Shown here in pieces: positions 1 to 64,000 of a stretch of DNA of 64,000 nt. The notes beneath the pieces were generated by a model, which was not told where the DNA came from, ran no database searches, and saw nothing but the letters and a program-made list of their open reading frames with translations. The stretch comes from Candidatus Eisenbacteria bacterium. Lineage in GTDB: Bacteria; Eisenbacteria; RBG-16-71-46; CAIMUX01; JAHJDP01. A program made the position numbers and the translations under genes. Numbering within the stretch: the first letter of the stretch is position 1; the number at the start of each line of letters is the position of its first letter. The DNA is taken from assembly GCA_018831195.1 (NCBI GenBank), contig JAHJDP010000023.1:62001-126000 (forward strand), written 5' to 3'.

Positions 1-24
1 CCCATCTTTAAAACCGAGACCTCC

Positions 25-56
25 GGCCGGTTTCAATCACTGAATTGAGACCGGCC
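25..56 (+). terminator. Hairpin terminator of a gene upstream of the window
   Basis: Arms GGCCGGTTTCAAT (25-37) and ATTGAGACCGGCC (44-56) pair over 13 positions with one G-U, around a 6-base loop. A short T run (AATCTTTTG) follows at 57-65. The shape fits a rho-independent terminator reading rightward, so a gene probably ends just before the window. The T run is short, so termination efficiency is uncertain. Confidence 0.55.
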
Positions 57-294
57 AATCTTTTGTCGCAGTTGCTTCAGAATCGGCCGGATGAGGCAAA
101 ATGCGGCCGCCGGGAAAGGGCGCGAAGGCCGAATCATTTTCCCACAGGTCGGCAAATCCTTCCTATGTCATCATATAGCCTCTCGTAACCCCTTGCCCTG
201 ATTTCCCTCCGCGGATGGCACATGCTTTGCAAAATGCATTACCGGTGAACTTCCCCAAACCAGGAGGACCAGAATCTCAAGGGAGTGAGACGAT

Positions 295-1446
295 ATGACA
301 CAACACCGCGTACTTTTGTTTCTTGGAGCCGGAGTGCTCGCGTTCATCTTCTCATGGGGCTGCGGCATTTCCGGCGACGGAGACATCTCACCCGGCGATC
401 CGACACCGGGTACATTGAGTATCAAGGATTTTAACGTCACGGATATCTCCGACAGCTCCGCCGTTCTCACTTGGAAAACCAGCGGCGACGCGATGGGTAT
501 CGTCCGTTATTCCAAGTCCTCTACATTGGTCAACACGGCCAGCCGCACAACTTCGATCGGCGCCAATCACATCGCCTCGATCATGGGTCTGGATCCTGAG
601 ACGACCTATTATTATGAGGTAACCGTCACCGACCCCCGCGGCCGGCAGGATCAGTTGACGGGGCAATCCCTTCGAACCCTGCCACCACTGGCGCTCAGCG
701 ACTCGACGGCGCCCAACATCACCGACTTGCATATCAAGGGAATCACCAGCAGCAAGGCCCTCATCGAGTGGCGGACGGATGATCACACCTGGGGCCAGGT
801 CTTTTACGGGTTAAGTACAAGTTATGGGTTCATCACATCGGAGCCGCTGTCTCCCAAGAGTTACAACCGCGGGCACAGCGTTATTCTCACGGAATTGACG
901 GAGAATACACAATATCACCTCAGCGTCGGCGTGAACAATATGCCGGGCCTTCAGAGCTTCAGCGAAAACTTCCCGTTCCGAACTCTGGCCCGCCCGACCA
1001 TCTCATTCTCACCCGACACCATTCATGCGGGCGCCGACGAATTCCAAATCGCCATCCATATCGAGAATGTGGAAAACCTCGCCGGGCTTGCGATCACCAT
1101 CGCCTATGAGCCGGCGAAAATGGAAGTCATCCGACTTGAACAGGGTCCCTTCTTCTACGGAAACAATCCCTTTCTTTTGTTACGGGATCAGACCGCGGGA
1201 ATCGGACGTTTCAGATTCGACGCCAGCTGGGGTCTCATCATTGAAGATGACGAGCCGATCGGCACAAAGGCCGATGGCGGCGGCGATATTGCTTACATGA
1301 TCTGCAAGTCCATCGCATCCGGAACGGCTTCACTTATCTTTATCACGGCCGACTCTGACGGAGACGGCAAGGCCGAAACCCGGTTGCTGGATCACAATCG
1401 CTTGGAGATTGACTACCACAGCGAACACGGTTTTGTGATCCGTTAA
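295..1446 (+). CDS. Secreted lipoprotein with two Fn3 domains and a cohesin-like domain
   Basis: 383 residues. The N-terminus has a hydrophobic stretch ending in FIFSWGC, a loose lipobox, so lipid attachment at Cys23 is likely but not certain. Two fibronectin type III-like domains follow (about residues 40-125 and 133-228), each with a W-[KR]T strand and the YYYEVTVTD / YHLSVGVNN strand typical of Fn3. The last 145 residues look like a cohesin fold (DEFQIAIHIENVENLAGLAI, then repeated beta strands). GGGAG at 281-285, nine bases upstream, supports this ATG. It lies 27 bases before the next gene, a giant surface protein with dockerin-like and cohesin segments, so the two are probably co-transcribed and may interact at the cell surface. 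It has no C-terminal FlgD-like tag. No enzymatic motif is visible; a structural or binding role is inferred. Confidence 0.75.
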   Translation: MTQHRVLLFLGAGVLAFIFSWGCGISGDGDISPGDPTPGTLSIKDFNVTDISDSSAVLTWKTSGDAMGIVRYSKSSTLVNTASRTTSIGANHIASIMGLDPETTYYYEVTVTDPRGRQDQLTGQSLRTLPPLALSDSTAPNITDLHIKGITSSKALIEWRTDDHTWGQVFYGLSTSYGFITSEPLSPKSYNRGHSVILTELTENTQYHLSVGVNNMPGLQSFSENFPFRTLARPTISFSPDTIHAGADEFQIAIHIENVENLAGLAITIAYEPAKMEVIRLEQGPFFYGNNPFLLLRDQTAGIGRFRFDASWGLIIEDDEPIGTKADGGGDIAYMICKSIASGTASLIFITADSDGDGKAETRLLDHNRLEIDYHSEHGFVIR

Positions 1447-1473
1447 ATGGGAACCCAAATGGAGATTAATGCC

Positions 1474-4400
1474 ATGGACGGCAAAATTTATAAACAGTGT
1501 GCTCGTGTGGTTGTCCTCCTCATAGGTCTGCTGTGGTCGGGGCAAGGGCTAGCGGCCCCGACCTACACAGCAGTCATCGAGTGGAACGGCCCCTACTTCA
1601 ACGCTATTAACGCAGCGGGTCTTGATCAAATGGTGAACAATCCCGTCTCCGACATTCCCTTTCAGGGTTCCAAGGGGATCGGTGCGCGGTATGCCGCTGA
1701 CGGACGCAAGATGGTCTATGTCTTGGACGGCGGTAATGACCGGATCCAGGGTTTCGAGGTCAGCGCAACCTATGTCATTGATGACTCGGATAATTTCACA
1801 TTCCAAGCGCTTGGTGTGACGCCGGCGGCCCAGGAATGGGACACCGATCAGATCGTCCTGGCCGAATACGGGGATCCGGCCGCAAACTGGGTCATCCCCT
1901 ATACAGAGGTCGTGATCATTGATGGAACGACTTGGGGATGGGTCGCTAACCTCACCGGTTTCACAGCCGCCGATAAAGTCTATACGATCGATTACGATGA
2001 CGCCTCCGCCGCGCCGGAAGTGGTGCTGCCGGCGAACTCTCTGTCGTCCACGAGCTCTTTTGAGATTCGTTACCTGGTGACGGATTATCAAGGCGGCGGC
2101 ACGGCGGCCTTCGGATTGGGCGACCTCGACTACGGTAATTCCTCTGGGGCCTCGGTTGCGCTTGTCGAGTTCGATGAAGCCACCGGCGGACCGGCCAGTT
2201 TCCAGGATCTCGCCTCCATCATGGTAGCCCAAAATGAAAACACCGCAACATCAGATGACATCTTCGTTATTGATGAAGCGGACAACAGCGGCAGCCAGAA
2301 TGAGGAGTTCTTTGTTTATACGGTGACGGCGGCCGGTGTGGAGTCGTACCAACAGGCGTATGACGACGTCCTGACGAATCCGACCGATGTGTATGTGGCC
2401 TGGAGTGGAGCCAGTGTGATCGCGGCGCAGGCGGCGGTCGGCGGCGGCGCGACGTTTTGGGATGACGCGGGCGGCGCTGCGGCGATCACTGATCCGAATC
2501 AAGTGACAGGCCATACCTACCGGGCGACCAGCGCGGGCGGCAATGTCACGATCACCGATCTCACGACAAACCGCGTCCTGGTTTCATCAACGGCCTACGC
2601 CAACCTCGCCGATCCGCTGTTGGTCGTTCCTGGCATCTCCGCGGATATCCCCGCGGCCGATCCCGGGGCGGCTGATTACGACTGGGCGACGACCGTATCC
2701 ACGATCAACCATTACGCCTTTATCGCCGATGCCGGTGCGAATCGTATCAAGGTTGTCGAGATCGGCAATTTCGCCTGGGCCGGCGATGAGCTCCCCGGCG
2801 ACGCGAAAACAATGACGGCTCAACCGGCGGGCGCCGGACTTGTCGGCGCGACGGCCGACGTAGAATACGATTTGACCACCCCGGGAACCGTTCCCGACAA
2901 TTGGGTGACTTGGACATTGACCGCTCCGATTAAAGAAGGCTCGCTCGATGAAATGACACTCGATCCCGACGGGACGCCCGCAACCTGGACCCGGATTGAC
3001 AATCTGCAGACCGCGGGTCCCGGCGACCAGGTTTATGAGTTGGATTGGAGAACGGGGCAGATCACTTTCGGTGACGGCGTTCACGGCGAGAAACCGGCCG
3101 CCGCCACCGATATCCGATTCACATATACCGTGACGCCGGATGTCCTTCGCTATGGCACTGTCGGCAGCGGCAATGGACAATTCAGCAATCCGCACGGGAT
3201 TTGCGCGCGTTGGAACTCGAGCTTGGGCTACTATGATGTCTATGTGGCTGATTCGGGTAACGACCGGATTCAAAAGCTGGCCTTCCACCCGCCCGAACCG
3301 GCCCTGCAAATCCCCGCTTACATACAATATGTCACCCAGTGGAGCACCGCCTCCTCGGGATCCGATGACCTCGTCACCCCCTGGGATCTGGATGTTGAGG
3401 ATGACGGCAGCGGTGATGTTTATGTCGCGGTTGTCGACGCCGGCAATGATCGCATCGTGATCTATCATGATGTAGAAGCGGAGGGCGGCGGGGGTGCCAC
3501 CGCTCCATCATACAGTACGTCCTTCGGCTCGACCGGCAACACACTCGGTGGTTTTGTACAGGCCGAAACCGTCGATCTCGTCGACAACGGAGCTGTTCTG
3601 GATGTTTATGTATCGGACGGCTCCAGAGACCGCGCCGTGAAGTTTGAAGCGGCTCCGGTCCCGACGATCGCGCTGACCTTTACGGGCGCAAGCGCCCTGC
3701 CGACGAGCTTCCCGCCCTCTTCATCTTATACATTCACCTTCTCAACACAGAATGCCCCTGACGGCGGCTGGGTCGATTTCTATTATGATACCGCCTCAAC
3801 CTTCGATGCGGGCACGGCGGAACTCTGCTTCACTGCGGGAACGATATCTCCATCGGCCGGCACGACCGGATGGACTTTCTCGGCTTCACCGTCGGGCACA
3901 CCGGCGGATGGGACCTACTACCTCTACGCGATCCTGCGCGACGGCCTCGGCGGCCTCACCGCTCAGGATCAATCAGCGAGCACCGAATTGCTGACAATCG
4001 ACAGCGCTCTCACGACCGCATTGGCCGTGCGGGATCAGCGGGACGGGGACAAGGCTCTGCTCTTCCAGAACAACATGGAACAGTCGATTGAGATGCGTTT
4101 GATCTATCCCGACAGTGTTGTCGGCGCCTCCTACGGTGGAACCTTCCCCGCCGATTACCTTCAAATTGAAGGGATCGCACCGGGGAACGCCTGGGCGGGA
4201 ACCGGCTACACCGACCTGCTCTTTAACAGCACTTATGACAATATCTCCGGGACCTATCTCATCTCGGCATCCGTCACCGGCGCGCCGACCGGCTTGAACG
4301 GCGCCGGCCCCTACGTTGTCGCGACGGTCCGGATGAAGGCGAAATCCACCGCCGTGACCGAGCAAACCCGGATCCAATCCGGATCGGTGGCCTTGAACAC

Positions 4401-5505
4401 GAATCTCTCCCAGATAACCGATATCAACGGCGATGCCCCGATCGTGTGGAACCGGTACGCCCTCGACGCCAAGGTCGCTTACCTCGGTGATATCGCCAAC
4501 ACAACAGCAGGGACCGACTCGACCGTTCCCGTTCAACGACCGAATCCCGATGGGTATATCAATTTCGCAGATCAGATTGCCTTCACATTAGGATGGAACG
4601 GTGAAAACGGCATACAGGATCCGATCGCCGATATCGGCCCTGCGTCCGGATCGGCCCCCAGTTTGATTCCGGCGCCGGACAACAGCTGGGATGTCGACGA
4701 TCTTCTGTCCTTCAGCACCCAGTTCTCCTGGTTCGCCTCTAAGGGTTATACAGGATCGCAGACCCTCAGCGCTTCTTGGAATCCTGCCTTTATGCCCCTG
4801 AATGATCCAGTGGAAGGCGCCGCCGAAATTAACGCTCGCTCCGATATGGAGACGGGGATCGAACCGATCCAAACGGTCGAGATCGTCGCCAGCCATGTTG
4901 AAGGATTAATGGGCGCCATGATCCGGCTCAGTTATGACGATTCGCAGATGGAATTCCTCGGCGCCGAGGACGGCGGTTTGCTGGGTCGCAGCGGCGGCTA
5001 TGTCATGTTCCACACAATCGAGGGAGCAGGCCGGGTTGAAATCGACGCCACCCGCCTGCATCCGGAAGATCCCGGTGTCGACGGCGAGGGTGTTATCGCA
5101 CGTTTCCATTTCAGAGTATTAAAAGGGAACGAGGCGCCCTTGATGATGGCTTACGACCTGAGAGATAAGTGCAACCATGTCATTGCACGCGGAGAAAAGG
5201 ATCTCGCAGGAACATCGGAACCGGTCTATCTCGCGGCGCTTTATCAAAACGTGCCGAACCCGGTCCGCCCGACAACAAGCATCACGTATGCCCTGCCGCG
5301 GCAGGCTGACGCCAGGCTGGCCATCTATGATGTCCGGGGCCGGCAGATCCGTCTGTTGTCCGAGGGACCGCATACAGCCGGTTACCACACCATTGTCTGG
5401 GATGGCCGTAGTGACATGGGTGAACGGGCCGCCAGCGGCGTCTACTTCTATATGTTGAATACGGAAGAGATCCGTATCAGCAGGAAACTTTTAGTCACAC
5501 GGTAA
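1474..5505 (+). CDS. Giant secreted NHL-repeat protein with dockerin-like, cohesin and FlgD-like C-terminal domains
   Basis: 1343 residues from the ATG at 1474, preceded by GGAG at 1461-1464 and followed by a clean signal peptide ending LWSGQGLAAP. An in-frame ATG at 1447 directly after the previous stop is less likely. NHL/beta-propeller motifs recur (VYVLDGGNDRIQGF, AFIADAGANRIKVVE, VYVADSGNDRIQKL, YVAVVDAGNDRIVIY), interrupted by Ig-like inserts. Two dockerin-like loops follow (NPDGYINFADQIAF and DNSWDVDDLLSF); the first lacks the leading Asp of a canonical calcium loop. A cohesin domain (VEIVASHVEGLMGAMIRLSY onward) and the FlgD-like Ig module (NVPNPVRPTTSITYAL, YDVRGRQIRLL, VWDGRSDMGERAASGVYFY) close the protein. 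The tag suggests export and surface anchoring by a T9SS-like or related route, though no secretion machinery is in the window. Probable role: surface scaffold or adhesin. Confidence 0.8.
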   Translation: MDGKIYKQCARVVVLLIGLLWSGQGLAAPTYTAVIEWNGPYFNAINAAGLDQMVNNPVSDIPFQGSKGIGARYAADGRKMVYVLDGGNDRIQGFEVSATYVIDDSDNFTFQALGVTPAAQEWDTDQIVLAEYGDPAANWVIPYTEVVIIDGTTWGWVANLTGFTAADKVYTIDYDDASAAPEVVLPANSLSSTSSFEIRYLVTDYQGGGTAAFGLGDLDYGNSSGASVALVEFDEATGGPASFQDLASIMVAQNENTATSDDIFVIDEADNSGSQNEEFFVYTVTAAGVESYQQAYDDVLTNPTDVYVAWSGASVIAAQAAVGGGATFWDDAGGAAAITDPNQVTGHTYRATSAGGNVTITDLTTNRVLVSSTAYANLADPLLVVPGISADIPAADPGAADYDWATTVSTINHYAFIADAGANRIKVVEIGNFAWAGDELPGDAKTMTAQPAGAGLVGATADVEYDLTTPGTVPDNWVTWTLTAPIKEGSLDEMTLDPDGTPATWTRIDNLQTAGPGDQVYELDWRTGQITFGDGVHGEKPAAATDIRFTYTVTPDVLRYGTVGSGNGQFSNPHGICARWNSSLGYYDVYVADSGNDRIQKLAFHPPEPALQIPAYIQYVTQWSTASSGSDDLVTPWDLDVEDDGSGDVYVAVVDAGNDRIVIYHDVEAEGGGGATAPSYSTSFGSTGNTLGGFVQAETVDLVDNGAVLDVYVSDGSRDRAVKFEAAPVPTIALTFTGASALPTSFPPSSSYTFTFSTQNAPDGGWVDFYYDTASTFDAGTAELCFTAGTISPSAGTTGWTFSASPSGTPADGTYYLYAILRDGLGGLTAQDQSASTELLTIDSALTTALAVRDQRDGDKALLFQNNMEQSIEMRLIYPDSVVGASYGGTFPADYLQIEGIAPGNAWAGTGYTDLLFNSTYDNISGTYLISASVTGAPTGLNGAGPYVVATVRMKAKSTAVTEQTRIQSGSVALNTNLSQITDINGDAPIVWNRYALDAKVAYLGDIANTTAGTDSTVPVQRPNPDGYINFADQIAFTLGWNGENGIQDPIADIGPASGSAPSLIPAPDNSWDVDDLLSFSTQFSWFASKGYTGSQTLSASWNPAFMPLNDPVEGAAEINARSDMETGIEPIQTVEIVASHVEGLMGAMIRLSYDDSQMEFLGAEDGGLLGRSGGYVMFHTIEGAGRVEIDATRLHPEDPGVDGEGVIARFHFRVLKGNEAPLMMAYDLRDKCNHVIARGEKDLAGTSEPVYLAALYQNVPNPVRPTTSITYALPRQADARLAIYDVRGRQIRLLSEGPHTAGYHTIVWDGRSDMGERAASGVYFYMLNTEEIRISRKLLVTR

Positions 5506-5507
5506 TT

Positions 5508-5562
5508 CTAGGGGGCGCCGGTGCGGGAAGTTCCCTCCTCCCGTTCCGGCAACGCCCCCTAG
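5508..5562 (+). terminator. Nested 55-base hairpin three bases after a stop codon
   Basis: The outer arms CTAGGGGGCG (5508-5517) and CGCCCCCTAG (5553-5562) are perfect complements. Inside them CCGG pairs with CCGG (5518-5521/5546-5549) and CGGGA with TCCCG (5524-5528/5539-5543). There is no T tract, so it is not a standard intrinsic terminator. It may end or protect the long surface-protein mRNA. Confidence 0.5.
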
Positions 5563-5649
5563 CGGATAACCACCGCAAGTGGCACGGCCCTTGCGATGAT
5601 AGCGTGGGGATGCATGGCCGTCGTCGAAGGGATGGCCAAAGGGAGACAG

Positions 5650-6972
5650 ATGAGGATCGTTTGGATCGCAGGTCTTATCTTGTTGTGCGCAACAAGTTAC
5701 ACATATGCGGCAACATCCATTTGGCCGGTCCCGGCCGATGGTGACCTGAATCATCTGGCCTACGCCGATGGTCCGGCGCCCGGCGAACTTTTCCTACGAT
5801 ACCAGTACGACCAGGAAAAATCTTCCGCCCCGACCTTTGTGACCAACAGGTTTTCAGCGCTCTATGGGGTTACACATTGGTTGGCTGTCGGCGCTTCCTT
5901 CCCTTTCCACGAGCAACTGCTTGGGGAGCTTCACAAGCAGGGCCCTGGAGATACCTCCATTCAAGCGAGGCTTCACACTTGGCTCAGCGAAGACAGTGAA
6001 ATCAGGGGAAGCCTTCGTTTCGCTCTCAGCCTTCCAACAGGGTTTGACGAAGAGAAGCCGCCTCTGGCCGAATTTACAAGCCGGACACACGATCTTCTCG
6101 CCGAGGGATCCCTTCAATGGAAGAGTTCACTCGTTAGTGTCATGTTGTCACCCGGCCTCTGGATGCCGGGAGGCGATAAATCGATGGCCCTGACGGGCGG
6201 CGCCGGCGTCGATTGGTACGATGGACTGCCCTTCGGCTTCGCGTTGCGGGGGGAATATTTCTCCCAATACAACCTTACCGATAAGGATTTCCAATCAGAG
6301 GTTTTTGGCGGTATCCGCCACTCCCTTTTTTGGGGATTTGGGTTGGAGTTCGGTGTTAACCGGGAATTGCTTTCCGGTATTGAAGCGCCGACAACGATGT
6401 CATTCCGCTTCAGCAAGGGCCGGCAGACATTGGTGCGGGGCTTCGTACCATATCGACCGGCTGACAGGTTCATGACGGTAATCCTCGAGTCCCCGGCTCA
6501 AGAGGGAACAGGGAAGGATCCCAACGGTTTTCTGGATATGGTGAAAGATCGGCTCCTGGCTCAACTTTCACAAACTCCGGAATTCCGAGTTCGGTCAGCG
6601 GCCGATGCCGCTGCTCTTGGGAGCGGGGAACCGGTCGTCACGGTGTCGACGAATCTTGTGGGGATTTCTGAAGGCAACGATCGAGGCCTCAGCATCCCGC
6701 ATATCCTTTCGTCACCCCGGGCGACAATCAATGTAACGATGAGGCTTATTGTTAAAGACGGAATCTATGGGTCTACCCTCCATGAGACCTTACTTCACAG
6801 CAAAATCCGGCGAGGAATGGGGATGGAACTCCTACCGATCGGTTCCGATGAGGACCGAATGGTGCCGCCGCCGGAAGTTCGCCGGGCGCTCATGGAAGAA
6901 GCCGCCCGGCGAATCGCCATCGATGTGGAGACGGAGCTGTTAGGTGTTCTGGCGGTAGTGGAGGGTACTTAG
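5650..6972 (+). CDS. Predicted outer-membrane beta-barrel-like protein with a C-terminal periplasmic domain
   Basis: 440 residues from the ATG at 5650 (GGGAG at 5641-5645), which begins a clear signal peptide MRIVWIAGLILLCATSYTYA. An upstream in-frame ATG at 5596 would put 18 polar residues before it. Residues about 25-270 alternate aromatic and hydrophobic strands with short turns (LFLRYQYDQEKSS, LAVGASFPFHEQLLG, SLRFALSLPTGFDEE, FGFALRGEYFSQYNL, FGGIRHSLFWGFGLEFGV), the look of a transporter-type outer-membrane barrel. After about residue 285 the character changes to an alpha/beta domain (FMTVILESPAQ, VVTVSTNLVGI, INVTMRLIVKDG) ending in a long helix. I do not recognise a named family for the second part. 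It follows the surface-protein genes and probably belongs to the same envelope cluster; function unknown. Confidence 0.6.
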   Translation: MRIVWIAGLILLCATSYTYAATSIWPVPADGDLNHLAYADGPAPGELFLRYQYDQEKSSAPTFVTNRFSALYGVTHWLAVGASFPFHEQLLGELHKQGPGDTSIQARLHTWLSEDSEIRGSLRFALSLPTGFDEEKPPLAEFTSRTHDLLAEGSLQWKSSLVSVMLSPGLWMPGGDKSMALTGGAGVDWYDGLPFGFALRGEYFSQYNLTDKDFQSEVFGGIRHSLFWGFGLEFGVNRELLSGIEAPTTMSFRFSKGRQTLVRGFVPYRPADRFMTVILESPAQEGTGKDPNGFLDMVKDRLLAQLSQTPEFRVRSAADAAALGSGEPVVTVSTNLVGISEGNDRGLSIPHILSSPRATINVTMRLIVKDGIYGSTLHETLLHSKIRRGMGMELLPIGSDEDRMVPPPEVRRALMEEAARRIAIDVETELLGVLAVVEGT

Positions 6973-7041
6973 GAAGGCCGCACCGGTGAGGGTGGCCGAT
7001 CTTTAATCGGAACTTTCACAAAACAGGAGGTGAATAGGCCT

Positions 7042-7485
7042 GTGAGTCATACCAGCAGAATGACAAAGATAACAAGGTACAATGGTGCTGACGGGAAGAG
7101 ACCCCGATTCGCCCGTCTCTCCTTTTGGGGGGTCTTGTTCGGTCTTCTGACCGTTGCGGTGATCCTCCCATCCTGCAAAACCGGTAACGACCCCGTGAGT
7201 CCGCAAACCGGAATTCAGCTGCAGCTGGATGTCATGCCCCTTTTGCTCAAGGCCGACACCCTCAGCAGCTCGACCGTTTGGGCGACCCTCAAGGTGAATG
7301 GTGAGCCGGCGCCCGATAGTACAGCGGTTTATTTTCTAGCCTCTCCCGGAAAAATCGACCCGGTCGCCTATACGAGGGATGGGCTGGCGGTTGTCTCCTA
7401 TCGCAGTGTCAATGAACCGGGGATCGCGATCATCGTGGGTCAGGCACTGGCCATTCGGGATACGGTGCGGGTCACGCTTTATTAA
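7042..7485 (+). CDS. Small lipoprotein with invasin-like Ig domain
   Basis: 147 residues. The best start is GTG at 7042, eight bases after GGAGGTGA (7026-7033), a near-perfect anti-Shine-Dalgarno match; the GTG at 7030 lies inside that site. A hydrophobic segment (WGVLFGLLTVAVILPSC) ends at a cysteine that could be lipidated. The rest resembles a Big_1/invasin-type Ig fold that lists constraints on variables (LKADTLSSSTVWATLKVNGE, STAVYFLASPGKIDP, VVSYRSVNEPGIAIIVG). Such domains are common in extracellular tethers. It follows the barrel-like gene by about 70 bases on the same strand, so a shared envelope role is inferred. No catalytic motif is seen. Confidence 0.65.
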   Translation: MSHTSRMTKITRYNGADGKRPRFARLSFWGVLFGLLTVAVILPSCKTGNDPVSPQTGIQLQLDVMPLLLKADTLSSSTVWATLKVNGEPAPDSTAVYFLASPGKIDPVAYTRDGLAVVSYRSVNEPGIAIIVGQALAIRDTVRVTLY

Positions 7486-7493
7486 AAAGAAAG

Positions 7494-7559
7494 GCGGTCA
7501 CCCGAACTTCCACTTAGAGCCTGGCCGCGTGGCTACCAAGTTTCCCTACGGGTGACCGC
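7494..7559 (+). ncRNA. Nested stem structure (66 bases) in the 3' region, family unknown
   Basis: Outer arms GCGGTCACCCG (7494-7504) and CGGGTGACCGC (7549-7559) pair perfectly over 11 bases. Inside, AACTT (7505-7509) pairs with AAGTT (7538-7542) and AGCC (7518-7521) with GGCT (7531-7534), giving a coaxial three-helix layout with unpaired CCACTTAG and ACC segments. It starts nine bases after a stop codon and is followed by a separate T-rich terminator, so it is not simply the end of transcription. I compared it from memory with common riboswitches and found no match. Strand + is assumed from the upstream gene. Confidence 0.4.
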
Positions 7560-7682
7560 ATTTCCGACAACAGGCTCTTGGGGAGGGATACCTGTCATCT
7601 ATGTATTAAAATATCGCATACTCTAAATAAGATGTCAACATGTAAAATCTATTTTTTTGTATCTTTTTAAGAAAAAGAGGAT

Positions 7683-7740
7683 CGGCGGCGTAACCGCTTG
7701 TAAATCAAACCGTTACGCCGCCGTCATTTTTTATTTTTTC
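7683..7740. terminator. Bidirectional rho-independent terminator
   Basis: CGGCGGCGTAAC (7683-7694) and GTTACGCCGCCG (7712-7723) form a perfect 12-base stem. On the + strand it is followed by TCATTTTTTATTTTTT (7724-7739). On the minus strand it is followed by CTCTTTTTCTT. It sits between convergent genes ending at 7485 (+) and 7753 (-), where it can stop both transcripts. Confidence 0.85.
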
Positions 7741-7752
7741 TGCGGCGCCGCG

Positions 7753-9441
7753 CTAATTCTCTAAATTATTCGCGAGTTTATCGCTGATCCCCTTCCAGAT
7801 CCGCTGGGACTGCGCCAAGGCCGCCGACAGGACGGCTTGTGCTTGATCGAGGATTTTTCGGCGCTCCGCGGCATTGGTCAGACCTGGAAGATTGATCAGG
7901 ACATTCTGATAGGCTCCTTCCGCCGCTGTCCGCGCCGCCGAAGCAGCGACACCGGCATCACTGAGAGAATTCACGTTGCCAGAATCGGCCACAGCATCCG
8001 CCACCTCGAGAACCTCCAGGCTCCTCTTCAGGACGGACAGGGGGACATCGATCGCCAGGCGGGTCGCCGCCTGCATCGCCTCCTCACGCGCCGCGACCTG
8101 TTCATCCGTCTTCTTGGGAAGCCGCGCCGCCGCCATGAGCTGGTTAAAAGCATCGGTGTCCCGGTCAACATCGAGCAGAAAGGCGTCTTTCAGTCCTTGG
8201 GCCCGGTCGGCGACAGCCTCCAGGGCGACCTGCGCCTGCTCGTATCCCTTCTTGCCGCGCGTCAGGCTGGCGACCATGCAACTCAGCCCGCCCGATAGGG
8301 CCCCTGATAGGGCGGCGACGCTGCCGCCGCCCGGCGCCGGGGCGTCGGATGAAACGGTGTCGAGAAAATCCCTCACGGTCATTTTGATAAGGCTCGGTGT
8401 CTTCTTCCGCAGTTTGTACTCGATGATCTTTTCATCGGGATCAAAAGGCGACAGATCGGCGAGACCCATCGACTTGATGGCGATATGTACAATCTCCCGC
8501 TCCGGCACACCCTCCCACAAACCCTGCTTCCTGATATAGTGCCTGCCGGCCGCGATCATCGACTCGAGGGGAATCAAACCGACAATCTCACTCCCCGTCA
8601 CGCGCAGGCCGAGGGCCTCCGCCTGCCGGACAACCTCGTCGAAAGCGACATGCGGCTGGGTGATACTTGTATTAATCAGGTTGATGGAAACCTGCGCCTG
8701 GCCGTACTCATCGATATACCAGCCCACCGCCCGGGCCGCCTTCAGCGTACCCGGCTGCCGCACCACCTCGCCATTCTCATCGCGGACAAACTTGCCATCT
8801 TCGCCCCTGAGACTCCGCCCGCCTTCGCGGATATTCAAAGCAATCTCGTGCGCCAGCTTCTTGTCGCGGGTGTTGAGATTCACATTATAGGCGACCAAAA
8901 ACTGACGGGCCCCGATGGCGGTGACGCCTGATTTTTTGTTAAATGCCGCCGGACCGTAATCGGGCTTGAACCCGGGATCCTTGTGCTTTTCCGGCAGCGC
9001 CTCGTACTCACCCTGCCGGATATCAGCCAGCGATTGCCGATCCGGGCGCGTGGCGGCGTGCTCGTAAAGATAGACGGGGATCCCAAGCTCACGGCCGACC
9101 CGCTCGCCGAGACGCTTGGCCAGTTCGACACACTCGTCCATCGTCATTCCTGAAACAGGGACAAAGGGGCAAACATCGGTCGCGCCGAAACGCGGGTGAG
9201 CCCCTGCATGCCGGGACATGTCAATGAGTTCCGCCGCTTTTTTGATCGCCTTAAAAGCCGCTTCCAGAACCCCCTCAGGGGCCCCGGCCATCGTCACGAC
9301 GGTGCGGTTGGTATCGGCGCCGGGATCGACATCGAGGAGCTCCGCCCCATCTGTTCCCGAAATTTCCGCCGTGATCGCATTGATGACGCCCTTATCCCGC
9401 CCCTCGCTGAAGTTCGGAACACATTCGACAATTTTCTGCAT
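7753..9441 (-). CDS. ftcD: Bifunctional glutamate formimidoyltransferase / formimidoyltetrahydrofolate cyclodeaminase
   Basis: 562 residues. The N-terminal half (MQKIVECVPNFSEGRD, GADTNRTVVTMAG, RHAGAHPRFGATDVCPFVP) is the formiminotransferase that moves the formimino group of formimino-glutamate to tetrahydrofolate at the end of histidine breakdown. After residue about 350 the cyclodeaminase part begins (VRDFLDTVSSDAPAPGGGSV, then helical), which releases ammonia and makes methenyl-THF. Length and fusion order match vertebrate-type FTCD, also found in many bacteria. A GGAGG-type site precedes the ATG at 9441. It lies 63 bases downstream of the Nudix gene on the same strand. A histidine ammonia-lyase family gene is 19 kb away (28139-29668, same strand), but no urocanase or imidazolonepropionase gene is in the window. 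Cytoplasmic. Confidence 0.92.
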   Translation of the reverse strand: MQKIVECVPNFSEGRDKGVINAITAEISGTDGAELLDVDPGADTNRTVVTMAGAPEGVLEAAFKAIKKAAELIDMSRHAGAHPRFGATDVCPFVPVSGMTMDECVELAKRLGERVGRELGIPVYLYEHAATRPDRQSLADIRQGEYEALPEKHKDPGFKPDYGPAAFNKKSGVTAIGARQFLVAYNVNLNTRDKKLAHEIALNIREGGRSLRGEDGKFVRDENGEVVRQPGTLKAARAVGWYIDEYGQAQVSINLINTSITQPHVAFDEVVRQAEALGLRVTGSEIVGLIPLESMIAAGRHYIRKQGLWEGVPEREIVHIAIKSMGLADLSPFDPDEKIIEYKLRKKTPSLIKMTVRDFLDTVSSDAPAPGGGSVAALSGALSGGLSCMVASLTRGKKGYEQAQVALEAVADRAQGLKDAFLLDVDRDTDAFNQLMAAARLPKKTDEQVAAREEAMQAATRLAIDVPLSVLKRSLEVLEVADAVADSGNVNSLSDAGVAASAARTAAEGAYQNVLINLPGLTNAAERRKILDQAQAVLSAALAQSQRIWKGISDKLANNLEN

Positions 9442-9504
9442 AATTCATCCTCCCCCCTCATCACATCAACTCTCTCCCCGTGCCGGGGACCGAGGGGCAT
9501 CGTA

Positions 9505-10074
9505 TCACAACTCTTCCGGCGGGATCGATCCCAACCGCTCCAAGACAACCTTATCCGTCGGAAAGGCCAGCGGCGGCGGATCGGTCACCGGGTACAGGGC
9601 CAAGCGATCGACATCATCTCCCGCCTGCGCTCGCCCGCCGGTGACGCTGCAGAGAAACCAGGTTCCCACCGTGGGTTGATCCGGATTGTGAAAATTGCTC
9701 TGGACGGCATAAACCTCCCGCGGCGCGATGATCAGACCCGTCTCCTCCTCCATTTCGCGGATGAGCGCCGATCGAATCTCCTCGTCGGCTTCAACATAAC
9801 CGCACGGTATGCACCATCCCTCCGGCGGAATCGTGCGGCGGGCCAGAAGAATGAGGGGCGTCCGGCCGGGTGGGGCAAGGCCGGCCCCGCCACCGATCAG
9901 GGGTTCATGCCAGCGAATCGCATGATCGCCGGGAACGAGAACGATCCCGGCCACACCGGCGACGGGATTTTCATAGCGGACATACCCGCATCGATGGCAC
10001 ACGGGACGCTCCCGGCCCCCTCGAAACTCCGGTTTCAAGGGGGTCGCGCAAAGTGGGCAAAAGCGGTATTTCAT
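9505..10074 (-). CDS. Nudix hydrolase with N-terminal zinc ribbon
   Basis: 189 residues from the ATG at 10074, four bases after GGAGGG; an upstream extension to 10209 is rejected. The N-terminus carries two CxxC pairs (CPLCATPLKP and CHRCGYVRYENP), a zinc ribbon as in NudC-like proteins. The complete Nudix box is present: G-x5-E-x7-REMEEETGL (GYVEADEEIRSALI then REMEEETGLI), holding the metal-binding glutamates. Members cleave nucleoside diphosphates linked to another group, such as NADH or ADP-ribose; the substrate cannot be read here. Probably co-transcribed with ftcD downstream. It diverges from the large gingipain-like gene, with 99 bases between the starts. Confidence 0.85.
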   Translation of the reverse strand: MKYRFCPLCATPLKPEFRGGRERPVCHRCGYVRYENPVAGVAGIVLVPGDHAIRWHEPLIGGGAGLAPPGRTPLILLARRTIPPEGWCIPCGYVEADEEIRSALIREMEEETGLIIAPREVYAVQSNFHNPDQPTVGTWFLCSVTGGRAQAGDDVDRLALYPVTDPPPLAFPTDKVVLERLGSIPPEEL

Positions 10075-10173
10075 CGATCCCTCCTGTGGCATCATAGTGG
10101 GCGAAGCCTCCCCGGTAAAACCCCTGGAATCCGGGGAGCGGGATTTGTGAGATCCCCTTTTGTGGAGGGTGGA

Positions 10174-13100
10174 ATGAGGCGTCGCCGTGGGATGGATCGC
10201 ATGACGCACTTCGGCTTCATTGGAATCCTGTCCGCCGGAATCCTCTTCCTTCTGACGGATGGGTGCCTCGCCGCGCCCGCGGTGGGGGCGGGCCGGACGC
10301 CCGGCCGCCTCGATCTCGTTCTTTCTCCGAGCGCAGGGCCCTCAACCGCAACCCTGCCTTCCCACACCTCCGCACCCGCCGGCGAGATCCGCTGGATTCT
10401 ATTGCCCGGCGCGGCCCGGGTGCGGGAGATTGAGCCGTCTTATGTTAAACTCCTACGAACAGGATTTCTCCGCGGCTATCATCTCGCACAGATAATGTTC
10501 AAACCAAATCATCATCCGCTCGATTCCGGCCGATTGTTTCCGCCCGGCGAACTCCACATCACCCTTTACCTTGATCCGCTCTCTCCTTCGGAAGAGGCGG
10601 CCGTCTTCAAGCCGTTGCGATCATCCGATACTGAAGGGGTGCGATCTCCGGAAGCGCGATGGATCCTCAAGACGGTTCTCAATCCCGAAGACCTGCAAAC
10701 GTTTTACGGGGGGGCGGCGATTCCGGCCGAGGCGCTCCTGGATGCCGCGGCTGATACGCTGTTTCAGACACCGTCTTATACAAAGAATCAGGTCGCATCG
10801 ACACCCTACGGCGGTTTCAATCCCACGCGCTGGCCCTCGCTGCAAGGCCCCGCGATCGCCCAGGTCATCCTGACCGACGATCAAACCATCTCCGGGAACT
10901 CCGCCGGACCGATGACCGCCGTCTTCGCCGCGTACGCTCTTTGGAAAACCGAGCAGGGCCTGCCGACCGTCGTGGAGCGCGTCAGCGCGATCCGGCGCCG
11001 CTATGATGGTTTTGATACGGCGGAAAAGATAAAGAACTACCTGTATGACGCGGTGAAATACTGGGGGGTGAGATGGGTTCTGCTGGGCGGCGATATCGAC
11101 ATCGTGCCCACGCGCCGGCTCGACGGCCAGAGCGACCGGGAACACGACCGGCCCGATCCTCCGGCCGACATCTACTATGTGCGGTATCATGAGGATTGGA
11201 ACCTCGATGATGACGCTTTCATTTGGGACGGCGCCGGCGATCTGGGGCCCTTGTCGCCGCAATTTGATCAGGCCTGGATCGGACGCCTGCCCTGCCGCAG
11301 CGCGGCCGAGGCCCAGGTCATGGTGGATAAGATCCGGGCCTATCGCCGCGACCGCGGCCTGGATCCCGGTCCCGGCTATTACACATCCGTCCTGCTGGCG
11401 ACGGGACCGGTGAATGATATGAATCCCCGCGATGACGGTTGCGGCTATCCGCATACCGAGAGGGTCCTAAAACCATTTCGCGCGGCGGGCTGGTCCGACA
11501 CACTGCGTCTTTATGCGATGCCCGACCTGCATATGGAGATGTGCGATGGGATCCCGCATCCCTGTTATACCGAACTCATCTCTTATTTGGAGCCGCTGCA
11601 TCCGACACCCTGGACCGGATCGGCGCTGCGCGACCGTCTCAATGACGGATTTCACATTGTTTGGCATCTTGAACATTCTCTCCGTTCTTTTCTTGGAAAT
11701 CCCACGGTCGCCGGCCTTCCCCCGCCCCCGCTGGGATGCAACCACTCCGACACCTGGCGGTCGCGTTGCCGGTCGCATCTGAGCGGACAATGGTCCGGCA
11801 TCCGGGATCTGTCGAAGGAGCTCGTTTATGAGCTTCAGAACGGGGCGGGCGCACCCCGTTATTCGATCGTCTTCAGCGCCGGGAGTTTCGTCAACGAGTA
11901 CGATCTCGACGCCGTGAGCGAAGCTTTTCTTAGATCGCCCGATGGCGGGGCGGTCGCCTTCATCGGCAAGACCCTCTCGCTCGGCGGGTTCGGAAGCGAT
12001 ATCGCCGAAAGGCTCTTTGATAAAGTCGCGACCGGTGATCTCCCGAACCTCGGCGCGGCCCTTTCCCTGTCGATCGTTGAGGCTTATGAGGGGGGCGCCG
12101 ACGCGGTTGAAAAATCCTTCGAATACACCCTTCTTGGAGATCCGGAAATGCCGGTTTGGCCCGGCGAACCGAAGCGGCTCGAGATCGAGATCGATCCCCC
12201 CGGCCTCTCATCTTTGGGTCCTCGCTCCATTTCCATTCAGCTCCGCGACGGCGTCGGCGGTGGTTTTGTACAAGATGCCGCCGTCTGCCTGAAACAGGGG
12301 GCCGCGTCCTACGGCATCGAGACGGCCGGGCTTGACGGCACCGCCCGCTTCCCGGGTTTCCCGGTCCTCACATCCGATCCCGTTCTCATCACCGTTACCG
12401 CTCCGGGGTATCTCACCGTGCGGGAGAGCCTTGCGGTCGAATCAACCCTGCCCTATCTCACTTATGACCATCACATCCTTTCCGACGCCCCGCCCGGCGG
12501 CGATGGAGACGGCCTTCCGGAGGCGGGCGAAAACATCCGGCTGCATGTGACCGCTCTGAATACGGGAGTCGGTCCGGCGTCCCATCCGCAGCCGATGCTC
12601 TGGGCATCGCCCCCGATCGATGTGGATCTCTCGATCGACGATATGGCGGATCGGGAATCGATCCTCATCGGCGCCGGCGGCGCCCATCCGGCGAAAAGCC
12701 GCTTCTCCCTTCCGGACGCCGGGCACGGGTATCGCAGTGAGGGAGCGCCCCCCACACCGGAAGGCTCAAACGTCCGGCTCTGGCGGGATCCCGAGGATGG
12801 TTCCTACATGCTGTCGACCCACTCACAAGAGGGGTCGCCCGAACCGCTTTTCACCGGAACGCTCTTCACCGGAGGCGGCTTCACCGCTGTCGGCACATCG
12901 ATGGAAACCTGGGAGGATCAGATTGTCTGGAGCGGCGATTCAATTCAATTCCAATTCCGCGGCGACGCAACGGATGACGCTATCATTTTCCGGGCCGATG
13001 CGTCGGATTGGTTGTCACTGCGGGGGCCGCATCGTGGCAGCTTGGCGCCGGAACGGGATGTGGATCCGGGCGACACGCTTCAGGCGACCTGGTCGTTGGC

Positions 13101-15618
13101 GCTCGCGCCATCGGCGCCCGATGAGATCACGATGCCTTTCACCCTCCGTCTCGACTATGGAGAAAATCTCCGATCTTTCTCGGATTTTTCGACGGTCTGG
13201 AGCGCCCCCGTACTCGATTTGATCACTTCAAAGCGAACATGGCGATCAGCCGACGCCGATGTGATCCTGAAATTGTTTCCGATCTTTCGGAACAGGGGCC
13301 ACGCCGCGCCGGACACCTTGCACATTACCCTTCGCAGGCTCAGTGGCCCGGGGGAAGTGGTGGACAGCACGGCGGACGCCGCGGGCATCCCTCCCGGCGG
13401 CTTTGGAACCACCTCCACCCCGCTCCTTCTCTCGGCCGCGACCATAGAAGAGGTTCTGGAGACAACCTTTACCCTGGAAGTAGAAGCCGGTCTCATGGAG
13501 GGCTCGACAATACAGCATTTCGGCCCCTGCGGCGGCGCCGCCGATTCACTCCAAGCGCCGAAAGACTTGCAGATCGAGTCCGCCGGCCGATCCCTGGTGC
13601 TTCGATGGAGTCCGGTCGAGGGCGCGGTCCGCTATCTGATCGAAGCCGTCCCTCCCGATGATAACCCCTTTCTGATCGGGTTCGCCGATTCCACCAGCCG
13701 CTACGAAGTTTCTTCAATGAACGGCATGGCGATCGAAACCTACGACGAAGGTCTTCTTGCACAATACCGATTTCAGATCCGGGCCTGTGACGGCTGCGTT
13801 TCCGGCCCCCCGGCCGTGACGGAGCCCGATCACCCCTGGTATCCCGCCGCTCCCGGCTGGCCGCGCCGGGTGCCCGGCATCCTCTCGACGGCGCCGACCG
13901 TTCTGCCGCCGCCCTATTTCGGCGATCGCGGTGTCGTCTTTGCGGCCGGCCGGAAGATTTATGCCTGGTTCTCCGACGGCGCGCCCCTGCGGTCGGGCGA
14001 GGAATATGCCGACGGTCTCTTCTTCGATCCCGGATTACCCGACGATCCCGATCGGATCTTCACGGAGGCGCTGGCCCTTTTCCCCTTCGACTACCGGGAA
14101 GATCTCCTCTCGCCGCCGGTGCCGAGCTGGGGCTTGGCCGGAAATGTCCGCCAGAACGCCCTCTATGTCCTGCGTCTCGTGCCGGAGGAGGATGGTGAAC
14201 ATTGGCGGCCCGAATTGTATTGGACCGCGCCCGTCTCCTCTATCCTCAGCGCGCCGCTGGTCTGGCGTTTCCATCGAGAGGATCTTCCACAAATCCTGCT
14301 CCCTTCCGACGGCGCCCTTCTGCATGCCTGGATGGCTGACGGCGAGCCTCTCCTTACACATTTTCCAAGCGGGTCGTACGCCGAAACACCGGACGGATCC
14401 ACTTATAATTTCCGATCCCTCGCCATCGCCTCAGCGGCCGAACCGGGCGGATTCAATATTATACAATCGACGCGGTCGGGGCATCTGATCTGCTGGCCTG
14501 TTCCCCGCGATCGCGATCGATCCACCCTTGCCGATCCCCTATGGGATATTCATCTCGAAGCCTTCGATACCGATATCGCCGATTACTCCCTTTCCTCTCC
14601 GGCGGTCGCGGATGTGGACGGCGACTTCATGGAAGAGATCGTCGTGACCAACCAGACCGGCGAACCGGGCGACCCGGGGCGGCCCGGCCGCGTCTGGGTC
14701 ATCGATCCGCTGACGGGGGAGGTCGAGGCGCGGGGCGAGAATTGGGATTGGTCGTTCCGGTCGGATAATGACAGCTACCCTCCGCCGCGGCCGGCGCTGG
14801 CCAATCTCAATCATGACGGCGGATATGAAATGGTGATTGCGGGCCGGGTTGATCGCCGGGGGCGCTATGTTTCTTCCCACCGCGTTCATATCCTCAGCGT
14901 CGGAAATTCCGAGATCACCGGATGGAGGTGCACCGATGAGTCCATTCTCCCTTCGAGAAATTCAGGGAATATCAATGCCGGCGTGGTCTGGAGCGAGCCG
15001 ATTTTGAGCGATTTCGACGGCGACGGCGTGATAGAAATCCTCGCGCCCTCGGCCGGCGGCGCGCTCTTCTCCTGGGAGCCGGGAGAGACCTGCCGCCCGG
15101 AATCGGGCTGGCCGATGATCTTTAATGATCTGGTGATGCCCCCCACCATTGAGGATCTGGACGGCGACGGCGATTTGGAGATGGTGATCGCGTGCCGGGA
15201 CGCGACGCTACAGGTTTTACAATTGCCGGGAAGCATCGCCGCCTCCGCCCGCGGCGGATGGAATCAATATGGGGCTGACATCTTTAATTCGGCCCGTGTC
15301 GGCGCGCACTATTCCATGGCCCCACCCCCTCAAGCGGCGTCATGGCCTCTCGGCGCTCTTCATCTCTCGCCGACTCCCTTCCTGCCGCCGCAGCGGATTG
15401 AACTGAATCACCCCGGCGGTTCCGTCACGCTCTCGATCTTCGATGTCGCCGGGCGGCGGGTGCGAAACCTCTATCAAGGCGGCCTCGATGCGGGGCTTCA
15501 TCATTTCAGCTGGGACGGCCGGGATGACGGCGGACGCCGCGTCGGCAGCGGCATTTACTTTTACAAGCTCACTACGGATCACACGGAAACGGTGAAGCGG
15601 ACATTGTTGCTGCGTTAA
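10174..15618 (+). CDS. Giant secreted C25 (gingipain)-like protein, probably inactive, with FlgD-like C-terminal module
   Basis: 1814 residues from the ATG at 10174 (GGAGGG at 10164-10169). The frame stays open far upstream only because it runs antisense to ftcD and the Nudix gene. After a signal segment (ILSAGILFLLTDGCLAA) comes a prodomain, then a C25-like domain (about residues 225-680): VILTDDQTISGNSAGPMTAV, VRWVLLGGDIDIVPTRRL, DQAWIGRLPCRSAAEAQVMV. The catalytic region is degenerate: the usual GHG reads EHS around His501, and the position of the nucleophilic Cys in the VACVNGDF block reads IVFSAGSF, with Phe567 where Cys is expected. Later parts hold Ig/Fn3-like domains, FG-GAP/VCBS-type segments (AVADVDGDFMEEIVV, LSDFDGDGVIEILAP, EDLDGDGDLEMVIA) and the terminal FlgD-like Ig module (IFDVAGRRVRNL, SWDGRDDGGRRVGSGIYFY). 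A surface binding or structural role is more likely than proteolysis. Confidence 0.8.
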   Translation: MRRRRGMDRMTHFGFIGILSAGILFLLTDGCLAAPAVGAGRTPGRLDLVLSPSAGPSTATLPSHTSAPAGEIRWILLPGAARVREIEPSYVKLLRTGFLRGYHLAQIMFKPNHHPLDSGRLFPPGELHITLYLDPLSPSEEAAVFKPLRSSDTEGVRSPEARWILKTVLNPEDLQTFYGGAAIPAEALLDAAADTLFQTPSYTKNQVASTPYGGFNPTRWPSLQGPAIAQVILTDDQTISGNSAGPMTAVFAAYALWKTEQGLPTVVERVSAIRRRYDGFDTAEKIKNYLYDAVKYWGVRWVLLGGDIDIVPTRRLDGQSDREHDRPDPPADIYYVRYHEDWNLDDDAFIWDGAGDLGPLSPQFDQAWIGRLPCRSAAEAQVMVDKIRAYRRDRGLDPGPGYYTSVLLATGPVNDMNPRDDGCGYPHTERVLKPFRAAGWSDTLRLYAMPDLHMEMCDGIPHPCYTELISYLEPLHPTPWTGSALRDRLNDGFHIVWHLEHSLRSFLGNPTVAGLPPPPLGCNHSDTWRSRCRSHLSGQWSGIRDLSKELVYELQNGAGAPRYSIVFSAGSFVNEYDLDAVSEAFLRSPDGGAVAFIGKTLSLGGFGSDIAERLFDKVATGDLPNLGAALSLSIVEAYEGGADAVEKSFEYTLLGDPEMPVWPGEPKRLEIEIDPPGLSSLGPRSISIQLRDGVGGGFVQDAAVCLKQGAASYGIETAGLDGTARFPGFPVLTSDPVLITVTAPGYLTVRESLAVESTLPYLTYDHHILSDAPPGGDGDGLPEAGENIRLHVTALNTGVGPASHPQPMLWASPPIDVDLSIDDMADRESILIGAGGAHPAKSRFSLPDAGHGYRSEGAPPTPEGSNVRLWRDPEDGSYMLSTHSQEGSPEPLFTGTLFTGGGFTAVGTSMETWEDQIVWSGDSIQFQFRGDATDDAIIFRADASDWLSLRGPHRGSLAPERDVDPGDTLQATWSLALAPSAPDEITMPFTLRLDYGENLRSFSDFSTVWSAPVLDLITSKRTWRSADADVILKLFPIFRNRGHAAPDTLHITLRRLSGPGEVVDSTADAAGIPPGGFGTTSTPLLLSAATIEEVLETTFTLEVEAGLMEGSTIQHFGPCGGAADSLQAPKDLQIESAGRSLVLRWSPVEGAVRYLIEAVPPDDNPFLIGFADSTSRYEVSSMNGMAIETYDEGLLAQYRFQIRACDGCVSGPPAVTEPDHPWYPAAPGWPRRVPGILSTAPTVLPPPYFGDRGVVFAAGRKIYAWFSDGAPLRSGEEYADGLFFDPGLPDDPDRIFTEALALFPFDYREDLLSPPVPSWGLAGNVRQNALYVLRLVPEEDGEHWRPELYWTAPVSSILSAPLVWRFHREDLPQILLPSDGALLHAWMADGEPLLTHFPSGSYAETPDGSTYNFRSLAIASAAEPGGFNIIQSTRSGHLICWPVPRDRDRSTLADPLWDIHLEAFDTDIADYSLSSPAVADVDGDFMEEIVVTNQTGEPGDPGRPGRVWVIDPLTGEVEARGENWDWSFRSDNDSYPPPRPALANLNHDGGYEMVIAGRVDRRGRYVSSHRVHILSVGNSEITGWRCTDESILPSRNSGNINAGVVWSEPILSDFDGDGVIEILAPSAGGALFSWEPGETCRPESGWPMIFNDLVMPPTIEDLDGDGDLEMVIACRDATLQVLQLPGSIAASARGGWNQYGADIFNSARVGAHYSMAPPPQAASWPLGALHLSPTPFLPPQRIELNHPGGSVTLSIFDVAGRRVRNLYQGGLDAGLHHFSWDGRDDGGRRVGSGIYFYKLTTDHTETVKRTLLLR

Positions 15619-15717
15619 CCCCTTCAAGAACGCCCCCGATTATGATATCGTTATAATGCCGGTGAGCGGCATCGCGGCCGGCCCCCAAAAAAACCAGCCC
15701 CACGAGGAGGCATTATC

Positions 15718-17388
15718 ATGGGCAAACCGAACGGCGTCTTCCGGCTCTTTATCTTCATCTGCTTGATTGTTCTTCCGTTGGCCGTCCAGGCTGATGAGTG
15801 GATCAACCAGCGGCTGAATCAGGACAGCACGACGGAGCTTCAGAACGAAGAGCAGATTGCGATCAATCCCGCCAATCCGAACAATATGGTCGCTGTCTGG
15901 CGGGATTTCCGGCTGGGATACCGGCGGCTCGGCTGGTCTTATACATTCGACGCCGGCGCTTCATGGACCGAGGGTGGACTTCTAGAGGAATCCCATTATC
16001 CTTGGCACAGCGATCCCGGGATCACGACCGATCTCGACGGAAATTTCTATGTGATCATCCTCTCCTACACCAGCACCTCCGAGCCCAACGGCTTCTTCGT
16101 TCAAAAATCGACCGACGGCGGCGTCACCTGGGGTCCTTCCATGACGGTGATCGATCAGTACCCCGGCGTTTTCGAAGACAAGGAGTTTATCGCCTGTGAC
16201 CGGACCGACAGCGCGCACGCGGGAAACCTCTATGTGACCTGGGCCCGCTTTTCCTCAATCACGGAGATCATGTATCGCCGCTCGACCGACTCGGGCCAGA
16301 CCTGGGGAAACTCCATCCGCGTCGGGGATATCTCCAATGTGCAATTCCCCATACCGGTGGTCGGCCGCTCCGGCGAGGTCTACATCGCGTGGACGAGTTA
16401 TTACAGCTCCGCCATTCTGCTGGATGTCTCCACCGACGGCGGGGCCACTTTCGGCGCCGACCGCACCGTGGTTAATGTCTATACGCCGTCGACGGAACTG
16501 AACGGGGGTGTCGACGCCTATTCGTCACCCCATATGGATGCCGATATCACCGACGGCCCCTACTCCGGGCGCCTCTATCTCTCCTTCATGGACCGGCGCG
16601 GCGGCTTCACCGATCGGGACATCTGGGTGATGTTCAGCGACGACATGGGATCGAATTGGAGCACACCGGTTCGCATCAACGATGACACGCCGGGCAACGG
16701 CCGGGATCAATTCCTGCCATGGCTCACGGTAGACAATCAGGGCACCGTCACTGTCGTTTTCTTAGACCGGCGGAATGATCCACAAAACCGCAAATATCAT
16801 TGTTACCTGACGCAATCGACCGACGGCGGCCTCACCTGGGCGGCGAACACCCAGGTCAGCACAGAAGCGAGCGACCCGAATTTCGCTTTCACAGGAAACC
16901 TCCCGAACGATACGGCGATCGATCTCGGACAGCCGGTGATCTCACTCTCGCGGGCGGGTCTTCTCGGCGAGTATATCGGCGTGGTCTCCCACAACGGCCG
17001 GGCGGTGCCGATCTGGACCGATATCCGCAATCTCCATCAGGACGCCTACGCCGGATTCAATTCAACCGGTGCCGGTGTCGAGTCCCTGGAACCATCCGGC
17101 GGGAGGGGCGGGCTGCGCCTCAGCCGGAATCCGGTTCATGCCGGCCAGAGGGTTTTTATACAAGCACCTCTCGGTGATATGCCGGCCGGGCGGACTCCGG
17201 CCCTCTTAGACATTCATGGATTGGACGGCAGGCATATCCGCACCCTGACAGGTGATTTTTCCGGCGCCGAAGCGGTCTATCTATGGGACGGCCGCATGGA
17301 AAACGGCGACCTGGTGAATTCCGGCCTTTACTTTCTGAATCTTGATTCCCGGAGCCGGGTGGGAGGGCGGATCGTTATCGTTAAATAA
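15718..17388 (+). CDS. Secreted BNR/sialidase-like beta-propeller protein with FlgD-like C-terminal module
   Basis: 556 residues. GAGGAGG (15704-15710) lies seven bases before the ATG. The signal peptide is IFICLIVLPLAVQADE. Asp-box repeats (SxDxGxTW type) recur: TFDAGASWTE, STDGGVTWGP, STDSGQTWGN, STDGGATFGA, SDDMGSNWST, STDGGLTWAA, which predicts a six-bladed sialidase-type propeller. The full sialidase catalytic set (arginine triad, Tyr/Glu pair) is not obvious by eye, so enzymatic activity should not be assumed. The C-terminus is a shortened FlgD-like module (LDIHGLDGRHIRTLTG, LWDGRMENGDLVNSGLYFL). A TATAAT at 15652-15657 may be a promoter -10 box, but no well-spaced -35 is visible. The stop overlaps the end of the convergent HAD gene by 8 bases. 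Confidence 0.78.
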   Translation: MGKPNGVFRLFIFICLIVLPLAVQADEWINQRLNQDSTTELQNEEQIAINPANPNNMVAVWRDFRLGYRRLGWSYTFDAGASWTEGGLLEESHYPWHSDPGITTDLDGNFYVIILSYTSTSEPNGFFVQKSTDGGVTWGPSMTVIDQYPGVFEDKEFIACDRTDSAHAGNLYVTWARFSSITEIMYRRSTDSGQTWGNSIRVGDISNVQFPIPVVGRSGEVYIAWTSYYSSAILLDVSTDGGATFGADRTVVNVYTPSTELNGGVDAYSSPHMDADITDGPYSGRLYLSFMDRRGGFTDRDIWVMFSDDMGSNWSTPVRINDDTPGNGRDQFLPWLTVDNQGTVTVVFLDRRNDPQNRKYHCYLTQSTDGGLTWAANTQVSTEASDPNFAFTGNLPNDTAIDLGQPVISLSRAGLLGEYIGVVSHNGRAVPIWTDIRNLHQDAYAGFNSTGAGVESLEPSGGRGGLRLSRNPVHAGQRVFIQAPLGDMPAGRTPALLDIHGLDGRHIRTLTGDFSGAEAVYLWDGRMENGDLVNSGLYFLNLDSRSRVGGRIVIVK

Positions 17389-18010
17389 GCCGCTCCAAAT
17401 GCTCCGGCAACTCGAGTAGGGAGGGCAAGGCGCCGTGGACGCCGGCCTCGATATGGATGGGCCGGATCCCTGCGTTTTTCGCTCCCTCTACATCGTCGGC
17501 GAGGTTATCCCCCACCATGACGGCCTCGCCGGCGGCCGCCTCCACCGCTCCCAGAGCAATCTCGAATATTTCACGTTCCGGTTTCATGAAGCCGACATCA
17601 CAGGAATAGACCCGATAATCAACCAGCTCATCCAGACCGAGCCGAAGGATGGGCTCTTTGTATGTCGTTGAGAGATTTGTGACAATCGCGGTCACGTATC
17701 CCTTCCCTCGCAGGCCGTCAAGGACGGCCGCCGCGCCGTCGAATAATCTGAACGACGCTTGATGCCGCTTCAGTTCGGTTTCGACTTTGTGCAGAATTTC
17801 TTTGGAAACAACGCGGTCAGGATACTGACGGCTCAGCGCCAGCACCCATGCATCAATAGTATCGTAGGGTGTGGTCATAAAATCCCGCCGGGCCTCTTCC
17901 AGCTCACGGTCGTCAAGTTGATACGCCCGCAGAAGATCGGAATAGGGTGCGATCTCAAGATCGGTGGTGAGGAGTGTCCCATAGACATCCAACAGAATCG
18001 CCTTGATCAT
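17381..18010 (-). CDS. HAD-superfamily hydrolase
   Basis: 209 residues from the ATG at 18010 (GGGAGGTG just upstream); the open frame reaching 18067 has no better start. Motif I is DVYGTLL: the nucleophile Asp is present, but the second Asp of the phosphatase DxDGT signature is Tyr, as in 2-haloacid dehalogenases and some phosphatases. Motif II is IVTNLSTT, motif III is the Lys of MKPEREIFE, and motif IV is MVGDNLADDVEGAKNAG. The cap is an inserted helical bundle after motif I (C1 type). Substrate unknown. Its last codons overlap the end of the convergent BNR gene by 8 bases. Confidence 0.82.
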   Translation of the reverse strand: MIKAILLDVYGTLLTTDLEIAPYSDLLRAYQLDDRELEEARRDFMTTPYDTIDAWVLALSRQYPDRVVSKEILHKVETELKRHQASFRLFDGAAAVLDGLRGKGYVTAIVTNLSTTYKEPILRLGLDELVDYRVYSCDVGFMKPEREIFEIALGAVEAAAGEAVMVGDNLADDVEGAKNAGIRPIHIEAGVHGALPSLLELPEHLERLI

Positions 18011-18224
18011 TGCACCTCCCGGCGGCCGGACTCCTGATACCCATAGCGCTCGCTGAACCTGGATCAAGTGATACAGTATAAGATCATATCATGGAAGAAT
18101 CTTCCTTATCGAAACAGATCCTTTCAGCGCCCGTATACTTCCTTTAGACTGCGGAGATCCAGAGGCTTCAGGATCTTGGCTATCCTGGCAATCCCCAGAA
18201 CGGACCGGCCGGAGAGGGCACGGA

Positions 18225-20567
18225 ATGACCGCTTACCTCTTTCATCTGCTTGGACTTTCCATAGCGCTGGCCTGGTACCGGTATCGGTCACGCCCCAAGT
18301 TGTCCGGGCTCCTCATCCTTTGGTGCATCGGGATCATCACCTGCCGTGTCGGCCCAATACTCGTCGGTTTCATCTATGGATCAGCAGAGAGGACGATCGG
18401 ACCGTTTGCGCTGAATCTCGTCTTGGTAACGGGTTGGGTCGGATCGATCATCCTCCTGCATGTCATCCTTTCGCTCACCCTTTGGAGGCGCCAACAGAAC
18501 CGGCGCTTCTGGGTCTGGGCGGCGCTCTTCATCGCGGCGCTCCTCATCGCGGGATTCGGCAGAAAACTCTATCCCCTGGTGGTCATCCTTGCCATCCCTT
18601 GGCTTTGGGCGCTTCGCTGGCGGGAGGGCCTGGGCGCCCGCGCCCTCACCCTTGTAAGTTTTGTGAGTTTCATCTCGCTGCTCCTGTGCGGCTACAGCAT
18701 CGGTGTCGACGGCAAAATATTCCCGAGCGACATCGCTCTGTCGATTTTCCAATTCCAGTCATTTGCCTCCACCATGGCCCTGATCTATGCGGCGCTGACC
18801 CTTCCTCGAACAGCGAATCGGATTCATTTATCGATCCGGCGCATCCGCAACCGGCTCCTGGTTTCACATTTGCTGGCCGGTGTGGTCCCCGTCGTTCTTG
18901 TCGCCCTCTTCCTGCTGCTCTCCGGCGCCCTCTTCCTCTCCACTTATCGCGGCCTCATCGCCACCAAGCTCATCACGCAATCATCCGAAGCGGCGGTTGA
19001 ACGCCTTTCGGCGACATTGTCCGAGTCGGGAGAGATCGCGTCCCACCCATTCGGTATGGGTGTCAGGAGCCAGATGGTCTTGATACAAGAAGGAGATAAT
19101 CCCGCCTATTCCCTCGGCAAAACTCCGGCTTTTCCACCCGACTCCCTCCTCGGCATCGACAGTCCCTCCGCGGACACACCTCTGCTTTGGGACGGCCAGG
19201 CGCTCTATCTTCGAGCCCGGGTCGATACGGTTTATAATGGACATCCATTTCGCATCGAAGCATTAACAATTGTCGACTCGCTGCATATGGCGCGGGTCAG
19301 CGATCTTCTCGGCATACCGGTCAGGATCAGTCCATCCTTGCGCGTCTTGCGCAATGCCGGCGGAGTCACTATCGACTCCAACACAGGTGTGAATACATCC
19401 CCCGCCATCGGGCCCGGCCAGCCGGATTGGAAACAGCTTCCCGGCGGCGCCATCATCCATTGCCTTCAGTGGAACAATCATCAGTGGGACCGCACCGCCA
19501 TCCCTGTTCTATCATCCGCAACACTGGGTGAATCGCTCATGGCGTTGATTTCAGCGGGTGAGAGCAATCCTCTGGCCATCGCCATCTTGATCATTCTTGG
19601 GATACTGGCGGTCCTCGTTCTGGGCGCCTCATGGATCACAACCACCATGGTCTATGGGATGGGACGATCGATTGCGCGCTCGGTCCGCAGCCTCACAGAG
19701 GCGACACGCGAACTTTCAAAGGGCAACCTTTCACACCGCATTTTTGTGGAAGATCAGGATGAATTATGGAGCGTCGCCTCCTCGTTTAACACGATGGCCC
19801 GGGGATTGGAACGCGGGCGGAGCATGGAGCTGGAGCAGCAGCGTTATAATGAAGAATTGAAGCTGGCGTATGATATACAAAAGCGGCTCCTGCCCCGATC
19901 CGCCCCTCAATTGGACGGGCTAGAACTGGCCGGATTGAGTCTTTCCGCCCGCGAAATCGGCGGGGACTATTTTGACTACATCGAACTCGACGACGGCCGC
20001 CTCGGCGTCGTTGTGGCCGATGTCGCCGGAAAGGGCGTTCCCGCCGCCCTGCTGATGTCGTCCTTCCGCGCTTCTCTGCGCAGCCAGGATCTTTGCCGCC
20101 AGGGACCGGCCGAAACGATGGGTCGTCTGAACCGATTTATTTATTCAAGTGTGGATCCCGGCCGGTTTATCACTGTTTTTCTCGCCATCATCGACCCCGC
20201 GGCGGGGAACCTGCGCTACGCACAGGCGGGCCACGAACCGCCGATCCTTGTCGACAGCAAAGGATCGATTGAGACCCTCACCACGGCCGGCCTCGTCCTC
20301 GGTCTAAAACCGCGGATTGAGTACGAGGAGGCCGGGGTCGACCTGCCGCGAGATTCACTTCTGACGATATTTACCGACGGTGTCACCGAGGCCCAAAGCC
20401 CCGATGGCGATTTCTTCGGTGAAATGCGATTGCATCGGTTGCTGCAAAACTGCAACAAAGAGCCCTGCGACGATCTGCTCCGCCGCATCATGGCAGAACT
20501 ATCGAGCTATTCGGGTCCCTCGACCCAATCCGACGATATCACCGTCGTGCTGGCGCGCCGGACATGA
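18225..20567 (+). CDS. Membrane PP2C-type serine phosphatase (RsbU/SpoIIE family) with multi-TM sensor and HAMP
   Basis: 780 residues; GGAGAGG at 18211-18217 supports this ATG. The first about 245 residues contain roughly seven hydrophobic helices (for example LLILWCIGIITCRVGPILVG, FASTMALIYAALTL, LLAGVVPVVLVALFLLLSG). A likely extracytoplasmic domain follows (about 250-445), then another TM helix (ILIILGILAVLVLGASWI), a HAMP domain (about 475-530, SLTEATRELSKGNLSHRI) and a SpoIIE phosphatase domain (about 550-780) with the metal-binding Asp residues in GGDYFDY, VVADVAGKGVPAALLMS, FTDGVTEA and SDDITVV. Such proteins dephosphorylate anti-anti-sigma factors of the RsbV/SpoIIAA type in partner-switch control. 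No anti-sigma pair is encoded nearby. A 10-base-arm hairpin separates it from the haem-binding protein gene. Confidence 0.88.
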   Translation: MTAYLFHLLGLSIALAWYRYRSRPKLSGLLILWCIGIITCRVGPILVGFIYGSAERTIGPFALNLVLVTGWVGSIILLHVILSLTLWRRQQNRRFWVWAALFIAALLIAGFGRKLYPLVVILAIPWLWALRWREGLGARALTLVSFVSFISLLLCGYSIGVDGKIFPSDIALSIFQFQSFASTMALIYAALTLPRTANRIHLSIRRIRNRLLVSHLLAGVVPVVLVALFLLLSGALFLSTYRGLIATKLITQSSEAAVERLSATLSESGEIASHPFGMGVRSQMVLIQEGDNPAYSLGKTPAFPPDSLLGIDSPSADTPLLWDGQALYLRARVDTVYNGHPFRIEALTIVDSLHMARVSDLLGIPVRISPSLRVLRNAGGVTIDSNTGVNTSPAIGPGQPDWKQLPGGAIIHCLQWNNHQWDRTAIPVLSSATLGESLMALISAGESNPLAIAILIILGILAVLVLGASWITTTMVYGMGRSIARSVRSLTEATRELSKGNLSHRIFVEDQDELWSVASSFNTMARGLERGRSMELEQQRYNEELKLAYDIQKRLLPRSAPQLDGLELAGLSLSAREIGGDYFDYIELDDGRLGVVVADVAGKGVPAALLMSSFRASLRSQDLCRQGPAETMGRLNRFIYSSVDPGRFITVFLAIIDPAAGNLRYAQAGHEPPILVDSKGSIETLTTAGLVLGLKPRIEYEEAGVDLPRDSLLTIFTDGVTEAQSPDGDFFGEMRLHRLLQNCNKEPCDDLLRRIMAELSSYSGPSTQSDDITVVLARRT

Positions 20568-20574
20568 GCTGACG

Positions 20575-20625
20575 GCCGGAGAGGCCAATATACGCTGGAG
20601 CCGGAAACCGATCTCCCTCTCCGGC
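20575..20625 (+). terminator. Nested 51-base hairpin between phosphatase and haem-binding protein genes
   Basis: GCCGGAGAGG (20575-20584) and CCTCTCCGGC (20616-20625) are perfect 10-base complements. An inner stem GAG-c-CGG/CCG-at-CTC around AAA (20598-20615) stacks inside. It begins eight bases after a stop codon and ends about nine bases before the AAGGAG site of the next gene. There is no T tract. It could attenuate read-through or protect the upstream mRNA. Confidence 0.45.
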
Positions 20626-20644
20626 GACCCATAAGGAGCCCGTT

Positions 20645-21082
20645 ATGAAACGATCCCTCGTCATCATCCTCATCCTGCTGGCGGCGGCTGCGATCACCAT
20701 TCAGCTCGTTCCCGTGAACCGGACCCATCCCGTGGCGAATCCGGATGATGCCCTTCAGGGTCCGGCGACCCACATCCTGGCCCGCTCCTGCTTTGACTGC
20801 CATTCCTACAACACCACTTGGCCGTGGTATGGCCGGATCGCCCCCGTATCCTGGATGCTTCGCCGCCATATCGAAGAGGGCAGAGGAAAACTCAACTTTT
20901 CACTCTGGCGGCAATATGCGCCGGAGAAGCAGCTTTATCTTTCCAAAGAAGCGGTGAAGGAGGTCGAGGAAGGCGGGATGCCACTGCCTATCTATCTCCG
21001 GCTCCATCCAGAGGCCAAAATCTCGCCGGCGGACCTCGACACCCTCAAAGCCTGGTCATTGTCATTCGAGGGCATCCAGTAG
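20645..21082 (+). CDS. Membrane-anchored haem-binding (c-type) domain protein
   Basis: 145 residues; AAGGAG lies eight bases before the ATG. An N-terminal signal anchor (SLVIILILLAAAAITIQLVP) is followed by one c-type haem site, CFDCH, in the context ARSCFDCHSYNTTWPWYG, which matches the small haem-binding domain family (Haem_bd) with its conserved Trp-rich stretch and a distal segment VSWMLRRHIEEGRGKLNFS. Expected location: periplasmic face of the inner membrane, as an electron carrier or peroxidase-like partner. It is on the strand of the SpoIIE-type phosphatase, 77 bases downstream. Its last 21 bases overlap the end of mfd, which is convergent. Confidence 0.82.
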   Translation: MKRSLVIILILLAAAAITIQLVPVNRTHPVANPDDALQGPATHILARSCFDCHSYNTTWPWYGRIAPVSWMLRRHIEEGRGKLNFSLWRQYAPEKQLYLSKEAVKEVEEGGMPLPIYLRLHPEAKISPADLDTLKAWSLSFEGIQ

Positions 21083-24000
21083 CATCGCGGCGACGCGGAT
21101 CGCCGCCTTTTCGCCCGGGTGTTTGGCGCGGATCCGGTGGCGGCCGTGCGACTGAAACTCGACCGGCATCGGCATGTCCGATACGAGGGTCTGAATCTCT
21201 TTGCGCATCAGCGGCCGGTTCATCTCGATATCGATCAGGTCGTTTCGAATGGTCAATGTCGCGACGCCCACGCGACTCGCTCGAATCCGCAGCTTGCGCA
21301 ACTCCACCAGATTTTCGCCGGCCGGAGGCATCTTCCCGAACCGGTCCTCGATTTCCGCAATCAGTTCATCAACCTGCTCGATCTTCTCTGTGTCGGCCAG
21401 AGTTTTGTAAAGATTCATCTTCTCTTTGGGATCGGTCAGGTAGCTGTCGGATAAATAAGCCTCGATATTGGTGATAATCCGGGCGCTGACCCGCTCCGGC
21501 GCTGGAAGGCCCTTCAACTCGCGCACCGCCTCCTCGAGCAGCCGTGTGTACAAATCAAAACCAATATTGACGATAAAGCCGTGTTGTTCCGCTCCCAGCA
21601 TATTCCCCGCGCCGCGGATCTCGAGATCCCGCAGGGCGAGCTGGAAACCCGATCCCAAATCGTCGAACTCTTCAATCGCCTTCAACCGCTTCTGCGCCGT
21701 CTCCGTAATCACACGATTCGACGGAAGCATCAGATAAGCATAGGCCTTGCGGTCGGAGCGGCCGACGCGCCCCCGCAGCTGATACAACTGCGCCAATCCC
21801 AGCATATCGACGCGATTCACCAAAATTGTATTCACATTCGGCATATCCAAACCGGCTTCGATAATCATCGTCGAAACCAGCACATCATGCTCGCCGGCGA
21901 GAAAGGACTTCATGATATTCTCAAGCTGGCGCTCCCGCATCTGCCCGTGGGCCACCGCCACCCTGAGGTGCGGCACCAGGCCGCGGACATAATTCGCAAT
22001 GGCGTCGATTGATTCGACACGGTTATGTACAAAGAACGACTGACCCCCGCGGTCGGCTTCCTGCATCAGCGCATAGGCAATGACATCCTCGCGGAATTCA
22101 ACAATCTGAGTCTGTACCGATTGCCGGTTCCGCGGCGGCGTCCGGATGATCGACATATCCGTGGCACCCATCAATGACATATGCAGCGTCCGCGGGATCG
22201 GCGTCGCCGTCATCGAAAGATGATCGACCGTCTCCTTGAGATGCTTCAGCCTCTCCTTGTGCGCCACACCGAAGCGGTGTTCTTCATCGACGATAAGAAG
22301 CCCGAGATCCTTGAACTCGACATCTTTCTGAATCAACCGGTGCGTGCCGATGAGGATATCCACCGAACCGGCTTTCAGGTCGGCCAAAATCGCCTTTTGC
22401 TCTCTCGTCGTTCGAAACCGGCTGATCACCTCGACGCGAACGGGGTATTTCTCCAAGCGCTCCCTGAAGGTCTCATAGTGCTGTTGCGCCAGCAGCGTGG
22501 TCGGTACGAGGATGCCGACCTGCTTCCCCTCCAGCGCCACTTTGAAAGCGGCCCGCAACGCCACTTCGGTCTTGCCATAACCGACATCGCCGCAAATCAA
22601 CCGCTCCATCGGCACAGCTCGTTCGAGATCGGTCCGTACCTCTTCGATCGTTTTGGCCTGATCGGGCGTCTCCTCAAAAGGAAAAGACGCCTCCATCTCG
22701 GTTTGCCAAACGGTATCAGGCCCGAAGGCATAGCCGGGCCGGCTCTTGCGGATCGCATAAGTGCGCAGGAGCTGGCCGGCCATCTCTTTCACGGACTTCT
22801 TGACGCGGGCTTTTGTCTTTTGCCATTGGCCTGAGCCGAGTTTGCTCAGTGAGGGACGGACACCCTCCTCGGCCGAATAGCGCTGCACAAGATCGAGCTG
22901 ATCGACTGGAATGTATAACTTGTCGCCGCCCGCGTACTCGAGCAGCATGCAATCGGTTTCCTGGCTGTTGACCACCAGCCGGCGGATACCCTTATAAACG
23001 CCGATCCCGTGATCTATATGAACAACGAAATCCCCCGCGCTCATGGCGAGAAGCTCTTTCAAGCTGATCCCGCGGCTGTAGCGCCGCCCGGCGGTCCGGC
23101 GCCGCAGACGCCTGAAAATTTCATGATCGGTCAGAACAGCCAGCCCCGCCTCGGGGCACTCAAATCCCTGCGCGAGGTTGCCGACTTCAAAGACAGCCGG
23201 AGCCTCAGCCATCAGCTCTTCAAGCCGGTCCCGATGATTCGCTGTGTCGCAGAAGATCCAGATATCGATGCCGCGGTCCCGCAGGCGGTACAGGTAATCC
23301 CGAGTCAGCTCGAGGTTTCGATTGAAGCGCTCTTGCGGCCGTGTTCGTAATGTTAAAGGCCTTGCCGTTTGCTGCGTTCCGGGCACGATCCGCGGGGCGG
23401 GCAGCCCGCCCCCCTTGCCGGAGGCGCCGCTCCAATCCTCCAAACCCTCTCCCACCCCGGCCAAATCAACACCGCCGCGACTCAGCGGTGATGGGATCTC
23501 GACGGCAGGGAAATCCTCATCGCTGCCCGCCGGATCGAGGAAGAGTGTCGGGTAGCGGCTCAACAGCCGGGAGAGGTCCTGCTCCATGATGAAATTTTGT
23601 TCGGGATTGCCGTAAAGAGACATCCAGGGGGTTTCGGTATCCCAGTGGGTCTCCGCCTTGTCACCCGAAACTTTCGCATATTCTTCCTGGATCGTCGCCT
23701 GCGCCGACCGCAGGGCTCGTGACAGCATGAGCGGATTATCGGCGACAACAATTGCCCGGGAACCAAGATAGTCCAGCAATGTTTCCTGGCGAATGTCAAA
23801 GAAGGGCGCGATCCATTCCATCCCGGTAAAAGCGGCTTCATTGCGGAGAAAGTCGACGGCGTTTTGCGCCGCTTCCATCTCTTCGCTGCCTTCCTCCGTA
23901 TTGAGCCGTTTCGAGAGTTGTTTGTCTATCCGGTCCCAATCTTCAGACTCGAACAGCAATTCCCACATCGGAAGAATGAACATCTGCGCCTGCTGCGAAA

Positions 24001-24709
24001 TCGATCGCTGATTGAAAACATCGAACTCCCGCAGAGAGGCGATCTCATCCCCATCCCATTCAACTCTGACGGGATTCTCCAGCCCGAATGTATAAACATC
24101 CACAATCCCGCCGCGATGAGACATGTCGCCGTACTCGCCGACAAGGGGTTGGTTCTCATAACCTAGACGAACCAGGATGCCGAGAAACTCTTCCTGATCG
24201 ATTGTTTGCCCCAGCCGGAGATGAAAGATCCCGCTGCGAAAACGCTCGACGGGCGCCAGCCTCTTAAGAATCGCGGGGAGGGTGCTGAGGATAATCCACG
24301 GCTGCGCATCATGGTTGAGAAGCGCCGCGAGGGTTTCGATCCGTCCGGCGCGATAGGGGACTTTGGGATGTTGCGACCCGTAAACGGGAACGCCCAGGTC
24401 CGGGAAGAGGGCCATATGCTTCTTTCCGATGAGAAACTGGATATCCTCACGGGCGTCCTCCATCACGCTGCTCTCGGGAAGGAGGTAAAGCACTGGTCCA
24501 CGCCCTCTGCTGGCTGCTTCGCGGGCCAGCCAGGCGGCGGCCACCGTGCGTGACGAGCCGCATAACCCCCCCAGCAGAAACGACTCGCCCGGCTCTTTCA
24601 CATCCAGTAGATGCCGCTGGAGGATATGAAAGGCCTCGGCCCCCGAGATTCTGTCGAGGAGCCGCCGTTCCAACGTCTCAGGGATCTTTTCCGTTGTTTC
24701 AGGCGCCAT
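21062..24709 (-). CDS. mfd: Transcription-repair coupling factor Mfd
   Basis: 1215 residues from the ATG at 24709 (MAPETTEKIPETLERRL); upstream in-frame codons run antisense through the osmC leader and lack a signal. It displaces stalled RNA polymerase at lesions and recruits UvrA. The N-terminal part is UvrB-like (SRTVAAAWLAREAASRGRGP, GDMSHRGGIVDVYTFG). The RNA-polymerase-interacting domain is near residue 555 (GDFVVHIDHGIGVYKG). Superfamily 2 translocase motifs follow: Walker A ICGDVGYGKTEVAL (about 705), IVDEEHRFGVAHKE (about 805), MTATPIPRTLHMS, and the TRG-type LVNRVDMLGLAQLYQLRGRV. The C-terminal TRCF domain ends in VEFQSHGRHRIRAKH. It is longer than the usual about 1150 residues, partly because of a Gly/Pro-rich insert at about 405-445 that contains a GC palindrome in the DNA. 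The end overlaps the convergent haem-protein gene. Confidence 0.95.
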   Translation of the reverse strand: MAPETTEKIPETLERRLLDRISGAEAFHILQRHLLDVKEPGESFLLGGLCGSSRTVAAAWLAREAASRGRGPVLYLLPESSVMEDAREDIQFLIGKKHMALFPDLGVPVYGSQHPKVPYRAGRIETLAALLNHDAQPWIILSTLPAILKRLAPVERFRSGIFHLRLGQTIDQEEFLGILVRLGYENQPLVGEYGDMSHRGGIVDVYTFGLENPVRVEWDGDEIASLREFDVFNQRSISQQAQMFILPMWELLFESEDWDRIDKQLSKRLNTEEGSEEMEAAQNAVDFLRNEAAFTGMEWIAPFFDIRQETLLDYLGSRAIVVADNPLMLSRALRSAQATIQEEYAKVSGDKAETHWDTETPWMSLYGNPEQNFIMEQDLSRLLSRYPTLFLDPAGSDEDFPAVEIPSPLSRGGVDLAGVGEGLEDWSGASGKGGGLPAPRIVPGTQQTARPLTLRTRPQERFNRNLELTRDYLYRLRDRGIDIWIFCDTANHRDRLEELMAEAPAVFEVGNLAQGFECPEAGLAVLTDHEIFRRLRRRTAGRRYSRGISLKELLAMSAGDFVVHIDHGIGVYKGIRRLVVNSQETDCMLLEYAGGDKLYIPVDQLDLVQRYSAEEGVRPSLSKLGSGQWQKTKARVKKSVKEMAGQLLRTYAIRKSRPGYAFGPDTVWQTEMEASFPFEETPDQAKTIEEVRTDLERAVPMERLICGDVGYGKTEVALRAAFKVALEGKQVGILVPTTLLAQQHYETFRERLEKYPVRVEVISRFRTTREQKAILADLKAGSVDILIGTHRLIQKDVEFKDLGLLIVDEEHRFGVAHKERLKHLKETVDHLSMTATPIPRTLHMSLMGATDMSIIRTPPRNRQSVQTQIVEFREDVIAYALMQEADRGGQSFFVHNRVESIDAIANYVRGLVPHLRVAVAHGQMRERQLENIMKSFLAGEHDVLVSTMIIEAGLDMPNVNTILVNRVDMLGLAQLYQLRGRVGRSDRKAYAYLMLPSNRVITETAQKRLKAIEEFDDLGSGFQLALRDLEIRGAGNMLGAEQHGFIVNIGFDLYTRLLEEAVRELKGLPAPERVSARIITNIEAYLSDSYLTDPKEKMNLYKTLADTEKIEQVDELIAEIEDRFGKMPPAGENLVELRKLRIRASRVGVATLTIRNDLIDIEMNRPLMRKEIQTLVSDMPMPVEFQSHGRHRIRAKHPGEKAAIRVAAMLLDALE
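23394..23412. repeat. GC palindrome inside a linker insert of mfd
   Basis: GGGGCGGGC (23394-23402), one A, then GCCCGCCCC (23404-23412) form a perfect 9-base inverted repeat. It lies within the mfd segment coding for the low-complexity linker (about residues 405-445) between the UvrB-like part and the RNA-polymerase-interacting domain. Base skew and palindromy inside a coding linker resemble inserted palindromic elements, but only one copy is in the window. Confidence 0.5.
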
Positions 24710-24888
24710 AGGTGTCCAGTCTAGCCCTTGGGCCGGTCTGGGGAAACGGGTCTCGCGTCGGGAATGGGATAAAAATGGCCGGGCGCGGCGGGGCCAAGCG
24801 CCCATCGAAGGCATCACTTGATCATCCGCCGGCGAATGAATATACTGCGAAGTTGTTTTTGACTGACAAGGTCCATTTGGAGGTTTAC

Positions 24889-25359
24889 ATGGCCGCACCA
24901 TCCAACACGATGAGATCCGTGTCGACCTGGAAAAGTGGCGCGCACTTCGAGCATATCGCGAAGAGCGGCGTTCCCTATCAGACAGACGCCAGGCTGGAGG
25001 GGTTTGATCAGGATACTCTCGCCGGCGCCGGGCCCATGGAGATGCTCCTCGGTGCCTTGGCCGGCTGTTCCGGTTATGATGTGGTGAGTCTTCTGAAGAA
25101 AATGCGGGTCGAGCTGAAATCCTTCAGCATCGAAATCGACGCGGAGCGGCGTAGGGAAAACCCCCGCATATTCAAAAGCATCAATGTGTTGTATAATATT
25201 GATGCAGAACCATTGGATTCCAGAAAGATCCTTCGGGCGATCAACTTTTCCGTCGACAAGTACTGCGCTGTTTCCGCCATCCTCAGCGCTACGGCTGAAA
25301 TGAATTGGACGCTCCGCTGTGGCGGCGAAGAGTTTACGGGGACGATGCACTCAAAATGA
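24889..25359 (+). CDS. OsmC/Ohr-family protein
   Basis: 156 residues from the ATG at 24889 (GGAGG at 24879-24883, five bases upstream); an open frame to 24712 overlaps mfd and is not used. The two conserved redox cysteines of the family are present: AGCSGYDVVSLLKKM and KYCAVSAILSAT, with the long central helix between them. OsmC/Ohr proteins reduce organic hydroperoxides using a Cys pair and a dithiol donor; many distant members are only loosely tested. It diverges from mfd with about 180 bases between. Its stop codon overlaps the next start (ATGA), so it is translationally coupled to the Smr gene. Confidence 0.85.
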   Translation: MAAPSNTMRSVSTWKSGAHFEHIAKSGVPYQTDARLEGFDQDTLAGAGPMEMLLGALAGCSGYDVVSLLKKMRVELKSFSIEIDAERRRENPRIFKSINVLYNIDAEPLDSRKILRAINFSVDKYCAVSAILSATAEMNWTLRCGGEEFTGTMHSK

Positions 25360-25766
25360 TTTTTTTAAAACCGGGATCATCGGGGGGGGCGTCGTTCGGG
25401 GATGATGAATCCTCCGGCAAACCGCCGGCCAGGGTAAAAAAATCATCCGGCAGGCCGCGGGCCGGGGATGATGAATTCTCCGGCGAGCCCATGCAACTGC
25501 CCATTGAGGATGTGATTGATCTCCACGCCTTCCACCCGCGCGACATTCCCGATGTGGTGGCGGATTACCTTTGGGAGGCGGTGGACCGCGGATTTTCAGA
25601 AGTCCGGATCATTCATGGGAAAGGAACGGGCTATCAAAAAGATGTCGTGACCGAAATTTTGAAGAGCCATCCGGCCGTGGAGTCCTTCGCTTCCGCTCCA
25701 CCGGAACGAGGACATTGGGGAGCCACTGTCGTCCGGCTGCGTCAAGTCAACGGAGGTAAATCTTAA
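25356..25766 (+). CDS. Smr-domain protein with repetitive N-terminal region
   Basis: 136 residues starting at the ATG that overlaps the osmC stop (ATGA at 25356-25359). The last about 85 residues are a Smr domain: VIDLHAFHPRDIPDVVADYL and VRIIHGKGTGYQKDVV hold the DLH and HGKG motifs of the MutS2-type endonuclease family, and the end is GATVVRLR. The first about 45 residues are Gly/Ser/Asp-rich and contain two copies of a GDDE(S/F)SG unit, from an internal DNA repeat. A role in RNA or branched-DNA cleavage is known for relatives. Its final A is the first base of the next gene's ATG, so three different functions are chained here with no gaps. Confidence 0.85.
   Translation: MIFLKPGSSGGASFGDDESSGKPPARVKKSSGRPRAGDDEFSGEPMQLPIEDVIDLHAFHPRDIPDVVADYLWEAVDRGFSEVRIIHGKGTGYQKDVVTEILKSHPAVESFASAPPERGHWGATVVRLRQVNGGKS
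25398..25484 (+). repeat. Direct repeat inside the Smr gene
   Basis: The 21-base unit at 25398-25418 recurs at 25464-25484 with one mismatch (GGGGATGATGAAT then C or T then CTCCGGC), 66 bases apart and in frame. It encodes GDDESSG and GDDEFSG in the low-complexity N-terminus, suggesting internal duplication of a linker. Confidence 0.6.
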
Positions 25767-27475
25767 TGAAAGCGACCCGTATGACGAACAGGAAGAGTTT
25801 TCAGATTCCCCTATTCATTTGTTGTTTTCTCTTTTTAGCTCCTGCCGTTGTTACAACGGGATGGGCGGATGACCCGGCGGCTTACGGCCCACGGTGTATC
25901 AGGGATCAACTCAAAGTCTACGAATCGATGGCCCAACCTGTAGATCCGGGCGACTACCAGATGAGTGACGGAATGACCCCGCCGCCGGATCCGGGACTCG
26001 GCGATTCCTGGGATTGGTATATCTGGCATCTGGCTGGATACCCCACGGCCACTTTGGAATCGTGTACAATCCGCGGCGTCGGCGACAATGTTTATGTTGT
26101 CGTGGAAGATTCGCGCTGGAATGTCCATGTGAATCAGGAGGATGTTGATCTGATCCTTGAACATTTCGATAACAGCAGTGTCGGCCCCTATCCCACTCAG
26201 GGAATCTGGGATCTCAACACATCGCATTTCGGTTTCCCGCCCGATCCCCTCGATAACGATCCGCGCATCTACATTCTCTACTATGATTTTGATGTCAGCT
26301 CCGACGGATTCTTCTGGATTTACGATCAATATCCCGATGGAACACAGCCCTTCGCCTCCAATGAATGCGAGGTCATCTATCTGAGTTGCGCCGTCAGCGA
26401 TCCGGGGGGTGACTACCTGACCGCCGTCGCAGCCCATGAATTCGAGCATATGATCCACCACAACTACGATACGAATGAATCCTCCTGGGTGGATGAGGGA
26501 TGCGCCGAGCTGGCGATGTGGCTGTACGGCAACCCCGACAACATTGTGGGCTTCAACTCCGTACCGGACAACAATCTGAGCGTTTGGAACGGCACCTTCT
26601 CCGATTATATAAAAACCTATCTTTGGACTCTCTATTTCTTCGAGCGCTACGGCGGGCAGGTGGCGATTAACAATCTGGTTCAACAGCCGGGCAACGGCAT
26701 CCCCGGATATGAAGCCGTGCTCGACGCCATGGGTTATACAGAAAACTTCGCCGATGTCTTCAGTGATTGGGTCGTCGCCAACTATGTCGATGACGAAACA
26801 TTACTCGACGGCCGTTTCGGCTATTCCGGTGAAAGTCTCCCGGTTTTCACGTCGATACTGCGAAGCAGCTATCCGGCGGGACCGTACAACGCCGCTGTGC
26901 AGCACTGGGCCGCGGATTATGTCAAGTTTATCAATGGCGAACCGCTGGGGCTTCTGTTTAACGGACTCGACAGCTCGACCTTCGCCGCCCGGGTCGTCAC
27001 CTACTCCGGGGGCTTGGCGACGGGCGTGCAGGACTTACCCCTGGATGAAAACCAGGACGGCTTGCTCGATTTTGAGGATTTCGGCGGAAGTGTCGATCAA
27101 TTGGTTCTGGTCGCAGCGAATCTGACCAGCGGAACCGGATCGGTCACCTATTCCTATGCCACAACCACGCCGGCCGATGTGGCTGACCTTCCCGCCGCGG
27201 CGTCCAGCTGGCTGACCGCCGCGCCGAATCCCCTGAGACCCGGCGGCGCCCTGCGTTTCCAGACGCCGCGGGACGTGTCGGTTCAGGTGGAGTTGTACGA
27301 TGCGGCGGGGCGCCGGGTTTGGAGCTGGGCCCGGGAAGAGGTCTCCGCCGGCATTCAGGAAATTCCGTGGGACGGGCGGGCTTCCAGCGGTGCATTGCTG
27401 GCCCCCGGATACTATTTCGCGCGGATGCGGGCCGGTGGGCTCACAAAAACATCCGGGGTTGTCGTCATCAACTGA
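25766..27475 (+). CDS. Secreted zinc metalloprotease (M30-like) with FlgD-like C-terminal module
   Basis: 569 residues; GGAGG at 25752-25756, nine bases before the ATG. The signal peptide is long (FQIPLFICCFLFLAPAVVTT then GWAD). The catalytic motif is AAHEFEHMIHH (HExxH), followed about 15 residues later by WVDEGCAELAMWLYG, where the Glu of DEG is the likely third zinc ligand. The pattern resembles hyicolysin-type M30 peptidases. A beta-rich segment and the FlgD-like Ig module (AAPNPLRPGGALRF, LYDAAGRRVWSWA, PWDGRASSGALLAPGYYFA) end the protein. A secreted or surface-attached protease is inferred. Its start shares a base with the Smr stop. It ends 1 base before the convergent MarC gene. Confidence 0.85.
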   Translation: MKATRMTNRKSFQIPLFICCFLFLAPAVVTTGWADDPAAYGPRCIRDQLKVYESMAQPVDPGDYQMSDGMTPPPDPGLGDSWDWYIWHLAGYPTATLESCTIRGVGDNVYVVVEDSRWNVHVNQEDVDLILEHFDNSSVGPYPTQGIWDLNTSHFGFPPDPLDNDPRIYILYYDFDVSSDGFFWIYDQYPDGTQPFASNECEVIYLSCAVSDPGGDYLTAVAAHEFEHMIHHNYDTNESSWVDEGCAELAMWLYGNPDNIVGFNSVPDNNLSVWNGTFSDYIKTYLWTLYFFERYGGQVAINNLVQQPGNGIPGYEAVLDAMGYTENFADVFSDWVVANYVDDETLLDGRFGYSGESLPVFTSILRSSYPAGPYNAAVQHWAADYVKFINGEPLGLLFNGLDSSTFAARVVTYSGGLATGVQDLPLDENQDGLLDFEDFGGSVDQLVLVAANLTSGTGSVTYSYATTTPADVADLPAAASSWLTAAPNPLRPGGALRFQTPRDVSVQVELYDAAGRRVWSWAREEVSAGIQEIPWDGRASSGALLAPGYYFARMRAGGLTKTSGVVVIN

Positions 27476-27476
27476 G

Positions 27477-28061
27477 TTACTGAAAGTATCGCGTCAGACC
27501 GTCTAAAAAGAGTTGTACAGCGAGGGCGATCAGAACCATGCCGGTTAACCGTTCCATGGCGATCAGCCCTCGTTTTGTAAGTATCCTCATCAAAAATGTT
27601 GAAGCGAAGAGGAGAACAAAAGTCGCAGCCCAGGCCAGCCCGGCGGCCAGCAACAAACCCGGCAATTGACCCGGCGCTCCGGTCGAGAAGAGGAGCAGAA
27701 CCGCCAGCAGCGAAGGTCCCGCAACAAAGGGGATCGCGAGAGGCACCAGCAGCGGCTCCCCTTCGAGATCATCCTCCGGGGTTGCGGAATGTGACGCAAA
27801 GACCATTCTCAAGGCGATCAGGAAGAGGATGATGCCGCCGGCGATACTCACCGACTGCTCCTTCAGTCCCAGAAAATTCATCACGGTACGCCCGCCGAAG
27901 ATAGTGATGATGATCACGAGCAGGGCCAGCAGAAGCTCCCGGATGAGAACCCTGCGCCTCCTCCGTTCGGGGATTCGATCAAGAATCGAAAGAAAAACCG
28001 GTATATTCCCAAAGGGATCCATAATGAGAAACAGCGTCGCAAATACAGATATAATATCCAT
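27477..28061 (-). CDS. MarC-family integral membrane protein
   Basis: 194 residues from the ATG at 28061 (GAGGTGGG just upstream). Six hydrophobic helices are visible (ISVFATLFLIMDPFGNIPVF, LLALLVIIITIFGGRTVMNF, IAGGIILFLIALRMVFA, LLVPLAIPFVAGPSLLAVLL, LPGLLLAAGLAWAATFVLLF, LTGMVLIALAVQLFLDGL). The MDPFGNIPVF and PLAIPFVAGPS motifs are characteristic of MarC/YhgN. Despite the name, the family is not known to confer antibiotic resistance; its transport substrate is unknown. It lies 77 bases downstream of hutH on the same strand. Confidence 0.9.
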   Translation of the reverse strand: MDIISVFATLFLIMDPFGNIPVFLSILDRIPERRRRRVLIRELLLALLVIIITIFGGRTVMNFLGLKEQSVSIAGGIILFLIALRMVFASHSATPEDDLEGEPLLVPLAIPFVAGPSLLAVLLLFSTGAPGQLPGLLLAAGLAWAATFVLLFASTFLMRILTKRGLIAMERLTGMVLIALAVQLFLDGLTRYFQ

Positions 28062-28138
28062 AGCCCACCTCGGCCTCTCACACAGACAGGTCATATGAAG
28101 AGGATCCGTAAGATCCTGACAATGTCGGGCGACTGTTT

Positions 28139-29668
28139 TTAGTAGATCGCCAGCTCGCCGATCTCCGATTCAACGGCATTGAGAATGGCGAGGCTCTTAA
28201 CGAGGGCCATCATCGTGTTGTGATCCGTATAGAGCGGCCGGTCCTCGCCAAGAAAATCGACATGTTTTCGGATTTCACTTTTAGCGGCCTGCGTGCCCTT
28301 CCCCGGTGTGAAGGTTCTGAAGTCGAGCCCTTGCGCGGCGCCCATAAACTCGATCCCCAAGACACCATAGGCGACCTCAAGGATCTGATGCGTCTTCAAC
28401 GCCGTATTCATCCCCATCGAGACAAAATCCTCTTGATCGGCCGCGGCGGGAATCGATTGTATATAGGCCGGAGCGGAAAGAATCCGCTGTTCGACAATCT
28501 GCATATCGGCGGTGTATTGGCTGAGCATCATGCCGCTCATGAGTCCCGCGCCCTTGGTGAGGAAGGGCGGCAGGCCGACGCTGAGAGCCGGATTCGTCAG
28601 CCGGTTGAGACGCCGTTCACTCATAACACAGACCATCGTGATCGAAGCGCCGAGGGTGTCAAGCGGCAGGCTGATCGGCGTTCCCTGGAAGTTGGCTCCG
28701 GTCAGAACAACCTTGTCCTCCGGTAAAAAGATCGGATTATCGCCCACGCCGTTCGCCTCGATCTCGATCTGCGAACGGGTCCATCGCATCTGATCGCGCA
28801 TGGTGCCGAGCACCTGCGGGGTCGACCGCATGCTGTAAGCGTCTTGTACTTTAACTTTTTCCTTGCCGGTGGCGAGATCGGACCCTTCAATCACCCGCCT
28901 GATATTTCCGGCGCTGGTGACGGCGCCCTGAAAACCCCGCAATGAGTGCAGGCGGGTGTCGTAGGGCTTGAGATTCGCTTTGAGCGCTTCCAATGTCATG
29001 GCCGCGGCGATCTCGGCCTGCTTCAGCCACCGCTCGGCATCATAGAGAATGAGACAGGCCATCGAATTGATCAGGTTGGATCCGTTGATGCAGGCCAACC
29101 CATCGCGGGCCATCAATCCCGGAATGGGGATTCCCGCTTTCTCAAGAGCTTCACGACCCGGCATGCGCACGCCTTTAAATGTGGCCTCGCCCTCCCCCAT
29201 CATAAGCAGCGCGATCTGGCTCATCGGGGCCAAATCACCGCAGGCGCCGACGGAGCCCTTCCGGCAGACCACGGGCGTGACACCCTTGTTGAGCATCTCG
29301 ACCAGGGTCCGTGTTATTTCAGGACGGCAGGCGGAATAACCGTTGGCATGCACATTGGCGCGCAACAGCATCGCGCCCCGCACCCACTCGATCGGACATG
29401 GGTCGCCGATCCCGGCGGCGTGATTATAAATAAGATAACGTTGAAATTGCTTAACCTGGTCGTCATTGAGGACAACTTCGGAGAACTCACCAATACCGGT
29501 ATTCACCCCGTACATGATCTCGCCCGCAACGATCCGCTCTTCGATAAAAGCGCGGCATTTCTTGATGCGTTCGACGGCTTCGGGGTGGAGTTGAACTTGA
29601 TCGCCGAATCGGGCGACGGCGACGACATCGTCGACCGTTAGATTTTTCCCGGTGAGAGTGATAGACAT
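28139..29668 (-). CDS. hutH: Histidine ammonia-lyase family protein with Cys in the MIO triad
   Basis: 509 residues from the ATG at 29668 (GGAGG nine bases upstream). Converts histidine to urocanate and ammonia if it is a true HutH. Family landmarks: YGVNTGIGEFSEV (Tyr53), NHAAGIGDP with His83, the MIO loop GSVGACGDLAPMSQIAL, QDAYSMRSTPQVLG, and SIPAAADQEDFVSM. The MIO tripeptide, normally Ala-Ser-Gly, reads Ala-Cys-Gly here (142-144). A Ser-to-Cys change at the same position in the Pseudomonas enzyme is reported to keep activity, so this could be functional. RSTPQV instead of RCQPQV weakens the substrate call, so another aromatic amino acid is possible. ftcD at 7753-9441 argues for histidine use. 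Cytoplasmic homotetramer expected. Confidence 0.85.
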   Translation of the reverse strand: MSITLTGKNLTVDDVVAVARFGDQVQLHPEAVERIKKCRAFIEERIVAGEIMYGVNTGIGEFSEVVLNDDQVKQFQRYLIYNHAAGIGDPCPIEWVRGAMLLRANVHANGYSACRPEITRTLVEMLNKGVTPVVCRKGSVGACGDLAPMSQIALLMMGEGEATFKGVRMPGREALEKAGIPIPGLMARDGLACINGSNLINSMACLILYDAERWLKQAEIAAAMTLEALKANLKPYDTRLHSLRGFQGAVTSAGNIRRVIEGSDLATGKEKVKVQDAYSMRSTPQVLGTMRDQMRWTRSQIEIEANGVGDNPIFLPEDKVVLTGANFQGTPISLPLDTLGASITMVCVMSERRLNRLTNPALSVGLPPFLTKGAGLMSGMMLSQYTADMQIVEQRILSAPAYIQSIPAAADQEDFVSMGMNTALKTHQILEVAYGVLGIEFMGAAQGLDFRTFTPGKGTQAAKSEIRKHVDFLGEDRPLYTDHNTMMALVKSLAILNAVESEIGELAIY

Positions 29669-29904
29669 TGCGAACCTCCGGTCTTCTGCGCTCGGGCTCA
29701 AAAAAACAGAGCGAAAACCCGAGCTTATTTCGGGTTGATCGCTCCCACCCACCCCGCAGCAACCTTACCTTCGGTCCGCGTCCTCATATTATGGACGTTT
29801 AGAATCCCGCAGCGCAAGCCCCGGCGATGGAGCGGACGGACGCCAAAAGCGAGAGCGCTTGCAACTCGTTGATAGAAAACAAGATAAAGGATAAATGGTC
29901 GCCC

Positions 29905-32136
29905 TTAAAGCGCGATCCGGCCCCGCGCCAGGAACGACTCGGCGATCAATAGAAAGAAGACGAGGACCAGTAAGATCCGCCACAGCTCTTTCCCGAAGCG
30001 AGCCTCGAGCAGGGTGCGATCGAATGATTGCTCCGCCTCGACGCGAACGGCCTTTTCTCCAAAGAGGGTTTTGATCTGTACCGCCGTCATCGGATGCAGA
30101 TCCGACTCATCGGTGTCCAGATTCACGGCGGCGCGCATGAGGACCTCATCCGGCTCTTTGACTAATGTATAAATACCGGGGATCGGCAATGGATCGGTCA
30201 CAACCACCGTTCCCTCACCCGAATCGCGAACCTGCACGGGGATGTCCAAACCTTCCGGCCCGCGGCAGATGACGCGCCGGTCCCCGACACGGCGGGGGTC
30301 GGTCACCCAGCGCAGGGGCTCGCCCGCCTGCAGACCGCTGCCGCGCCCCTCTTCGCGCCGGATAAGATAAAAGAGCGATTTATGGACCATCGGGAGAAAA
30401 GATCCGCTGGTCGGAAACTCACTCCACTCACCGTCAAAGGATGAAGTGAAGAGCAACAGCCCCTGATCCTCAACCAAGGCGGGGAGGCCGTTGGAAAAGG
30501 CCGCAAGAACCTGCCCGGAAGCTCCCACACGGCACTCCAGCGCTTTGCGGAAACGTGTCTGGGTAAGGGTCTGCCCGGGGCCGATCGCGAATCCGCTGAA
30601 GATCGGATGACCGGTGCGTTCAGGCCGTAGAACAAAGTAGGCCTCCTCGCCTTCCGAGACATGCAGGCCGCCCAATCGAAGATCGGTCAATCCCTCCAGC
30701 AGCACGGTATTGTAATAGCGAGGATCAACACGATCCCCCATAACAATAAAGAGGCCGCCGCCGCGCGCCCGGAAAGCCGCCAATGATTCCGCCGCCTGAC
30801 GGGGAATGCGGCCGACATCGAGAAGAATCACCACATCGGCCTGAATCTCGCCGATGAAGGCCAGATCATCGGCGGAAACCGGCTCCACCGAGAAAAGACG
30901 TTCTTGATCGACCGGGGCGGCTCCTGATGCGGACCAGGGATCCAGCGCCAGCCGGAGATATGCGGCGCCTTTTGCCACTTCGGGATCATTCGGGGATCCA
31001 CCCAGAACAAGGAGAACACGATAGGTCCTGTCCTCGCCCATGGCGATGAAGCGGCGGTTGTCGGCGTCGAGCGCATCGGCGACCGACTCCAGAACGAATC
31101 CATCCAACGCGGCCAGGTCACCTTCGATGTCACCTAGACCCATCTCCGCCGGCTCAACACTGAGCCCCTCGATCGGAAAGGCTGTTTCACCCACGAGTTG
31201 AGGCGATGGCCCGGCGGTTAACGCCCGGACAACGTAACGTTCAACCGGCCTTTCGGAAAAATTCCTGGCCTGTACAACCATCCGCCCCCCGCGGGAGGGA
31301 TCGACCGGATCGGGTTGAAAATCGGCTCGACGCAACGCGACATTGTCGCGCCGCTCGCCCCAGACCGGCAGGAGATAAAGACGGATCTCTTCATTGCGCA
31401 GCAGGAGGCCTGAAGCCTCCAATCCGTCCATCGTTGAATCGCCGCCCGCCGGATGCTCCCCGCCGGCCCGGCGCAGAAGATCATCGCCATCGGCCCGTTG
31501 AAAATCGGAGATCACGAAGATCTCTTTGTTCAATGTCTTGCTGTCGGCCAGGAGATCCTGCGCGCGGCCGATCGCCTCATAGAGATCCGACCGCGTCATC
31601 CGCACTTCGGCCCTTTCCAACGCTTCACCGATCAGGCGGAAATCATACACCGGCGTTTCATAGGGGATGCGGACGGAAGAGGCGGAAAAGATCAGGTAAA
31701 CCCGGTCGCCTTCCTTTAACAAATTCAGGATCTCGGCGGCGCGCTGCCGCGCGAGGTCGAATCTCGTCAGCACGTGGCTGCCGGATAGGCTCGGCGCGTC
31801 ATCGCCGCCGGAGAGCAAAGCGCCCATGCTGTACGAATCATCGAGAATGATCGCCAGCGTTGAAGGGCTTCTTTCAGTCACGCTCCCGAAACCCTTAACG
31901 ACGGGACGGCCCATGGCCAGCGCGAACAAGGCGATGATCAAAACACGCAATGCCAGCAGAAGCCACTGGCGCAATTTCATCCGGCGGATTTTCTTGCGAT
32001 TGATCTCTTGCAGAAATTGGATACTCGAGAAAGGCTGGTTCTTGGCCTTCCTTCTGCTGAAGAGGTGTATCAGAATCGGGGCGGCGGCGGCAAACAAACC
32101 CCAAAGAAAGACACCATTAAGAAATCCAAAGGGCAT
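29905..32136 (-). CDS. BatA-like membrane protein with vWA domain
   Basis: 743 residues; GAGG precedes the ATG at 32136. The N-terminus is the double-TM aerotolerance-type region (FLNGVFLWGLFAAAAPILIH, IHLFSRRKAKNQPFSSIQFL, LRQWLLLALRVLIIALFALA). A von Willebrand A domain follows with the metal-site motif DDSYSMG and EIFVISDFQRADGDD. The middle has a glutamine-amidotransferase-like fold (VILLDVGRIP, GGGLFIVMGDRVDPRYYNTV). One TM helix (WRILLVLVFFLLIAESFLA) closes the C-terminus. It is last in the moxR-DUF58-BatA order, 26 bases after the DUF58 gene. Such operons act in envelope stress or cofactor-linked complex assembly in Bacteroidetes and relatives; the target here is unknown. Confidence 0.85.
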   Translation of the reverse strand: MPFGFLNGVFLWGLFAAAAPILIHLFSRRKAKNQPFSSIQFLQEINRKKIRRMKLRQWLLLALRVLIIALFALAMGRPVVKGFGSVTERSPSTLAIILDDSYSMGALLSGGDDAPSLSGSHVLTRFDLARQRAAEILNLLKEGDRVYLIFSASSVRIPYETPVYDFRLIGEALERAEVRMTRSDLYEAIGRAQDLLADSKTLNKEIFVISDFQRADGDDLLRRAGGEHPAGGDSTMDGLEASGLLLRNEEIRLYLLPVWGERRDNVALRRADFQPDPVDPSRGGRMVVQARNFSERPVERYVVRALTAGPSPQLVGETAFPIEGLSVEPAEMGLGDIEGDLAALDGFVLESVADALDADNRRFIAMGEDRTYRVLLVLGGSPNDPEVAKGAAYLRLALDPWSASGAAPVDQERLFSVEPVSADDLAFIGEIQADVVILLDVGRIPRQAAESLAAFRARGGGLFIVMGDRVDPRYYNTVLLEGLTDLRLGGLHVSEGEEAYFVLRPERTGHPIFSGFAIGPGQTLTQTRFRKALECRVGASGQVLAAFSNGLPALVEDQGLLLFTSSFDGEWSEFPTSGSFLPMVHKSLFYLIRREEGRGSGLQAGEPLRWVTDPRRVGDRRVICRGPEGLDIPVQVRDSGEGTVVVTDPLPIPGIYTLVKEPDEVLMRAAVNLDTDESDLHPMTAVQIKTLFGEKAVRVEAEQSFDRTLLEARFGKELWRILLVLVFFLLIAESFLARGRIAL

Positions 32137-32162
32137 GGGACCTCAGTTTCTCTATTTCCAGA

Positions 32163-33119
32163 TCAATGCAGTTTCTTGCGCTTCTCCAGATACCGGAGCA
32201 ATGCCAGATCAAAGGGCATATCGGTCCGAATCTCGACATAATCGACATGATGATCCGCGCATTCCTTCTTGTACAATTTCTTCCAGGCCGCCAGCCGCGC
32301 TTCGTATTCGTCGGCGATCTCCCACGGGATCGTCGTCAGCTTTTCTTGTGTTTCCGAATCGATAAAAACCGACTCCTCTTTGAAAGGAAAATCGATCTCG
32401 GCGGGATCCAGCACATGAAAAACAATCACTTCGTGCTTGCGATGCCGAAAGTGTTTAAGTCCGGAAAGGATCTTCGCCGGGTCGTCCATCAGGTCGGAGA
32501 TAAGGATGACCAATCCCCGCCGGCGGACTTGCGCCGCTAAATGATGCAGGGATTGTCCGATCTCGGTCGTTCCCTGCACACGGGCCTTGTCCAGTTCGGC
32601 CAGCACCAAGCGCAACTGGGACGGCGCGCTTCGCGGCGGAACAAAACGCAGGACCTGGTCGGCGAAGAGCAGCAATCCCACGGAATCCTGCTGATGAAGC
32701 ATGAGATAGGTCAGGGCGGCGGCGAGGCGGACGCCGTAATCGAACTTTGAGAATACGGCGCCGCCGGACTTATACCCCATCGAGGCGCTGGCGTCCAGAA
32801 TGAGGTGGGCGCGGAGATTTGTCTCTTCTTCATACTTCTTGACGTAGTAGCGGTCCCGCTTGCCGTAAACCTTCCAATCGACATGCCGGAGGGAATCGCC
32901 GGGCATATACGGCCGGTGCTCGGCGAATTCAACGCTGAACCCATGATAAGGACTGCGATGAAGCCCGGTGAGAAAACCCTCCACCACGAGCCGCGCCACA
33001 AGATCGAGCCGCTGCAGCTTGCTGACAAGCAGCGGATCGAGGTGCACAAAGCCCTCACCCGCCGATTCGGCGCGCTGCTTCCGTCCACTGAAGATTCCTG
33101 TTTTTGAGCGCGCCGTCAT
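32163..33119 (-). CDS. DUF58 domain protein
   Basis: 318 residues. The DUF58 signature is present: SPYHGFSVEFAEHRPYMPGD and RHVDWKVYGKRDRYYVKKYEEE, followed by a vWA-like fold with LDASASMGY (DxSxS). No strong Shine-Dalgarno precedes the ATG at 33119, but it is the first in-frame start, 33 bases after the moxR stop. DUF58 proteins are the usual partners of MoxR ATPases and are thought to be scaffolds or clients. Part of the 29905-34163 operon. Confidence 0.9.
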   Translation of the reverse strand: MTARSKTGIFSGRKQRAESAGEGFVHLDPLLVSKLQRLDLVARLVVEGFLTGLHRSPYHGFSVEFAEHRPYMPGDSLRHVDWKVYGKRDRYYVKKYEEETNLRAHLILDASASMGYKSGGAVFSKFDYGVRLAAALTYLMLHQQDSVGLLLFADQVLRFVPPRSAPSQLRLVLAELDKARVQGTTEIGQSLHHLAAQVRRRGLVILISDLMDDPAKILSGLKHFRHRKHEVIVFHVLDPAEIDFPFKEESVFIDSETQEKLTTIPWEIADEYEARLAAWKKLYKKECADHHVDYVEIRTDMPFDLALLRYLEKRKKLH

Positions 33120-33152
33120 AATCCGCCCGTCTCTTCCGCAAAAACTTTCACA

Positions 33153-34163
33153 TTATTTCCCGGCCGGCTCCGGCACCTCTTTGATAATCCGGTCGATGAT
33201 ATCGGTGACCGTGATCCCTTCCGCCTCGGCGTTGAAGTTTGTGATGATCCGGTGCCGCAGCACCGGCAACGCGAGCTTCCTGACATCCTCACAAGAGGGC
33301 GTATCCTTGCCCAGCAAGACGGCGCGGGTCTTGGCGCCGAAGATGAGGAACTGACTGCAGCGCGGGCCCGCTCCCCAGGAGACCCAATCTTTGACGAATT
33401 GAAGCGAGGTCGCCTTCGGCCGCGTCGCGCGGGCAAGCTGTACGGCGTACCGCACCACATAATCACTCACCGGAACGCGGCGAATGACCTTCTGCAGGCG
33501 GACAATATCGTTCCCTGTCAGCACCCGATGGATATCCGGCTCATTGTCGCCGGTTGTGGAAGAGACGATTTCAACCTCTTGAGCCTCCTCGGGATAATCG
33601 ACAAAAATGTTAAACATAAAGCGATCGAGCTGCGCCTCCGGCAACGGGTAGGTGCCTTCCAACTCAATCGGGTTTTGCGTCGCCAGCACAAAGAAAGGCG
33701 GTTCGAGCGGAAATGTTTGGCCGCTGGCGGTCACCTCTTTTTCCTGCATCGCCTGCAGAAGAGCGGCCTGCGTCTTTGGGGGCGTCCGGTTGATTTCATC
33801 CGCCAGAAGAAGGTTGGCGAAAACCGGTCCCTTGATGAATTTGAAGACGCGCTGGCCCGTTGTACGGTCCTCTTCGAGCACTTCGGTCCCGGTAATATCA
33901 GAGGGCATCAGATCGGGCGTGAACTGAATCCGGTTGAACTTTAAATCGAGCACCTGCGCCAGCGTCGAGATGAGCAGGGTCTTCGCAAGCCCCGGCACGC
34001 CGACCAGAAGGACATGGCCGTCGGAGAAGAGCGCGATGAGCATTTCATCGATGACCTGATCCTGCCCGACAATAACTTTACGAAGCTCTTTGAGGATCCT
34101 TGCCCTGGCCGAGGTCAACTCTTCCATAGCGGCAATCGCTTCAGTGGCGGATTCTGAACTCAT
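33153..34163 (-). CDS. MoxR-family AAA+ ATPase
   Basis: 336 residues; GGGGGAG lies just before the ATG at 34163. Walker A is GVPGLAKT (G-x-P-G-x-x-K-T), Walker B is LLLADEINRTPPKTQ, sensor 1 is FFVLATQNPIELEGTYPLPE, and LDRFMFNIFVDYP contains the arginine finger region. MoxR ATPases act as chaperones for vWA-containing partners, here probably the DUF58 and BatA-like proteins encoded directly downstream. First gene of the operon. It diverges from korA with a 354-base gap. Confidence 0.95.
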   Translation of the reverse strand: MSSESATEAIAAMEELTSARARILKELRKVIVGQDQVIDEMLIALFSDGHVLLVGVPGLAKTLLISTLAQVLDLKFNRIQFTPDLMPSDITGTEVLEEDRTTGQRVFKFIKGPVFANLLLADEINRTPPKTQAALLQAMQEKEVTASGQTFPLEPPFFVLATQNPIELEGTYPLPEAQLDRFMFNIFVDYPEEAQEVEIVSSTTGDNEPDIHRVLTGNDIVRLQKVIRRVPVSDYVVRYAVQLARATRPKATSLQFVKDWVSWGAGPRCSQFLIFGAKTRAVLLGKDTPSCEDVRKLALPVLRHRIITNFNAEAEGITVTDIIDRIIKEVPEPAGK

Positions 34164-34517
34164 GACTCCCCCTTCAGTAAAAACAAAAGGCGACAGAATG
34201 ATCCTGCATCGATCCGTTTACCTTCGACCCACGGTGAAAAGCCGGCGCGGAAGGACTCCATGGAGAACCCTGGCGCCCTCCTCGTACCACTTGAAGGCGC
34301 ACTGAGTTCCACCGATCCAAATCCAGGTTCAACCTATGCTATCAGGCCGGCCGAGCCGCGCCAAGACCATAAGAATCGCTGATACGAACCCCTGTGTTTT
34401 TGTAATGAATAAGTTCTGTTCATGCCTTTTAAGGGGTGTTAGTCTTACCTGTTGGTGCGGCGCCCATTCGGATGCCGGCCCTTCCTTGTCCTGATCAGCA
34501 GGCTCATAAGGAGAATA
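34164..34517. other. Divergent intergenic region, moxR / korA
   Basis: 354 bases without a credible gene. The start-side sequence for korA carries AAGGAG at 34508-34513. An AT-richer stretch at about 34398-34445 (TTTGTAATGAATAAG) is the likeliest promoter zone for korAB, but I could not place a convincing -35/-10 pair. No repeat or terminator is apparent. Confidence 0.4.
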
Positions 34518-36518
34518 ATGATGTCTCAGAAAAAGCGTGAGGCGTCGACCAAAAACCGTGATCCGCAGAGGCCCGAAGTGACTCCGACCGAAAAAAACCC
34601 TGAGAAAAAGAGCCCCGCATCAGATGGCCCTTCGAGGCCCAGGAAAGAGCCCCAGCGCCATCAACCGACCCGCGAGCAACGGGATCATGTTGTCCTGCGT
34701 CTCGCCGGCGATTCGGGCGATGGGATGCAATTGACCGGAAATCAATTCACCCGCACCTCGGCCCTGTTTGGGAACGATGTCGCGACGCTGCCTGATTACC
34801 CTTCGGAAATCCGGGCGCCCAAGGGGACGCTCCCGGGTGTCAGCGCCTTCCAAATTAATTTCAGCAGCCTCGACATTCATACGCCGGGCGACCGGCCGGA
34901 TGTTTTGGTTGCGATGAATCCCGCGGCGCTGAGAGTGAATCTCACCGACCTGGAACCCGGAGCCATCATCGTGGCCAATACGGGAACCTTCATCGAGCGG
35001 GAGTTCAAGAAGGCGGGTTATACAACAAACCCCCTTGAAGATGGCAGCCTCGACGGCTTTCGCGTCATCTCCGTTGATATTTCGTATCTGACCAACCAGG
35101 CCCTCCAAGAGATCGATCTCAGCACCCAGGTCAAGGATAGCTGCAAAAACTTTTTCGCCCTCGGTCTGATGTACTGGCTCTTTAATCGCCCGATGACCGC
35201 GACCGAATCCTGGATCAAGGAAAAGTTCAAGCCTACTCCGACGCTGTGCGAAGCCAATCTCAGGGCGCTTCAGGCCGGATGGGCCTACGGCGAAGCGACC
35301 GAACTCTTTCAGAACACATACGAGGTCCCGCCGACCGTTCTTCCGCCTGGCAAATACCGGAATATCAACGGGAACTCGGCTGTGGCGCTCGGCTTGATTG
35401 CGGCGGCGCAGAAGAGCGGCAGGCCTCTTTTCTACGGCAGCTACCCGATTACGCCGGCGTCGGATATCCTTCACGAGTTAAGCCGTTATAAGAAATATGA
35501 CGTCTTGACCTTTCAGGCGGAGGATGAGATCGCCGCCATGTGCTCTACCATCGGCGCGGCCTTCGGCGGATCGATCGCGGCGACGGCGACCAGCGGCCCC
35601 GGACTCGATTTGAAAGAGGAATCGATCGGCCTGGCCTACATCATGGAACTACCGATCGTCATCATTAATGTACAACGCGGCGGACCAAGCACCGGACTTC
35701 CGACAAAAACAGAGCAATCCGATCTTTTGACGGCCATTTACGGACGGCACGGCGACGCCGATCTTCCGGTTATCGCGGCCTCTTCGCCGCCGGAGCTCTT
35801 TCACATGACCTATGAGGCCGTCCGGCTCGCCGTCAAGTATATGACGCCGATCATCCTGCTCTCGGATGGATACCTGGCCAACGGCGCGGAACCATGGAAC
35901 ATTCCAAAATATAAAGATCTCCCGCCTATCAAGGTGAACTTCCGGACCGATCCCGAAGGATTTCAACCCTATCTCCGCGACCCTATCACCTTATCACGGC
36001 CTTGGGTGGTCCCCGGCACGCCCGGAATGGAGCATCGCGTCGGCGGTTTGGAGCGGGATGCCGAAACGGGCAGCGTCTCCCAAGATCCGCTCAATCACGA
36101 GAAAATGTCAAAGCTGCGGGCCGATAAGGTGATGCGGATCGCCGATGACATTCCCCCGGCCGTCGTTGAAGGGTCGCAGGAAGGGGACATCCTCATCGTT
36201 TCATGGGGAAGCACCTATGGCCCCATACAGAGCATTGTTCAGCAATTCGTCGACGGAGGCGATACGGTGGGGCATGTCAATCTGCGCTATCTTAATCCCT
36301 TTCAGAAAAACCTCGGCGAGATTCTCAAGAGGTTCAAGCGGGTCTTGGTTTTTGAACTGAATTTCGGGCAGCTGTGCCTTTTGTTGAGAGGCCGCTTTCT
36401 GATTGACGCCAGATCCTATACAAAAGTTCAAGGCCAGCCCTTCAAACAGTTCGAAATCCACCGGGCGATTGAACGGGAATTAAAGGATATGCGTGCCGGG
36501 AAGGGAGCGGCAAAATGA
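34518..36518 (+). CDS. korA: 2-oxoacid:ferredoxin oxidoreductase, fused gamma-alpha subunit
   Basis: 666 residues from the ATG at 34518; the adjacent ATG at 34521 is equally possible (AAGGAG at 34508-34513). The first about 55 residues are a Lys/Pro-rich extension unusual for the family. Then the gamma domain (VVLRLAGDSGDGMQLTGNQF, SEIRAPKGTLPGVSAFQINF) and the alpha domain with the pyrimidine-side TPP helper GSYPITPASDILHELSRYK and AEDEIAAMCSTIGAAFGGS. The architecture is that of 2-oxoglutarate:ferredoxin oxidoreductase, which couples oxidative decarboxylation of 2-oxoglutarate to ferredoxin reduction, or runs in reverse in the reductive TCA cycle. The ATGA overlap with korB shows translational coupling. 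Cytoplasmic. Confidence 0.92.
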   Translation: MMSQKKREASTKNRDPQRPEVTPTEKNPEKKSPASDGPSRPRKEPQRHQPTREQRDHVVLRLAGDSGDGMQLTGNQFTRTSALFGNDVATLPDYPSEIRAPKGTLPGVSAFQINFSSLDIHTPGDRPDVLVAMNPAALRVNLTDLEPGAIIVANTGTFIEREFKKAGYTTNPLEDGSLDGFRVISVDISYLTNQALQEIDLSTQVKDSCKNFFALGLMYWLFNRPMTATESWIKEKFKPTPTLCEANLRALQAGWAYGEATELFQNTYEVPPTVLPPGKYRNINGNSAVALGLIAAAQKSGRPLFYGSYPITPASDILHELSRYKKYDVLTFQAEDEIAAMCSTIGAAFGGSIAATATSGPGLDLKEESIGLAYIMELPIVIINVQRGGPSTGLPTKTEQSDLLTAIYGRHGDADLPVIAASSPPELFHMTYEAVRLAVKYMTPIILLSDGYLANGAEPWNIPKYKDLPPIKVNFRTDPEGFQPYLRDPITLSRPWVVPGTPGMEHRVGGLERDAETGSVSQDPLNHEKMSKLRADKVMRIADDIPPAVVEGSQEGDILIVSWGSTYGPIQSIVQQFVDGGDTVGHVNLRYLNPFQKNLGEILKRFKRVLVFELNFGQLCLLLRGRFLIDARSYTKVQGQPFKQFEIHRAIERELKDMRAGKGAAK

Positions 36519-37627
36519 CCCCGAAAATACTCAAGCAGAAGGGCGGTTCGACCGGCGGCGGCCAGGTGCTGAAGGAACTGAAGGACTCGGGCGGCAAGGA
36601 CATTTCGGCGGCGATGACCCGGCGCGATTTCGCCAGCGCGATGAATCCGCGCTGGTGCCCCGGCTGCGGGGATTACGCCATCCTCAACGCCACACAGACG
36701 GTTATGGCCGAGATGGGCATACCGCGCGAGCGTTTTGTCATCGTCAGCGGAATCGGGTGCTCCAGCCGTTTCCCTTACTATATGAACACCTACGGGATGC
36801 ACACGATTCACGGACGGGGGCCGGCGGTGGCCTCCGGGCTCAAGGTCGCCCGGCCCGATCTGGATGTGTGGATCGCGACCGGCGACGGCGACGGATTATC
36901 GATCGGTGGGAACCACCTGATCCACATCCTGCGCCGGAACATCAATGTCAATATCCTCCTCTTCAACAACCGGATCTATGGTTTAACAAAAGGGCAGTAT
37001 TCCCCCACATCCGAATTCGGAAAGAAAACGAAATCGAGCCCTATGGGTTCGCCCGACCGTCCCTTCAACCCGCTCGCCCTCGCCCTCGGCGCCAACGCCA
37101 CCTTCGTGGCGCGGACGGTCGATCGGTACATGGGCCACATGAAAGAGGTTTTAAAGGCGGCGGCGGAACATCCCGGCACCAGCTTCGTCGAGATCCTGCA
37201 GAACTGCGTGATCTTCAATGACGGCGCCTTCGAGTATATAACCGAGAACGCGGTGCGCGAAGATCATGATCTCATTCTCGAAGAGGGCAAGCCCCTCATC
37301 TTCGGCAAAGAACGCGACAAGGGCATCCGCTTGTTGAAAGACGGCCTCGAGGTTGTGCCTCTCGGGAACGGGACCGGCGAAGAGGATCTCATGGTTCATG
37401 ATTCCACGCGGGAAGATCCCTCCGTCGCGATGATGCTGGCGCACATGGAGGATCTGCCGGGCCACACGATCGACCGCTGGCCTGTGCCGCTGGGAATATT
37501 CCGGCGCGTGAAGCATCAGACCTATGATGCGGTCGTCCATGAACAGCTCAGTGAAGCCAAGAAGAACAAAAAGGTTGATGTACAATCATTGCTCGAATCA
37601 GGCGACATGTGGGAGGTGAAAGCCTGA
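36515..37627 (+). CDS. korB: 2-oxoacid:ferredoxin oxidoreductase, beta subunit
   Basis: 370 residues; the start overlaps the korA stop (ATGA). The TPP-binding part carries NPRWCPGCGDYAILNATQTV, IGCSSRFPYYMNTYGMHTIH, the GDGDGLSIGGNHLIH metal/TPP motif and FNNRIYGLTKGQYSPTS. Cysteines for the single 4Fe-4S cluster of the beta subunit include those in CPGC and GIGCSS. It is about 60 residues longer than many KorB, with the tail after residue about 305 (EDLMVHDSTREDPSVAMMLA) being the addition. Together with korA this makes a complete KGOR-type enzyme. It ends 9 bases before the convergent TPR gene. Confidence 0.92.
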   Translation: MTPKILKQKGGSTGGGQVLKELKDSGGKDISAAMTRRDFASAMNPRWCPGCGDYAILNATQTVMAEMGIPRERFVIVSGIGCSSRFPYYMNTYGMHTIHGRGPAVASGLKVARPDLDVWIATGDGDGLSIGGNHLIHILRRNINVNILLFNNRIYGLTKGQYSPTSEFGKKTKSSPMGSPDRPFNPLALALGANATFVARTVDRYMGHMKEVLKAAAEHPGTSFVEILQNCVIFNDGAFEYITENAVREDHDLILEEGKPLIFGKERDKGIRLLKDGLEVVPLGNGTGEEDLMVHDSTREDPSVAMMLAHMEDLPGHTIDRWPVPLGIFRRVKHQTYDAVVHEQLSEAKKNKKVDVQSLLESGDMWEVKA

Positions 37628-37636
37628 GTTGCCGGT

Positions 37637-38929
37637 CTACTCCCACGAATTCACATAGTTTTCAAATCGATCCCGGTACTCCACCTCGGCGCCGGGATCG
37701 AACATAATAAGGGTCTCCACCAAGCCGTTGACGCGGTCCGGCTCTTCTTGATGCTTAATATAGAGATTCAGCAGCGTCCGTCCGGCCCAGAGCGGGAAGG
37801 GATTCTCCGCATTATCCTCATCTTCCTGCGGAGTGAACATCCGCGTGCCCAATCCGAAGGATTCATTGACCGGCGATTGATTCTTGCGTGAGAGGGAATT
37901 GTGAAAGTATTGATTCACCGCCCGTTCGAGCAGCTGCCGGGCTTCATCCACCCGGTCCAGTTTCAGATTGAGTTGGATCACCAGCATGTCGATCGGCGGC
38001 ACGACCTGGCCGGGATCGAGCCATTCGTCGAGGATGTCGAGGGATTCCTGGTACTTCCCCTGCGCCGCCAAAATCTGCGCATAGAGATGGGATGAGCCGA
38101 GATCATCCGGCGCCATCGCCGCGAGTTGCCGCGCTTCGTTTTCGGCATTCTCCACCTGCTTCAATCGCCAGAAAAGACCGGTTCGCAGTTCGGTCCGCAC
38201 CGGCCGCAAGTCCTCGGGAAGGGGCAGATCCTCGAGGATTTTCAGCGCCTCCTCATCCCGGCCGCAGGAGTACAGGGCCTGCGCCTGGTGAAAGCGGAAC
38301 ATCGGCCGGCCGGCTTCTTCGGCGGAAGCCTCGGCGAAACGATCCGACGCCTCGGCCCCCTTGCCCTCCTGCGTCAGGAGAAAGGCGTCGCGGAACACCG
38401 ATCCAAGATGGCGCAGCTCTTCAGCGCGTTCCTCCGGATAGGCGTTGAGGTAAAGCTCAAAAAGTTCATCTTTGTCTATATCGAGGGGGACGGAAGGATC
38501 CAGCTCGCACACCTCGGCGCGGCAGCCGCACGCCGGCCGGAGAACGGCTCCGCCGGATGGTTTTGTATCGACGCCGATCTCACTGTCGAGTGATTCATCC
38601 ATCCCCGGCATGAGCCTCGCCAGCATCTTTTTGGCTTCCTTCGAATCGAGATCCGCACCGGCGAGATCGACCGCGTTCCGGCAGCATTCCGCCGCCTCGA
38701 CCGGATCATTCTCGCCGAGCAGCCGTTCCGCCTCGGCAAGCTGCGCCTTTATCAATCCTTCGCGCGCCTTCTTGGATCCGTTCTCCGCCTGCATGAGGAT
38801 CATTTTGTTGTCGGTCTCTTTTTTAAGGATGGCTTTGTATTCTTTCAGGGCCTCGTAGAAAAAACCCTTGGCGAGCGCCGCGTCGGCGCTTTTTATCTTT
38901 CGCTCAGCATTGAAGAACCAGGCAGCCAT
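37637..38929 (-). CDS. Tetratricopeptide-repeat protein
   Basis: 430 residues with no signal peptide. Helical repeats are visible (ADAALAKGFFYEALKEYKAI, AEAERLLGENDPVEAAECCR, RFHQAQALYSCGRDEEALKI, AQILAAQGKYQESLDILDEW, LQLNLKLDRVDEARQLLERA-like), so TPRs run through much of the chain, with one Cys-containing stretch (ACGCRAEVC) of unknown use. It starts 21 bases downstream of the TIR-NB-ARC-TPR stop on the same strand, with GAGGA as a possible ribosome site, so it is probably in that transcript. It might be an adaptor for the TIR protein or an unrelated housekeeping gene. No function is recognised. Confidence 0.7.
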   Translation of the reverse strand: MAAWFFNAERKIKSADAALAKGFFYEALKEYKAILKKETDNKMILMQAENGSKKAREGLIKAQLAEAERLLGENDPVEAAECCRNAVDLAGADLDSKEAKKMLARLMPGMDESLDSEIGVDTKPSGGAVLRPACGCRAEVCELDPSVPLDIDKDELFELYLNAYPEERAEELRHLGSVFRDAFLLTQEGKGAEASDRFAEASAEEAGRPMFRFHQAQALYSCGRDEEALKILEDLPLPEDLRPVRTELRTGLFWRLKQVENAENEARQLAAMAPDDLGSSHLYAQILAAQGKYQESLDILDEWLDPGQVVPPIDMLVIQLNLKLDRVDEARQLLERAVNQYFHNSLSRKNQSPVNESFGLGTRMFTPQEDEDNAENPFPLWAGRTLLNLYIKHQEEPDRVNGLVETLIMFDPGAEVEYRDRFENYVNSWE

Positions 38930-38950
38930 GGAATCCTCGCTTTCTACCGC

Positions 38951-41773
38951 TCAATCCGGTTTCTCGCCGGATATTTCATACCATTCCCGCCGCGCTTCCC
39001 GCGTCCACTCGTGTTCAGGCCGCTGATCGAGAATTTTCAGGGCTTTACGAAACATCTCTTCCGTCTCTTTGCTTTTCGCCTCATACCGATAGAGACGGGC
39101 CAATTTGTGAAAAAGGCGCCCCGCCTCGAATTTTATCTCGACATCAGCCCGATCCCAGTACTGAACCGCGGGATCGAGGTATTGATGAGCGTCGTCAAGC
39201 CTCCCCATTTCCCGGTAAAGTTCGCCGAGGTTGCCCATGACTCTCATGAATTCCGCCGAGTCGTCGCCGCAGACACGGCGGCGAATCTCCAATGATTCTA
39301 TCAAGGGTTTCTCCGCCTCATCAAGCCTGTTATGGGATTGAAGCAGCAGACCGATATTATTCAGTATTCTTGCATAAGTATAACTCTCTTTACCGCTATT
39401 CTTCTCTACCACTTTAAGTGTGCGCTGATAAACTTCCATCGCCGCATCAACCGCGGCCTCAGATCCAAGGAATTCAGCATAGGTTTCCAGCGGAAAAACC
39501 ATCTCTGGGTGTTCCGGGCCGAGAGTGCCGGCGCAGAACTCGAGCGCCCGCTTTAACAAAGGCTCGGCCGCTGCATTTCGCCCCGTCTCATAATATATGA
39601 TTCCAAGCTGGGCGAGCATGTGATGAATATAGGGGAACGAAGCACTAATCTTCCCGCTTTCAAGCAGATCAACGGCCCGCTTTATCAGCGGTTCGGCGCC
39701 CTGGCAATCACCACGATCCAGCAGCCGGCTGCTGAGATTGGTCAACACTCGCGCCAGTCTTTCACTGTCAGGAAAGGAGGTCTTGTCATAGATGGCGAGC
39801 GCCCGCCGGTAAACATTTTCCGCCTTTTCCTCTTGACCTGAATCCTTCAAGGCCATGGCATAATAGTTCAGATTATCGGCCACAGACGGGCTCTCCGGTC
39901 CTGAGGCGTTCTCTTCTATCTTTACGGCCTTGAGAAAAATCTCCGCTGCCTCCTCCGCCCGGCCGCGGACTCTCAAGAGACTTTCACCGTAATTAATCAG
40001 ATAGCTGCCCATGCGGGGATCATTTTCAGGAAGGAGCCTCTTTGCCAGTTCCAGTTTCAACCCTTCCCACACCAGACTTTTGTTATACAGACCTTTTCCG
40101 TAGTACCACTTTGCCAGCTCTTCATTGAGCGAAAGGGCGGTTTCGGCCTTCAACTCTTCAGGAATGAGATTCAGAAGGAATTCCGCGTGCGGCCGAAGCC
40201 CATCCCATATATCCCAGGTTATTGGATAATGAGCATTAACCGGACCGTACGCATTGACCATTTCCAATAGATGACCCAACCAGACGGATCGCCGGTCCCC
40301 GGCGGCATTCAGCCTCTCCACCATTTGTACAAGCGAGTGAACGAGGAAGGATTGCCCGGTATTATCAACCATCGCATAGCGGGTAAGATCTTTTAGGGCG
40401 TTTCGGATCATGAAGTTATCCGATGATGATTCCTTCGCGGGTTTTGATCCGGCCGGCAGCGGGAATTCGGAAAAGTGCGCCCGGACCCTCTCCACATTTT
40501 TGATGAAGAGCTCGATAGGAATCGGCTCAGGCGAAAGAAAGGATGAAAACCGAAGCAGGGTTCTCGCCTGAGGTGACAGCTTGGCCAGAGTCGCTTTCCA
40601 GGTTGTTACGACAGAATCGGGGTATTCGGTGGATCCCAGTACGCCCTCGGCGAGACAGTCCTGGGTCGCCTCCCGGTACAACTCCAGATAATCCTCAAAA
40701 CCGAAATCGGGCCCTTCCTCGGCGACATAGGCTGCAGCCTGCTCGAGAGCCAGGGGGAGGTAACCGAGGGTTTCGGCCAACCTGTCGCACGATTCACTTT
40801 GCGCTTCCCTCCCGTATCTCCCCGTTCTTCGCAATAACAACTCCCGGGCCGGGCCGGGATCAAGGACATAGACCCGGCTCGTGCCGATCCCCGGAGACCA
40901 GGCGGTGAAGCGCGACGTTATGAGAGTGCGGCATCCTCCGCTCTTGGGAATCCAACGTTGAATCGATTCCTCATCCTCAACATTGTCCAGAACGAGAAGC
41001 CGCTCGGTGCTCCCGTTCAACTCAACAAGCGCCCTTTGCGCCAGCTTTTCCTCATCCGTCCCGTTCTCTCGCTCAGGAAATAGGAGCTTCGCTATGCCCG
41101 CATAACCACTTCGAAGACTCTCCTCCTCGCGGGCATCAACCCAGAAAATCTGGGTGTAAAGCCGCCAAAACCTCTCGGCATAATGGCGGGCCAGCGTTGT
41201 CTTCCCGATCCCCCCCATGGCGACGATCGCGTGGATTTTCCCTTGCGATAGGGCAGCCGTCGGCTCTGCATGCAAGGCTTCATGAATCCGGTTCATCTCC
41301 CGCTCGCGTCCGACAAAGTGAGGATTTACGGTGTAGCGGAGAAAGGCCATCCGTTCCGATTTGATCGGGGCCGGCCTTCGAAGATGATCGCGGATCGCCG
41401 CAAGCAGCTTCTTCCAATCAGCCGGATCAGGATCCGCCGCATCGATGCTGATATTCTGCCACCGCTTCAATGGAGGCGTGGCCACATCATCCCAATCCCC
41501 TTCACAAAGCAAAGGGATGACTACCTCGGCGCCGTAGGTTTCAAACTTGGTCCATTCGGAGTTTTTCCACCGCGGGGTGAGAATCGGGAGCACGATGCGG
41601 CTGGCCTCAACCCCCTCTTCAATCTCCGCATGCCAATTGAATCCCGCCTGGAGACGGGCCCTATCAAACCAGACTTTGAAACCGGCGGATTGCAGCCGTT
41701 GATAAAGATGTTCGGCCTGCGCCGAATCTTCAGATTGATAGCTGAGAAAAAGGTCGTAGGATGCGCTCTGCAT
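38951..41773 (-). CDS. TIR-NB-ARC-TPR protein (bacterial NLR-like STAND ATPase)
   Basis: 940 residues from the ATG at 41773 (GGGGAG six bases upstream). The TIR domain spans residues 5-145: YDLFLSYQSEDSAQAEHLYQ at its start, then SEWTKFE with Glu78 in the position of the catalytic glutamate of NAD-cleaving TIRs. The NB-ARC module follows: Walker A MGGIGKTT (186-193), Walker B LLVLDNVED (259-267), TLITSRF (283-289), and the GLPLAL-like LGYLPLALEQAAA (336-348). From about residue 560 to the end are kinesin-light-chain-like TPRs (for example NLNYYAMALKDSGQEEKAEN, NIGLLLQSHNRLDEAEKPLI). By family, TPRs sense a ligand, NB-ARC oligomerises and TIR consumes NAD or makes a cyclic ADP-ribose signal; this is inferred for the present protein. 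It is divergent from a SLOG-4TM gene, 93 bases apart. Bacterial TIR-STANDs are often antiphage abortive-infection proteins. Confidence 0.9.
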   Translation of the reverse strand: MQSASYDLFLSYQSEDSAQAEHLYQRLQSAGFKVWFDRARLQAGFNWHAEIEEGVEASRIVLPILTPRWKNSEWTKFETYGAEVVIPLLCEGDWDDVATPPLKRWQNISIDAADPDPADWKKLLAAIRDHLRRPAPIKSERMAFLRYTVNPHFVGREREMNRIHEALHAEPTAALSQGKIHAIVAMGGIGKTTLARHYAERFWRLYTQIFWVDAREEESLRSGYAGIAKLLFPERENGTDEEKLAQRALVELNGSTERLLVLDNVEDEESIQRWIPKSGGCRTLITSRFTAWSPGIGTSRVYVLDPGPARELLLRRTGRYGREAQSESCDRLAETLGYLPLALEQAAAYVAEEGPDFGFEDYLELYREATQDCLAEGVLGSTEYPDSVVTTWKATLAKLSPQARTLLRFSSFLSPEPIPIELFIKNVERVRAHFSEFPLPAGSKPAKESSSDNFMIRNALKDLTRYAMVDNTGQSFLVHSLVQMVERLNAAGDRRSVWLGHLLEMVNAYGPVNAHYPITWDIWDGLRPHAEFLLNLIPEELKAETALSLNEELAKWYYGKGLYNKSLVWEGLKLELAKRLLPENDPRMGSYLINYGESLLRVRGRAEEAAEIFLKAVKIEENASGPESPSVADNLNYYAMALKDSGQEEKAENVYRRALAIYDKTSFPDSERLARVLTNLSSRLLDRGDCQGAEPLIKRAVDLLESGKISASFPYIHHMLAQLGIIYYETGRNAAAEPLLKRALEFCAGTLGPEHPEMVFPLETYAEFLGSEAAVDAAMEVYQRTLKVVEKNSGKESYTYARILNNIGLLLQSHNRLDEAEKPLIESLEIRRRVCGDDSAEFMRVMGNLGELYREMGRLDDAHQYLDPAVQYWDRADVEIKFEAGRLFHKLARLYRYEAKSKETEEMFRKALKILDQRPEHEWTREARREWYEISGEKPD

Positions 41774-41866
41774 GAAGAACTCCCCTCGCATTTCACAGCT
41801 TTCAGTTATACCATATTCCCCTGACGGTGAGGTAGATCGGTTCGGCTCCGAGCTAAAGGATCTGAT
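41774..41866. promoter_or_regulatory. Short divergent control region of the TIR and SLOG genes
   Basis: 93 bases separate the two start codons. It must hold the ribosome sites for both genes (GGGGAG for the minus gene, AAAGGA at 41855-41860 for the plus gene) and probably their promoters. The AT-rich core near 41805-41815 (TTATACCATATT) could supply -10 elements in both directions. No clear operator palindrome is seen. Confidence 0.4.
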
Positions 41867-43474
41867 ATGACTGATGGTGAGAATCTCCGCATAGGAGTGA
41901 CCGGACATAGAATCCTTCCCAACCCCGCGGCGGCGGCCTTGGCTGTACAAAAAGCCGTCAAGGAAATCATCGCAGAGTATTTACAGAACAAAAAGCCCTC
42001 CTCTCCCGTTTTCATTCTCTCCTCCCTGGCGGAAGGCGCGGATCGAATCGCAACGCGTGAATTGCTGAGGCACCCGAATTCGGAACTTCATGCGATCCTT
42101 CCTCTCGAAATCGATGATTACATGACGGATTTCAAATCCGCCGATTCGCAGAAGGAGTTTGCGGATCTCATCGCCCTGGCCGGGAAAACCGTGATCCTTC
42201 CTTCACAAAAGGATCGGTCACGGGCCTATGAAGCCGCGGGTCACCACGTCGTCGATACCTGTGACCTGCTGATCGCTGTCTGGGACGGGCAGCCGGCGAG
42301 GGGGCGGGGCGGCACGGCGGATATTGTCGCCTATGCCCGCCGGAAGAATCGGCCCATCGTCTGGATCCACAGCGAGCATCCCGGGCAGATCATTCGTGAG
42401 CCGATACCCCCTAGATGCAAGGTAGATTGGGCGCCCATCGAAGAGGAGCGATTGAGGCGGCATGAGGTCGAAGAGAAACAGAAGCTGGAGTCGACGCTTG
42501 AAAAGAGCCTGGCCCTGGCGGCGGGCAATACGACTCCGGAGGCCGCCGCGCTTTTGAAGGAGCGCCTGCGCCGGATTTTGGAGTATTTTATTCCCACCTA
42601 TGTGAAGGCCGATCAATCCGCTATTTTCTATCAAGCCCGGCATCGGAACGCCACCAGGGCGGTTTTTCTTCTCGCCGCTTCGGCTGTCATAATCGTTTCA
42701 GCTCAATTCATATTTCATCTTCCGCATCTGCTTGTTCTGGGCGAGGTGCTGGCCATCGCGACCATCCTTACCCTATTTTATTGGAGTAACTGGAAAGGCT
42801 GGCATCGCCATTGGGTCGACTGCCGTTTGCTGGCTGAATGGATTCGCTGCGGCATCTTCGTGGACTTTTTGAGGGATGACGACTCGGATCAGGAAGGCCG
42901 TCAGTGGACATCAGAGTGGATCATCAACTCCTGGTGCATCGATCATTTTCAGGATCTCCGGATGCATCAACAGAAGCTCAAGGCATTGACGGAAGACTCT
43001 CTTCCGGTTCTCAAAGATTTTTTTAGGACGGCCTGGCTGAACGATCAGAGAGTCTTTCATGAACGAACGGCGGCAAGAGAAATTAAGAGGCATAACAGGA
43101 TCTCCCGTGCGAGTGAAGCCTGTTTCTGGATGACCTTCATTGCGGCGATCCTGCATCTCCTGCCCCATTCCCTGTATCCCGGCCTGCATGCCTATCATCA
43201 ATCAATTGCCAGGATCCTGACATTTCTTGTCATCGCCCTGCCGGCGGCAGGTTCGGCCTTTGCAGGATTGCGTTCGCATTTTCAGTATAAAAAATTGAGC
43301 AGGCGATCAGGGATGATGGCGTTCCGTCTGGAGAAACTGGATCATCAGCTTGACCGGATGAACAGCTTGGAAGAGCTCAAGGGGAAGGTTCTGACGGCGG
43401 AGTCATTGATGCTTCATGAAAACACCGATTGGCATGTGACGATCGGATCGAATCCGCCGGAGAAATTGGCGTAG
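41867..43474 (+). CDS. SLOG domain fused to a four-TM (SLATT-like) membrane module
   Basis: 535 residues; AAAGGA lies six bases before the ATG. Residues 8-170 form a SLOG Rossmann-like domain: IGVTGHR (9-15), LSSLAEGADRIATREL (51-66), LLIAVWDGQPARGRGGTADI (134-153), the nucleotide-binding loops of this family. After a charged coiled stretch (about 190-245) come two hairpins of membrane helices: about 264-283 and 287-306, then about 415-436 and 445-466, separated by a conserved-looking WHRHWVDCRLLAEW segment that is typical of SLATT effectors (SMODS and SLOG-associating 2TM). By family, the SLOG part senses a nucleotide-derived ligand and the membrane part forms a pore or perturbs the membrane. 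Adjacent to and divergent from the TIR-NB-ARC-TPR gene. Cytoplasmic sensor domain expected; no enzyme motif in the C-terminus. Confidence 0.8.
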   Translation: MTDGENLRIGVTGHRILPNPAAAALAVQKAVKEIIAEYLQNKKPSSPVFILSSLAEGADRIATRELLRHPNSELHAILPLEIDDYMTDFKSADSQKEFADLIALAGKTVILPSQKDRSRAYEAAGHHVVDTCDLLIAVWDGQPARGRGGTADIVAYARRKNRPIVWIHSEHPGQIIREPIPPRCKVDWAPIEEERLRRHEVEEKQKLESTLEKSLALAAGNTTPEAAALLKERLRRILEYFIPTYVKADQSAIFYQARHRNATRAVFLLAASAVIIVSAQFIFHLPHLLVLGEVLAIATILTLFYWSNWKGWHRHWVDCRLLAEWIRCGIFVDFLRDDDSDQEGRQWTSEWIINSWCIDHFQDLRMHQQKLKALTEDSLPVLKDFFRTAWLNDQRVFHERTAAREIKRHNRISRASEACFWMTFIAAILHLLPHSLYPGLHAYHQSIARILTFLVIALPAAGSAFAGLRSHFQYKKLSRRSGMMAFRLEKLDHQLDRMNSLEELKGKVLTAESLMLHENTDWHVTIGSNPPEKLA

Positions 43475-43557
43475 GGGCGATCATCGCCTTCCCATGTGGC
43501 CGGAGGAGCGTCCAGGCCAGCAAGAGTAGTTTGGACGATACGACTCGACCTGAAGGA

Positions 43558-44706
43558 TCAAGGTTCCAGCAGATTATTGTACAATTTCTCATACGATTTG
43601 ATCATGACGGGAATCGAGTAAGCTTCTTCAATCCGCCGTTTGGCGCGCCGGCCCGATTCCCGGCGTTGCTCAGGTGACAGCTGCAGCATCCCGCGAATCA
43701 GCGCGGCGAGGGCATCTACTTGCCCCGGGGCAAAAAGACCGCCGGCCGCCCCCCCGGCCAGGATCTCCCGGTGAACGGGGATATCCGAGGCGAGACAGGG
43801 CACGCCGGCCGCCATCGCCTCAAGCAAGGCGTTCGGCATCCCCTCACTATGCGAAGGAAAAACAAAAAGATCCATCGCGGCGAGATGCATGCCCACATCC
43901 TCGACACGCCCCCGGAAGGTTATACGTTCCCCGATACCCAGCTCCGCTGCCAGCCGCTCCATTTCCGACAGCGTGCGGCCATCCCCCACCAGCATCAGAT
44001 GCCACGGGATCGGCGCTTCGGCGGCAACCTTCCGCAAAGCCTGCAGCAGATCCACATGCCCCTTTCCCGGATGGAAATTGCCGACCATACCCAGCAGAAC
44101 GGTATCTTCGGAAAGCTTCAATTCTCCCCGGATCCGATCGCGGCCGCCCGGGTCAGCGTCCTGTCGCGGCACCCCATTGGGGATCGTGACCAAACGCTCC
44201 GCCGGGACGCCCCATCCTTCCGCCGTACGCGCAAGATGATCCGACACCGCGACGACCGAGGAGGCTCTCCGTCCGGCCCAGCGGTAGAACAATTTTAAAA
44301 TGGCCGGATGTGGAAGGGAGTGGCCGCGGATCGCGAGAACATGATGAGGGCGCGGCATCTCCCGCCAGCCTCCTAGCAGATCGAGGGCCGCGGCGCCCAT
44401 CATATGGCTTCCGTAGAGATAGCTCTGTAGGATTTGTACATGTTGCTTAATGAGAAAGCGGCGCAGTTTCACGACGGCGCTGTACCCCGCCGGGCTGTAA
44501 ATGCGGCGGAATTTGAGTTCCAACATTGGAATGTCGAGGCGGCGGACCTCCTCGAGCAGAGGACCGTCAAATTGCTTTAGAACGAGACAGGGACGAAAAG
44601 TTTCTTTCGACAGCCCGCTCAGCAGGTGGACGATCTGCCGCTCCGCCCCGCCGAGCCGGAGGCCCCCGCCGAGCAACGCAATGCCGATACGCCCATCCTG
44701 TGACAC
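43558..44706 (-). CDS. Glycosyltransferase family 4
   Basis: 382 residues, GTG start at 44706 immediately after the TAG of the aminotransferase gene (stop and start adjacent). GT-B features: N-terminal GGGLRLGGAERQIVHLLSGL, the nucleotide-sugar domain start GMVGNFHPGKGHVDLLQAL, and the EX7E-type motif FPSHSEGMPNALLEAMAAGV with IPNGV preceding. The likely product is a sugar transfer to a surface polysaccharide or lipid; donor and acceptor are unknown. Soluble or peripheral. It is convergent with the SLOG gene, with an 83-base gap that contains only a weak GC hairpin. Confidence 0.88.
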   Translation of the reverse strand: MSQDGRIGIALLGGGLRLGGAERQIVHLLSGLSKETFRPCLVLKQFDGPLLEEVRRLDIPMLELKFRRIYSPAGYSAVVKLRRFLIKQHVQILQSYLYGSHMMGAAALDLLGGWREMPRPHHVLAIRGHSLPHPAILKLFYRWAGRRASSVVAVSDHLARTAEGWGVPAERLVTIPNGVPRQDADPGGRDRIRGELKLSEDTVLLGMVGNFHPGKGHVDLLQALRKVAAEAPIPWHLMLVGDGRTLSEMERLAAELGIGERITFRGRVEDVGMHLAAMDLFVFPSHSEGMPNALLEAMAAGVPCLASDIPVHREILAGGAAGGLFAPGQVDALAALIRGMLQLSPEQRRESGRRAKRRIEEAYSIPVMIKSYEKLYNNLLEP

Positions 44707-45954
44707 CTATGATCTCTCCAATTCCACTTTCACCATCTCACCGAACCGCTTCATCCCCTCGTGAATCTGCTCGGGGGAGACCATGCTGAAACTGGCGCGC
44801 ATACAATTCTGCAAGCCGCCCTGCGTCGAGAAAGCGCCGCCGGGCACAAGAAGCACCTTTAAGCTTTCACATTGTTCCTCAATCATCCGATTCGCATTGC
44901 AATCTTTCGGCAGCACAAACCAGATAAACATTCCTTCATTGGGGACATTGTAGGTCACCTCTGAAGGCAGATACTCGTGGGCCGCCGCCATCATCGCGTC
45001 GCGATTCCTGCGATAAAAGTCGCAATTCTTGCGGATGTGCACACGGAAGCCGTCATGTCCGCCCGTCGTTAGATACTGATGTAACAGCGCCTGAATGAAC
45101 ATACTCGTGTGGAGATTGGAGCATTGCTTGAAATAGAGGATCTGTTTCACGATATCGGCCGGCCCCGAAGCGTATCCGATCCGCAAACCCGGCGCGAAGA
45201 TCTTTGAGAAGCTATCCAGCCGGACGACGCGGCCTTCCGTATCCATCGATTGCAGGGACGCCCCGGGAGGATTATCGTCCAGACGCACCAGTTGATAGGG
45301 ATCATCCTCGCAGATGAGCAGATCGTACTTCGACGCCAGCTCCAGCATCTGCTTCTTCCGATCCTGGGAGAGTCCGACACCGCCGGGATTATGGCCGTTC
45401 GGAATGGTATAAATAAACTTCGGCATCGGCTTCCCCTGCGAAGACAACACCGACAGCTTCGAAGCCAAGGCCGACGTATCCATCCCGTTCACATCGAGAG
45501 GGACCGACACAAAGTTTTTTGTGAAAGATTTGAAGGAGGCCAAAGCGCCGGGATAGGTCGGCTCAGAGACGACGATGCTGTCCTCCGCCTCGGCAAAGAG
45601 ATAGGCCATGATGAAGAGGCCTTCCTGGCTGCCGTTGAGGACGACGATCTGGGATTCGTCGAGGGTCACCCCATCTTTGCCCCGATGCCAATCGATCAAC
45701 TCCCGTCGCAGACCGGCATGCGCATCGGAGGGGCCGTACTGCGAGGCCGTGATGAGATCCTTGCCTTCCAGCGCCGCCTTCGTGCCATCCTTAAATTGAA
45801 CATCGACCTGCTTGAAGACAAACGTGTCGGGATTGGGGTAGCCGCCGCCCAGAGAAATCATCCCATCGATCTTGAGATACTTCAGGAGCTCGCGGATAAT
45901 CGACGGCTCCTTCCCCCGGGCGCGATTCGCCAGGCGCCGCTGCAGATCCAGCAT
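44707..45954 (-). CDS. PLP-dependent aminotransferase (LysN/2-aminoadipate-type, class I)
   Basis: 415 residues from the ATG at 45954; GGAGG (45964-45960) sits five bases upstream and another ATG is at 45957. Fold type I motifs: GGGYPNPDTFVF, QYGPSDAHAGLRRELIDWH, PNGHNPGGVG, CEDDPYQLVRLDDNPP and the PLP lysine in RLDSFSKIFAPGLRIGY. The closest familiar pattern is the 2-aminoadipate/kynurenine aminotransferase group, which is broad in substrate use. It has no DNA-binding N-terminus, so it is not a MocR regulator. It lies immediately upstream of the glycosyltransferase in one operon, and divergent from the ferredoxin-AOR genes. Confidence 0.88.
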   Translation of the reverse strand: MLDLQRRLANRARGKEPSIIRELLKYLKIDGMISLGGGYPNPDTFVFKQVDVQFKDGTKAALEGKDLITASQYGPSDAHAGLRRELIDWHRGKDGVTLDESQIVVLNGSQEGLFIMAYLFAEAEDSIVVSEPTYPGALASFKSFTKNFVSVPLDVNGMDTSALASKLSVLSSQGKPMPKFIYTIPNGHNPGGVGLSQDRKKQMLELASKYDLLICEDDPYQLVRLDDNPPGASLQSMDTEGRVVRLDSFSKIFAPGLRIGYASGPADIVKQILYFKQCSNLHTSMFIQALLHQYLTTGGHDGFRVHIRKNCDFYRRNRDAMMAAAHEYLPSEVTYNVPNEGMFIWFVLPKDCNANRMIEEQCESLKVLLVPGGAFSTQGGLQNCMRASFSMVSPEQIHEGMKRFGEMVKVELERS

Positions 45955-46051
45955 CATGACCTCCACCTTCTCCAGAAACTCTTACTATATAATGAATATC
46001 GACAAAAAGTCCCGAAAAACGCCGCATTGGGAGCCTCGTCATAGTCGCGTT

Positions 46052-46073
46052 AGCGTAATCCAATCATTACGTT
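46052..46073. promoter_or_regulatory. Inverted repeat upstream of ferredoxin-AOR genes
   Basis: AGCGTAAT and ATTACGTT flank CCAATC, an 8-base inverted repeat with one mismatch, in the 308-base region between the divergent aminotransferase and ferredoxin genes. The size and position suit an operator for a dimeric regulator. Palindromes of this length can occur by chance, so it is a candidate only. Confidence 0.35.
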
Positions 46074-46262
46074 ACGTCAACACGGCTGACGCCGGCGGCC
46101 GGTCTCTGACCGTTGACGAACCGGCCCGCCATGGGTACATTAAGAGGTGGCGGATGTCTTTTCTGCAGCCGATCATTTTTGTTCGGCGCCCCGACTCCGG
46201 CCGAAGTCGGATGCCCATTCCCGCCCTCATGAAATACCATTGGTTTGAGGATGGAGGCCTCG

Positions 46263-46649
46263 ATGAAGATTCAGGTCCTGCAAGAGAAATGCACGGGTTG
46301 CAGACTCTGCGAGCAGATCTGCACCATTCACCACTGCAAAGAGATTAATCCCAAGAAATCAGCGATTCGCATCAAGGCGGAATTCCCCGTGCCGGGCGTC
46401 TTTATTCCGAAGCTCTGCGATCAATGTGGGGATTGTATAGAAGTCTGTCCTTCAAACGCCATTTCGAAAAAGGACGATGCCGTTGTCATTGATCCCGACG
46501 AATGTTCCAATTGTGGACTCTGCGTTCAGGAATGTCCAACCGGCGTCATCTACGAGCATCCCGATATGGAGACACCGATTATCTGTGATCTCTGTTTGAA
46601 ATGCACCGAGGTGTGCAACACGGGCGCGCTTGTCGTTATCGATGATTGA
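46263..46649 (+). CDS. Ferredoxin with four cysteine clusters (4Fe-4S), AOR partner
   Basis: 128 residues from the ATG at 46263 (GGAGG at 46253-46257). Cysteine groups: CTGCRLCEQIC, CDQCGDCIEVCP, CSNCGLCVQECP and CDLCLKCTEVC. The central two have the classical CxxCxxCxxxCP layout, and the outer two are related, so up to four 4Fe-4S centres are possible. It lies 19 bases upstream of the aldehyde ferredoxin oxidoreductase gene and is likely its electron acceptor. Cytoplasmic. Confidence 0.88.
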   Translation: MKIQVLQEKCTGCRLCEQICTIHHCKEINPKKSAIRIKAEFPVPGVFIPKLCDQCGDCIEVCPSNAISKKDDAVVIDPDECSNCGLCVQECPTGVIYEHPDMETPIICDLCLKCTEVCNTGALVVIDD

Positions 46650-46668
46650 TGAAAGGAGCAAGAGCAAG

Positions 46669-48585
46669 ATGAACGGATTCGGAGGAACCACGCTGCGGAT
46701 CAATCTCGCCACGGGGGACATCCGCCGGGAGCCGACATCGGAGAAGATGGCGCGTGAGTGGATGGGCGCCCGCGGTTTTGTTTCGAAGATTCTGTATGAA
46801 GAGGTTCCCCGGGACGCCGATCCGCTGGGACCGGATAATATTTTCATCATGGCCCCGGGCGTCTTGACCGGATCCTTCGCGCCCGCCGGCTCGAAGATCG
46901 GATTCGGATGCATCTCCCCCGCCACCAACGGCCATGCCGATTCGAGTATGGGCGGGCACCTCGGACCCGAACTGAAATATGCCGGTTACGACTATATCAT
47001 TTTGGAAAAGATCGCATCGGAACCCTCCTATATCTATATCGATAACGACACGGTTGAGATCCGCCCCGCCGGTGATTATTGGGGCATGGGATCGCTTGAC
47101 CTGGAAGCCCGCATGAAGACGGATCTCGGCGAGGAATTCCAGATCGCGACCATCGGTCCGGCCGGCGAAAACGGCGTCGTCTTCTCCTGCATCTCGCACG
47201 ATTTCGGCCGCCAGGCGGGCCGCTGCGGCGTCGGCGCCGTGATGGGCTCCAAAAAGATCAAGGCGATCGCCGTTCGCGGCACGAAATCACTTCCGGTCTA
47301 CGATATCGAGAAACACACGCAGCTGACCTATGACATTATTCAGCGGACAAAGACCCATCCAAACATGGCGCCCTGGCAGAAATATGGCACCTCCTTCTTT
47401 GTGGGTTGGTCGAACGAGCGGGGTTGCTTTCCCACCAAGAATTTCCAGACAACATATTTCAACGGCTGGGAACATATCGACGGCGAGCGCTTCGTCAAAG
47501 ATTGTGTTGTGACCGACAAGGCCTGTTTCGGCTGCTGGATGAACTGCGGGAAATACGCCGTGGCCAGGATCCCCGGCAAGCCGGACGCTTATCTCGAAGG
47601 ACCCGAATACGAGACACTGGCCCTGATCGGCGGCAATTGCGCCATGACCGATATCAATCATGTCGCCTATGCAAATTACCTCTGCGACAACCTCGGCATC
47701 GACACGATGAGCGGCGGCGCCTCCGTCGCCCTCGGAATGGAGTGCTATCAGAAGGGCCTCATCACAAAGGACGATCTCGAGGGGCATGAGCTGCGCTGGG
47801 GCAACATCGACGATTTTGAACATTTCACGCGGATGATCGTTGAGAAGCGTGGGATTGGCGCCGCTTTCTCCAGGGGAACGAAGCGGGCGGCGGATCACAT
47901 CGGCGGCGACGCGCCGAAGTTTATCTCACAGGCCAAGGGAATGGAGTTCAGCGGATATGACACGCGCTGGTATCCGTCACAGCTTCTCTCCTTCTGCACC
48001 GCCGATATCGGCGCGCATCACAATCGCAGCTGGGCGATCACGGCCGATCTCGAGCTCGGCCGCGAAACGATCGAGGGCAAAGCGGCGGTTGTAATTTATC
48101 TGCAGCATATCCGGCCCTTGTTTGATTCATGGAGCTGCTGCCGTCTCTTCTGGGGCGAGTTGGACATTACACCCGAGGAGCATGTCGAGTCGATCAACTG
48201 CCTGACCGGCTGGGATCTGACGATCGAAGAAGCGTATCGCATCTCCGAGAAGATCTGGAACCTGACCCGCGCGCATTATATCGAACGCAACGGCGGACCG
48301 GGGCGGGATCACGACCAGGCGCCGATCCGGCATCTCGAGGAGCCGGTTCCCGACGGCCCCGCACAGGGCAAGATGGTCGGCCGGGAAAACTTCGAGCGGC
48401 TTTTGGATGACTATTACAAAAACCGTGGCTGGGCCAAAAACGGCAATCCCACGCGGGAGATTCTCGAGGATCTCGGCCTCGGCTTCGCGGCGGACAATCT
48501 CGAGAAGATTGGGCAGCTGGGCGCGCCCATCCCCGGCGGCATCCCGGCGGTTCGCGGCCAGAAACTGAAACCGAAGGCGATGTAG
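46669..48585 (+). CDS. aor: Aldehyde ferredoxin oxidoreductase (tungsten/molybdenum enzyme)
   Basis: 638 residues from the ATG at 46669, with AAAGGAG about ten bases upstream. Oxidises aldehydes to carboxylates with ferredoxin. Family features: an N-terminal GTTLRINLATGDIRRE, GRQAGRCGVGAVMGSKKIKA, the cluster Cys set in ACFGCWMNCGKYA (Cys286, 289, 293) with Cys490/491 in SWSCCRLFWG, and the pterin-binding GMEFSGYDTRWYPSQLL-type segment. Length is normal. It is preceded by a ferredoxin and followed by a MoaD-like carrier that could supply its own pterin. Between about 48187 and 48210 is the stretch that recurs in degenerate form at 53923. Confidence 0.93.
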   Translation: MNGFGGTTLRINLATGDIRREPTSEKMAREWMGARGFVSKILYEEVPRDADPLGPDNIFIMAPGVLTGSFAPAGSKIGFGCISPATNGHADSSMGGHLGPELKYAGYDYIILEKIASEPSYIYIDNDTVEIRPAGDYWGMGSLDLEARMKTDLGEEFQIATIGPAGENGVVFSCISHDFGRQAGRCGVGAVMGSKKIKAIAVRGTKSLPVYDIEKHTQLTYDIIQRTKTHPNMAPWQKYGTSFFVGWSNERGCFPTKNFQTTYFNGWEHIDGERFVKDCVVTDKACFGCWMNCGKYAVARIPGKPDAYLEGPEYETLALIGGNCAMTDINHVAYANYLCDNLGIDTMSGGASVALGMECYQKGLITKDDLEGHELRWGNIDDFEHFTRMIVEKRGIGAAFSRGTKRAADHIGGDAPKFISQAKGMEFSGYDTRWYPSQLLSFCTADIGAHHNRSWAITADLELGRETIEGKAAVVIYLQHIRPLFDSWSCCRLFWGELDITPEEHVESINCLTGWDLTIEEAYRISEKIWNLTRAHYIERNGGPGRDHDQAPIRHLEEPVPDGPAQGKMVGRENFERLLDDYYKNRGWAKNGNPTREILEDLGLGFAADNLEKIGQLGAPIPGGIPAVRGQKLKPKAM

Positions 48586-48623
48586 GGCGGGTTGACTTTG
48601 GGGCGGCTGAAAGCGGGACTCAC

Positions 48624-48863
48624 ATGAAGATAACTCTTCGCGCCGGTGGAATCCTTAAGAACAAGCTGAAGACCGACGCCGACGAACACACGATGACGAT
48701 CGAGACGAAGGAGGGTCTCACATTAAGAGAGATCCTCAAGCAGGCCGACGTGCCTGAAGAATTCGTCGCCTTCGCCATCGTCGCGGGCGAGGTGCAGAGG
48801 CTGAAATATGTTCCGAAGGATGGTGATGAGATCACGCTTCAGCCGCCTGTTTCCGGCGGGTGA
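48624..48863 (+). CDS. MoaD/ThiS-like sulfur carrier for the AOR cofactor
   Basis: 79 residues. A beta-grasp pattern (MKITLRAGGILKN, LREILKQADV, YVPKDGDEITLQPPVSGG) ends in the Gly-Gly tail needed for thiocarboxylate formation. It lies 38 bases after the AOR gene, and AOR-type enzymes need the tungsten/molybdopterin cofactor whose dithiolene sulfur comes from MoaD. No MoaE, MoeB or other Mo-cofactor gene is nearby. Its last about 75 bases and 45 bases of downstream sequence are repeated 5163 bases further on. Confidence 0.88.
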   Translation: MKITLRAGGILKNKLKTDADEHTMTIETKEGLTLREILKQADVPEEFVAFAIVAGEVQRLKYVPKDGDEITLQPPVSGG

Positions 48864-48908
48864 TTTCTTCATGGTTTCCTGCTGGAATTGCTGCGATGAA
48901 CCCGCACC
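48789..48908 (+). repeat. Left copy of a 120-base direct repeat (3' end of moaD)
   Basis: Matches 53952-54071 with 3 mismatches in 120 bases; the tract 48818-48908 is identical over 91 bases. It includes the moaD stop codon (48861-48863) and 45 bases beyond. Identity stops abruptly at 48908/54071. The two copies bracket the island described in the findings. Confidence 0.95.
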
Positions 48909-49694
48909 CCTGCTCTCAAGTTGCACCAATCAATGCAACTAGACGTTCTGTAAAACTATGCGGGGTCCTGACGCGCCCTCCGTCCATTCTCTTCTCTGTG
49001 AAGCCATTATCATCAAAATCGCTACATCCGCTTAACGTAAGTTATCGCAAACTCGAGCGAATAATATCACTTGAGACCTGATCGGTTCAACTCGCAATAG
49101 GACCCACAAATGGACTCAAACTGAGCCTTGGATCGGACCACGATGGTTGCCGCCTTCAATTACTGGCGGGCCGACACCTAGATGATGGCGCACATTCAAG
49201 CCGCATCGCATGTGTCATATTCAACGCCGCGCTTGCTATAACATTAACAGAATCGCAACGTCAACCACAACGTTTCCCCGCGATCATCCCATAACACCAC
49301 TTTGCCCCGGAACACAACAAGTCCGCGCGGCACGGGAAATGATAGAATGACTGGCTTTTCAGGACACTTCGTGGATCTTAAGTCTGGCGGGCAAAATTCA
49401 TGTGACTTGAGCATTGGCTCGTCTTCTACATTGCATTCGCTTCCACAAAGATGCGAAATCTGCATTCCCGTCACGCCTGTTTGGAGCCACGATGAGCAAG
49501 CCGGGGGCAGATTTGGCGATTTTAACTCCCATGGGACGATTCAGCGACAGAAATTCGGCCCTCTTTATCATTTTCTAGATATCTGAGGGACCTCAAACGC
49601 AGGCACTATGCTGTGATATTAAGGGTTAGCCGATCCGACCCGTTTAAGAGCCAATGCCATTGGGTCCAACCAATCGAGAATCGTGAACAGAGAA
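48909..49694. other. Gene-poor left part of the island
   Basis: No convincing gene in about 790 bases. Two short open frames overlap on opposite strands near 49244-49586 (76 residues on minus from a GTG at 49474; 94 residues on plus from 49302). Neither has a good Shine-Dalgarno, recognisable domain or consistent composition. The region becomes visibly more AT-rich than the flanks toward its right end. Confidence 0.4.
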
Positions 49695-50207
49695 TCACCG
49701 AGTCTCCGTGTAGTTTAACTTGATGCTTCCCCAAGTAGTGATTTGAATCGGTGTTATTCCCTCCGGGTACGTAGCAAGCAGCAGGTAGGAATCATTCGCA
49801 TCATATACGTCTTCATACCCCTCGATGTCTATAATATATGTTCCCGTCGGCATATTTGATTCATGAATCTCTTCATCCTCTGATCCCCAGTTATTTGAAA
49901 ATGCCACCCAATCCCAGGAATCTTCTTCTGGATTGTACCTAAACAAATAAAGATCATAATCAGCTGGAAGCGAAGTTAGTGATATATCAATTGCACCAGC
50001 AATCGTGACTTCAAATGTATAGAGATCTACATCACCAGGAACAGAAATCCATGATTCATATGTGATTCCGCTTTCGATGGGATACGCATCCTCAATCGTG
50101 TTATTTGGTTCAAATGAATCTTCAGCAGATGCAATTCCTGTAGCGCCGACTAATAGAATTGTAAACAGGCACAAGATAAACACCAGGCCGCTATTTCTGG
50201 TTTTCAT
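49695..50207 (-). CDS. Secreted protein with a pre-peptidase C-terminal (PPC)-type domain
   Basis: 170 residues; GGGAGAG precedes the ATG. The signal peptide is LVFILCLFTILLVGATGIAS then AED. The body reads SFEPNNTIEDAYPI, YESWISVPGDVDLYTFEVTI, DISLTSLPADYDLYLFRYNP and GTYIIDIEGY, the hallmarks of the PPC beta-sandwich usually attached to secreted peptidases. Here it stands alone, without a catalytic domain or a FlgD-like tag. The coding sequence is much more AT-rich than the rest of the window and lies inside the repeat-bounded island, consistent with transfer. It is divergent from the beta-helix gene. Confidence 0.75.
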   Translation of the reverse strand: MKTRNSGLVFILCLFTILLVGATGIASAEDSFEPNNTIEDAYPIESGITYESWISVPGDVDLYTFEVTIAGAIDISLTSLPADYDLYLFRYNPEEDSWDWVAFSNNWGSEDEEIHESNMPTGTYIIDIEGYEDVYDANDSYLLLATYPEGITPIQITTWGSIKLNYTETR

Positions 50208-50355
50208 ACCTCACTCTCCCTTTTCATTTATTAAACTGTTGGCTTGCTATTCATCGGCATGAATCACCAATAGCTTGTGTGATCATTAGTCACTGATAAG
50301 GATACATCAACTGATGAGATTTTTGTAGATCCCAACATTCCTTGTGGAGGCAGGC

Positions 50356-50372
50356 TTAGAGTTTAACTCTAA
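50356..50372. promoter_or_regulatory. 17-base palindrome upstream of the beta-helix gene
   Basis: TTAGAGTT, one T, AACTCTAA: a perfect 8-base inverted repeat about 200 bases before the GTG at 50574. It could be an operator or a small hairpin. No regulator gene is nearby. Confidence 0.35.
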
Positions 50373-50412
50373 TCCTGGACCGATCCTGGGGGTCAGGCCA
50401 GGTCCGTAACCG

Positions 50413-50442
50413 GGGGTTAGGAATGAGTCACATCCTAACTCC
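50413..50442. repeat. REP-like hairpin upstream of the beta-helix gene
   Basis: GGGGTTAGGA (50413-50422) pairs with TCCTAACTCC (50433-50442) with one G-U, around a 10-base loop. Just upstream is TGGGGGTCAGGCCAGG (50387-50402), reminiscent of the GGGGTCAGG ends of REP elements moved by Y1 (RAYT) transposases. No transposase is present, so a remnant at most. Confidence 0.35.
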
Positions 50443-50573
50443 AACTCCGACAGCCGGATGGCCTCTACCGAAGGAACAACAGATATTCCGGATACAGACT
50501 GCTCGAGAGAGATGCTATACTATTCCTGAATCTCAAGCGCCCTATCGCCATGAATTGTCGAAGGGAGGCTCCC

Positions 50574-53500
50574 GTGACTTGCCGCTCCTGGCCTCTATTT
50601 CTGCTGATCCTGCTGATACCGGATCAGTGTGCCCTTTCGAGTGAGATTCTACGCGTCGATCCCATCAACGGGCCATTTTATACAATTCAGTCAGCCATCG
50701 ATTCATGCGAAGCATACGACATTGTCGAGCTGGCGCCGGCCTCATTCGATGAATCGGTCACCATAGAAACCAAGAGCATCACCATCCGGTCCACCGACGG
50801 CCCCGCGGCCACGATCTGGGATGGATCGGGGCAGCACCGCCTCATTTTGGCGGCTGATTGCAACCTCACGCTCGAAGGGATCACATTCCAGAATGGTTGG
50901 ACCGATGTCGGCGGAGGCGGCGCCGTCCGAGCCCGCCATTCTATTCTGCAGATTCAGGATTGCGCTTTCCGCGGGAATGTCGTCGGTTGTGCGCCAACGG
51001 GACGGACTCAAGGAGGCGCCATCTATTTAAGCGGCAGTAACAGCGGAGTCGATATCCGCCGCAGCCTGTTCGTGGAGAATCGGACAATTGGTGACATGAA
51101 TAATGGCGGGGCCGTCGCTTTTACAATATTCGATTCAGGTTTGAATCCGAATTCGGACGCCGCTGATCCTGCGCTTCAGGCCAACCCTGGCTCAATGACG
51201 ATTGAGGACTGCACCTTCCTTCGCAATGTCTCCGGGTGGGATGGCTCCGCGGTTATGGACTGGGTCTCGAGTGTGCTTTCTGTCCAGCGTTGTCTCTTTA
51301 TTGAAAACAGGAGACTGGGCGGCCTAAGGACAGGTGGTATATTCACACTCAGCTCGGGTCTTTTGAATCTCCACTGCTGTCTGATTTGGGAAGAGTCCTC
51401 CCCGGTAATCGATGATCGCGAGTTGCTCGCACAAGAAAATCTTGCCGGTTACTTCTATGCTGATCCACGGATATGTCCGGACGATCCGGAGACTATCCAC
51501 GAGAGTTCGCCGGCTTTGACCTGGCTGGGGTGCCCGGATATCGGCAATCTGCCGGTCGGATGCCGTGGTCCCATTGTCCTGTCGGTTCGAGCGCATCCCC
51601 TCAATCCTGAGGCAGCCCAGATAATCCGCATTTATGGGTATGGTTTGGACGAGGTAGATGGAGCAACGCTCGAATCTTCGGAGGGAGAGATCTACGAGGA
51701 TGTTCGGCTTTCTCATGACGACACGTGGCTTGCCGTCACATTTGATCTTTTGGGAGCGGATCCGGGATCATGGACGCTTCGGCTGTTTGAAGGTGGTGAG
51801 CCTGTGGCCTCGCTGGAAGAGGCCGTTACGGTGCTCCCATTTACAGTCCTTGCCTTCCTGGAGCCATGGATCGAAACGCGTGATAGCCGATCGCTGAAAC
51901 TGGCGCAGCGCGGATGGACGGGGGAGATAGGTCTTGAGCTGGTTCACAGCGAAATTGATGAAAGAATCCCCTTTCAAGAAATGGAGCAGATTGCTTCCGA
52001 TACCCTACTCCTGAATGCTGACTTCCAGTGGGCTGCAGATGGTGTTTATGACCTAGAGGTTACCAAAGGAACCCAAGCTGTTCGTGTTGAAGACGTTTTG
52101 TATGTAGGAATTCCCCCCGTATTGAGGGTGCCGGATGATTATGAGACAATTCCCGATGCCATCCTAGCCGCCCCTCCCGGAGCTGAGATCCAAGTGGGGG
52201 AAGGAATTTATCCGGAATCCGTCGTCGTGGACCGCCCGATCAGATTAAGAGGGCAGGGCCGGACCACCCGGATTTCACTCGCCGAAAGTGAAACAACTCG
52301 CTGCGTCCATATTCTGGAGTCCGCAGGTCGCATCACGAGAATTGACAGCCTGACTATTGAAAGGGGCGCTCCCGCATCGGGGTCAGGCGGTGGTTTACTG
52401 GCCGAGGCGCCAGTGACCGTTCATGCCTGTAATTTTTATTACAACCGTGCCGGCCTGGGTAACGGAGGGGCTGCATGCCTGGCCCCCGGCAGCCAGGTTC
52501 TCGGCTCCAACTTCATGTACAATGGATTGAACGGGGGTGAGTCCGGCGTCGTCTCGGATCCGTTTGCGGGAGCGCATGGCGTAGCTGGAGCCCTTTTTTG
52601 CCTCGATTGCCGAGTAGAAAATTCACAATTTGAGGGCAACTTCGCGCCATGTGTGGGAGCTGCTGCTGTGAGAGGTCTTTTTCGAAACAACCATCTCGGT
52701 TACAATTTTGATTCGTGGTATGAGGGGGATGGAATCGATGCCCTTGCTGCGCAGGGGGAAATTACGGGCAACCGGTTTGAAAACTCATGCGGGAGCGACG
52801 GCCCGCCCATAGCCTTCATCCTCGGTCCGTCATCTGTTTCTTACAATACATTTAGTGACTATTGGCAGGATATGTGTTATGAACTAAGCCTTGTGCAACT
52901 TCAAGGTCCCGTCGATTTCTTTCACAATACACTCGCAGGTACTGGACTCCAGATTTGTACACACATCCAAACCCCGCCTGGGCCTGGAGACAAGATTCGC
53001 ATCTATAACAATTTGATTGAATCCGGCCGGGCTCACTATCCTGACCTTTTCTATTGCCGGAGGAGGCTTGTTCTAGGCCCGGTCTTTTCGATTCCAACGA
53101 CAAATATCGAATCTTCGTGCAACCTGGGCGACGATATTGCAATCTATTCGCCCAGCGGTCGTTATGAATGTCCCGACTGCGTGCATGAGATGCATGACGT
53201 TGGATACTGCGAAGTTCCTTATGATGACGGATACCATTCTTACGGTGAATTCAACCTGAGGCTGCGTCTTAATAGCCCAGCCCTACCAAACAATTCACCG
53301 ATCGGGTGCGCGGATACACTCGGGGCGCAACCGGTGGGATGCGATGTTGTCCCGGTGCTGGTGTCCGGAGCTCAGGTCGGATTGACTGACGATGGTGTGG
53401 AATTAAGCTGGACGCTCTCGTCCGATCTTTCCGTGCTTGGCTTTGGGCTCATGCGAGAGAATGACGGGCAAAGAATCGAATTGACAGCGGAGCCCATGCC

Positions 53501-53906
53501 ACCCTGCAACCAATGCCGATACCTGGACCACGAGGCTTTGCTGCTTTCGGGCCCCACTGAATATTGGCTCACAATCCTCTGGGACAATGGGCGCGAAGAT
53601 ATCGTGCCGCTGGGCGGTCTCGCGCTCACGGCCCCGCGAGAGATGCGCCTTGACCCTCCGCATCCTAATCCCGTATCGGTCGCGGGCAGTGTCTCTTTTT
53701 ATCTACCGCGGAAATCTTATGCTCAAGTGGAGTTGATCGATGTCGCAGGACGCCGCGTGATGAAATTATTGGAGGCGTGGACGGATCCTGGGCGCACCAT
53801 CATCTCTCTCCACCAAGAAATTCCGCAACTGCAATCAGGTATCTATTGGATCCGTCTAAGCGCCGAAGGCCAATCGCGCACCCGGCGTTTCGTGGTGGTT
53901 CGATAA
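50574..53906 (+). CDS. Secreted right-handed beta-helix protein with FlgD-like C-terminal module
   Basis: 1110 residues from GTG at 50574, five bases after GGGAGG (50563-50568); the upstream ATG at 50550 would bury that site. The signal peptide is WPLFLLILLIPDQCALSS. Two parallel beta-helix regions follow: FYTIQSAIDSCEAYDIVELA through GAVRARHSILQIQDCAFRG, and VPDDYETIPDAILAAPPGAE through GGLLAEAPVTVHACNFYYN, both the pectate-lyase/NosD-like pattern. Ig-like linkers lie between, and the FlgD-like module ends it (PPHPNPVSVAGSVSFYLPRK, LIDVAGRRVMKLLEA, QLQSGIYWIRLS). WDGR is replaced by SLHQEI in this copy. Polysaccharide binding or cleavage is possible; the catalytic residues are not evident. 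It sits within the repeat-bounded island. Confidence 0.82.
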   Translation: MTCRSWPLFLLILLIPDQCALSSEILRVDPINGPFYTIQSAIDSCEAYDIVELAPASFDESVTIETKSITIRSTDGPAATIWDGSGQHRLILAADCNLTLEGITFQNGWTDVGGGGAVRARHSILQIQDCAFRGNVVGCAPTGRTQGGAIYLSGSNSGVDIRRSLFVENRTIGDMNNGGAVAFTIFDSGLNPNSDAADPALQANPGSMTIEDCTFLRNVSGWDGSAVMDWVSSVLSVQRCLFIENRRLGGLRTGGIFTLSSGLLNLHCCLIWEESSPVIDDRELLAQENLAGYFYADPRICPDDPETIHESSPALTWLGCPDIGNLPVGCRGPIVLSVRAHPLNPEAAQIIRIYGYGLDEVDGATLESSEGEIYEDVRLSHDDTWLAVTFDLLGADPGSWTLRLFEGGEPVASLEEAVTVLPFTVLAFLEPWIETRDSRSLKLAQRGWTGEIGLELVHSEIDERIPFQEMEQIASDTLLLNADFQWAADGVYDLEVTKGTQAVRVEDVLYVGIPPVLRVPDDYETIPDAILAAPPGAEIQVGEGIYPESVVVDRPIRLRGQGRTTRISLAESETTRCVHILESAGRITRIDSLTIERGAPASGSGGGLLAEAPVTVHACNFYYNRAGLGNGGAACLAPGSQVLGSNFMYNGLNGGESGVVSDPFAGAHGVAGALFCLDCRVENSQFEGNFAPCVGAAAVRGLFRNNHLGYNFDSWYEGDGIDALAAQGEITGNRFENSCGSDGPPIAFILGPSSVSYNTFSDYWQDMCYELSLVQLQGPVDFFHNTLAGTGLQICTHIQTPPGPGDKIRIYNNLIESGRAHYPDLFYCRRRLVLGPVFSIPTTNIESSCNLGDDIAIYSPSGRYECPDCVHEMHDVGYCEVPYDDGYHSYGEFNLRLRLNSPALPNNSPIGCADTLGAQPVGCDVVPVLVSGAQVGLTDDGVELSWTLSSDLSVLGFGLMRENDGQRIELTAEPMPPCNQCRYLDHEALLLSGPTEYWLTILWDNGREDIVPLGGLALTAPREMRLDPPHPNPVSVAGSVSFYLPRKSYAQVELIDVAGRRVMKLLEAWTDPGRTIISLHQEIPQLQSGIYWIRLSAEGQSRTRRFVVVR

Positions 53907-53922
53907 ATTCCGGCTCATCAAG

Positions 53923-54026
53923 GAATCAATCAACTGTCTGACCGGCATGCAGAGGTGCAGCGGCTCAAATATGTTCCGAGGGATGGTGATGAGATCACGC
54001 TTCAGCCGCCTGTTTCCGGCGGGTGA
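53923..54026 (+). pseudogene. Remnant of a second AOR-moaD pair
   Basis: 53923-53946 encodes ESINCLTG exactly as 48187-48210 in the intact AOR, but with three third-position changes (GAG/GAA, TCG/TCA, TGC/TGT). It then jumps directly to the last about 25 codons of a moaD (53952-54026) whose early bases also differ, mostly synonymously, before becoming identical to the intact copy. Everything between has been lost, including about 125 AOR codons and the first two thirds of moaD. The synonymous-only pattern shows it descends from a functional, diverged homologue. Confidence 0.8.
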
Positions 54027-54071
54027 TTTCTTCATGGTTTCCTGCTGGAATTGCTGCGATGAACCCGCACC
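53952..54071 (+). repeat. Right copy of the 120-base direct repeat
   Basis: Partner of 48789-48908 at a 5163-base offset: 117 of 120 bases identical, all three mismatches in the first 29 bases. It lies between the beta-helix gene and asnS, and ends 46 bases before the asnS stop. Confidence 0.95.
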
Positions 54072-54116
54072 AGTTCACCGCGGTAATTAATGTAATTCCG
54101 TTACTCCATCCCAATT

Positions 54117-55517
54117 TTAAAACTCGGCGTTCCCCGGCGTTCTTGGGAAGGGAATCGCATCGCGGATGTTGCCCAGACCCGTCGCGTAGTTGATGGTGCG
54201 CTCAAAGCCGAGCCCGAATCCCGCGTGGGGCACGGTGCCGTACCGCCGGAGATCGCGGTACCACCAGTAATCATCTTTGTTGAGCCCGATCTCATCGATA
54301 CGTTGATCGAGCACATCGAGCCGCTCTTCGCGCTGGCTTCCGCCGATGATCTCCCCCATGCCCGGCGCCAAGACATCCATGGCGGCGACGGTCTTGCCGT
54401 CGTCGTTAAGCCGCATATAGAAGGCTTTGATTTCTCTGGGATAGTTCACCACGATGAGAGGCGCCTTCACATGCTCCTCGGTCAGATAACGCTCATGCTC
54501 CGATTGCAGATCGACACCCCACTTTACCGGGAACTCAAAACTCTTCTTTGACTTCTCCAGCGCCGTGATCGCGTCGGTATACTCCATCCGCTCAAAGGGG
54601 GATTTGATCAGCTTCTCCAGCCGGTTGATGCAATCCTTCTCCACCCGCTTCTCAAAGAAGGCCATATCGTCAGCGCGCTCCTTTAACAGAGCGGAAAAGA
54701 TATACTTTAAGAAATCTTCAGCGAGCTGCGCGTCATCCTGGAGATCGGCAAAGGCGATCTCCGGTTCAATCATCCAGAATTCCGAGAGATGGCGGCTCGT
54801 GTTGGAGTTTTCGGCGCGGAAGGTCGGACCGAATGTATAAACCTTGCTCATGGCGAGACAATAGGTCTCGACATTGAGCTGGCCTGAGACGGCGAGGTAG
54901 GCCGGGCGGCCGAAGAAATCTTTGGTGAAGTCGATGCCGCCGCCGGGCGTCCGGGGAATGTTGGCCAGATCGAGTGTGGAGACACGGAACATTTCGCCGG
55001 CGCCTTCGGCGTCACTCGCGGCGATGATCGGCGTGTGAATCCAATAGTAACCCTGTTCGCTGAAGAACCTGTGGATGGCCATCGAGAGGCAGTGCCGCAC
55101 GCGCGCCACGGCGCCGAAGGTATTGGTGCGGGATCGAAGATGCGCCACGGTGCGCAGGTATTCTACGGTGTGGTGCTTGGGCGAAATGGGATAGGTGTCC
55201 GGATCCTCCACCCATCCGACAACGTCGATGCGCGTCGCGTGGATCTCATAGGCCTGGCCCTTCGCCGGGGATTCAACCAGTGTTCCCTCAACCATGACGG
55301 AACATCCCGCCGTTAGTTTAAGTATTTCTTCCTGGTAATTCGGCAGCGTGTTATCGGCAACAACCTGTATCGCGTCGAAACAGGATCCGTCATGTGTGTG
55401 TATAAATGAGATTCCGGCTTTTGAATCACGCCGCGTCCTGACCCATCCCTCCACGGTGACCGGCTGCCCGACCGGCGCCTTTCCGGCCAGGAGACCGGCA
55501 ATCGACATCTTGGTCAT
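54117..55517 (-). CDS. asnS: Asparaginyl-tRNA synthetase
   Basis: 466 residues. Charges tRNA-Asn with asparagine. The N-terminal OB-fold anticodon domain ([20 protein letters not shown]) is followed by the class IIb catalytic core: motif 2 [20 protein letters not shown] and motif 3 [16 protein letters not shown], with [20 protein letters not shown] between, typical of AsnRS rather than AspRS. Normal length. The ATG at 55517 has a modest AGAGGA site; MSIAGLL three codons in is an alternative. Its end is close to the right repeat copy, so the island stops just short of this essential gene. Confidence 0.95.
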
Positions 55518-55642
55518 TACTTCAAATCCTCTCCGCTGGTAAGTGAAACGGCCTTGTTATCTTTTCGCTGTCCCGTTGCTGGATTTTCACTGAATTCCCG
55601 GGGTGCGTCAACCAAGCGCCCGGAAACAGCTTTCAAAAGACC

Positions 55643-56539
55643 TTATCCGAACGTCACCAAGGCAACACCCCCCAGCCCCAGGGCGAGGCCCAGAAGACGC
55701 TTCCACGTCACCGGTTCCTTGAGCAGCAGCGCCGCGAGAAGAAAGGTCCAGATCGTCGACGTCTGGTTCAGAACCGATGCGTTTGAAACCTGTGTGTATT
55801 TCATCCCGCCGAGCCAAAGAATGAGCGAGATATAATTTCCGATAAAGGAACCGGGGATCATCACCGGCCAAACCCGAACATTCCGCAGCGAGGCGATCGC
55901 CTGCCGCCGCCGTGGAAGCAGCGGGAGAAGTAGAAGTCCGACCACGGATCCGCCGAGAAGCCGCCACCAGTTCACCCAGATAAGGGAGTGGCCGCTGAGA
56001 AGCGGCTTGACCATGACGACTGAAATCGCCGTGAAGATCATGGCTGAGATGCCGAACACCGTGCCGATGACCAGCGTCCGGCGCGAGAGCTCATTCTTCC
56101 TGCCACCCATCTTCGAGACAAAAAGAACGGCGCTTAAAATTAAAACAACACCGGCGAACTGGACCAGGGTCAGCCGCTCATCCAAAAAGAGAATGCTGAA
56201 AAGTATGATCGAAGGACTGTATGACGTTGTAATAATCGACTGCAGCCCGGCGCCGACGCGATTCAATGTCATAAAGAAAAAGGTGTCCGCCAGTCCGATC
56301 CCGATCCCGCCGCTGATGAGAAAGATCAAGTATTCCCGCCTCGGAAGGGGGGGAAGGAAATCCGCCCCCATGACGACCAGGGTCAGCGTGAAGAGGATCA
56401 ATGAGAAGAGCGTTTTAAAAATATTCAGAGCCAGCGCCGGAACCGTCTCCCCCGTTTTGCGGAAAAGAATAACCGCGAACGACCAGCTGAGCGCCGCGGC
56501 CAAAGCCATGATTTCACCGCTATAGGGGATTTTCTCCAT
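55643..56539 (-). CDS. EamA-family transporter (DMT superfamily)
   Basis: 298 residues with about ten hydrophobic helices in two EamA repeats (IMALAAALSWSFAVILFRKT and LVIGTVFGISAMIFTAISVV begin the halves; conserved YSPSIILFSILFLDERL and LNQTSTIWTFLLAALLLKEP). Family members export amino acids, nucleotides or other metabolites across the inner membrane; the substrate cannot be inferred. Start ATG at 56539. It diverges from the GHMP kinase with 66 bases between the starts. Confidence 0.9.
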   Translation of the reverse strand: MEKIPYSGEIMALAAALSWSFAVILFRKTGETVPALALNIFKTLFSLILFTLTLVVMGADFLPPLPRREYLIFLISGGIGIGLADTFFFMTLNRVGAGLQSIITTSYSPSIILFSILFLDERLTLVQFAGVVLILSAVLFVSKMGGRKNELSRRTLVIGTVFGISAMIFTAISVVMVKPLLSGHSLIWVNWWRLLGGSVVGLLLLPLLPRRRQAIASLRNVRVWPVMIPGSFIGNYISLILWLGGMKYTQVSNASVLNQTSTIWTFLLAALLLKEPVTWKRLLGLALGLGGVALVTFG

Positions 56540-56605
56540 AATCGTTCCGATCTATAGTGGATCATATCTCATTTGCGGCCCCGTAACACGCCGAAGGGAG
56601 GTTCC

Positions 56606-57658
56606 TTGCAACAAACGCAGCTCTTTGTCCCCGGGCGGGTTTGCCTCTTCGGCGAGCATAGCGATTGGGCCGGGGCCTACCGCGTCCAGAACCCCAGCCT
56701 GGGTATCGGCCGGGCGATCCTGACCGGCACCGATCAGGGTCTCTACGCCGATATCGAGAAGCACCCGGACCGGCTCATTTTTCACAGCCGGATGGGGGCA
56801 AAGGCCGATCCGCTCTCAATCGAGTGGCCCCTGGAGCCGGAACGTCTCCTCGCGATCGCCGAGGCCGGCGGCCTCTTCAGCTATGTCGCCGGGACCGCTT
56901 ATCAGGTTTTGAGTCGATTCAAGACGGGCGGCCTGGTCATCAATAATGTTAAAACCGATCTGCCGGTGAAGAAGGGGCTCTCTTCCAGCGCCGCCGTCAG
57001 CGTGCTGGTGGCGCGGTCCTTTAATCAGTTGTACGACTTGGGATTATCCGTCCGCGAGGAAATGGAATTGGCCTACCAGGGTGAGATCACTACCCCGTCC
57101 CGGTGCGGCCGGCTGGATCAGGGATGCGCTTTCGGCGGCAAACCCATCCTCATGACCTTTGATGGGGATGACCTCGGCGTTGATCCGCTGCCGGTCGGCG
57201 ATGATCTGCACCTTATCATTGCGGATCTTGCGGCGGCGAAGGATACGAAGCTGATTCTCAGCTCATTGAACGCCTGTTATCCGCGGGCCGCCTCTTGGCT
57301 TGCACAAAAGGCACAGGATTATCTCGGCGAGATCAACGCGCAGATTGTAAAAGAAGCCGCCGCGGCTCTCGCGGCCGGAGACGCCGGGTGGGTCGGCCGG
57401 CTGATGACAAGCGCGCAGGCGGCATTCGATGAGCACCTGGCGCCGGTCTGCCCATCACAGCTAAAGGCGCCCGTTTTACATAACGTCTTGAACTATAAGC
57501 CTCTGCAATCACTCATTCTTGGTGGAAAAGGCGTGGGCTCGCAGGGAGACGGCGCCGCGCAATTCATTACCGCCGACGCCGGCAAACGCGCGGCGGCGAT
57601 GGAATTGATAAAGCGCGAGCTTGGAATGGACTGCCTGGAGCTTACCATCAGGAATTAA
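56606..57658 (+). CDS. GHMP-family kinase (galactokinase-like)
   Basis: 350 residues from a TTG at 56606, four bases after GGGAGG; a second TTG at 56573 has no site. The N-terminus FVPGRVCLFGEHSDWAG matches the galactokinase signature G-R-x-N-L-I-G-E-H-x-D, with Cys for Asn. The ATP-binding loop is VKKGLSSSAAVSVLVARSFN (PxxxGLxSSAA), and the C-terminal motif GGKGVGSQGDGAAQFI supplies the third GHMP glycine cluster. The family phosphorylates sugars, mevalonate or related alcohols; substitutions near the sugar site leave the substrate open. It overlaps the end of the convergent OmpA-like gene by 4 bases. Confidence 0.87.
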   Translation: MQQTQLFVPGRVCLFGEHSDWAGAYRVQNPSLGIGRAILTGTDQGLYADIEKHPDRLIFHSRMGAKADPLSIEWPLEPERLLAIAEAGGLFSYVAGTAYQVLSRFKTGGLVINNVKTDLPVKKGLSSSAAVSVLVARSFNQLYDLGLSVREEMELAYQGEITTPSRCGRLDQGCAFGGKPILMTFDGDDLGVDPLPVGDDLHLIIADLAAAKDTKLILSSLNACYPRAASWLAQKAQDYLGEINAQIVKEAAAALAAGDAGWVGRLMTSAQAAFDEHLAPVCPSQLKAPVLHNVLNYKPLQSLILGGKGVGSQGDGAAQFITADAGKRAAAMELIKRELGMDCLELTIRN

Positions 57659-58923
57659 GGCGCATCCTGAATCACCAGGTCGACACGCCGGTTCTGTTGC
57701 CGCCCCTCATCGGTGCCGTTATCGGCGATGGGACGGCTCTCTCCGTAGCCATCCCAGGCCATGCGCTCCGAGGCTACATCCTGTGAGATAAGGAACTCAT
57801 AGACAGCCTTCGCGCGGCGTTTTGAGAGATCGAGATTGTATTCATCCGTTCCAATGCTATCGGTATGGCCTTCGATCAGGATTCCCATTTCAGCGAATTG
57901 ATTAAGAATCGTCGAAATCTTCACCAGGTTGAACTCGACGTCGCGTTTCAACGTCGCCTTATCAAAATCGAAGAGAATATCGGCCAGGCTGACGATGGTT
58001 CCGCGCGCATCGCGGCGGATGCTGGCGTACTTCCCCTCTAATTGGCTCAGGGCGGCAAAGAGCTCATTCTGGCGGTCCGCCGCCTCGGCCCGGATTTGAT
58101 CGAGCTGATCCCGAAGATCGTTTTGCAGACCCCTTTCCAGTTGGAGTGTCGCCTGGAGGGCTTTCTCCTGGCCGGCGCTATACATGGCCGCAAGCTCAGC
58201 CGCGTGGAAGCAGGCCTGCTCGGCCTCATGGCGGCGAACCCGGCATTCCAACGATTGAAGAACACGGTTGGCGATATAGGTATTAAGCTCAATCATTTCG
58301 GGTTTAATATCTTTGCCAAGTGTCTTGGAAAAATGCCGTTCAAAATTCGTTTCCAGATCGGCCATGGCGATCCGGCGATCGATCGCCGCCTGGCGCCAGG
58401 ATTCGAACTGAGCCGCGAGATCGCTCTCGCCCTTGAATTGCAGCTCATTCAAGGTCGTGGCGGGGAATACCGGCTTTATCTCTTCATTTTTCTTTTCCAA
58501 AGCGGGGGTGCGTTCCGCGACCGGCATCTTCACGCCGACAAAGTCCTCGGTCTTCTCCAATTCGATGACCGCTTCCTCCCAACGCTTCCGCGCCAGCTCC
58601 ACTTGAAGTAGGCAGGTTTCCGCATCGGACCCGGCGCTGTTCAGATTTTTCAGATCCAGCGCGACCTGGGCATCAGCCAGGGCCTTCTGCATGATGGGGA
58701 AGGCGAGTTTGTTTTTCCCATTGTTCACAAAGTTACTTGCCGCCGTTCGTTTCTCCCGGCCGGCCTCCAGAAAAGCCGCTGCATTCGATTCGGCACCCAG
58801 CGTCTGAAGCTCTTTCTCATAACGGTCGAAGTCTTTAATTAGGGGCTCCACCGCGATTTTTGAGCCGGCGCACCCCCCCAGCAAAAGCGCTAGGAACAAA
58901 ATCCCAATCCATGAACTTTTCAT
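57655..58923 (-). CDS. OmpA-family lipoprotein (peptidoglycan-binding)
   Basis: 422 residues; GGAGGG precedes the ATG at 58923. The lipobox LLLGGCAGS marks an outer-membrane-type lipoprotein (Cys18). A long helical, coiled-coil-like region (about 25-300: RRIAMADLETNFERHF, LERGLQNDLRDQLDQIRAEA, LSQLEGKYASIRRDA) leads into an OmpA_C domain: ILFDFDKATLKRD, LIEGHTDSIGTDEYNLDLSK and RRAKAVYEFL, with the Asp and Arg that bind the diaminopimelate of peptidoglycan. It probably links the outer membrane to the wall. No FlgD-like tag. Confidence 0.9.
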   Translation of the reverse strand: MKSSWIGILFLALLLGGCAGSKIAVEPLIKDFDRYEKELQTLGAESNAAAFLEAGREKRTAASNFVNNGKNKLAFPIMQKALADAQVALDLKNLNSAGSDAETCLLQVELARKRWEEAVIELEKTEDFVGVKMPVAERTPALEKKNEEIKPVFPATTLNELQFKGESDLAAQFESWRQAAIDRRIAMADLETNFERHFSKTLGKDIKPEMIELNTYIANRVLQSLECRVRRHEAEQACFHAAELAAMYSAGQEKALQATLQLERGLQNDLRDQLDQIRAEAADRQNELFAALSQLEGKYASIRRDARGTIVSLADILFDFDKATLKRDVEFNLVKISTILNQFAEMGILIEGHTDSIGTDEYNLDLSKRRAKAVYEFLISQDVASERMAWDGYGESRPIADNGTDEGRQQNRRVDLVIQDAP

Positions 58924-59124
58924 ATTCCCTCCACGGTTCTTAATGACGCATTGAATTCAATCTTATAGAACCTAGCCGATAGTGCAAGCGTGCTCTTGAT
59001 ACCAGTGGCCGAGCCTGATGTTTCCTTGTATTTTCCAATAGTATCGGATATAGTTCCCCTGAAATGCCCATCAGCTCAAGGGACAACGTTGACTTTGGCG
59101 CTCACTTCCTCAAGTGGAGGCATG

Positions 59125-60834
59125 ATGAAAATCAAACAAATAGTTATTCTGGTTGGAGTTCTTTTGGGATTCACTTTTGCCGCATCGGTCATGGCAGATG
59201 AGGTCTATCTCCATGCGAATTTCGATGACAAGCCGCTCAACACAACAATCGGAACCGGTGGCCCCACCGCCGGCGAGCCGGTCTATTTAAATCCATACAT
59301 ATTGGCAAGGGTTCGTAACAATGCGATGCCGACACCCTGCTTGGAGCTGACAGATAATGACAATTACTCGGCAGGGCTTGCTCGCTTCGAGTTTCTTGAC
59401 GGCCAGGAGGTTACGTCAGGGCATTGCATTGTCGCGGCCAACCTCTGGTTTGATGAATTCGATCTATTCTATTTCCACATTCGTGAACAGGGAACATCAA
59501 CCCATGCATTTTGCGATCTTGATTTCAATTCGGCGGGAGAGATCTGGTACGACACGGCCGGCGGCAGTTATGGGCTTATCGGATCCTACGTCACCAATAG
59601 ATACTATTCCGTCTGGATCGATTTCGATATGGATGCGGGAACCTTTAATCTATGGTTTGATTTTTCCCTTTTGTTGTACAACAAGTCTTTTGGCTCTACG
59701 ATACACGGCGTCGGCGCCATTCTTGCCGGCACAACAAACGATGCGAATACCGGAGACAGTTTCTATATCGACGACATTTATGTCGCCGATCATTATGCTC
59801 CTTATCTTTTCCTTCAAGCCAACTTTAACAACAAGACAATTAATGCGCCGATCGGCACAAGCGGCTTTGAATTCGGGGAGCCGATGAATGTTGATCCTGT
59901 TATTACGGCTATCGTTCGCAACGGTCCGCACCCAACGCCGACCCTGGAACTCCAAGACATCGATGATTATTCCGCGGGTTACGCCAGATTCGAATTCTTA
60001 AAGGATGCCGAAGTCATTGGAGGCGATCTCTATATCCTGGCGCACCTCTGGTTTGATGTACTCGATGACTATACAATGGTACTTCGCGAAAATCAGGGAG
60101 GCGCCGCGGAATCCTTCTTGACCCTCCGCTTCGGCAGCTCCGGCAATATCGTCTGCGCAGATGAAGGCGGCACCGTCGGTTACTTCGGCCCTTACCAAAC
60201 CGGCCGCAATTATGAGATCCTCGCCGTCTATGATCTGGATCTCGGCACCTATGATATTTTCTGGGATGGTGAACTCGTGATCAATGATGAACCGCATGAC
60301 GTCGTTCAAGCCGGGATTGGAAGTGTCGCATTCGGGTGCATGAATGACGACGATTACATAGGCCGTTTTTATGTCGATAACATCTTTGTCTGGCAGGTTC
60401 CCACGCCGACCATGGCGGTCTGCTGCATGGATACCGATTGCGGTGTGATGATTCCGATGGACTGCGCCTACAATGCCGGCGCGTTTCATCCGGAGTGGAC
60501 CAGCTGCACACCCAATTTCTGCAATCCCGCGGCCGTCGACGAAACCCTATCTCCCCATGTGACCCTGCTGCTGCCGCCGGCGCCCAATCCTTTCACCCGC
60601 TCGACAACCCTTCAATATCAGCTCGCCGGACCCGGTCCCGTTCGTATCGAGATTTACGACGCCGCCGGGCGGCTGGTTCGAAGCCTGCTTAATGGATATC
60701 AGGAAAGCGGGCAAAGCCGTGTGGAATGGGACGGATGCAATGCATCGGGCGCGCGCGTCGGGCCCGGGGTTTACTTCGGACGTCTGCTGACAGGGAATGA
60801 CGCTGTCTCCCAGCGGATGATCGTATTGAAGTAA
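59125..60834 (+). CDS. Secreted two-repeat lectin-like protein with Cys-rich module and FlgD-like C-terminal module
   Basis: 569 residues from the second of two ATGs (59125; GGAGG at 59116-59120 is four bases upstream). Signal peptide IKQIVILVGVLLGFTFAASV. Two tandem copies of a roughly 190-residue beta domain follow: DEVYLHANFDDKPLNTTIGT and YLFLQANFNNKTINAPIGTS begin them, each continuing with SAG(L/Y)ARFEFL(D/K), LWFD, FYIDDIYV / FYVDNIFV. The fold is probably concanavalin/LamG-like, so carbohydrate binding is likely. A Cys-rich linker (VCCMDTDCGVMIP then CTPNFCNP) matches a small module common in Planctomycete-type secreted proteins. The FlgD-like tag ends it (IYDAAGRLVRSLLNG, EWDGCNASGARVGPGVYFG), where WDGR reads WDGC. 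Confidence 0.8.
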   Translation: MKIKQIVILVGVLLGFTFAASVMADEVYLHANFDDKPLNTTIGTGGPTAGEPVYLNPYILARVRNNAMPTPCLELTDNDNYSAGLARFEFLDGQEVTSGHCIVAANLWFDEFDLFYFHIREQGTSTHAFCDLDFNSAGEIWYDTAGGSYGLIGSYVTNRYYSVWIDFDMDAGTFNLWFDFSLLLYNKSFGSTIHGVGAILAGTTNDANTGDSFYIDDIYVADHYAPYLFLQANFNNKTINAPIGTSGFEFGEPMNVDPVITAIVRNGPHPTPTLELQDIDDYSAGYARFEFLKDAEVIGGDLYILAHLWFDVLDDYTMVLRENQGGAAESFLTLRFGSSGNIVCADEGGTVGYFGPYQTGRNYEILAVYDLDLGTYDIFWDGELVINDEPHDVVQAGIGSVAFGCMNDDDYIGRFYVDNIFVWQVPTPTMAVCCMDTDCGVMIPMDCAYNAGAFHPEWTSCTPNFCNPAAVDETLSPHVTLLLPPAPNPFTRSTTLQYQLAGPGPVRIEIYDAAGRLVRSLLNGYQESGQSRVEWDGCNASGARVGPGVYFGRLLTGNDAVSQRMIVLK

Positions 60835-60848
60835 TCGAGGTCAATGAA

Positions 60849-60872
60849 AGGGGCGGCCCGAAAGCCGCCCCT
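60849..60872. terminator. GC hairpin between convergent genes
   Basis: AGGGGCGGC (60849-60857) and GCCGCCCCT (60864-60872) form a perfect 9-base stem around CCGAAA. It lies between genes ending at 60834 (+) and 60899 (-). The following bases are not U-rich on either strand, so efficiency is uncertain. Confidence 0.55.
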
Positions 60873-60898
60873 GCGGACCCCCATTTAAATCGTCCGAC

Positions 60899-63800
60899 TT
60901 AGTGAACAATCGCCATCTGGCGGATCTGTGTAAATCCCGGCGCCTGCATCCGTAGGAAGTAGATCCCCGAACCCGCCGCATGGCCGGCATTGGTTCTACC
61001 GTCCCAATTCAGCTGATGTTCGCCTGGATCCACAGCCCCATGAATCAATGTACGGATCAATCGGCCGGAAATGTCATAGACACTGAGATCCATGACGGTT
61101 TGCGCCGGAACAGCATACCGGATCTGAGCCTTGCCGTTTGACGGGTTAGGACTAATATCACCCATGCGGAACGACAGTCGGATCGGCGCCTCGCCGACAT
61201 CACTCGAAGATTCGGTGACGGTCAAGACGATATTATCGATCAAGGCCTCAACCAGCGAACCGGAGCCCTCATCAGAGGCTACAAACCGAATCTGAACAGC
61301 ATCCGACAATGTGATGAAGCTTCCCAGATCGAAGGACCGGGCGGCCCAATCGTCAATACTCGTCATCGTGTGCTCGAGATCGACCCAATCGGTGCCGTTC
61401 GCCGTCACCTGCACATCCCAGTAATCCTGGTTGGGATTGTTGCCGAGATCATTCGTGTACCAGACCACGTACTCGAACGTCGCGGCGGCGACATGCGCCA
61501 GGTCAAAGACCGGTGTGAGCAGAGTCGTTTTGCCGCCGTCGACATCCGCTTCCCCGGCCGCGCCACCGACGGAACCATTGCCGGTGACGAAGCAGATCGT
61601 TCCCGGATTGGAGTAATCGTCTTCGGGCTGCGCCGTGTTGCCATTATAAACCGTACCGATGGGATCGGCTTGGATCCAAAGACCGGCCGATGCGTCGTCA
61701 TCCGCGGCGCCGAGCGTCCATCCCATATCCATTTCACATTGATCGGAGAAGCCGCCGACATTAACGGGGACGTTGAAGGTGCCATAATAGCCATAGTCGG
61801 CCTGGACGGCGCAGAAGGCGTTCTGAACCGTTGGAATTGGACATCCCGGCAGGACCCTCAGCTCGAGAGGCGTCAGCTCGGCTTGACCTTCAGCGGGAAT
61901 ATTTGTACACGTTGCCGCGCCGCCGAGGGCCTCGATATACGGATTGATACCGGTGAGATTCACCGAGATGTCGCTCGCATCGGCATGCCCCTCGTTATAG
62001 AGGGTCAGCGTCACGGCAAACCCCTCACCCGGCGTGATCCAGCCCGATCCATTCCCCAGCGGCGGGTCGTCATTGACGACCTGCGCGAGATAGCGGATCA
62101 TCGGCGCCATCACATTGATGTTAACCGCGCGCTCCCAATCACCCTCGTTCGAATGAACCATCAGCGTGAAATTGATGGAATGTTCATCGGGGGTATTTCC
62201 GGCAAGTGAGATCTGATACGGAGTGCTGTTTTCAGAGGTCCCGCCGGCCGGCACATCACCGAAGCTCTGGCTTCCCACGATAATATCGGCGTAATGATCC
62301 GTGGTGGTGAGCTCGCCCGTGACGTCGGTCGCATTCTCGACACCGGAGTTCCGTAGAGTGATCGTCAGATCGATCGTTTCGCCGGCGTCGCAGATGTGGT
62401 CGCCGTCGCCGCCCCCCGTGTCATCAATATTCATCCCGTCACAAATGACGAACGGACCGGAAGGAGGCAGCACTTCCACATCTTCGATGACGGGAATCTT
62501 GTTGCTCGCGGTGACGGTTAGGGTCAAGGTCATCGGCTCACCCGGCACCGGGTCCAATGAAATCGTCGCCATGCCCGAGCCGTCGGTGATCGCCGCGCCG
62601 TAGAGAACGCCGCCGGCATAGAGAGCGCAGGTCGCGCCCGCCACGCCCGGAACCGTCACGGCGTACTGGTCGAGCCCGATCATCATCGCGCCGTCATGAG
62701 ATGCGGTCATCACCTCGGGCGTCTTGGTCCGGACCAGTACGGACGGATCGCCAAAGATCGTCCAGGTCAGGAACATATCCCCACCGTCGCTGGCGCCATA
62801 GACGTCCATCATCTCGCAGGAGCCGTTAAAGCAGATGCCGCCCATCCGGAACATCTCATTATTAACGAGAAGATCGATGGCCGCGTCCTGGCCCCGCATC
62901 GGCGGGTTCCATGACTGATTGATCGTCGACATATATGTGGCGATGGCGCCGGTCGGCGTTCCGCCGTTGGTCGCGCGCATCCAGGCTTCAGCAAAACAGG
63001 TCATGCCGGCAAAATCACCGTTGACACAGGCAACGCTAATGATAAAGGGAAGCATCCAATTATTGGTCAAGGCATTGACATGCGTGTTTGAAAAACCGGT
63101 CGATGACCAGGACGTTTCGGATCCATGACCGGTATAGTTGATGATGCTCCGGCCTTCATTGAGAGCGGCCGAAACCTGCGCGGCCGACCCTGTCGGATCG
63201 TAAATTTGATCAACATGGGAATATCCGTAATTTAGAAGTTTCCCGCGAATGACATCCATGTGCTGATTGTCATACTCGCCGTTATCTCCAGGACCCTGGT
63301 CGGAAGCGATACCTGTTCCTTTGTGATACCAATCGGCTCCGGCCATCGGTGTCTGCTCATACGCGATGGTGCGATCCACCTGGGTCTGAGCCTGTGCCGC
63401 TGTCTCAGCGGAGAAACGCCCGATGAAAATCTCGGGATAGCGGTCGCCTCCCGCCAGCAATGAATAGGTCGGATCCGATTCCCCGCCGGCGGCCGAGGGT
63501 GACGCAATTTGAGGTCCATCCCCTACCAGCAGAACATACCCCAGATCACTCCCCGGAGCGTCATAGAGATTCTGAATATAGTTGCGGATCGCCGTGTAAG
63601 TATTTCCGATAGTGGAAACATCAATGATCGTTGTCGCGATCCCCTGCTGATTCTTCCAATCGACAAAAGGCTGCATGGTCGCATGGAAGGCATCGTAGGT
63701 AATGATCAGCATCGACCCCATTTCCTGCACCGGCGTATAACGATCCCAACCATAGTTGAGGAAGTGGTGCTGATAGATCTCGGCAAAACCGCTGATCACT

Positions 63801-64000
63801 ACATCCGGCGGCGCGTCGCGATCGATGGAGTTTGTGAGATCGATCCCATCGGCGACCAGCTCAATGGTCAAGTGATGAGCGACACGCAGGGTGCCGGCGG
63901 ATCCGTTCAGCTGGAACGGCATCGCCCGGACCACCATCCCTCTATAATCGCGCAGAATGTATGGATCATCGGATCCTGCCGGCGATTCCGGATATAACTG
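60899..64000 (-). CDS. Gingipain-like C25 cysteine protease with FlgD-like C-terminal module (5' end outside window)
   Basis: The frame stays open from 63937 to the window edge at 64000 with residues of the propeptide type (YPESPAGSDDPYILRDYRGM), so the start lies beyond the window; at least 1033 residues are present. The C25 catalytic domain includes TYDAFHATMQPFVDWKNQQG, VLLVGDGPQIASPS, IFIGRFSAETAAQAQTQVDR, the active His in INYTGHGSETSW (codon 63127-63125) and the active Cys in ISVACVNGDF (codon 63028-63026). Ig/CARDB-like beta domains follow, then a concanavalin-like segment (VWYTNDLGNNPNQDYWDVQV) and the FlgD-like tag (VYDISGRLIRTLI, NWDGRTNAGHAAGSGIYFL). It is expected to be secreted and proteolytic, in contrast to the degenerate copy at 10174-15618. 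Confidence 0.9.
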   Translation of the reverse strand, partial: QLYPESPAGSDDPYILRDYRGMVVRAMPFQLNGSAGTLRVAHHLTIELVADGIDLTNSIDRDAPPDVVISGFAEIYQHHFLNYGWDRYTPVQEMGSMLIITYDAFHATMQPFVDWKNQQGIATTIIDVSTIGNTYTAIRNYIQNLYDAPGSDLGYVLLVGDGPQIASPSAAGGESDPTYSLLAGGDRYPEIFIGRFSAETAAQAQTQVDRTIAYEQTPMAGADWYHKGTGIASDQGPGDNGEYDNQHMDVIRGKLLNYGYSHVDQIYDPTGSAAQVSAALNEGRSIINYTGHGSETSWSSTGFSNTHVNALTNNWMLPFIISVACVNGDFAGMTCFAEAWMRATNGGTPTGAIATYMSTINQSWNPPMRGQDAAIDLLVNNEMFRMGGICFNGSCEMMDVYGASDGGDMFLTWTIFGDPSVLVRTKTPEVMTASHDGAMMIGLDQYAVTVPGVAGATCALYAGGVLYGAAITDGSGMATISLDPVPGEPMTLTLTVTASNKIPVIEDVEVLPPSGPFVICDGMNIDDTGGGDGDHICDAGETIDLTITLRNSGVENATDVTGELTTTDHYADIIVGSQSFGDVPAGGTSENSTPYQISLAGNTPDEHSINFTLMVHSNEGDWERAVNINVMAPMIRYLAQVVNDDPPLGNGSGWITPGEGFAVTLTLYNEGHADASDISVNLTGINPYIEALGGAATCTNIPAEGQAELTPLELRVLPGCPIPTVQNAFCAVQADYGYYGTFNVPVNVGGFSDQCEMDMGWTLGAADDDASAGLWIQADPIGTVYNGNTAQPEDDYSNPGTICFVTGNGSVGGAAGEADVDGGKTTLLTPVFDLAHVAAATFEYVVWYTNDLGNNPNQDYWDVQVTANGTDWVDLEHTMTSIDDWAARSFDLGSFITLSDAVQIRFVASDEGSGSLVEALIDNIVLTVTESSSDVGEAPIRLSFRMGDISPNPSNGKAQIRYAVPAQTVMDLSVYDISGRLIRTLIHGAVDPGEHQLNWDGRTNAGHAAGSGIYFLRMQAPGFTQIRQMAIVH

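Follow-up and report, generated by a model that had tools for sequence, protein, structure and literature searches.

A divergent TIR-NB-ARC-TPR and SLOG-SLATT-SLATT gene pair with predicted Thoeris-like logic in Candidatus Eisenbacteria

A network of SLATT, SLOG and TIR domains, with SLOG as the sensor, was reportedly predicted by Burroughs et al. in 2015. In PMC9503650 and PMC7159879, SLATT is predicted to act in the membrane as an effector that ADPr regulates and that is coupled to TIR, and the SLOG superfamily is described as including enzymes (PMC9503650). Thoeris systems couple TIR proteins to ThsA-type effectors that are SIR2-SLOG, TM-macro, or caspase proteins in types I, II, and IV, respectively. 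Type I consists of the TIR protein ThsB and the SIR2-SLOG protein ThsA, while in type II, where the signal is His-ADPR, the target of the TIR product is a transmembrane effector, through which the membrane is perturbed (PMC12847820). DUF4062 has been reported as a TIR-like NADase with a role in defence against phages; the corresponding system, Swarozyc, was described as acting by NAD+ depletion, and neither SLOG nor SLATT is mentioned in its description (PMC13174449). In phages, proteins with a RyR domain bind or cleave 2'/3'cADPR (PMC13232231).

The window, a 64,000-nucleotide stretch of a Candidatus Eisenbacteria contig, carries a predicted TIR enzyme and a separate predicted effector bearing SLOG, as in type I Thoeris, and its SLOG fold matches that of ThsA (7uxs). 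Unlike type I, the predicted output consists of two SLATT membrane modules rather than SIR2, and the TIR domain is part of a larger predicted sensor of the NB-ARC-TPR (STAND) type. By analogy with type II, a TIR signal would act on a transmembrane effector, whereas the putative sensor domain is SLOG rather than macro and the membrane part is SLATT. Because the partner, SLOG-SLATT-SLATT, is not a SIR2, macro, or caspase effector, the pair is not a Thoeris member; most likely, it shares the Thoeris logic while falling outside the family. Swarozyc is similar in its TIR-like NADase, and DUF4062-STAND genes adjoin relatives of the SLOG-SLATT gene (L023, L024, L030), but the TIR domain of the window is canonical. 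The plant TIR-NLR Roq1 offers an analogy in its TIR-NB-ARC order and NAD-derived signalling, with the differences that the window protein has TPRs instead of LRRs and that the SLOG-SLATT protein would replace the downstream plant machinery.

The first-pass annotation, made from the sequence alone, knew of no description of this combination. The pairing of SLOG-SLATT_3-SLATT_1 with TIR-NB-ARC-TPR was indeed not found in the covered parts of PMC9503650 and PMC7159879, and the December 2025 TIR survey (bioRxiv 2025.12.03.692087) lies outside this comparison. Novelty was nevertheless overstated, since the coupling of SLOG, SLATT, and TIR had already been predicted as a network, with which the pair shares SLATT as the ADPr-regulated, TIR-coupled membrane effector and SLOG as the sensor. 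The pair is thus a variation within a previously predicted coupling, and no first description is claimed.

Architecture of the locus and its proteins

Both reading frames are real, as their domain matches greatly exceed what chance would give. ATG 41773, preceded by GAGGGGAG, is the start of the TIR gene, and ATG 41867, preceded by AAAGG, that of the SLOG-SLATT-SLATT gene. A TTG start for the TIR gene (999-aa frame, to 41950) overlaps the divergent gene and is not likely. The divergent orientation and the 93-base gap were confirmed as first annotated, and the gap contains no convincing sigma-70 promoter match. The neighbouring 430-aa TPR gene is possibly co-transcribed with the TIR gene, and nothing ties its product to the module; synteny comparison with its homologues in relatives gave no evidence of an empty site. 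The surroundings are ordinary metabolic genes with no visible defence island.

Features of the locus (positions in the window)
Feature	Coordinates	Strand	Length	Remark
TPR protein gene	37637..38929	-	430 aa	21 bp downstream of the TIR gene, co-oriented
TIR-NB-ARC-TPR gene	38951..41773	-	940 aa	predicted sensor and NAD-processing enzyme
Intergenic region between the divergent TIR and SLOG genes	41774..41866		93 bp	would carry both promoters
SLOG-SLATT-SLATT gene	41867..43474	+	535 aa	predicted ligand-gated membrane effector

The 940-aa protein is divided into TIR (1-130), NB-ARC (about 150-490), and TPR (about 580-915) regions, which Pfam recognizes as TIR_2 (1.4e-20, residues 9-124), NB-ARC (4.4e-8, 157-290), and TPR_12 (7.6e-39). 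Five NB-ARC motifs occur in order, namely the P-loop AMGGIGKTTLA (read from the sequence), kinase-2 LLVLDNVED, RNBS-B LITSR, GLPL GYLPLAL, and an MHD-like FLVHSLV. This full series followed by TPRs identifies a STAND/NLR protein and bears out the complete NB-ARC module and TPRs seen at first. The candidate catalytic residue, Glu78, also held up, as it aligns with the catalytic glutamate, and all 61 aligned TIRs having a residue in this column carry E. Sequence matches in the PDB include bacterial TIR domains, AfsR, Roq1, and the TPRs of kinesin light chain.

The PADLOC models for ThsB match only the TIR domain (4e-7). A literature search led to no paper behind the model called "Thoeris type III ThcB4". 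The NCBIfam equivalog FxSxx_TPR (FxsT, NF040586) scores 320.5 against a cut-off of 300 via the NB-ARC-TPR part, in which the two proteins are alike. The FxSxx-COOH system, however, needs the radical SAM partner FxsB, whose best match in the genome reaches 35.8 bits against a cut-off of 370. Membership of that system was therefore rejected and the name FxsT should not be transferred. As a basis for naming TIR-NB-ARC-TPR proteins, the equivalog model seems to be drawn too broadly.

The 535-aa protein consists of a SLOG domain (1-172), a SLATT_3-like 2TM module (244-326), and a SLATT_1-like 2TM module (391-522). An AlphaFold model from an alignment of 50 sequences has a mean pLDDT of 90.4. The best Foldseek match of its N-terminal domain is YpsA (2nx2; E 8.6e-6, TMt 0.74); DprA also matches, as does the SLOG domain of BcThsA in complex with 3'cADPR (7uxs), with a probability of 1.00 and a TMt of only 0.43. 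Despite the lack of a Pfam SLOG match, the modelled domain is thus a Rossmannoid, YpsA-like SLOG fold, in line with the first-pass assignment. The catalytic Glu of LOG phosphoribohydrolases follows the GT of their PGGxGT motif by three residues. In the corresponding column (position 153), 29 of the 50 homologues have I, 13 have V, and not one has Glu, so a receptor seems likelier than a LOG enzyme. The putative nucleotide-site residues TGHR, EGAD, VWDG, and GGT are strongly conserved in the same set. This conservation pattern favours a binding domain.

SLATT_1 is matched below the curated cut-offs of both Pfam (7.5e-5; 23.2 vs 26.3) and NCBIfam (1.2e-7; 31.7 vs 41), and the SLATT_3 match is weak. 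A 35% identical homologue from the same phylum (L017) exceeds the NCBIfam SLATT_1 cut-off (51.5 vs 41). By hydropathy, residues 260-308 contain two TM helices, and single helices lie near 415-437 and near 445-470, that is, two per SLATT-like module, as is characteristic of SLATT; the four helices counted initially are therefore right and can be refined to two consecutive modules. Foldseek gave no convincing match for the SLATT part of the model, a PDB sequence search with the whole protein returned chance matches only, and PADLOC returned none, with no SIR2, macro, or caspase domain present.

Genomic linkage and partner genes

Scans with the 535-aa protein alone found nothing in genome or viral contigs, and no phage record matched; a family alignment was needed to find relatives, and with viral contigs it gave mainly SLOG-only matches. 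One genome per GTDB species was scanned with the SLOG motif as the only anchor, yielding 282 relatives, from which 80 loci were kept without regard to their neighbours. In local profile searches, these loci yielded 60 SLOG-SLATT_3-SLATT_1 proteins of full length, a number that rises to 67 with the window and earlier loci, and the scan set forms 38 clusters at 50% identity. Linkage beyond this genome, the check proposed in the first-pass annotation, was found: a TIR gene lies within 1.5 kb of the SLOG-SLATT-SLATT gene in 18 of the 38 clusters, about half having none at this distance. The distant flanks (3-7.5 kb) of the same loci served as the control and contain 4 TIR genes in 272 kb, compared with 18 in the 107 kb close to the anchors (11-fold, p 2.9e-7). 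At 35% identity, the linkage is seen in 4 of 9 clusters (p 6e-3), making its deeper independence modest. On the effector tree, the TIR partner was gained or lost (presence/absence change) 13 times. The divergent layout of the window recurs in Novosphingobium L016 (125-bp gap), where the partner is a 657-aa TIR protein, and in L032 (174-bp gap).

The TIR partners comprise TIR-nSTAND1 (L073, L083), TIR-TPR (L063, L078, L096, L101, L102), TIR-WD40 (L091), and TIR-FHA proteins (L061, L100), as well as SIR2-TIR proteins with an N-terminal SIR2-like domain (L042, L079). L017 encodes TIR-NPHP3_N-TPR plus a second small TIR, and L009 a TIR partner and a separate nSTAND1 protein. STAND-type partners occur in several lineages (L017, L073/L083, L009, L023/L030, L024), yet most TIR partners are not STAND proteins. 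DUF4062-STAND-TPR adjoins SLOG-SLATT-SLATT in L023 and L030, and a DUF4062-type protein with WD40 in L024. The nearest sequence relatives of the window protein (L024, L026-L028) have RyR or DUF4062 neighbours rather than a canonical TIR; among close relatives, RyR proteins lie alongside in L024, L027, and L028 and DUF4062 proteins in L023 and L024. TIR, DUF4062, or RyR lies within 1.5 kb in 24/38 clusters, and patatin genes are also enriched near the anchors. The chemistry of the TIR, DUF4062, and RyR partners suggests convergence on NAD-derived signalling. A recurrent link between TIR and SLOG-TM proteins thus stands, while a STAND-TIR protein as the defining partner does not, since DUF4062, RyR-TrkA, or patatin may take its place; the earlier interpretation as a whole is partly supported.

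Several neighbouring arrangements were observed in passing. In Thermincola, a more distant relative, DUF4062-STAND-TPR, TrkA-RyR, and SLOG-SLATT-SLATT are consecutive on one strand (L030, 2712-9743). SLOG-only proteins without SLATT stand beside RyR-domain or RyR-TrkA proteins, with a TIR gene a few kb away, in L035, L040, L041, L044, L056, and L076, which suggests a second TIR/RyR/SLOG system. SLOG-only genes also run with TIR and caspase-like genes in Bacillus subtilis pBS72 (L015, 4635-6489) and Methylorubrum (L012, 5974-8383), an arrangement similar to type IV Thoeris plus a SLOG component, and one clusters with two TIR genes and a HEPN gene on a Novosphingobium ES2-1 plasmid (L010, 4372-7709).

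Viewed from the TIR-NB-ARC-TPR side, linkage is partial, as the neighbourhoods inspected in detail in Prosthecochloris and Nocardia (L139, L140) contain no SLATT gene. Methylobacterium indicum pVL1_5 is the only plasmid record in which 80% or more of the TIR-NB-ARC query from the window is matched; in most plasmid relatives of the NB-ARC part, the match does not extend to TIR. On pVL1_5, 40 bp separate a TIR-NB-ARC-TPR gene from a DUF4231/SLATT gene. On its other side, the latter has a divergent neighbour encoding a TPR protein, whose N-terminus matches DUF4062 weakly and below the cut-off. Elsewhere, this receptor type is therefore paired with a SLATT effector that has no SLOG. In Sinorhizobium L014, a related TPR gene without TIR is divergent from a SLOG-only gene.

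Proposed mechanism and alternatives

Since many unrelated bacteria have the membrane partner next to NAD enzymes of the TIR type, the pair is probably a Thoeris-like anti-phage alarm-and-kill unit. We assign a probability of roughly 0.6 to a two-gene module for abortive infection, or a similar conflict, with Thoeris-like logic. The TPR/NB-ARC part would sense an invader product and oligomerise, and the assembled TIR domains would cleave NAD+ via E78 to an ADP-ribose-type signal (a cyclic ADPR isomer or an ADPR conjugate). This signal would bind the YpsA-type SLOG domain, whereupon the paired SLATT modules, with their four TM helices, would open or assemble in the membrane and arrest or kill the cell. 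We infer each functional step (catalysis, signal, binding, pore, and defence) from anatomy, conservation, and linkage.

The principal alternative, which appears unlikely, is that the TIR-NB-ARC-TPR protein is itself the effector, depleting NAD+ upon activation like stand-alone TIR-STAND defence, and that the SLOG-SLATT protein is an independent effector or regulator responding to another nucleotide. TIR-like DUF4062 NADases are able to act alone (Swarozyc, PMC13174449), the L139 receptor has no SLATT neighbour, and SLOG-SLATT genes also occur beside patatin or RyR-TrkA without TIR; against such independence stand the 11-fold TIR enrichment within 1.5 kb and the recurrence of divergent or operonic pairing. 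The varied partners (TIR, SIR2-TIR, DUF4062, RyR, patatin) would also suit a SLOG-SLATT protein that answers a signal of broader origin, with TIR as a swappable upstream module, or one whose SLOG domain modifies or degrades the signal as a brake, given that enzymes occur in the SLOG superfamily (PMC9503650). This is more doubtful still, as the LOG glutamate position is I/V in 42/50 homologues and never Glu, and fusion to membrane modules fits a receptor-effector.

That the two genes are unrelated and merely divergent is very improbable. The host genome does contain 8 TIR_2 matches and the locus lies among metabolic genes, but with 8 matches in 5.24 Mb we estimate that such an adjacency would arise by chance in about 1% of cases, and other phyla show this pairing as well.

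A wider reading of the two-gene module is tentative, at somewhat less than even odds. The window pair may represent a widespread, as yet undescribed Thoeris-like class in which a conserved SLOG-SLATT-SLATT receptor-pore is served by interchangeable sensor-NADases (TIR-STAND, DUF4062-STAND, TIR-TPR/WD40, SIR2-TIR), often near RyR proteins, with the window version as the bacterial equivalent of a plant TIR-NLR that signals to a membrane effector further down the pathway. If the two-gene module is real, TIR/DUF4062 NADases would be tied to the predicted SLATT "pore", and one compact, directly testable bacterial system of two genes would combine a sensor of the NLR type with a TIR domain that makes the signal and a membrane effector gated by SLOG, a simple parallel to plant TIR-NLR immunity.

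Follow-up and report, generated by a model that had tools for sequence, protein, structure and literature searches.

Introduction

Several described systems leave foreign-looking DNA beside a resident gene. In Campbell insertion-duplication, such DNA is flanked by direct repeats of the end of the resident gene, which stays intact on one side. The element e14 integrates at the 3' end of icd; here the end of a protein gene is duplicated with silent differences and the gene itself is kept intact. Sedentary chromosomal integrons offer a further route, since cassettes have been described to insert at attG sites (Loot et al. 2024, as cited in PMC12901181). In homology-facilitated illegitimate recombination, one homologous and one non-homologous joint (PMC3240628) can likewise place foreign DNA next to a resident gene.

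The locus analysed here, the aor-moaD region of a Candidatus Eisenbacteria genome, resembles each of these systems in part. Direct repeats of the moaD end flank foreign-looking DNA as in insertion-duplication, but one copy is truncated, carries an internal aor-moaD deletion and has diverged synonymously, and no circle or plasmid functions are present. Compared with e14, an integrase is missing and the homology runs into the upstream gene. As in attG insertions, the left end of the island is similar to an attC arm, and a repeat that follows it recurs in cassette-like arrays; this process could nevertheless have produced no more than the left third, and the 120-base repeat would stay unexplained. 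Homology-facilitated illegitimate recombination differs in that, by itself, it does not duplicate its anchor. The locus works like an insertion-duplication scar, yet it does not pass as a self-mobile element.

Results

Two copies of the moaD 3' end

The window, as we call the whole stretch of 64,000 nucleotides that was analysed, corresponds to C23:62001-126000 of genome G000, a MAG of 5.24 Mb in 123 contigs. Pairwise sequence comparison confirmed the repeat exactly as it had been described in the original prediction: positions 48789-48908 and 53952-54071, both on the forward strand, share 117 of their 120 bases. The three mismatches (48798, 48803 and 48817) are followed by a run of 91 identical bases (48818-48908). 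The left copy consists of the last 24 moaD codons, the stop codon and downstream bases, 45 of its 120 bases being noncoding sequence 3' of the moaD coding region. The right copy contains the same 3' end and downstream bases, the 5' part of the gene being absent. A homologous segment is thus directly repeated at both borders, as in a Campbell integrant. A search of the whole 5.24-Mb genome found the 120 bases in exactly these two places and nowhere else, and within the window this is the sole long direct repeat in two copies. Chance origin of the repeat is excluded. The island's two inner ends (48909-48933 and 53910-53933) also share a short similarity, at a level reached by 4 of 1000 shuffles.

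On the left, the repeat belongs to an intact operon on the forward strand. Its first gene (46245-46649) codes for a ferredoxin-type 4Fe-4S protein (Pfam Fer4 families) and is followed by aor (46630-48585), encoding an aldehyde ferredoxin oxidoreductase (AFOR_N, E = 4e-70; AFOR_C, E = 5e-112), and by moaD (48624-48863), whose product is a MoaD/ThiS-type sulfur carrier with a GG end (ThiS, 4e-7), conserved after AOR. At the nearest Eisenbacteria loci, where AOR is 73-79% identical in amino acids, the gene order is aminotransferase (divergent), ferredoxin, AOR and MoaD; a ThiF/MoeB-like gene comes next at most of these loci. In the window, thiF is absent after moaD and nearby, and no remnants of it were found in or beside the island. 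The only thiF homologue detected elsewhere in the genome is 37% identical (C23:217527-218246). ATGAACCCGCACC was considered as the start of a lost thiF and rejected, as N-termini of the relatives give no support.

A remnant of aor next to the right copy

The original prediction saw an island bounded by 120-base repeats of the moaD end. The repeats are real, but the repeated unit is longer, as bases of aor precede the right copy. The 24 bases at 53923-53946 (forward strand) correspond to aor codons 520-527 and match the segment of the intact gene at 48187-48210 (forward strand) in 21 of 24 positions, a match for which shuffled sequences gave an expectation of 0 by chance. This remnant, by which the right-hand side holds more than moaD, ends 5 bases before the right repeat copy, and the intervening forward-strand ATGCA (53947-53951) forms a deletion junction joining it to moaD codon 56. 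In the intact operon, the two pieces lie 578 bases apart. The right-hand copy therefore reads as a stub left by a second aor-moaD copy that differs slightly from the first and has lost an internal part.

Differences between the two copies are few and regular. All three in the aor part are synonymous and fall on third codon positions, and two of the three in the moaD part are synonymous. Together this makes 5 of 6, a small number for which the probability of at least 5 of 6 at a synonymous fraction of 0.23 is p=0.003. Since most changes are synonymous, the second copy probably diverged while it was functional, under selection and before its decay, as far as six differences can tell. All six differences are confined to the first 53 of the 144 compared bases (p 0.002), and this abrupt change to 100% identity suggests that the shared 3' end later underwent gene conversion.

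The asnS side

Beyond the right repeat, and separated from it by 45 bases, ends the convergent asnS gene (54117-55517, reverse strand; Pfam tRNA-synt_2, 2e-63). Within the same order, asnS is 69-77% identical in amino acids and has other neighbours, as was seen in each of the seven order relatives inspected. An empty site, that is a moaD-asnS junction, was found in none of the order relatives searched, a set that includes no genome of the same family. Because thiF follows moaD in relatives and the asnS neighbourhood is not conserved, these genomes offer no comparable site.

Dispersed repeat and probable attC-like half in the left third of the island

What had been described as gene-poor DNA between the repeats is of mobile type: it contains a probable half of an attC-like site, a repeat dispersed in the genome and one end of an insertion sequence. 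GC content of 48909-50549 is 0.46, against 0.57 for the window.

Thirty bases beyond the left repeat lies a probable decayed half of an attC-like site, an R'-L' arm (48939-48987, forward strand). Its similarity to four attC-like sites of contigs C71 and C115 was reached by 0, 0, 4 and 8 of 2000 shuffles; by local alignment, it does not match two attC-like sites of C51. A complete attC hairpin was not found in the window, and the island holds neither attC nor attI in complete form. Given the resemblance of this segment to an attC-like arm, the left third of the island probably derives from a cassette. An inverted repeat, GTTAGGA...TCCTAAC (50416-50439), is a possible right border of the cassette-derived part, judging from its sequence and from the fold of 50341-50470.

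The attC-like half is directly followed by a fragment of a dispersed noncoding repeat (48988-49665, forward strand), which matches contigs C60, C115, C71 and C51 at 69-74%. This family of about 650 bp (0.65-0.9 kb) has at least seven other copies in the genome, among them copies or fragments on C27, C63 and C18, with identities of 69-82% over the family; several share their contig with attC-like sites. Apart from the window, its loci include L144 3101-4040, L181 2602-3316, L182 12078-13068 and L145 4892-5536. Several copies are situated at contig ends, as expected of a repeat that breaks assemblies. Two genomes of the same order (G002 and G003) match part of the repeat weakly. On C71 and in the window alike, the repeat adjoins the 3' end of a convergent secreted-type gene. 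On C63, on C71 and in G002, its neighbours include other recombinases, and another mobile context for it is therefore possible. In general, the repeat is often found beside a small conserved gene (L181 472-789), recombinases, type I restriction genes and secreted proteins.

Two candidate roles for the repeat were rejected: a conserved reading frame, on account of one-base indels between copies, and a structured RNA, as the covariation term of RNAalifold was positive (unfavourable). No Rfam family scored above its gathering score in the repeat.

Genes of the island

Two secreted-type genes, one of them AT-rich, lie between the repeats, as had been predicted. The first (49695-50207, reverse strand) encodes a protein with a PPC domain (Pfam, 1.4e-7) and has a homologue of 59% amino acid identity on C22. 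Its GC is 0.41 and its GC3 0.38, and its codon use (z -3.2) looks foreign. The second (50550-53906, forward strand) encodes a beta-helix protein (Beta_helix, 1.7e-7) with a C-terminal sorting-type domain (Por_Secre_tail, below cut-off). A full-length homologue (43%) is present in G007 of the same order, with no aor beside it, and shorter matches occur in 53 of 59 relatives; the family is thus native to the lineage at the level of the order. Codon use of the beta-helix gene is nevertheless somewhat low (z -2.0). Elsewhere in the window, a short tandem repeat with a period of 33 bases was noted at 25376-25489.

Between the two genes lies a solo end of an IS3-type insertion sequence (50350-50400, forward strand). 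It corresponds, at 87% identity, to the right end of the IS3-like element of C94, and it matches C78 at 82%. In the C94 element (L149 2968-4225), the two ends form an imperfect terminal inverted repeat; in the island, the right end alone is left. It was also the only part of 50250-53960 for which a DNA search gave other copies. No integrase or other mobility, replication or mobilisation domain was recognised by Pfam in the two island proteins, drawn from the open reading frames of 48909-53951. The stretch between the repeats is accessory, as had been supposed, with its fragment of a dispersed repeat, its solo IS3 end and a PPC gene of foreign-looking codon use.

Integron components elsewhere in the genome

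A full-length integron integrase is encoded at C69:1123-2064 (L157), where TIGR02249 scores 441 bits (cut-off 265); another integrase gene of this type, at C65:3625-4332 (L158), is disrupted. Repeats similar to attC separate genes on contigs C115, C71, C51, C27, C60, C63 and C65, and one of them (C71:6901-7040) folds into a long hairpin. Judged by its sequence, the genome holds integron-type cassette arrays.

Discussion

The account we favour, although with somewhat less than even confidence, is a decayed duplication or acquisition of aor-moaD, with accessory DNA between the copies and a homogenised 3' end. A second aor-moaD copy would have arisen by tandem duplication, or entered with related DNA, and would have stood between the beta-helix gene and asnS. 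It may have kept its function for a time in which the changes it gathered were mainly synonymous, and then been deleted almost entirely. Accessory DNA (the cassette-derived repeat together with the PPC gene, an IS3 insertion of which one end survives, and the beta-helix gene) would have gathered between the copies, and a RecA-dependent exchange between the two ends may have made the last 91 bases identical. We infer that the repeats are remains of homology between two operon copies, not att sites of an element; the sequence in which the events took place, selective constraint on the second copy, gene conversion and the cassette origin are likewise inferred.

Several observations speak for this duplication and decay. 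The aor remnant adjoins the right repeat; five of six differences are synonymous, and all six are crowded into the first 53 of 144 bases. Island DNA is akin to dispersed repeats of the same genome and includes a solo IS3 end, codon use of the PPC gene is atypical, and the two island proteins lack integrase or mobility domains. Against it, the remnant is short (24 bases), the argument for selection rests on six differences, two complete operon copies were seen in no relative, and the model must assume that gene conversion affected precisely the shared 3' end.

The original prediction invoked a circle, bearing a moaD-like segment as well as the island, that was inserted into moaD through a single homologous crossover (Campbell type), with direct repeats as the result. 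Correct orientation of the repeats, a moaD reconstituted on the left, the 91-base identical run and accessory content between the repeats all agree with such an event. The right copy, however, is a previously damaged and diverged aor-moaD stub, which the circle must already have carried, so that the structure is explained only by assuming the same structure beforehand. In the island we recognised no gene for replication, mobilisation or an integrase, and a single crossover leaves diverged copies diverged throughout, so conversion is needed here as well. Circle integration, possible but unproven, explains less than duplication and decay, and we regard it as unlikely. Its expected reversal fared better: recombination between the 91-base identical runs would indeed restore a clean moaD-asnS junction. 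Both models predict this RecA-dependent deletion of 5163 bases, with moaD left intact.

Insertion of an integron cassette beside moaD, outside any integron (attC x attG type), would make the direct repeat a separate matter. The half attC-like site near the left repeat fits this idea, as do the full-length integrase on C69 and the orientation of repeat and PPC gene, which is that of the cassette-like contigs. Against it stand a degenerate attC half, an undefined right border and the fact that such insertion does not create a 120-base repeat; the noncoding repeat also stands beside other recombinases, and its link to cassettes may thus be indirect. As an explanation of the locus, we consider it rather improbable. 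A composite scenario appears more speculative still: a cassette would have left its array and been inserted at a non-classical position beside a core metabolic operon, with later recombination between two operon copies, the repeat of about 650 bp being an undescribed cassette module. We also weighed an artefact of MAG assembly, in which two strains or loci were joined at the repeat. The 123 contigs, the 91-base identical run and related repeats at contig ends could point that way; yet both copies and both flanks are inside one 317-kb contig, a repeat collapsed in assembly would show as a break or shortcut, not as a sequence passed through twice, and the diverged aor-moaD stub must in any case be real DNA. 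We judge this very improbable, and put site-specific integration at the moaD 3' end, in the manner of e14 at icd and with later loss of the integrase, lowest of all. A restored gene and a duplicated 3' end that differs synonymously on one side but is identical across the gene end would suit it, and integrase genes do occur in the genome, but none of the reading frames examined in 48909-53951 contains an integrase domain, the repeat is found nowhere else in the genome, and homology extends 5' of moaD into aor, which no att site needs.

A flanking direct repeat that resembles a textbook integration scar can thus instead be the stub of a duplicated operon. The analysis also indicates integron-type integrases and cassette-like repeats in Candidatus Eisenbacteria; our full-text literature search returned no paper naming both integron and Eisenbacteria. 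The practical consequence for the locus itself is modest: a deletable accessory stretch of 5 kb beside an intact aor-moaD operon that has no adjacent thiF partner.

Follow-up and report, generated by a model that had tools for sequence, protein, structure and literature searches.

Positions 53923-54071 of the window, the whole 64,000-nt stretch of Candidatus Eisenbacteria DNA analysed here, probably form a recombination scar holding the 3′ remains of a second AOR-moaD copy, and the pattern of its differences from the resident operon favours an allelic source for that copy. The scar consists of an eight-codon scrap of AOR and a truncated copy of the moaD tail. The scrap is probably without function, and no open reading frame (ORF) of at least 50 aa runs through it in its own frame. 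The moaD tail copy is out of frame with it.

The gene order at the locus is fer4, AOR, moaD, an island of about 5 kb, the scrap, the second moaD tail and an asnS-like gene on the opposite strand. The resident operon, on the forward strand, is headed by a 4Fe-4S ferredoxin-like gene (fer4, 46245-46649), which is conserved with AOR in relatives. It continues with an intact AOR ORF of 651 aa (46630-48585; Pfam domains AFOR_N and AFOR_C) and an intact ORF of 79 aa for a moaD/ThiS-like sulfur carrier (48624-48863; Pfam ThiS). The intervening island (48909-53922) extends from the left copy of a direct repeat to the scrap and contains two long ORFs. One, on the reverse strand (49695-50207), encodes 170 aa with a bacterial pre-peptidase C-terminal (PPC) domain. 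The other, on the forward strand (50550-53906), encodes 1118 aa and includes a right-handed beta-helix region; a secretion tail is matched weakly, below the cut-off. The stop codon of this ORF lies 16 nt upstream of the scrap. The right flank is a class II aminoacyl-tRNA synthetase gene on the reverse strand (54117-55517; Pfam tRNA-synt_2), putatively asnS. No Rfam family matched 46000-56000 at gathering scores.

The scrap (53923-53946, forward strand) is GAATCAATCAACTGTCTGACCGGC, which translates as ESINCLTG. Its counterpart in the resident AOR (48187-48210, forward strand) is GAGTCGATCAACTGCCTGACCGGC, and the two agree at 21 of 24 bases. The three changes (resident/scrap: GAG/GAA, TCG/TCA and TGC/TGT) are all silent and in third position, as the initial annotation had reported. 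The match is confined to these 24 bases and ends sharply on both sides. The moaD end had been placed at once after the scrap; the tail copy does adjoin, but with five bases, ATGCA (53947-53951), in between.

That tail copy (53952-54071, forward strand) is the right member of a direct repeat. Its reference copy (48789-48908) comprises the 3′ end of the intact moaD and the 45 noncoding bases that follow. The two copies share orientation, lie 5163 nt apart and are 97.5% identical (117 of 120 bases). All three differences fall in the first 29 nt, and the last 91 nt are identical. Two of these differences are silent and one changes Lys to Arg, so that the description of the remnant as differing only at synonymous sites holds for the eight codons of the scrap but not for the adjoining moaD piece. 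The window has no other direct repeat of at least 40 nt save a short tandem array at 25376-25489, where three copies with a 33-nt period are 60-77% alike.

The match between the scrap and AOR is rare. A search of the whole genome (5,239,398 bases, both strands, at most three mismatches) returned just two sites, the scrap and the resident AOR, and the reversed pattern returned none. Within the host genome and at that tolerance there is thus no better match to an unrelated gene; such a match would have told against the AOR assignment. Among 3000 dinucleotide shuffles of the 45-nt spacer containing the scrap, none reached 21/24 against 46245-48863 (maximum 19), nor did any of 2838 other 45-mers from the window (maximum 20). 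When window 24-mers were scanned against 46630-48863, the top score was 20, seen once.

The scrap can also be assigned to a particular type of AOR. We fetched 35 named related AOR loci with 58-79% identity (best segment), of which 33 span the position of the scrap. The Cys at the fifth residue of ESINCLTG is found in none of those 33 and is private to the resident AOR and the scrap. In the alignment to AORs of related taxa that the initial annotation had proposed, the scrap matches the resident AOR best (21/24, as against at most 19/24 for the 33), and no AOR with the codons of the scrap occurs among them. With the Cys absent from all 33 and no closer match elsewhere, the scrap derives from the resident AOR type, its source being either the resident gene or an allelic version carried by a near relative.

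An intact second AOR-moaD, for which the initial annotation had proposed a search, is absent from the genome by both protein and DNA searches. The protein search found the resident AOR and one other, on a different contig (C74) and 30% identical. The DNA search found the resident AOR-moaD and the moaD tail alone, with no further remnant apart from the scrap. Among 47 genomes of the phylum, the host's own included, an AOR match at an E value of 1e-60 or better occurs in three, and identity does not exceed 33% in the two that are not its own. Relaxing the search, in 39 relatives, gave one further AOR, 32% identical. The relatives in these searches all come from outside the family of the host genome. 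With no second copy and no relative of the same family, neither copy can be demonstrated to be native or incoming, and the suggestion that the scrap supplies direction and ancestry for the island is not supported. The newcomer could be either the intact operon together with the island, or the scrap.

When the scrap is combined with the first 30 nt of the moaD copy, five of six differences are silent, which has a probability of about 0.003 if changes were random and about 0.26 (for at least five of six) when half of them are assigned to the working resident gene. There are six differences in 52 nt and none in the next 92 nt, noncoding bases included (Fisher P 0.0018, with the boundary chosen post hoc), so the divergence signal is that of 24 plus 28 nt. 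Such unevenness is not expected of uniform decay after a single duplication. The repeat is a mosaic and points to recombination of diverged alleles or to subsequent gene conversion. The 91 identical nt that follow the diverged stretch fit a crossover there, as judged against the resident tail rather than an ancestral site.

In the resident sequence GGC occurs at both deletion edges, at 48208-48210 and at 48786-48788. This agrees with an internal deletion of some 578 nt (resident 48211-48788). The 3-nt GGC may mark illegitimate joining, at the internal deletion and not at the beta-helix joint. The initial annotation had held that the pattern requires a once-functional, diverged AOR-moaD pair, now deleted internally. 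The AOR derivation, the AOR-then-moaD order and orientation and the deletion edges all agree with such a pair, but they do not require it, and the silent excess is unremarkable once half of the changes are placed in the resident gene.

We favour the following history. The second copy would most likely have been an allelic version of this operon that came from a sister strain or species. One joint would have placed the beta-helix gene beside codon 520 of this AOR′. A separate internal deletion of about 578 nt, with GGC edges and the five-base filler, would have brought codon 527 of AOR′ up against moaD′ near its codon 56. As the final 91 nt are identical to the resident tail, they would have undergone homologous exchange or gene conversion. 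An exchange between diverged alleles, like that in homology-facilitated illegitimate recombination (HFIR), may thereby have left one version of the operon complete and the other reduced to the scrap. The events needed are the joint between beta-helix gene and AOR′, the internal deletion and an event at the left border. The match, its rarity, its tie to this AOR, the mosaic of differences and the lack of a second copy are observations; the foreign or allelic origin of the second copy, the order of these events and any choice of native copy are inferences. Several points weigh against an allelic source: besides the scrap the genome has no second AOR-moaD, whole or partial; no AOR compared, none of them congeneric, has these changes; the AOR changes are of the kind seen in decay; one of the three moaD changes alters the protein; the silent excess loses significance when half of the changes are placed in the resident gene; and the divergence is confined to 24 plus 28 nt.

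A duplication within the host's own lineage we consider possible though unlikely. AOR-moaD would have been duplicated in tandem with its downstream neighbours, the right copy would have become nonfunctional and been cut to the scrap, and gene conversion would have kept the last 91 nt identical. The same-orientation direct repeat 5163 nt apart is in its favour. So is the direction of the three AOR changes, all of them transitions from G/C in the resident to A/T in the scrap, which is also expected of plain decay; the silent changes, too, would be no surprise had many of them arisen in the working copy. Against this, conversion would have had to be limited to the last 91 nt, leaving six differences in the 52 nt before. 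Most of the duplication must also have been lost, as the genome holds neither another DNA copy of the beta-helix gene nor any further AOR remnant.

A more specific account, to which we give about the same limited credence, is a swap of the whole AOR operon between Eisenbacteria-like sister species. The incoming AOR-moaD would have brought its own downstream neighbours, including debris of a repeat whose copies elsewhere in the genome share their contigs with integron-like features. The native operon would have been cut to a 24-nt signature with native codons.

The setting of the operon was compared with that in relatives. In these, moeB/thiF lies within 400 nt after moaD in 22 of the 26 loci where the moaD end is covered, the nine of 35 loci with moaD cut or missing having been excluded beforehand. 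In this window moeB is missing after moaD, which is followed by 48864-48908, and the sole ThiF gene of the genome is about 100 kb off on the same contig. As the gene is usual in relatives and missing here, this end of the operon has been rearranged, in keeping with the favoured reading. On the left, an aminotransferase upstream of fer4 is common to seven of the 35 loci, which places the left of the operon in a conserved setting; that setting does not discriminate, because an incoming operon from a congener would share it. On the right, asnS was found by tblastn at none of the 35 AOR loci of relatives, many of which are short, and inspection by eye of the neighbours of asnS in relatives gave no useful match to this site.

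Part of the island (48988-49664, forward strand) belongs to a dispersed family of noncoding repeats, some 450-700 bp long, that occurs on four other small contigs (C60, C115, C71 and C51) at 68-74% identity to the window copy. At that identity the repeat part of the island seems far older than the flanking direct repeat, whose copies are 97.5% identical. A search of the repeat contigs gave no hit for the left island edge (48909-49010). Of 14 matches to an integron-integrase profile across the genome, none lies in the island. A strict attC pattern found no site on the repeat contigs, so that any integron link is tentative.

Several further observations concern these repeats and contigs. One integron integrase scored above the curated cut-off (441 bits); a TGA interrupts a second match (C69:1123-2064; C65:3625-4332). 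Short hairpin-like repeats near the second match recur on contigs with the dispersed repeat. A scan found IS66 transposase on some of the contigs bearing that repeat, and some also carry ORFs that we take to be type I restriction-modification-like and SIR2-like. A G-rich stretch of about 50 nt in the island (50351-50400) has 82-87% identical copies on contigs C94 and C78. Transposon insertion was considered for the island and rejected: the flanking direct repeat is 120 nt rather than a short target-site duplication, and no inverted repeat of at least 20 nt is present at the borders.

Error-prone break repair, in which a polymerase switched templates, copied short AOR and moaD pieces and left errors clustered near the joints, is improbable. 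All six differences do lie within 30 nt of a joint, and the pieces are short, with a five-base filler. However, a random process would seldom leave five of six differences silent, and the AOR-moaD order and orientation are kept, which a simple deletion explains. Still less probable is an assembly artefact, two strain variants joined at the 120-nt repeat of a metagenome-assembled genome. The repeat is about as long as a short read, the genome comprises 123 contigs, and the named relatives are metagenome assemblies, so this genome is probably one too; but overlap of strain variants is insufficient to fuse a 24-nt AOR piece to moaD over a 578-nt gap, for which a real rearranged molecule is needed. 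Chance resemblance of the spacer to AOR is the most improbable of all: the match is of just 24 bases in a region picked out by eye, but no control reached its score, only two sites exist in 5.24 Mb, the differences are silent and in frame, and the scrap directly adjoins the moaD copy.

If the favoured reading, remains of a second, allelic AOR-moaD copy, is right, a few dozen bases record that two diverged versions of one metabolic operon once met in one cell. The six marked sites could then be used to probe congeneric genomes, once these exist, for the donor or native species. The scar adds nothing new on AOR function.

The locus has points in common with three known situations. Integration at the 3′ ends of genes leaves the inserted DNA flanked by a direct repeat made up of the gene end and bases downstream of it. 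Here likewise a direct gene-end repeat stands at both island borders (48789-48908 and 53952-54071); unlike such integrations, the island has no integrase gene detectable with the integron-integrase profile, and the displaced tail carries a fused AOR scrap.

In Vibrio cholerae T6SS arrays, an incoming module replaces an older version of the same type of gene and a 3′ piece of the old unit stays downstream (PMC5361080). By that account the displaced tails are like the present one in being a 3′ piece of an older unit lying downstream, but whole immunity genes are often kept there, whereas the present locus retains no more than 24 nt of AOR and a broken moaD tail, under no apparent selection.

In HFIR, incoming DNA forms a homology joint on one side and an illegitimate joint on the other, mostly with 3 to 10 bp of microhomology, and local sequence is lost (PMC3240628). 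This locus differs from HFIR scars in that its GGC belongs to the internal deletion, not to an island joint that has been proven, and in that it retains a duplication of 120 nt. The locus is probably an ordinary recombination scar, and by analogy with what that source describes it resembles the products of HFIR.
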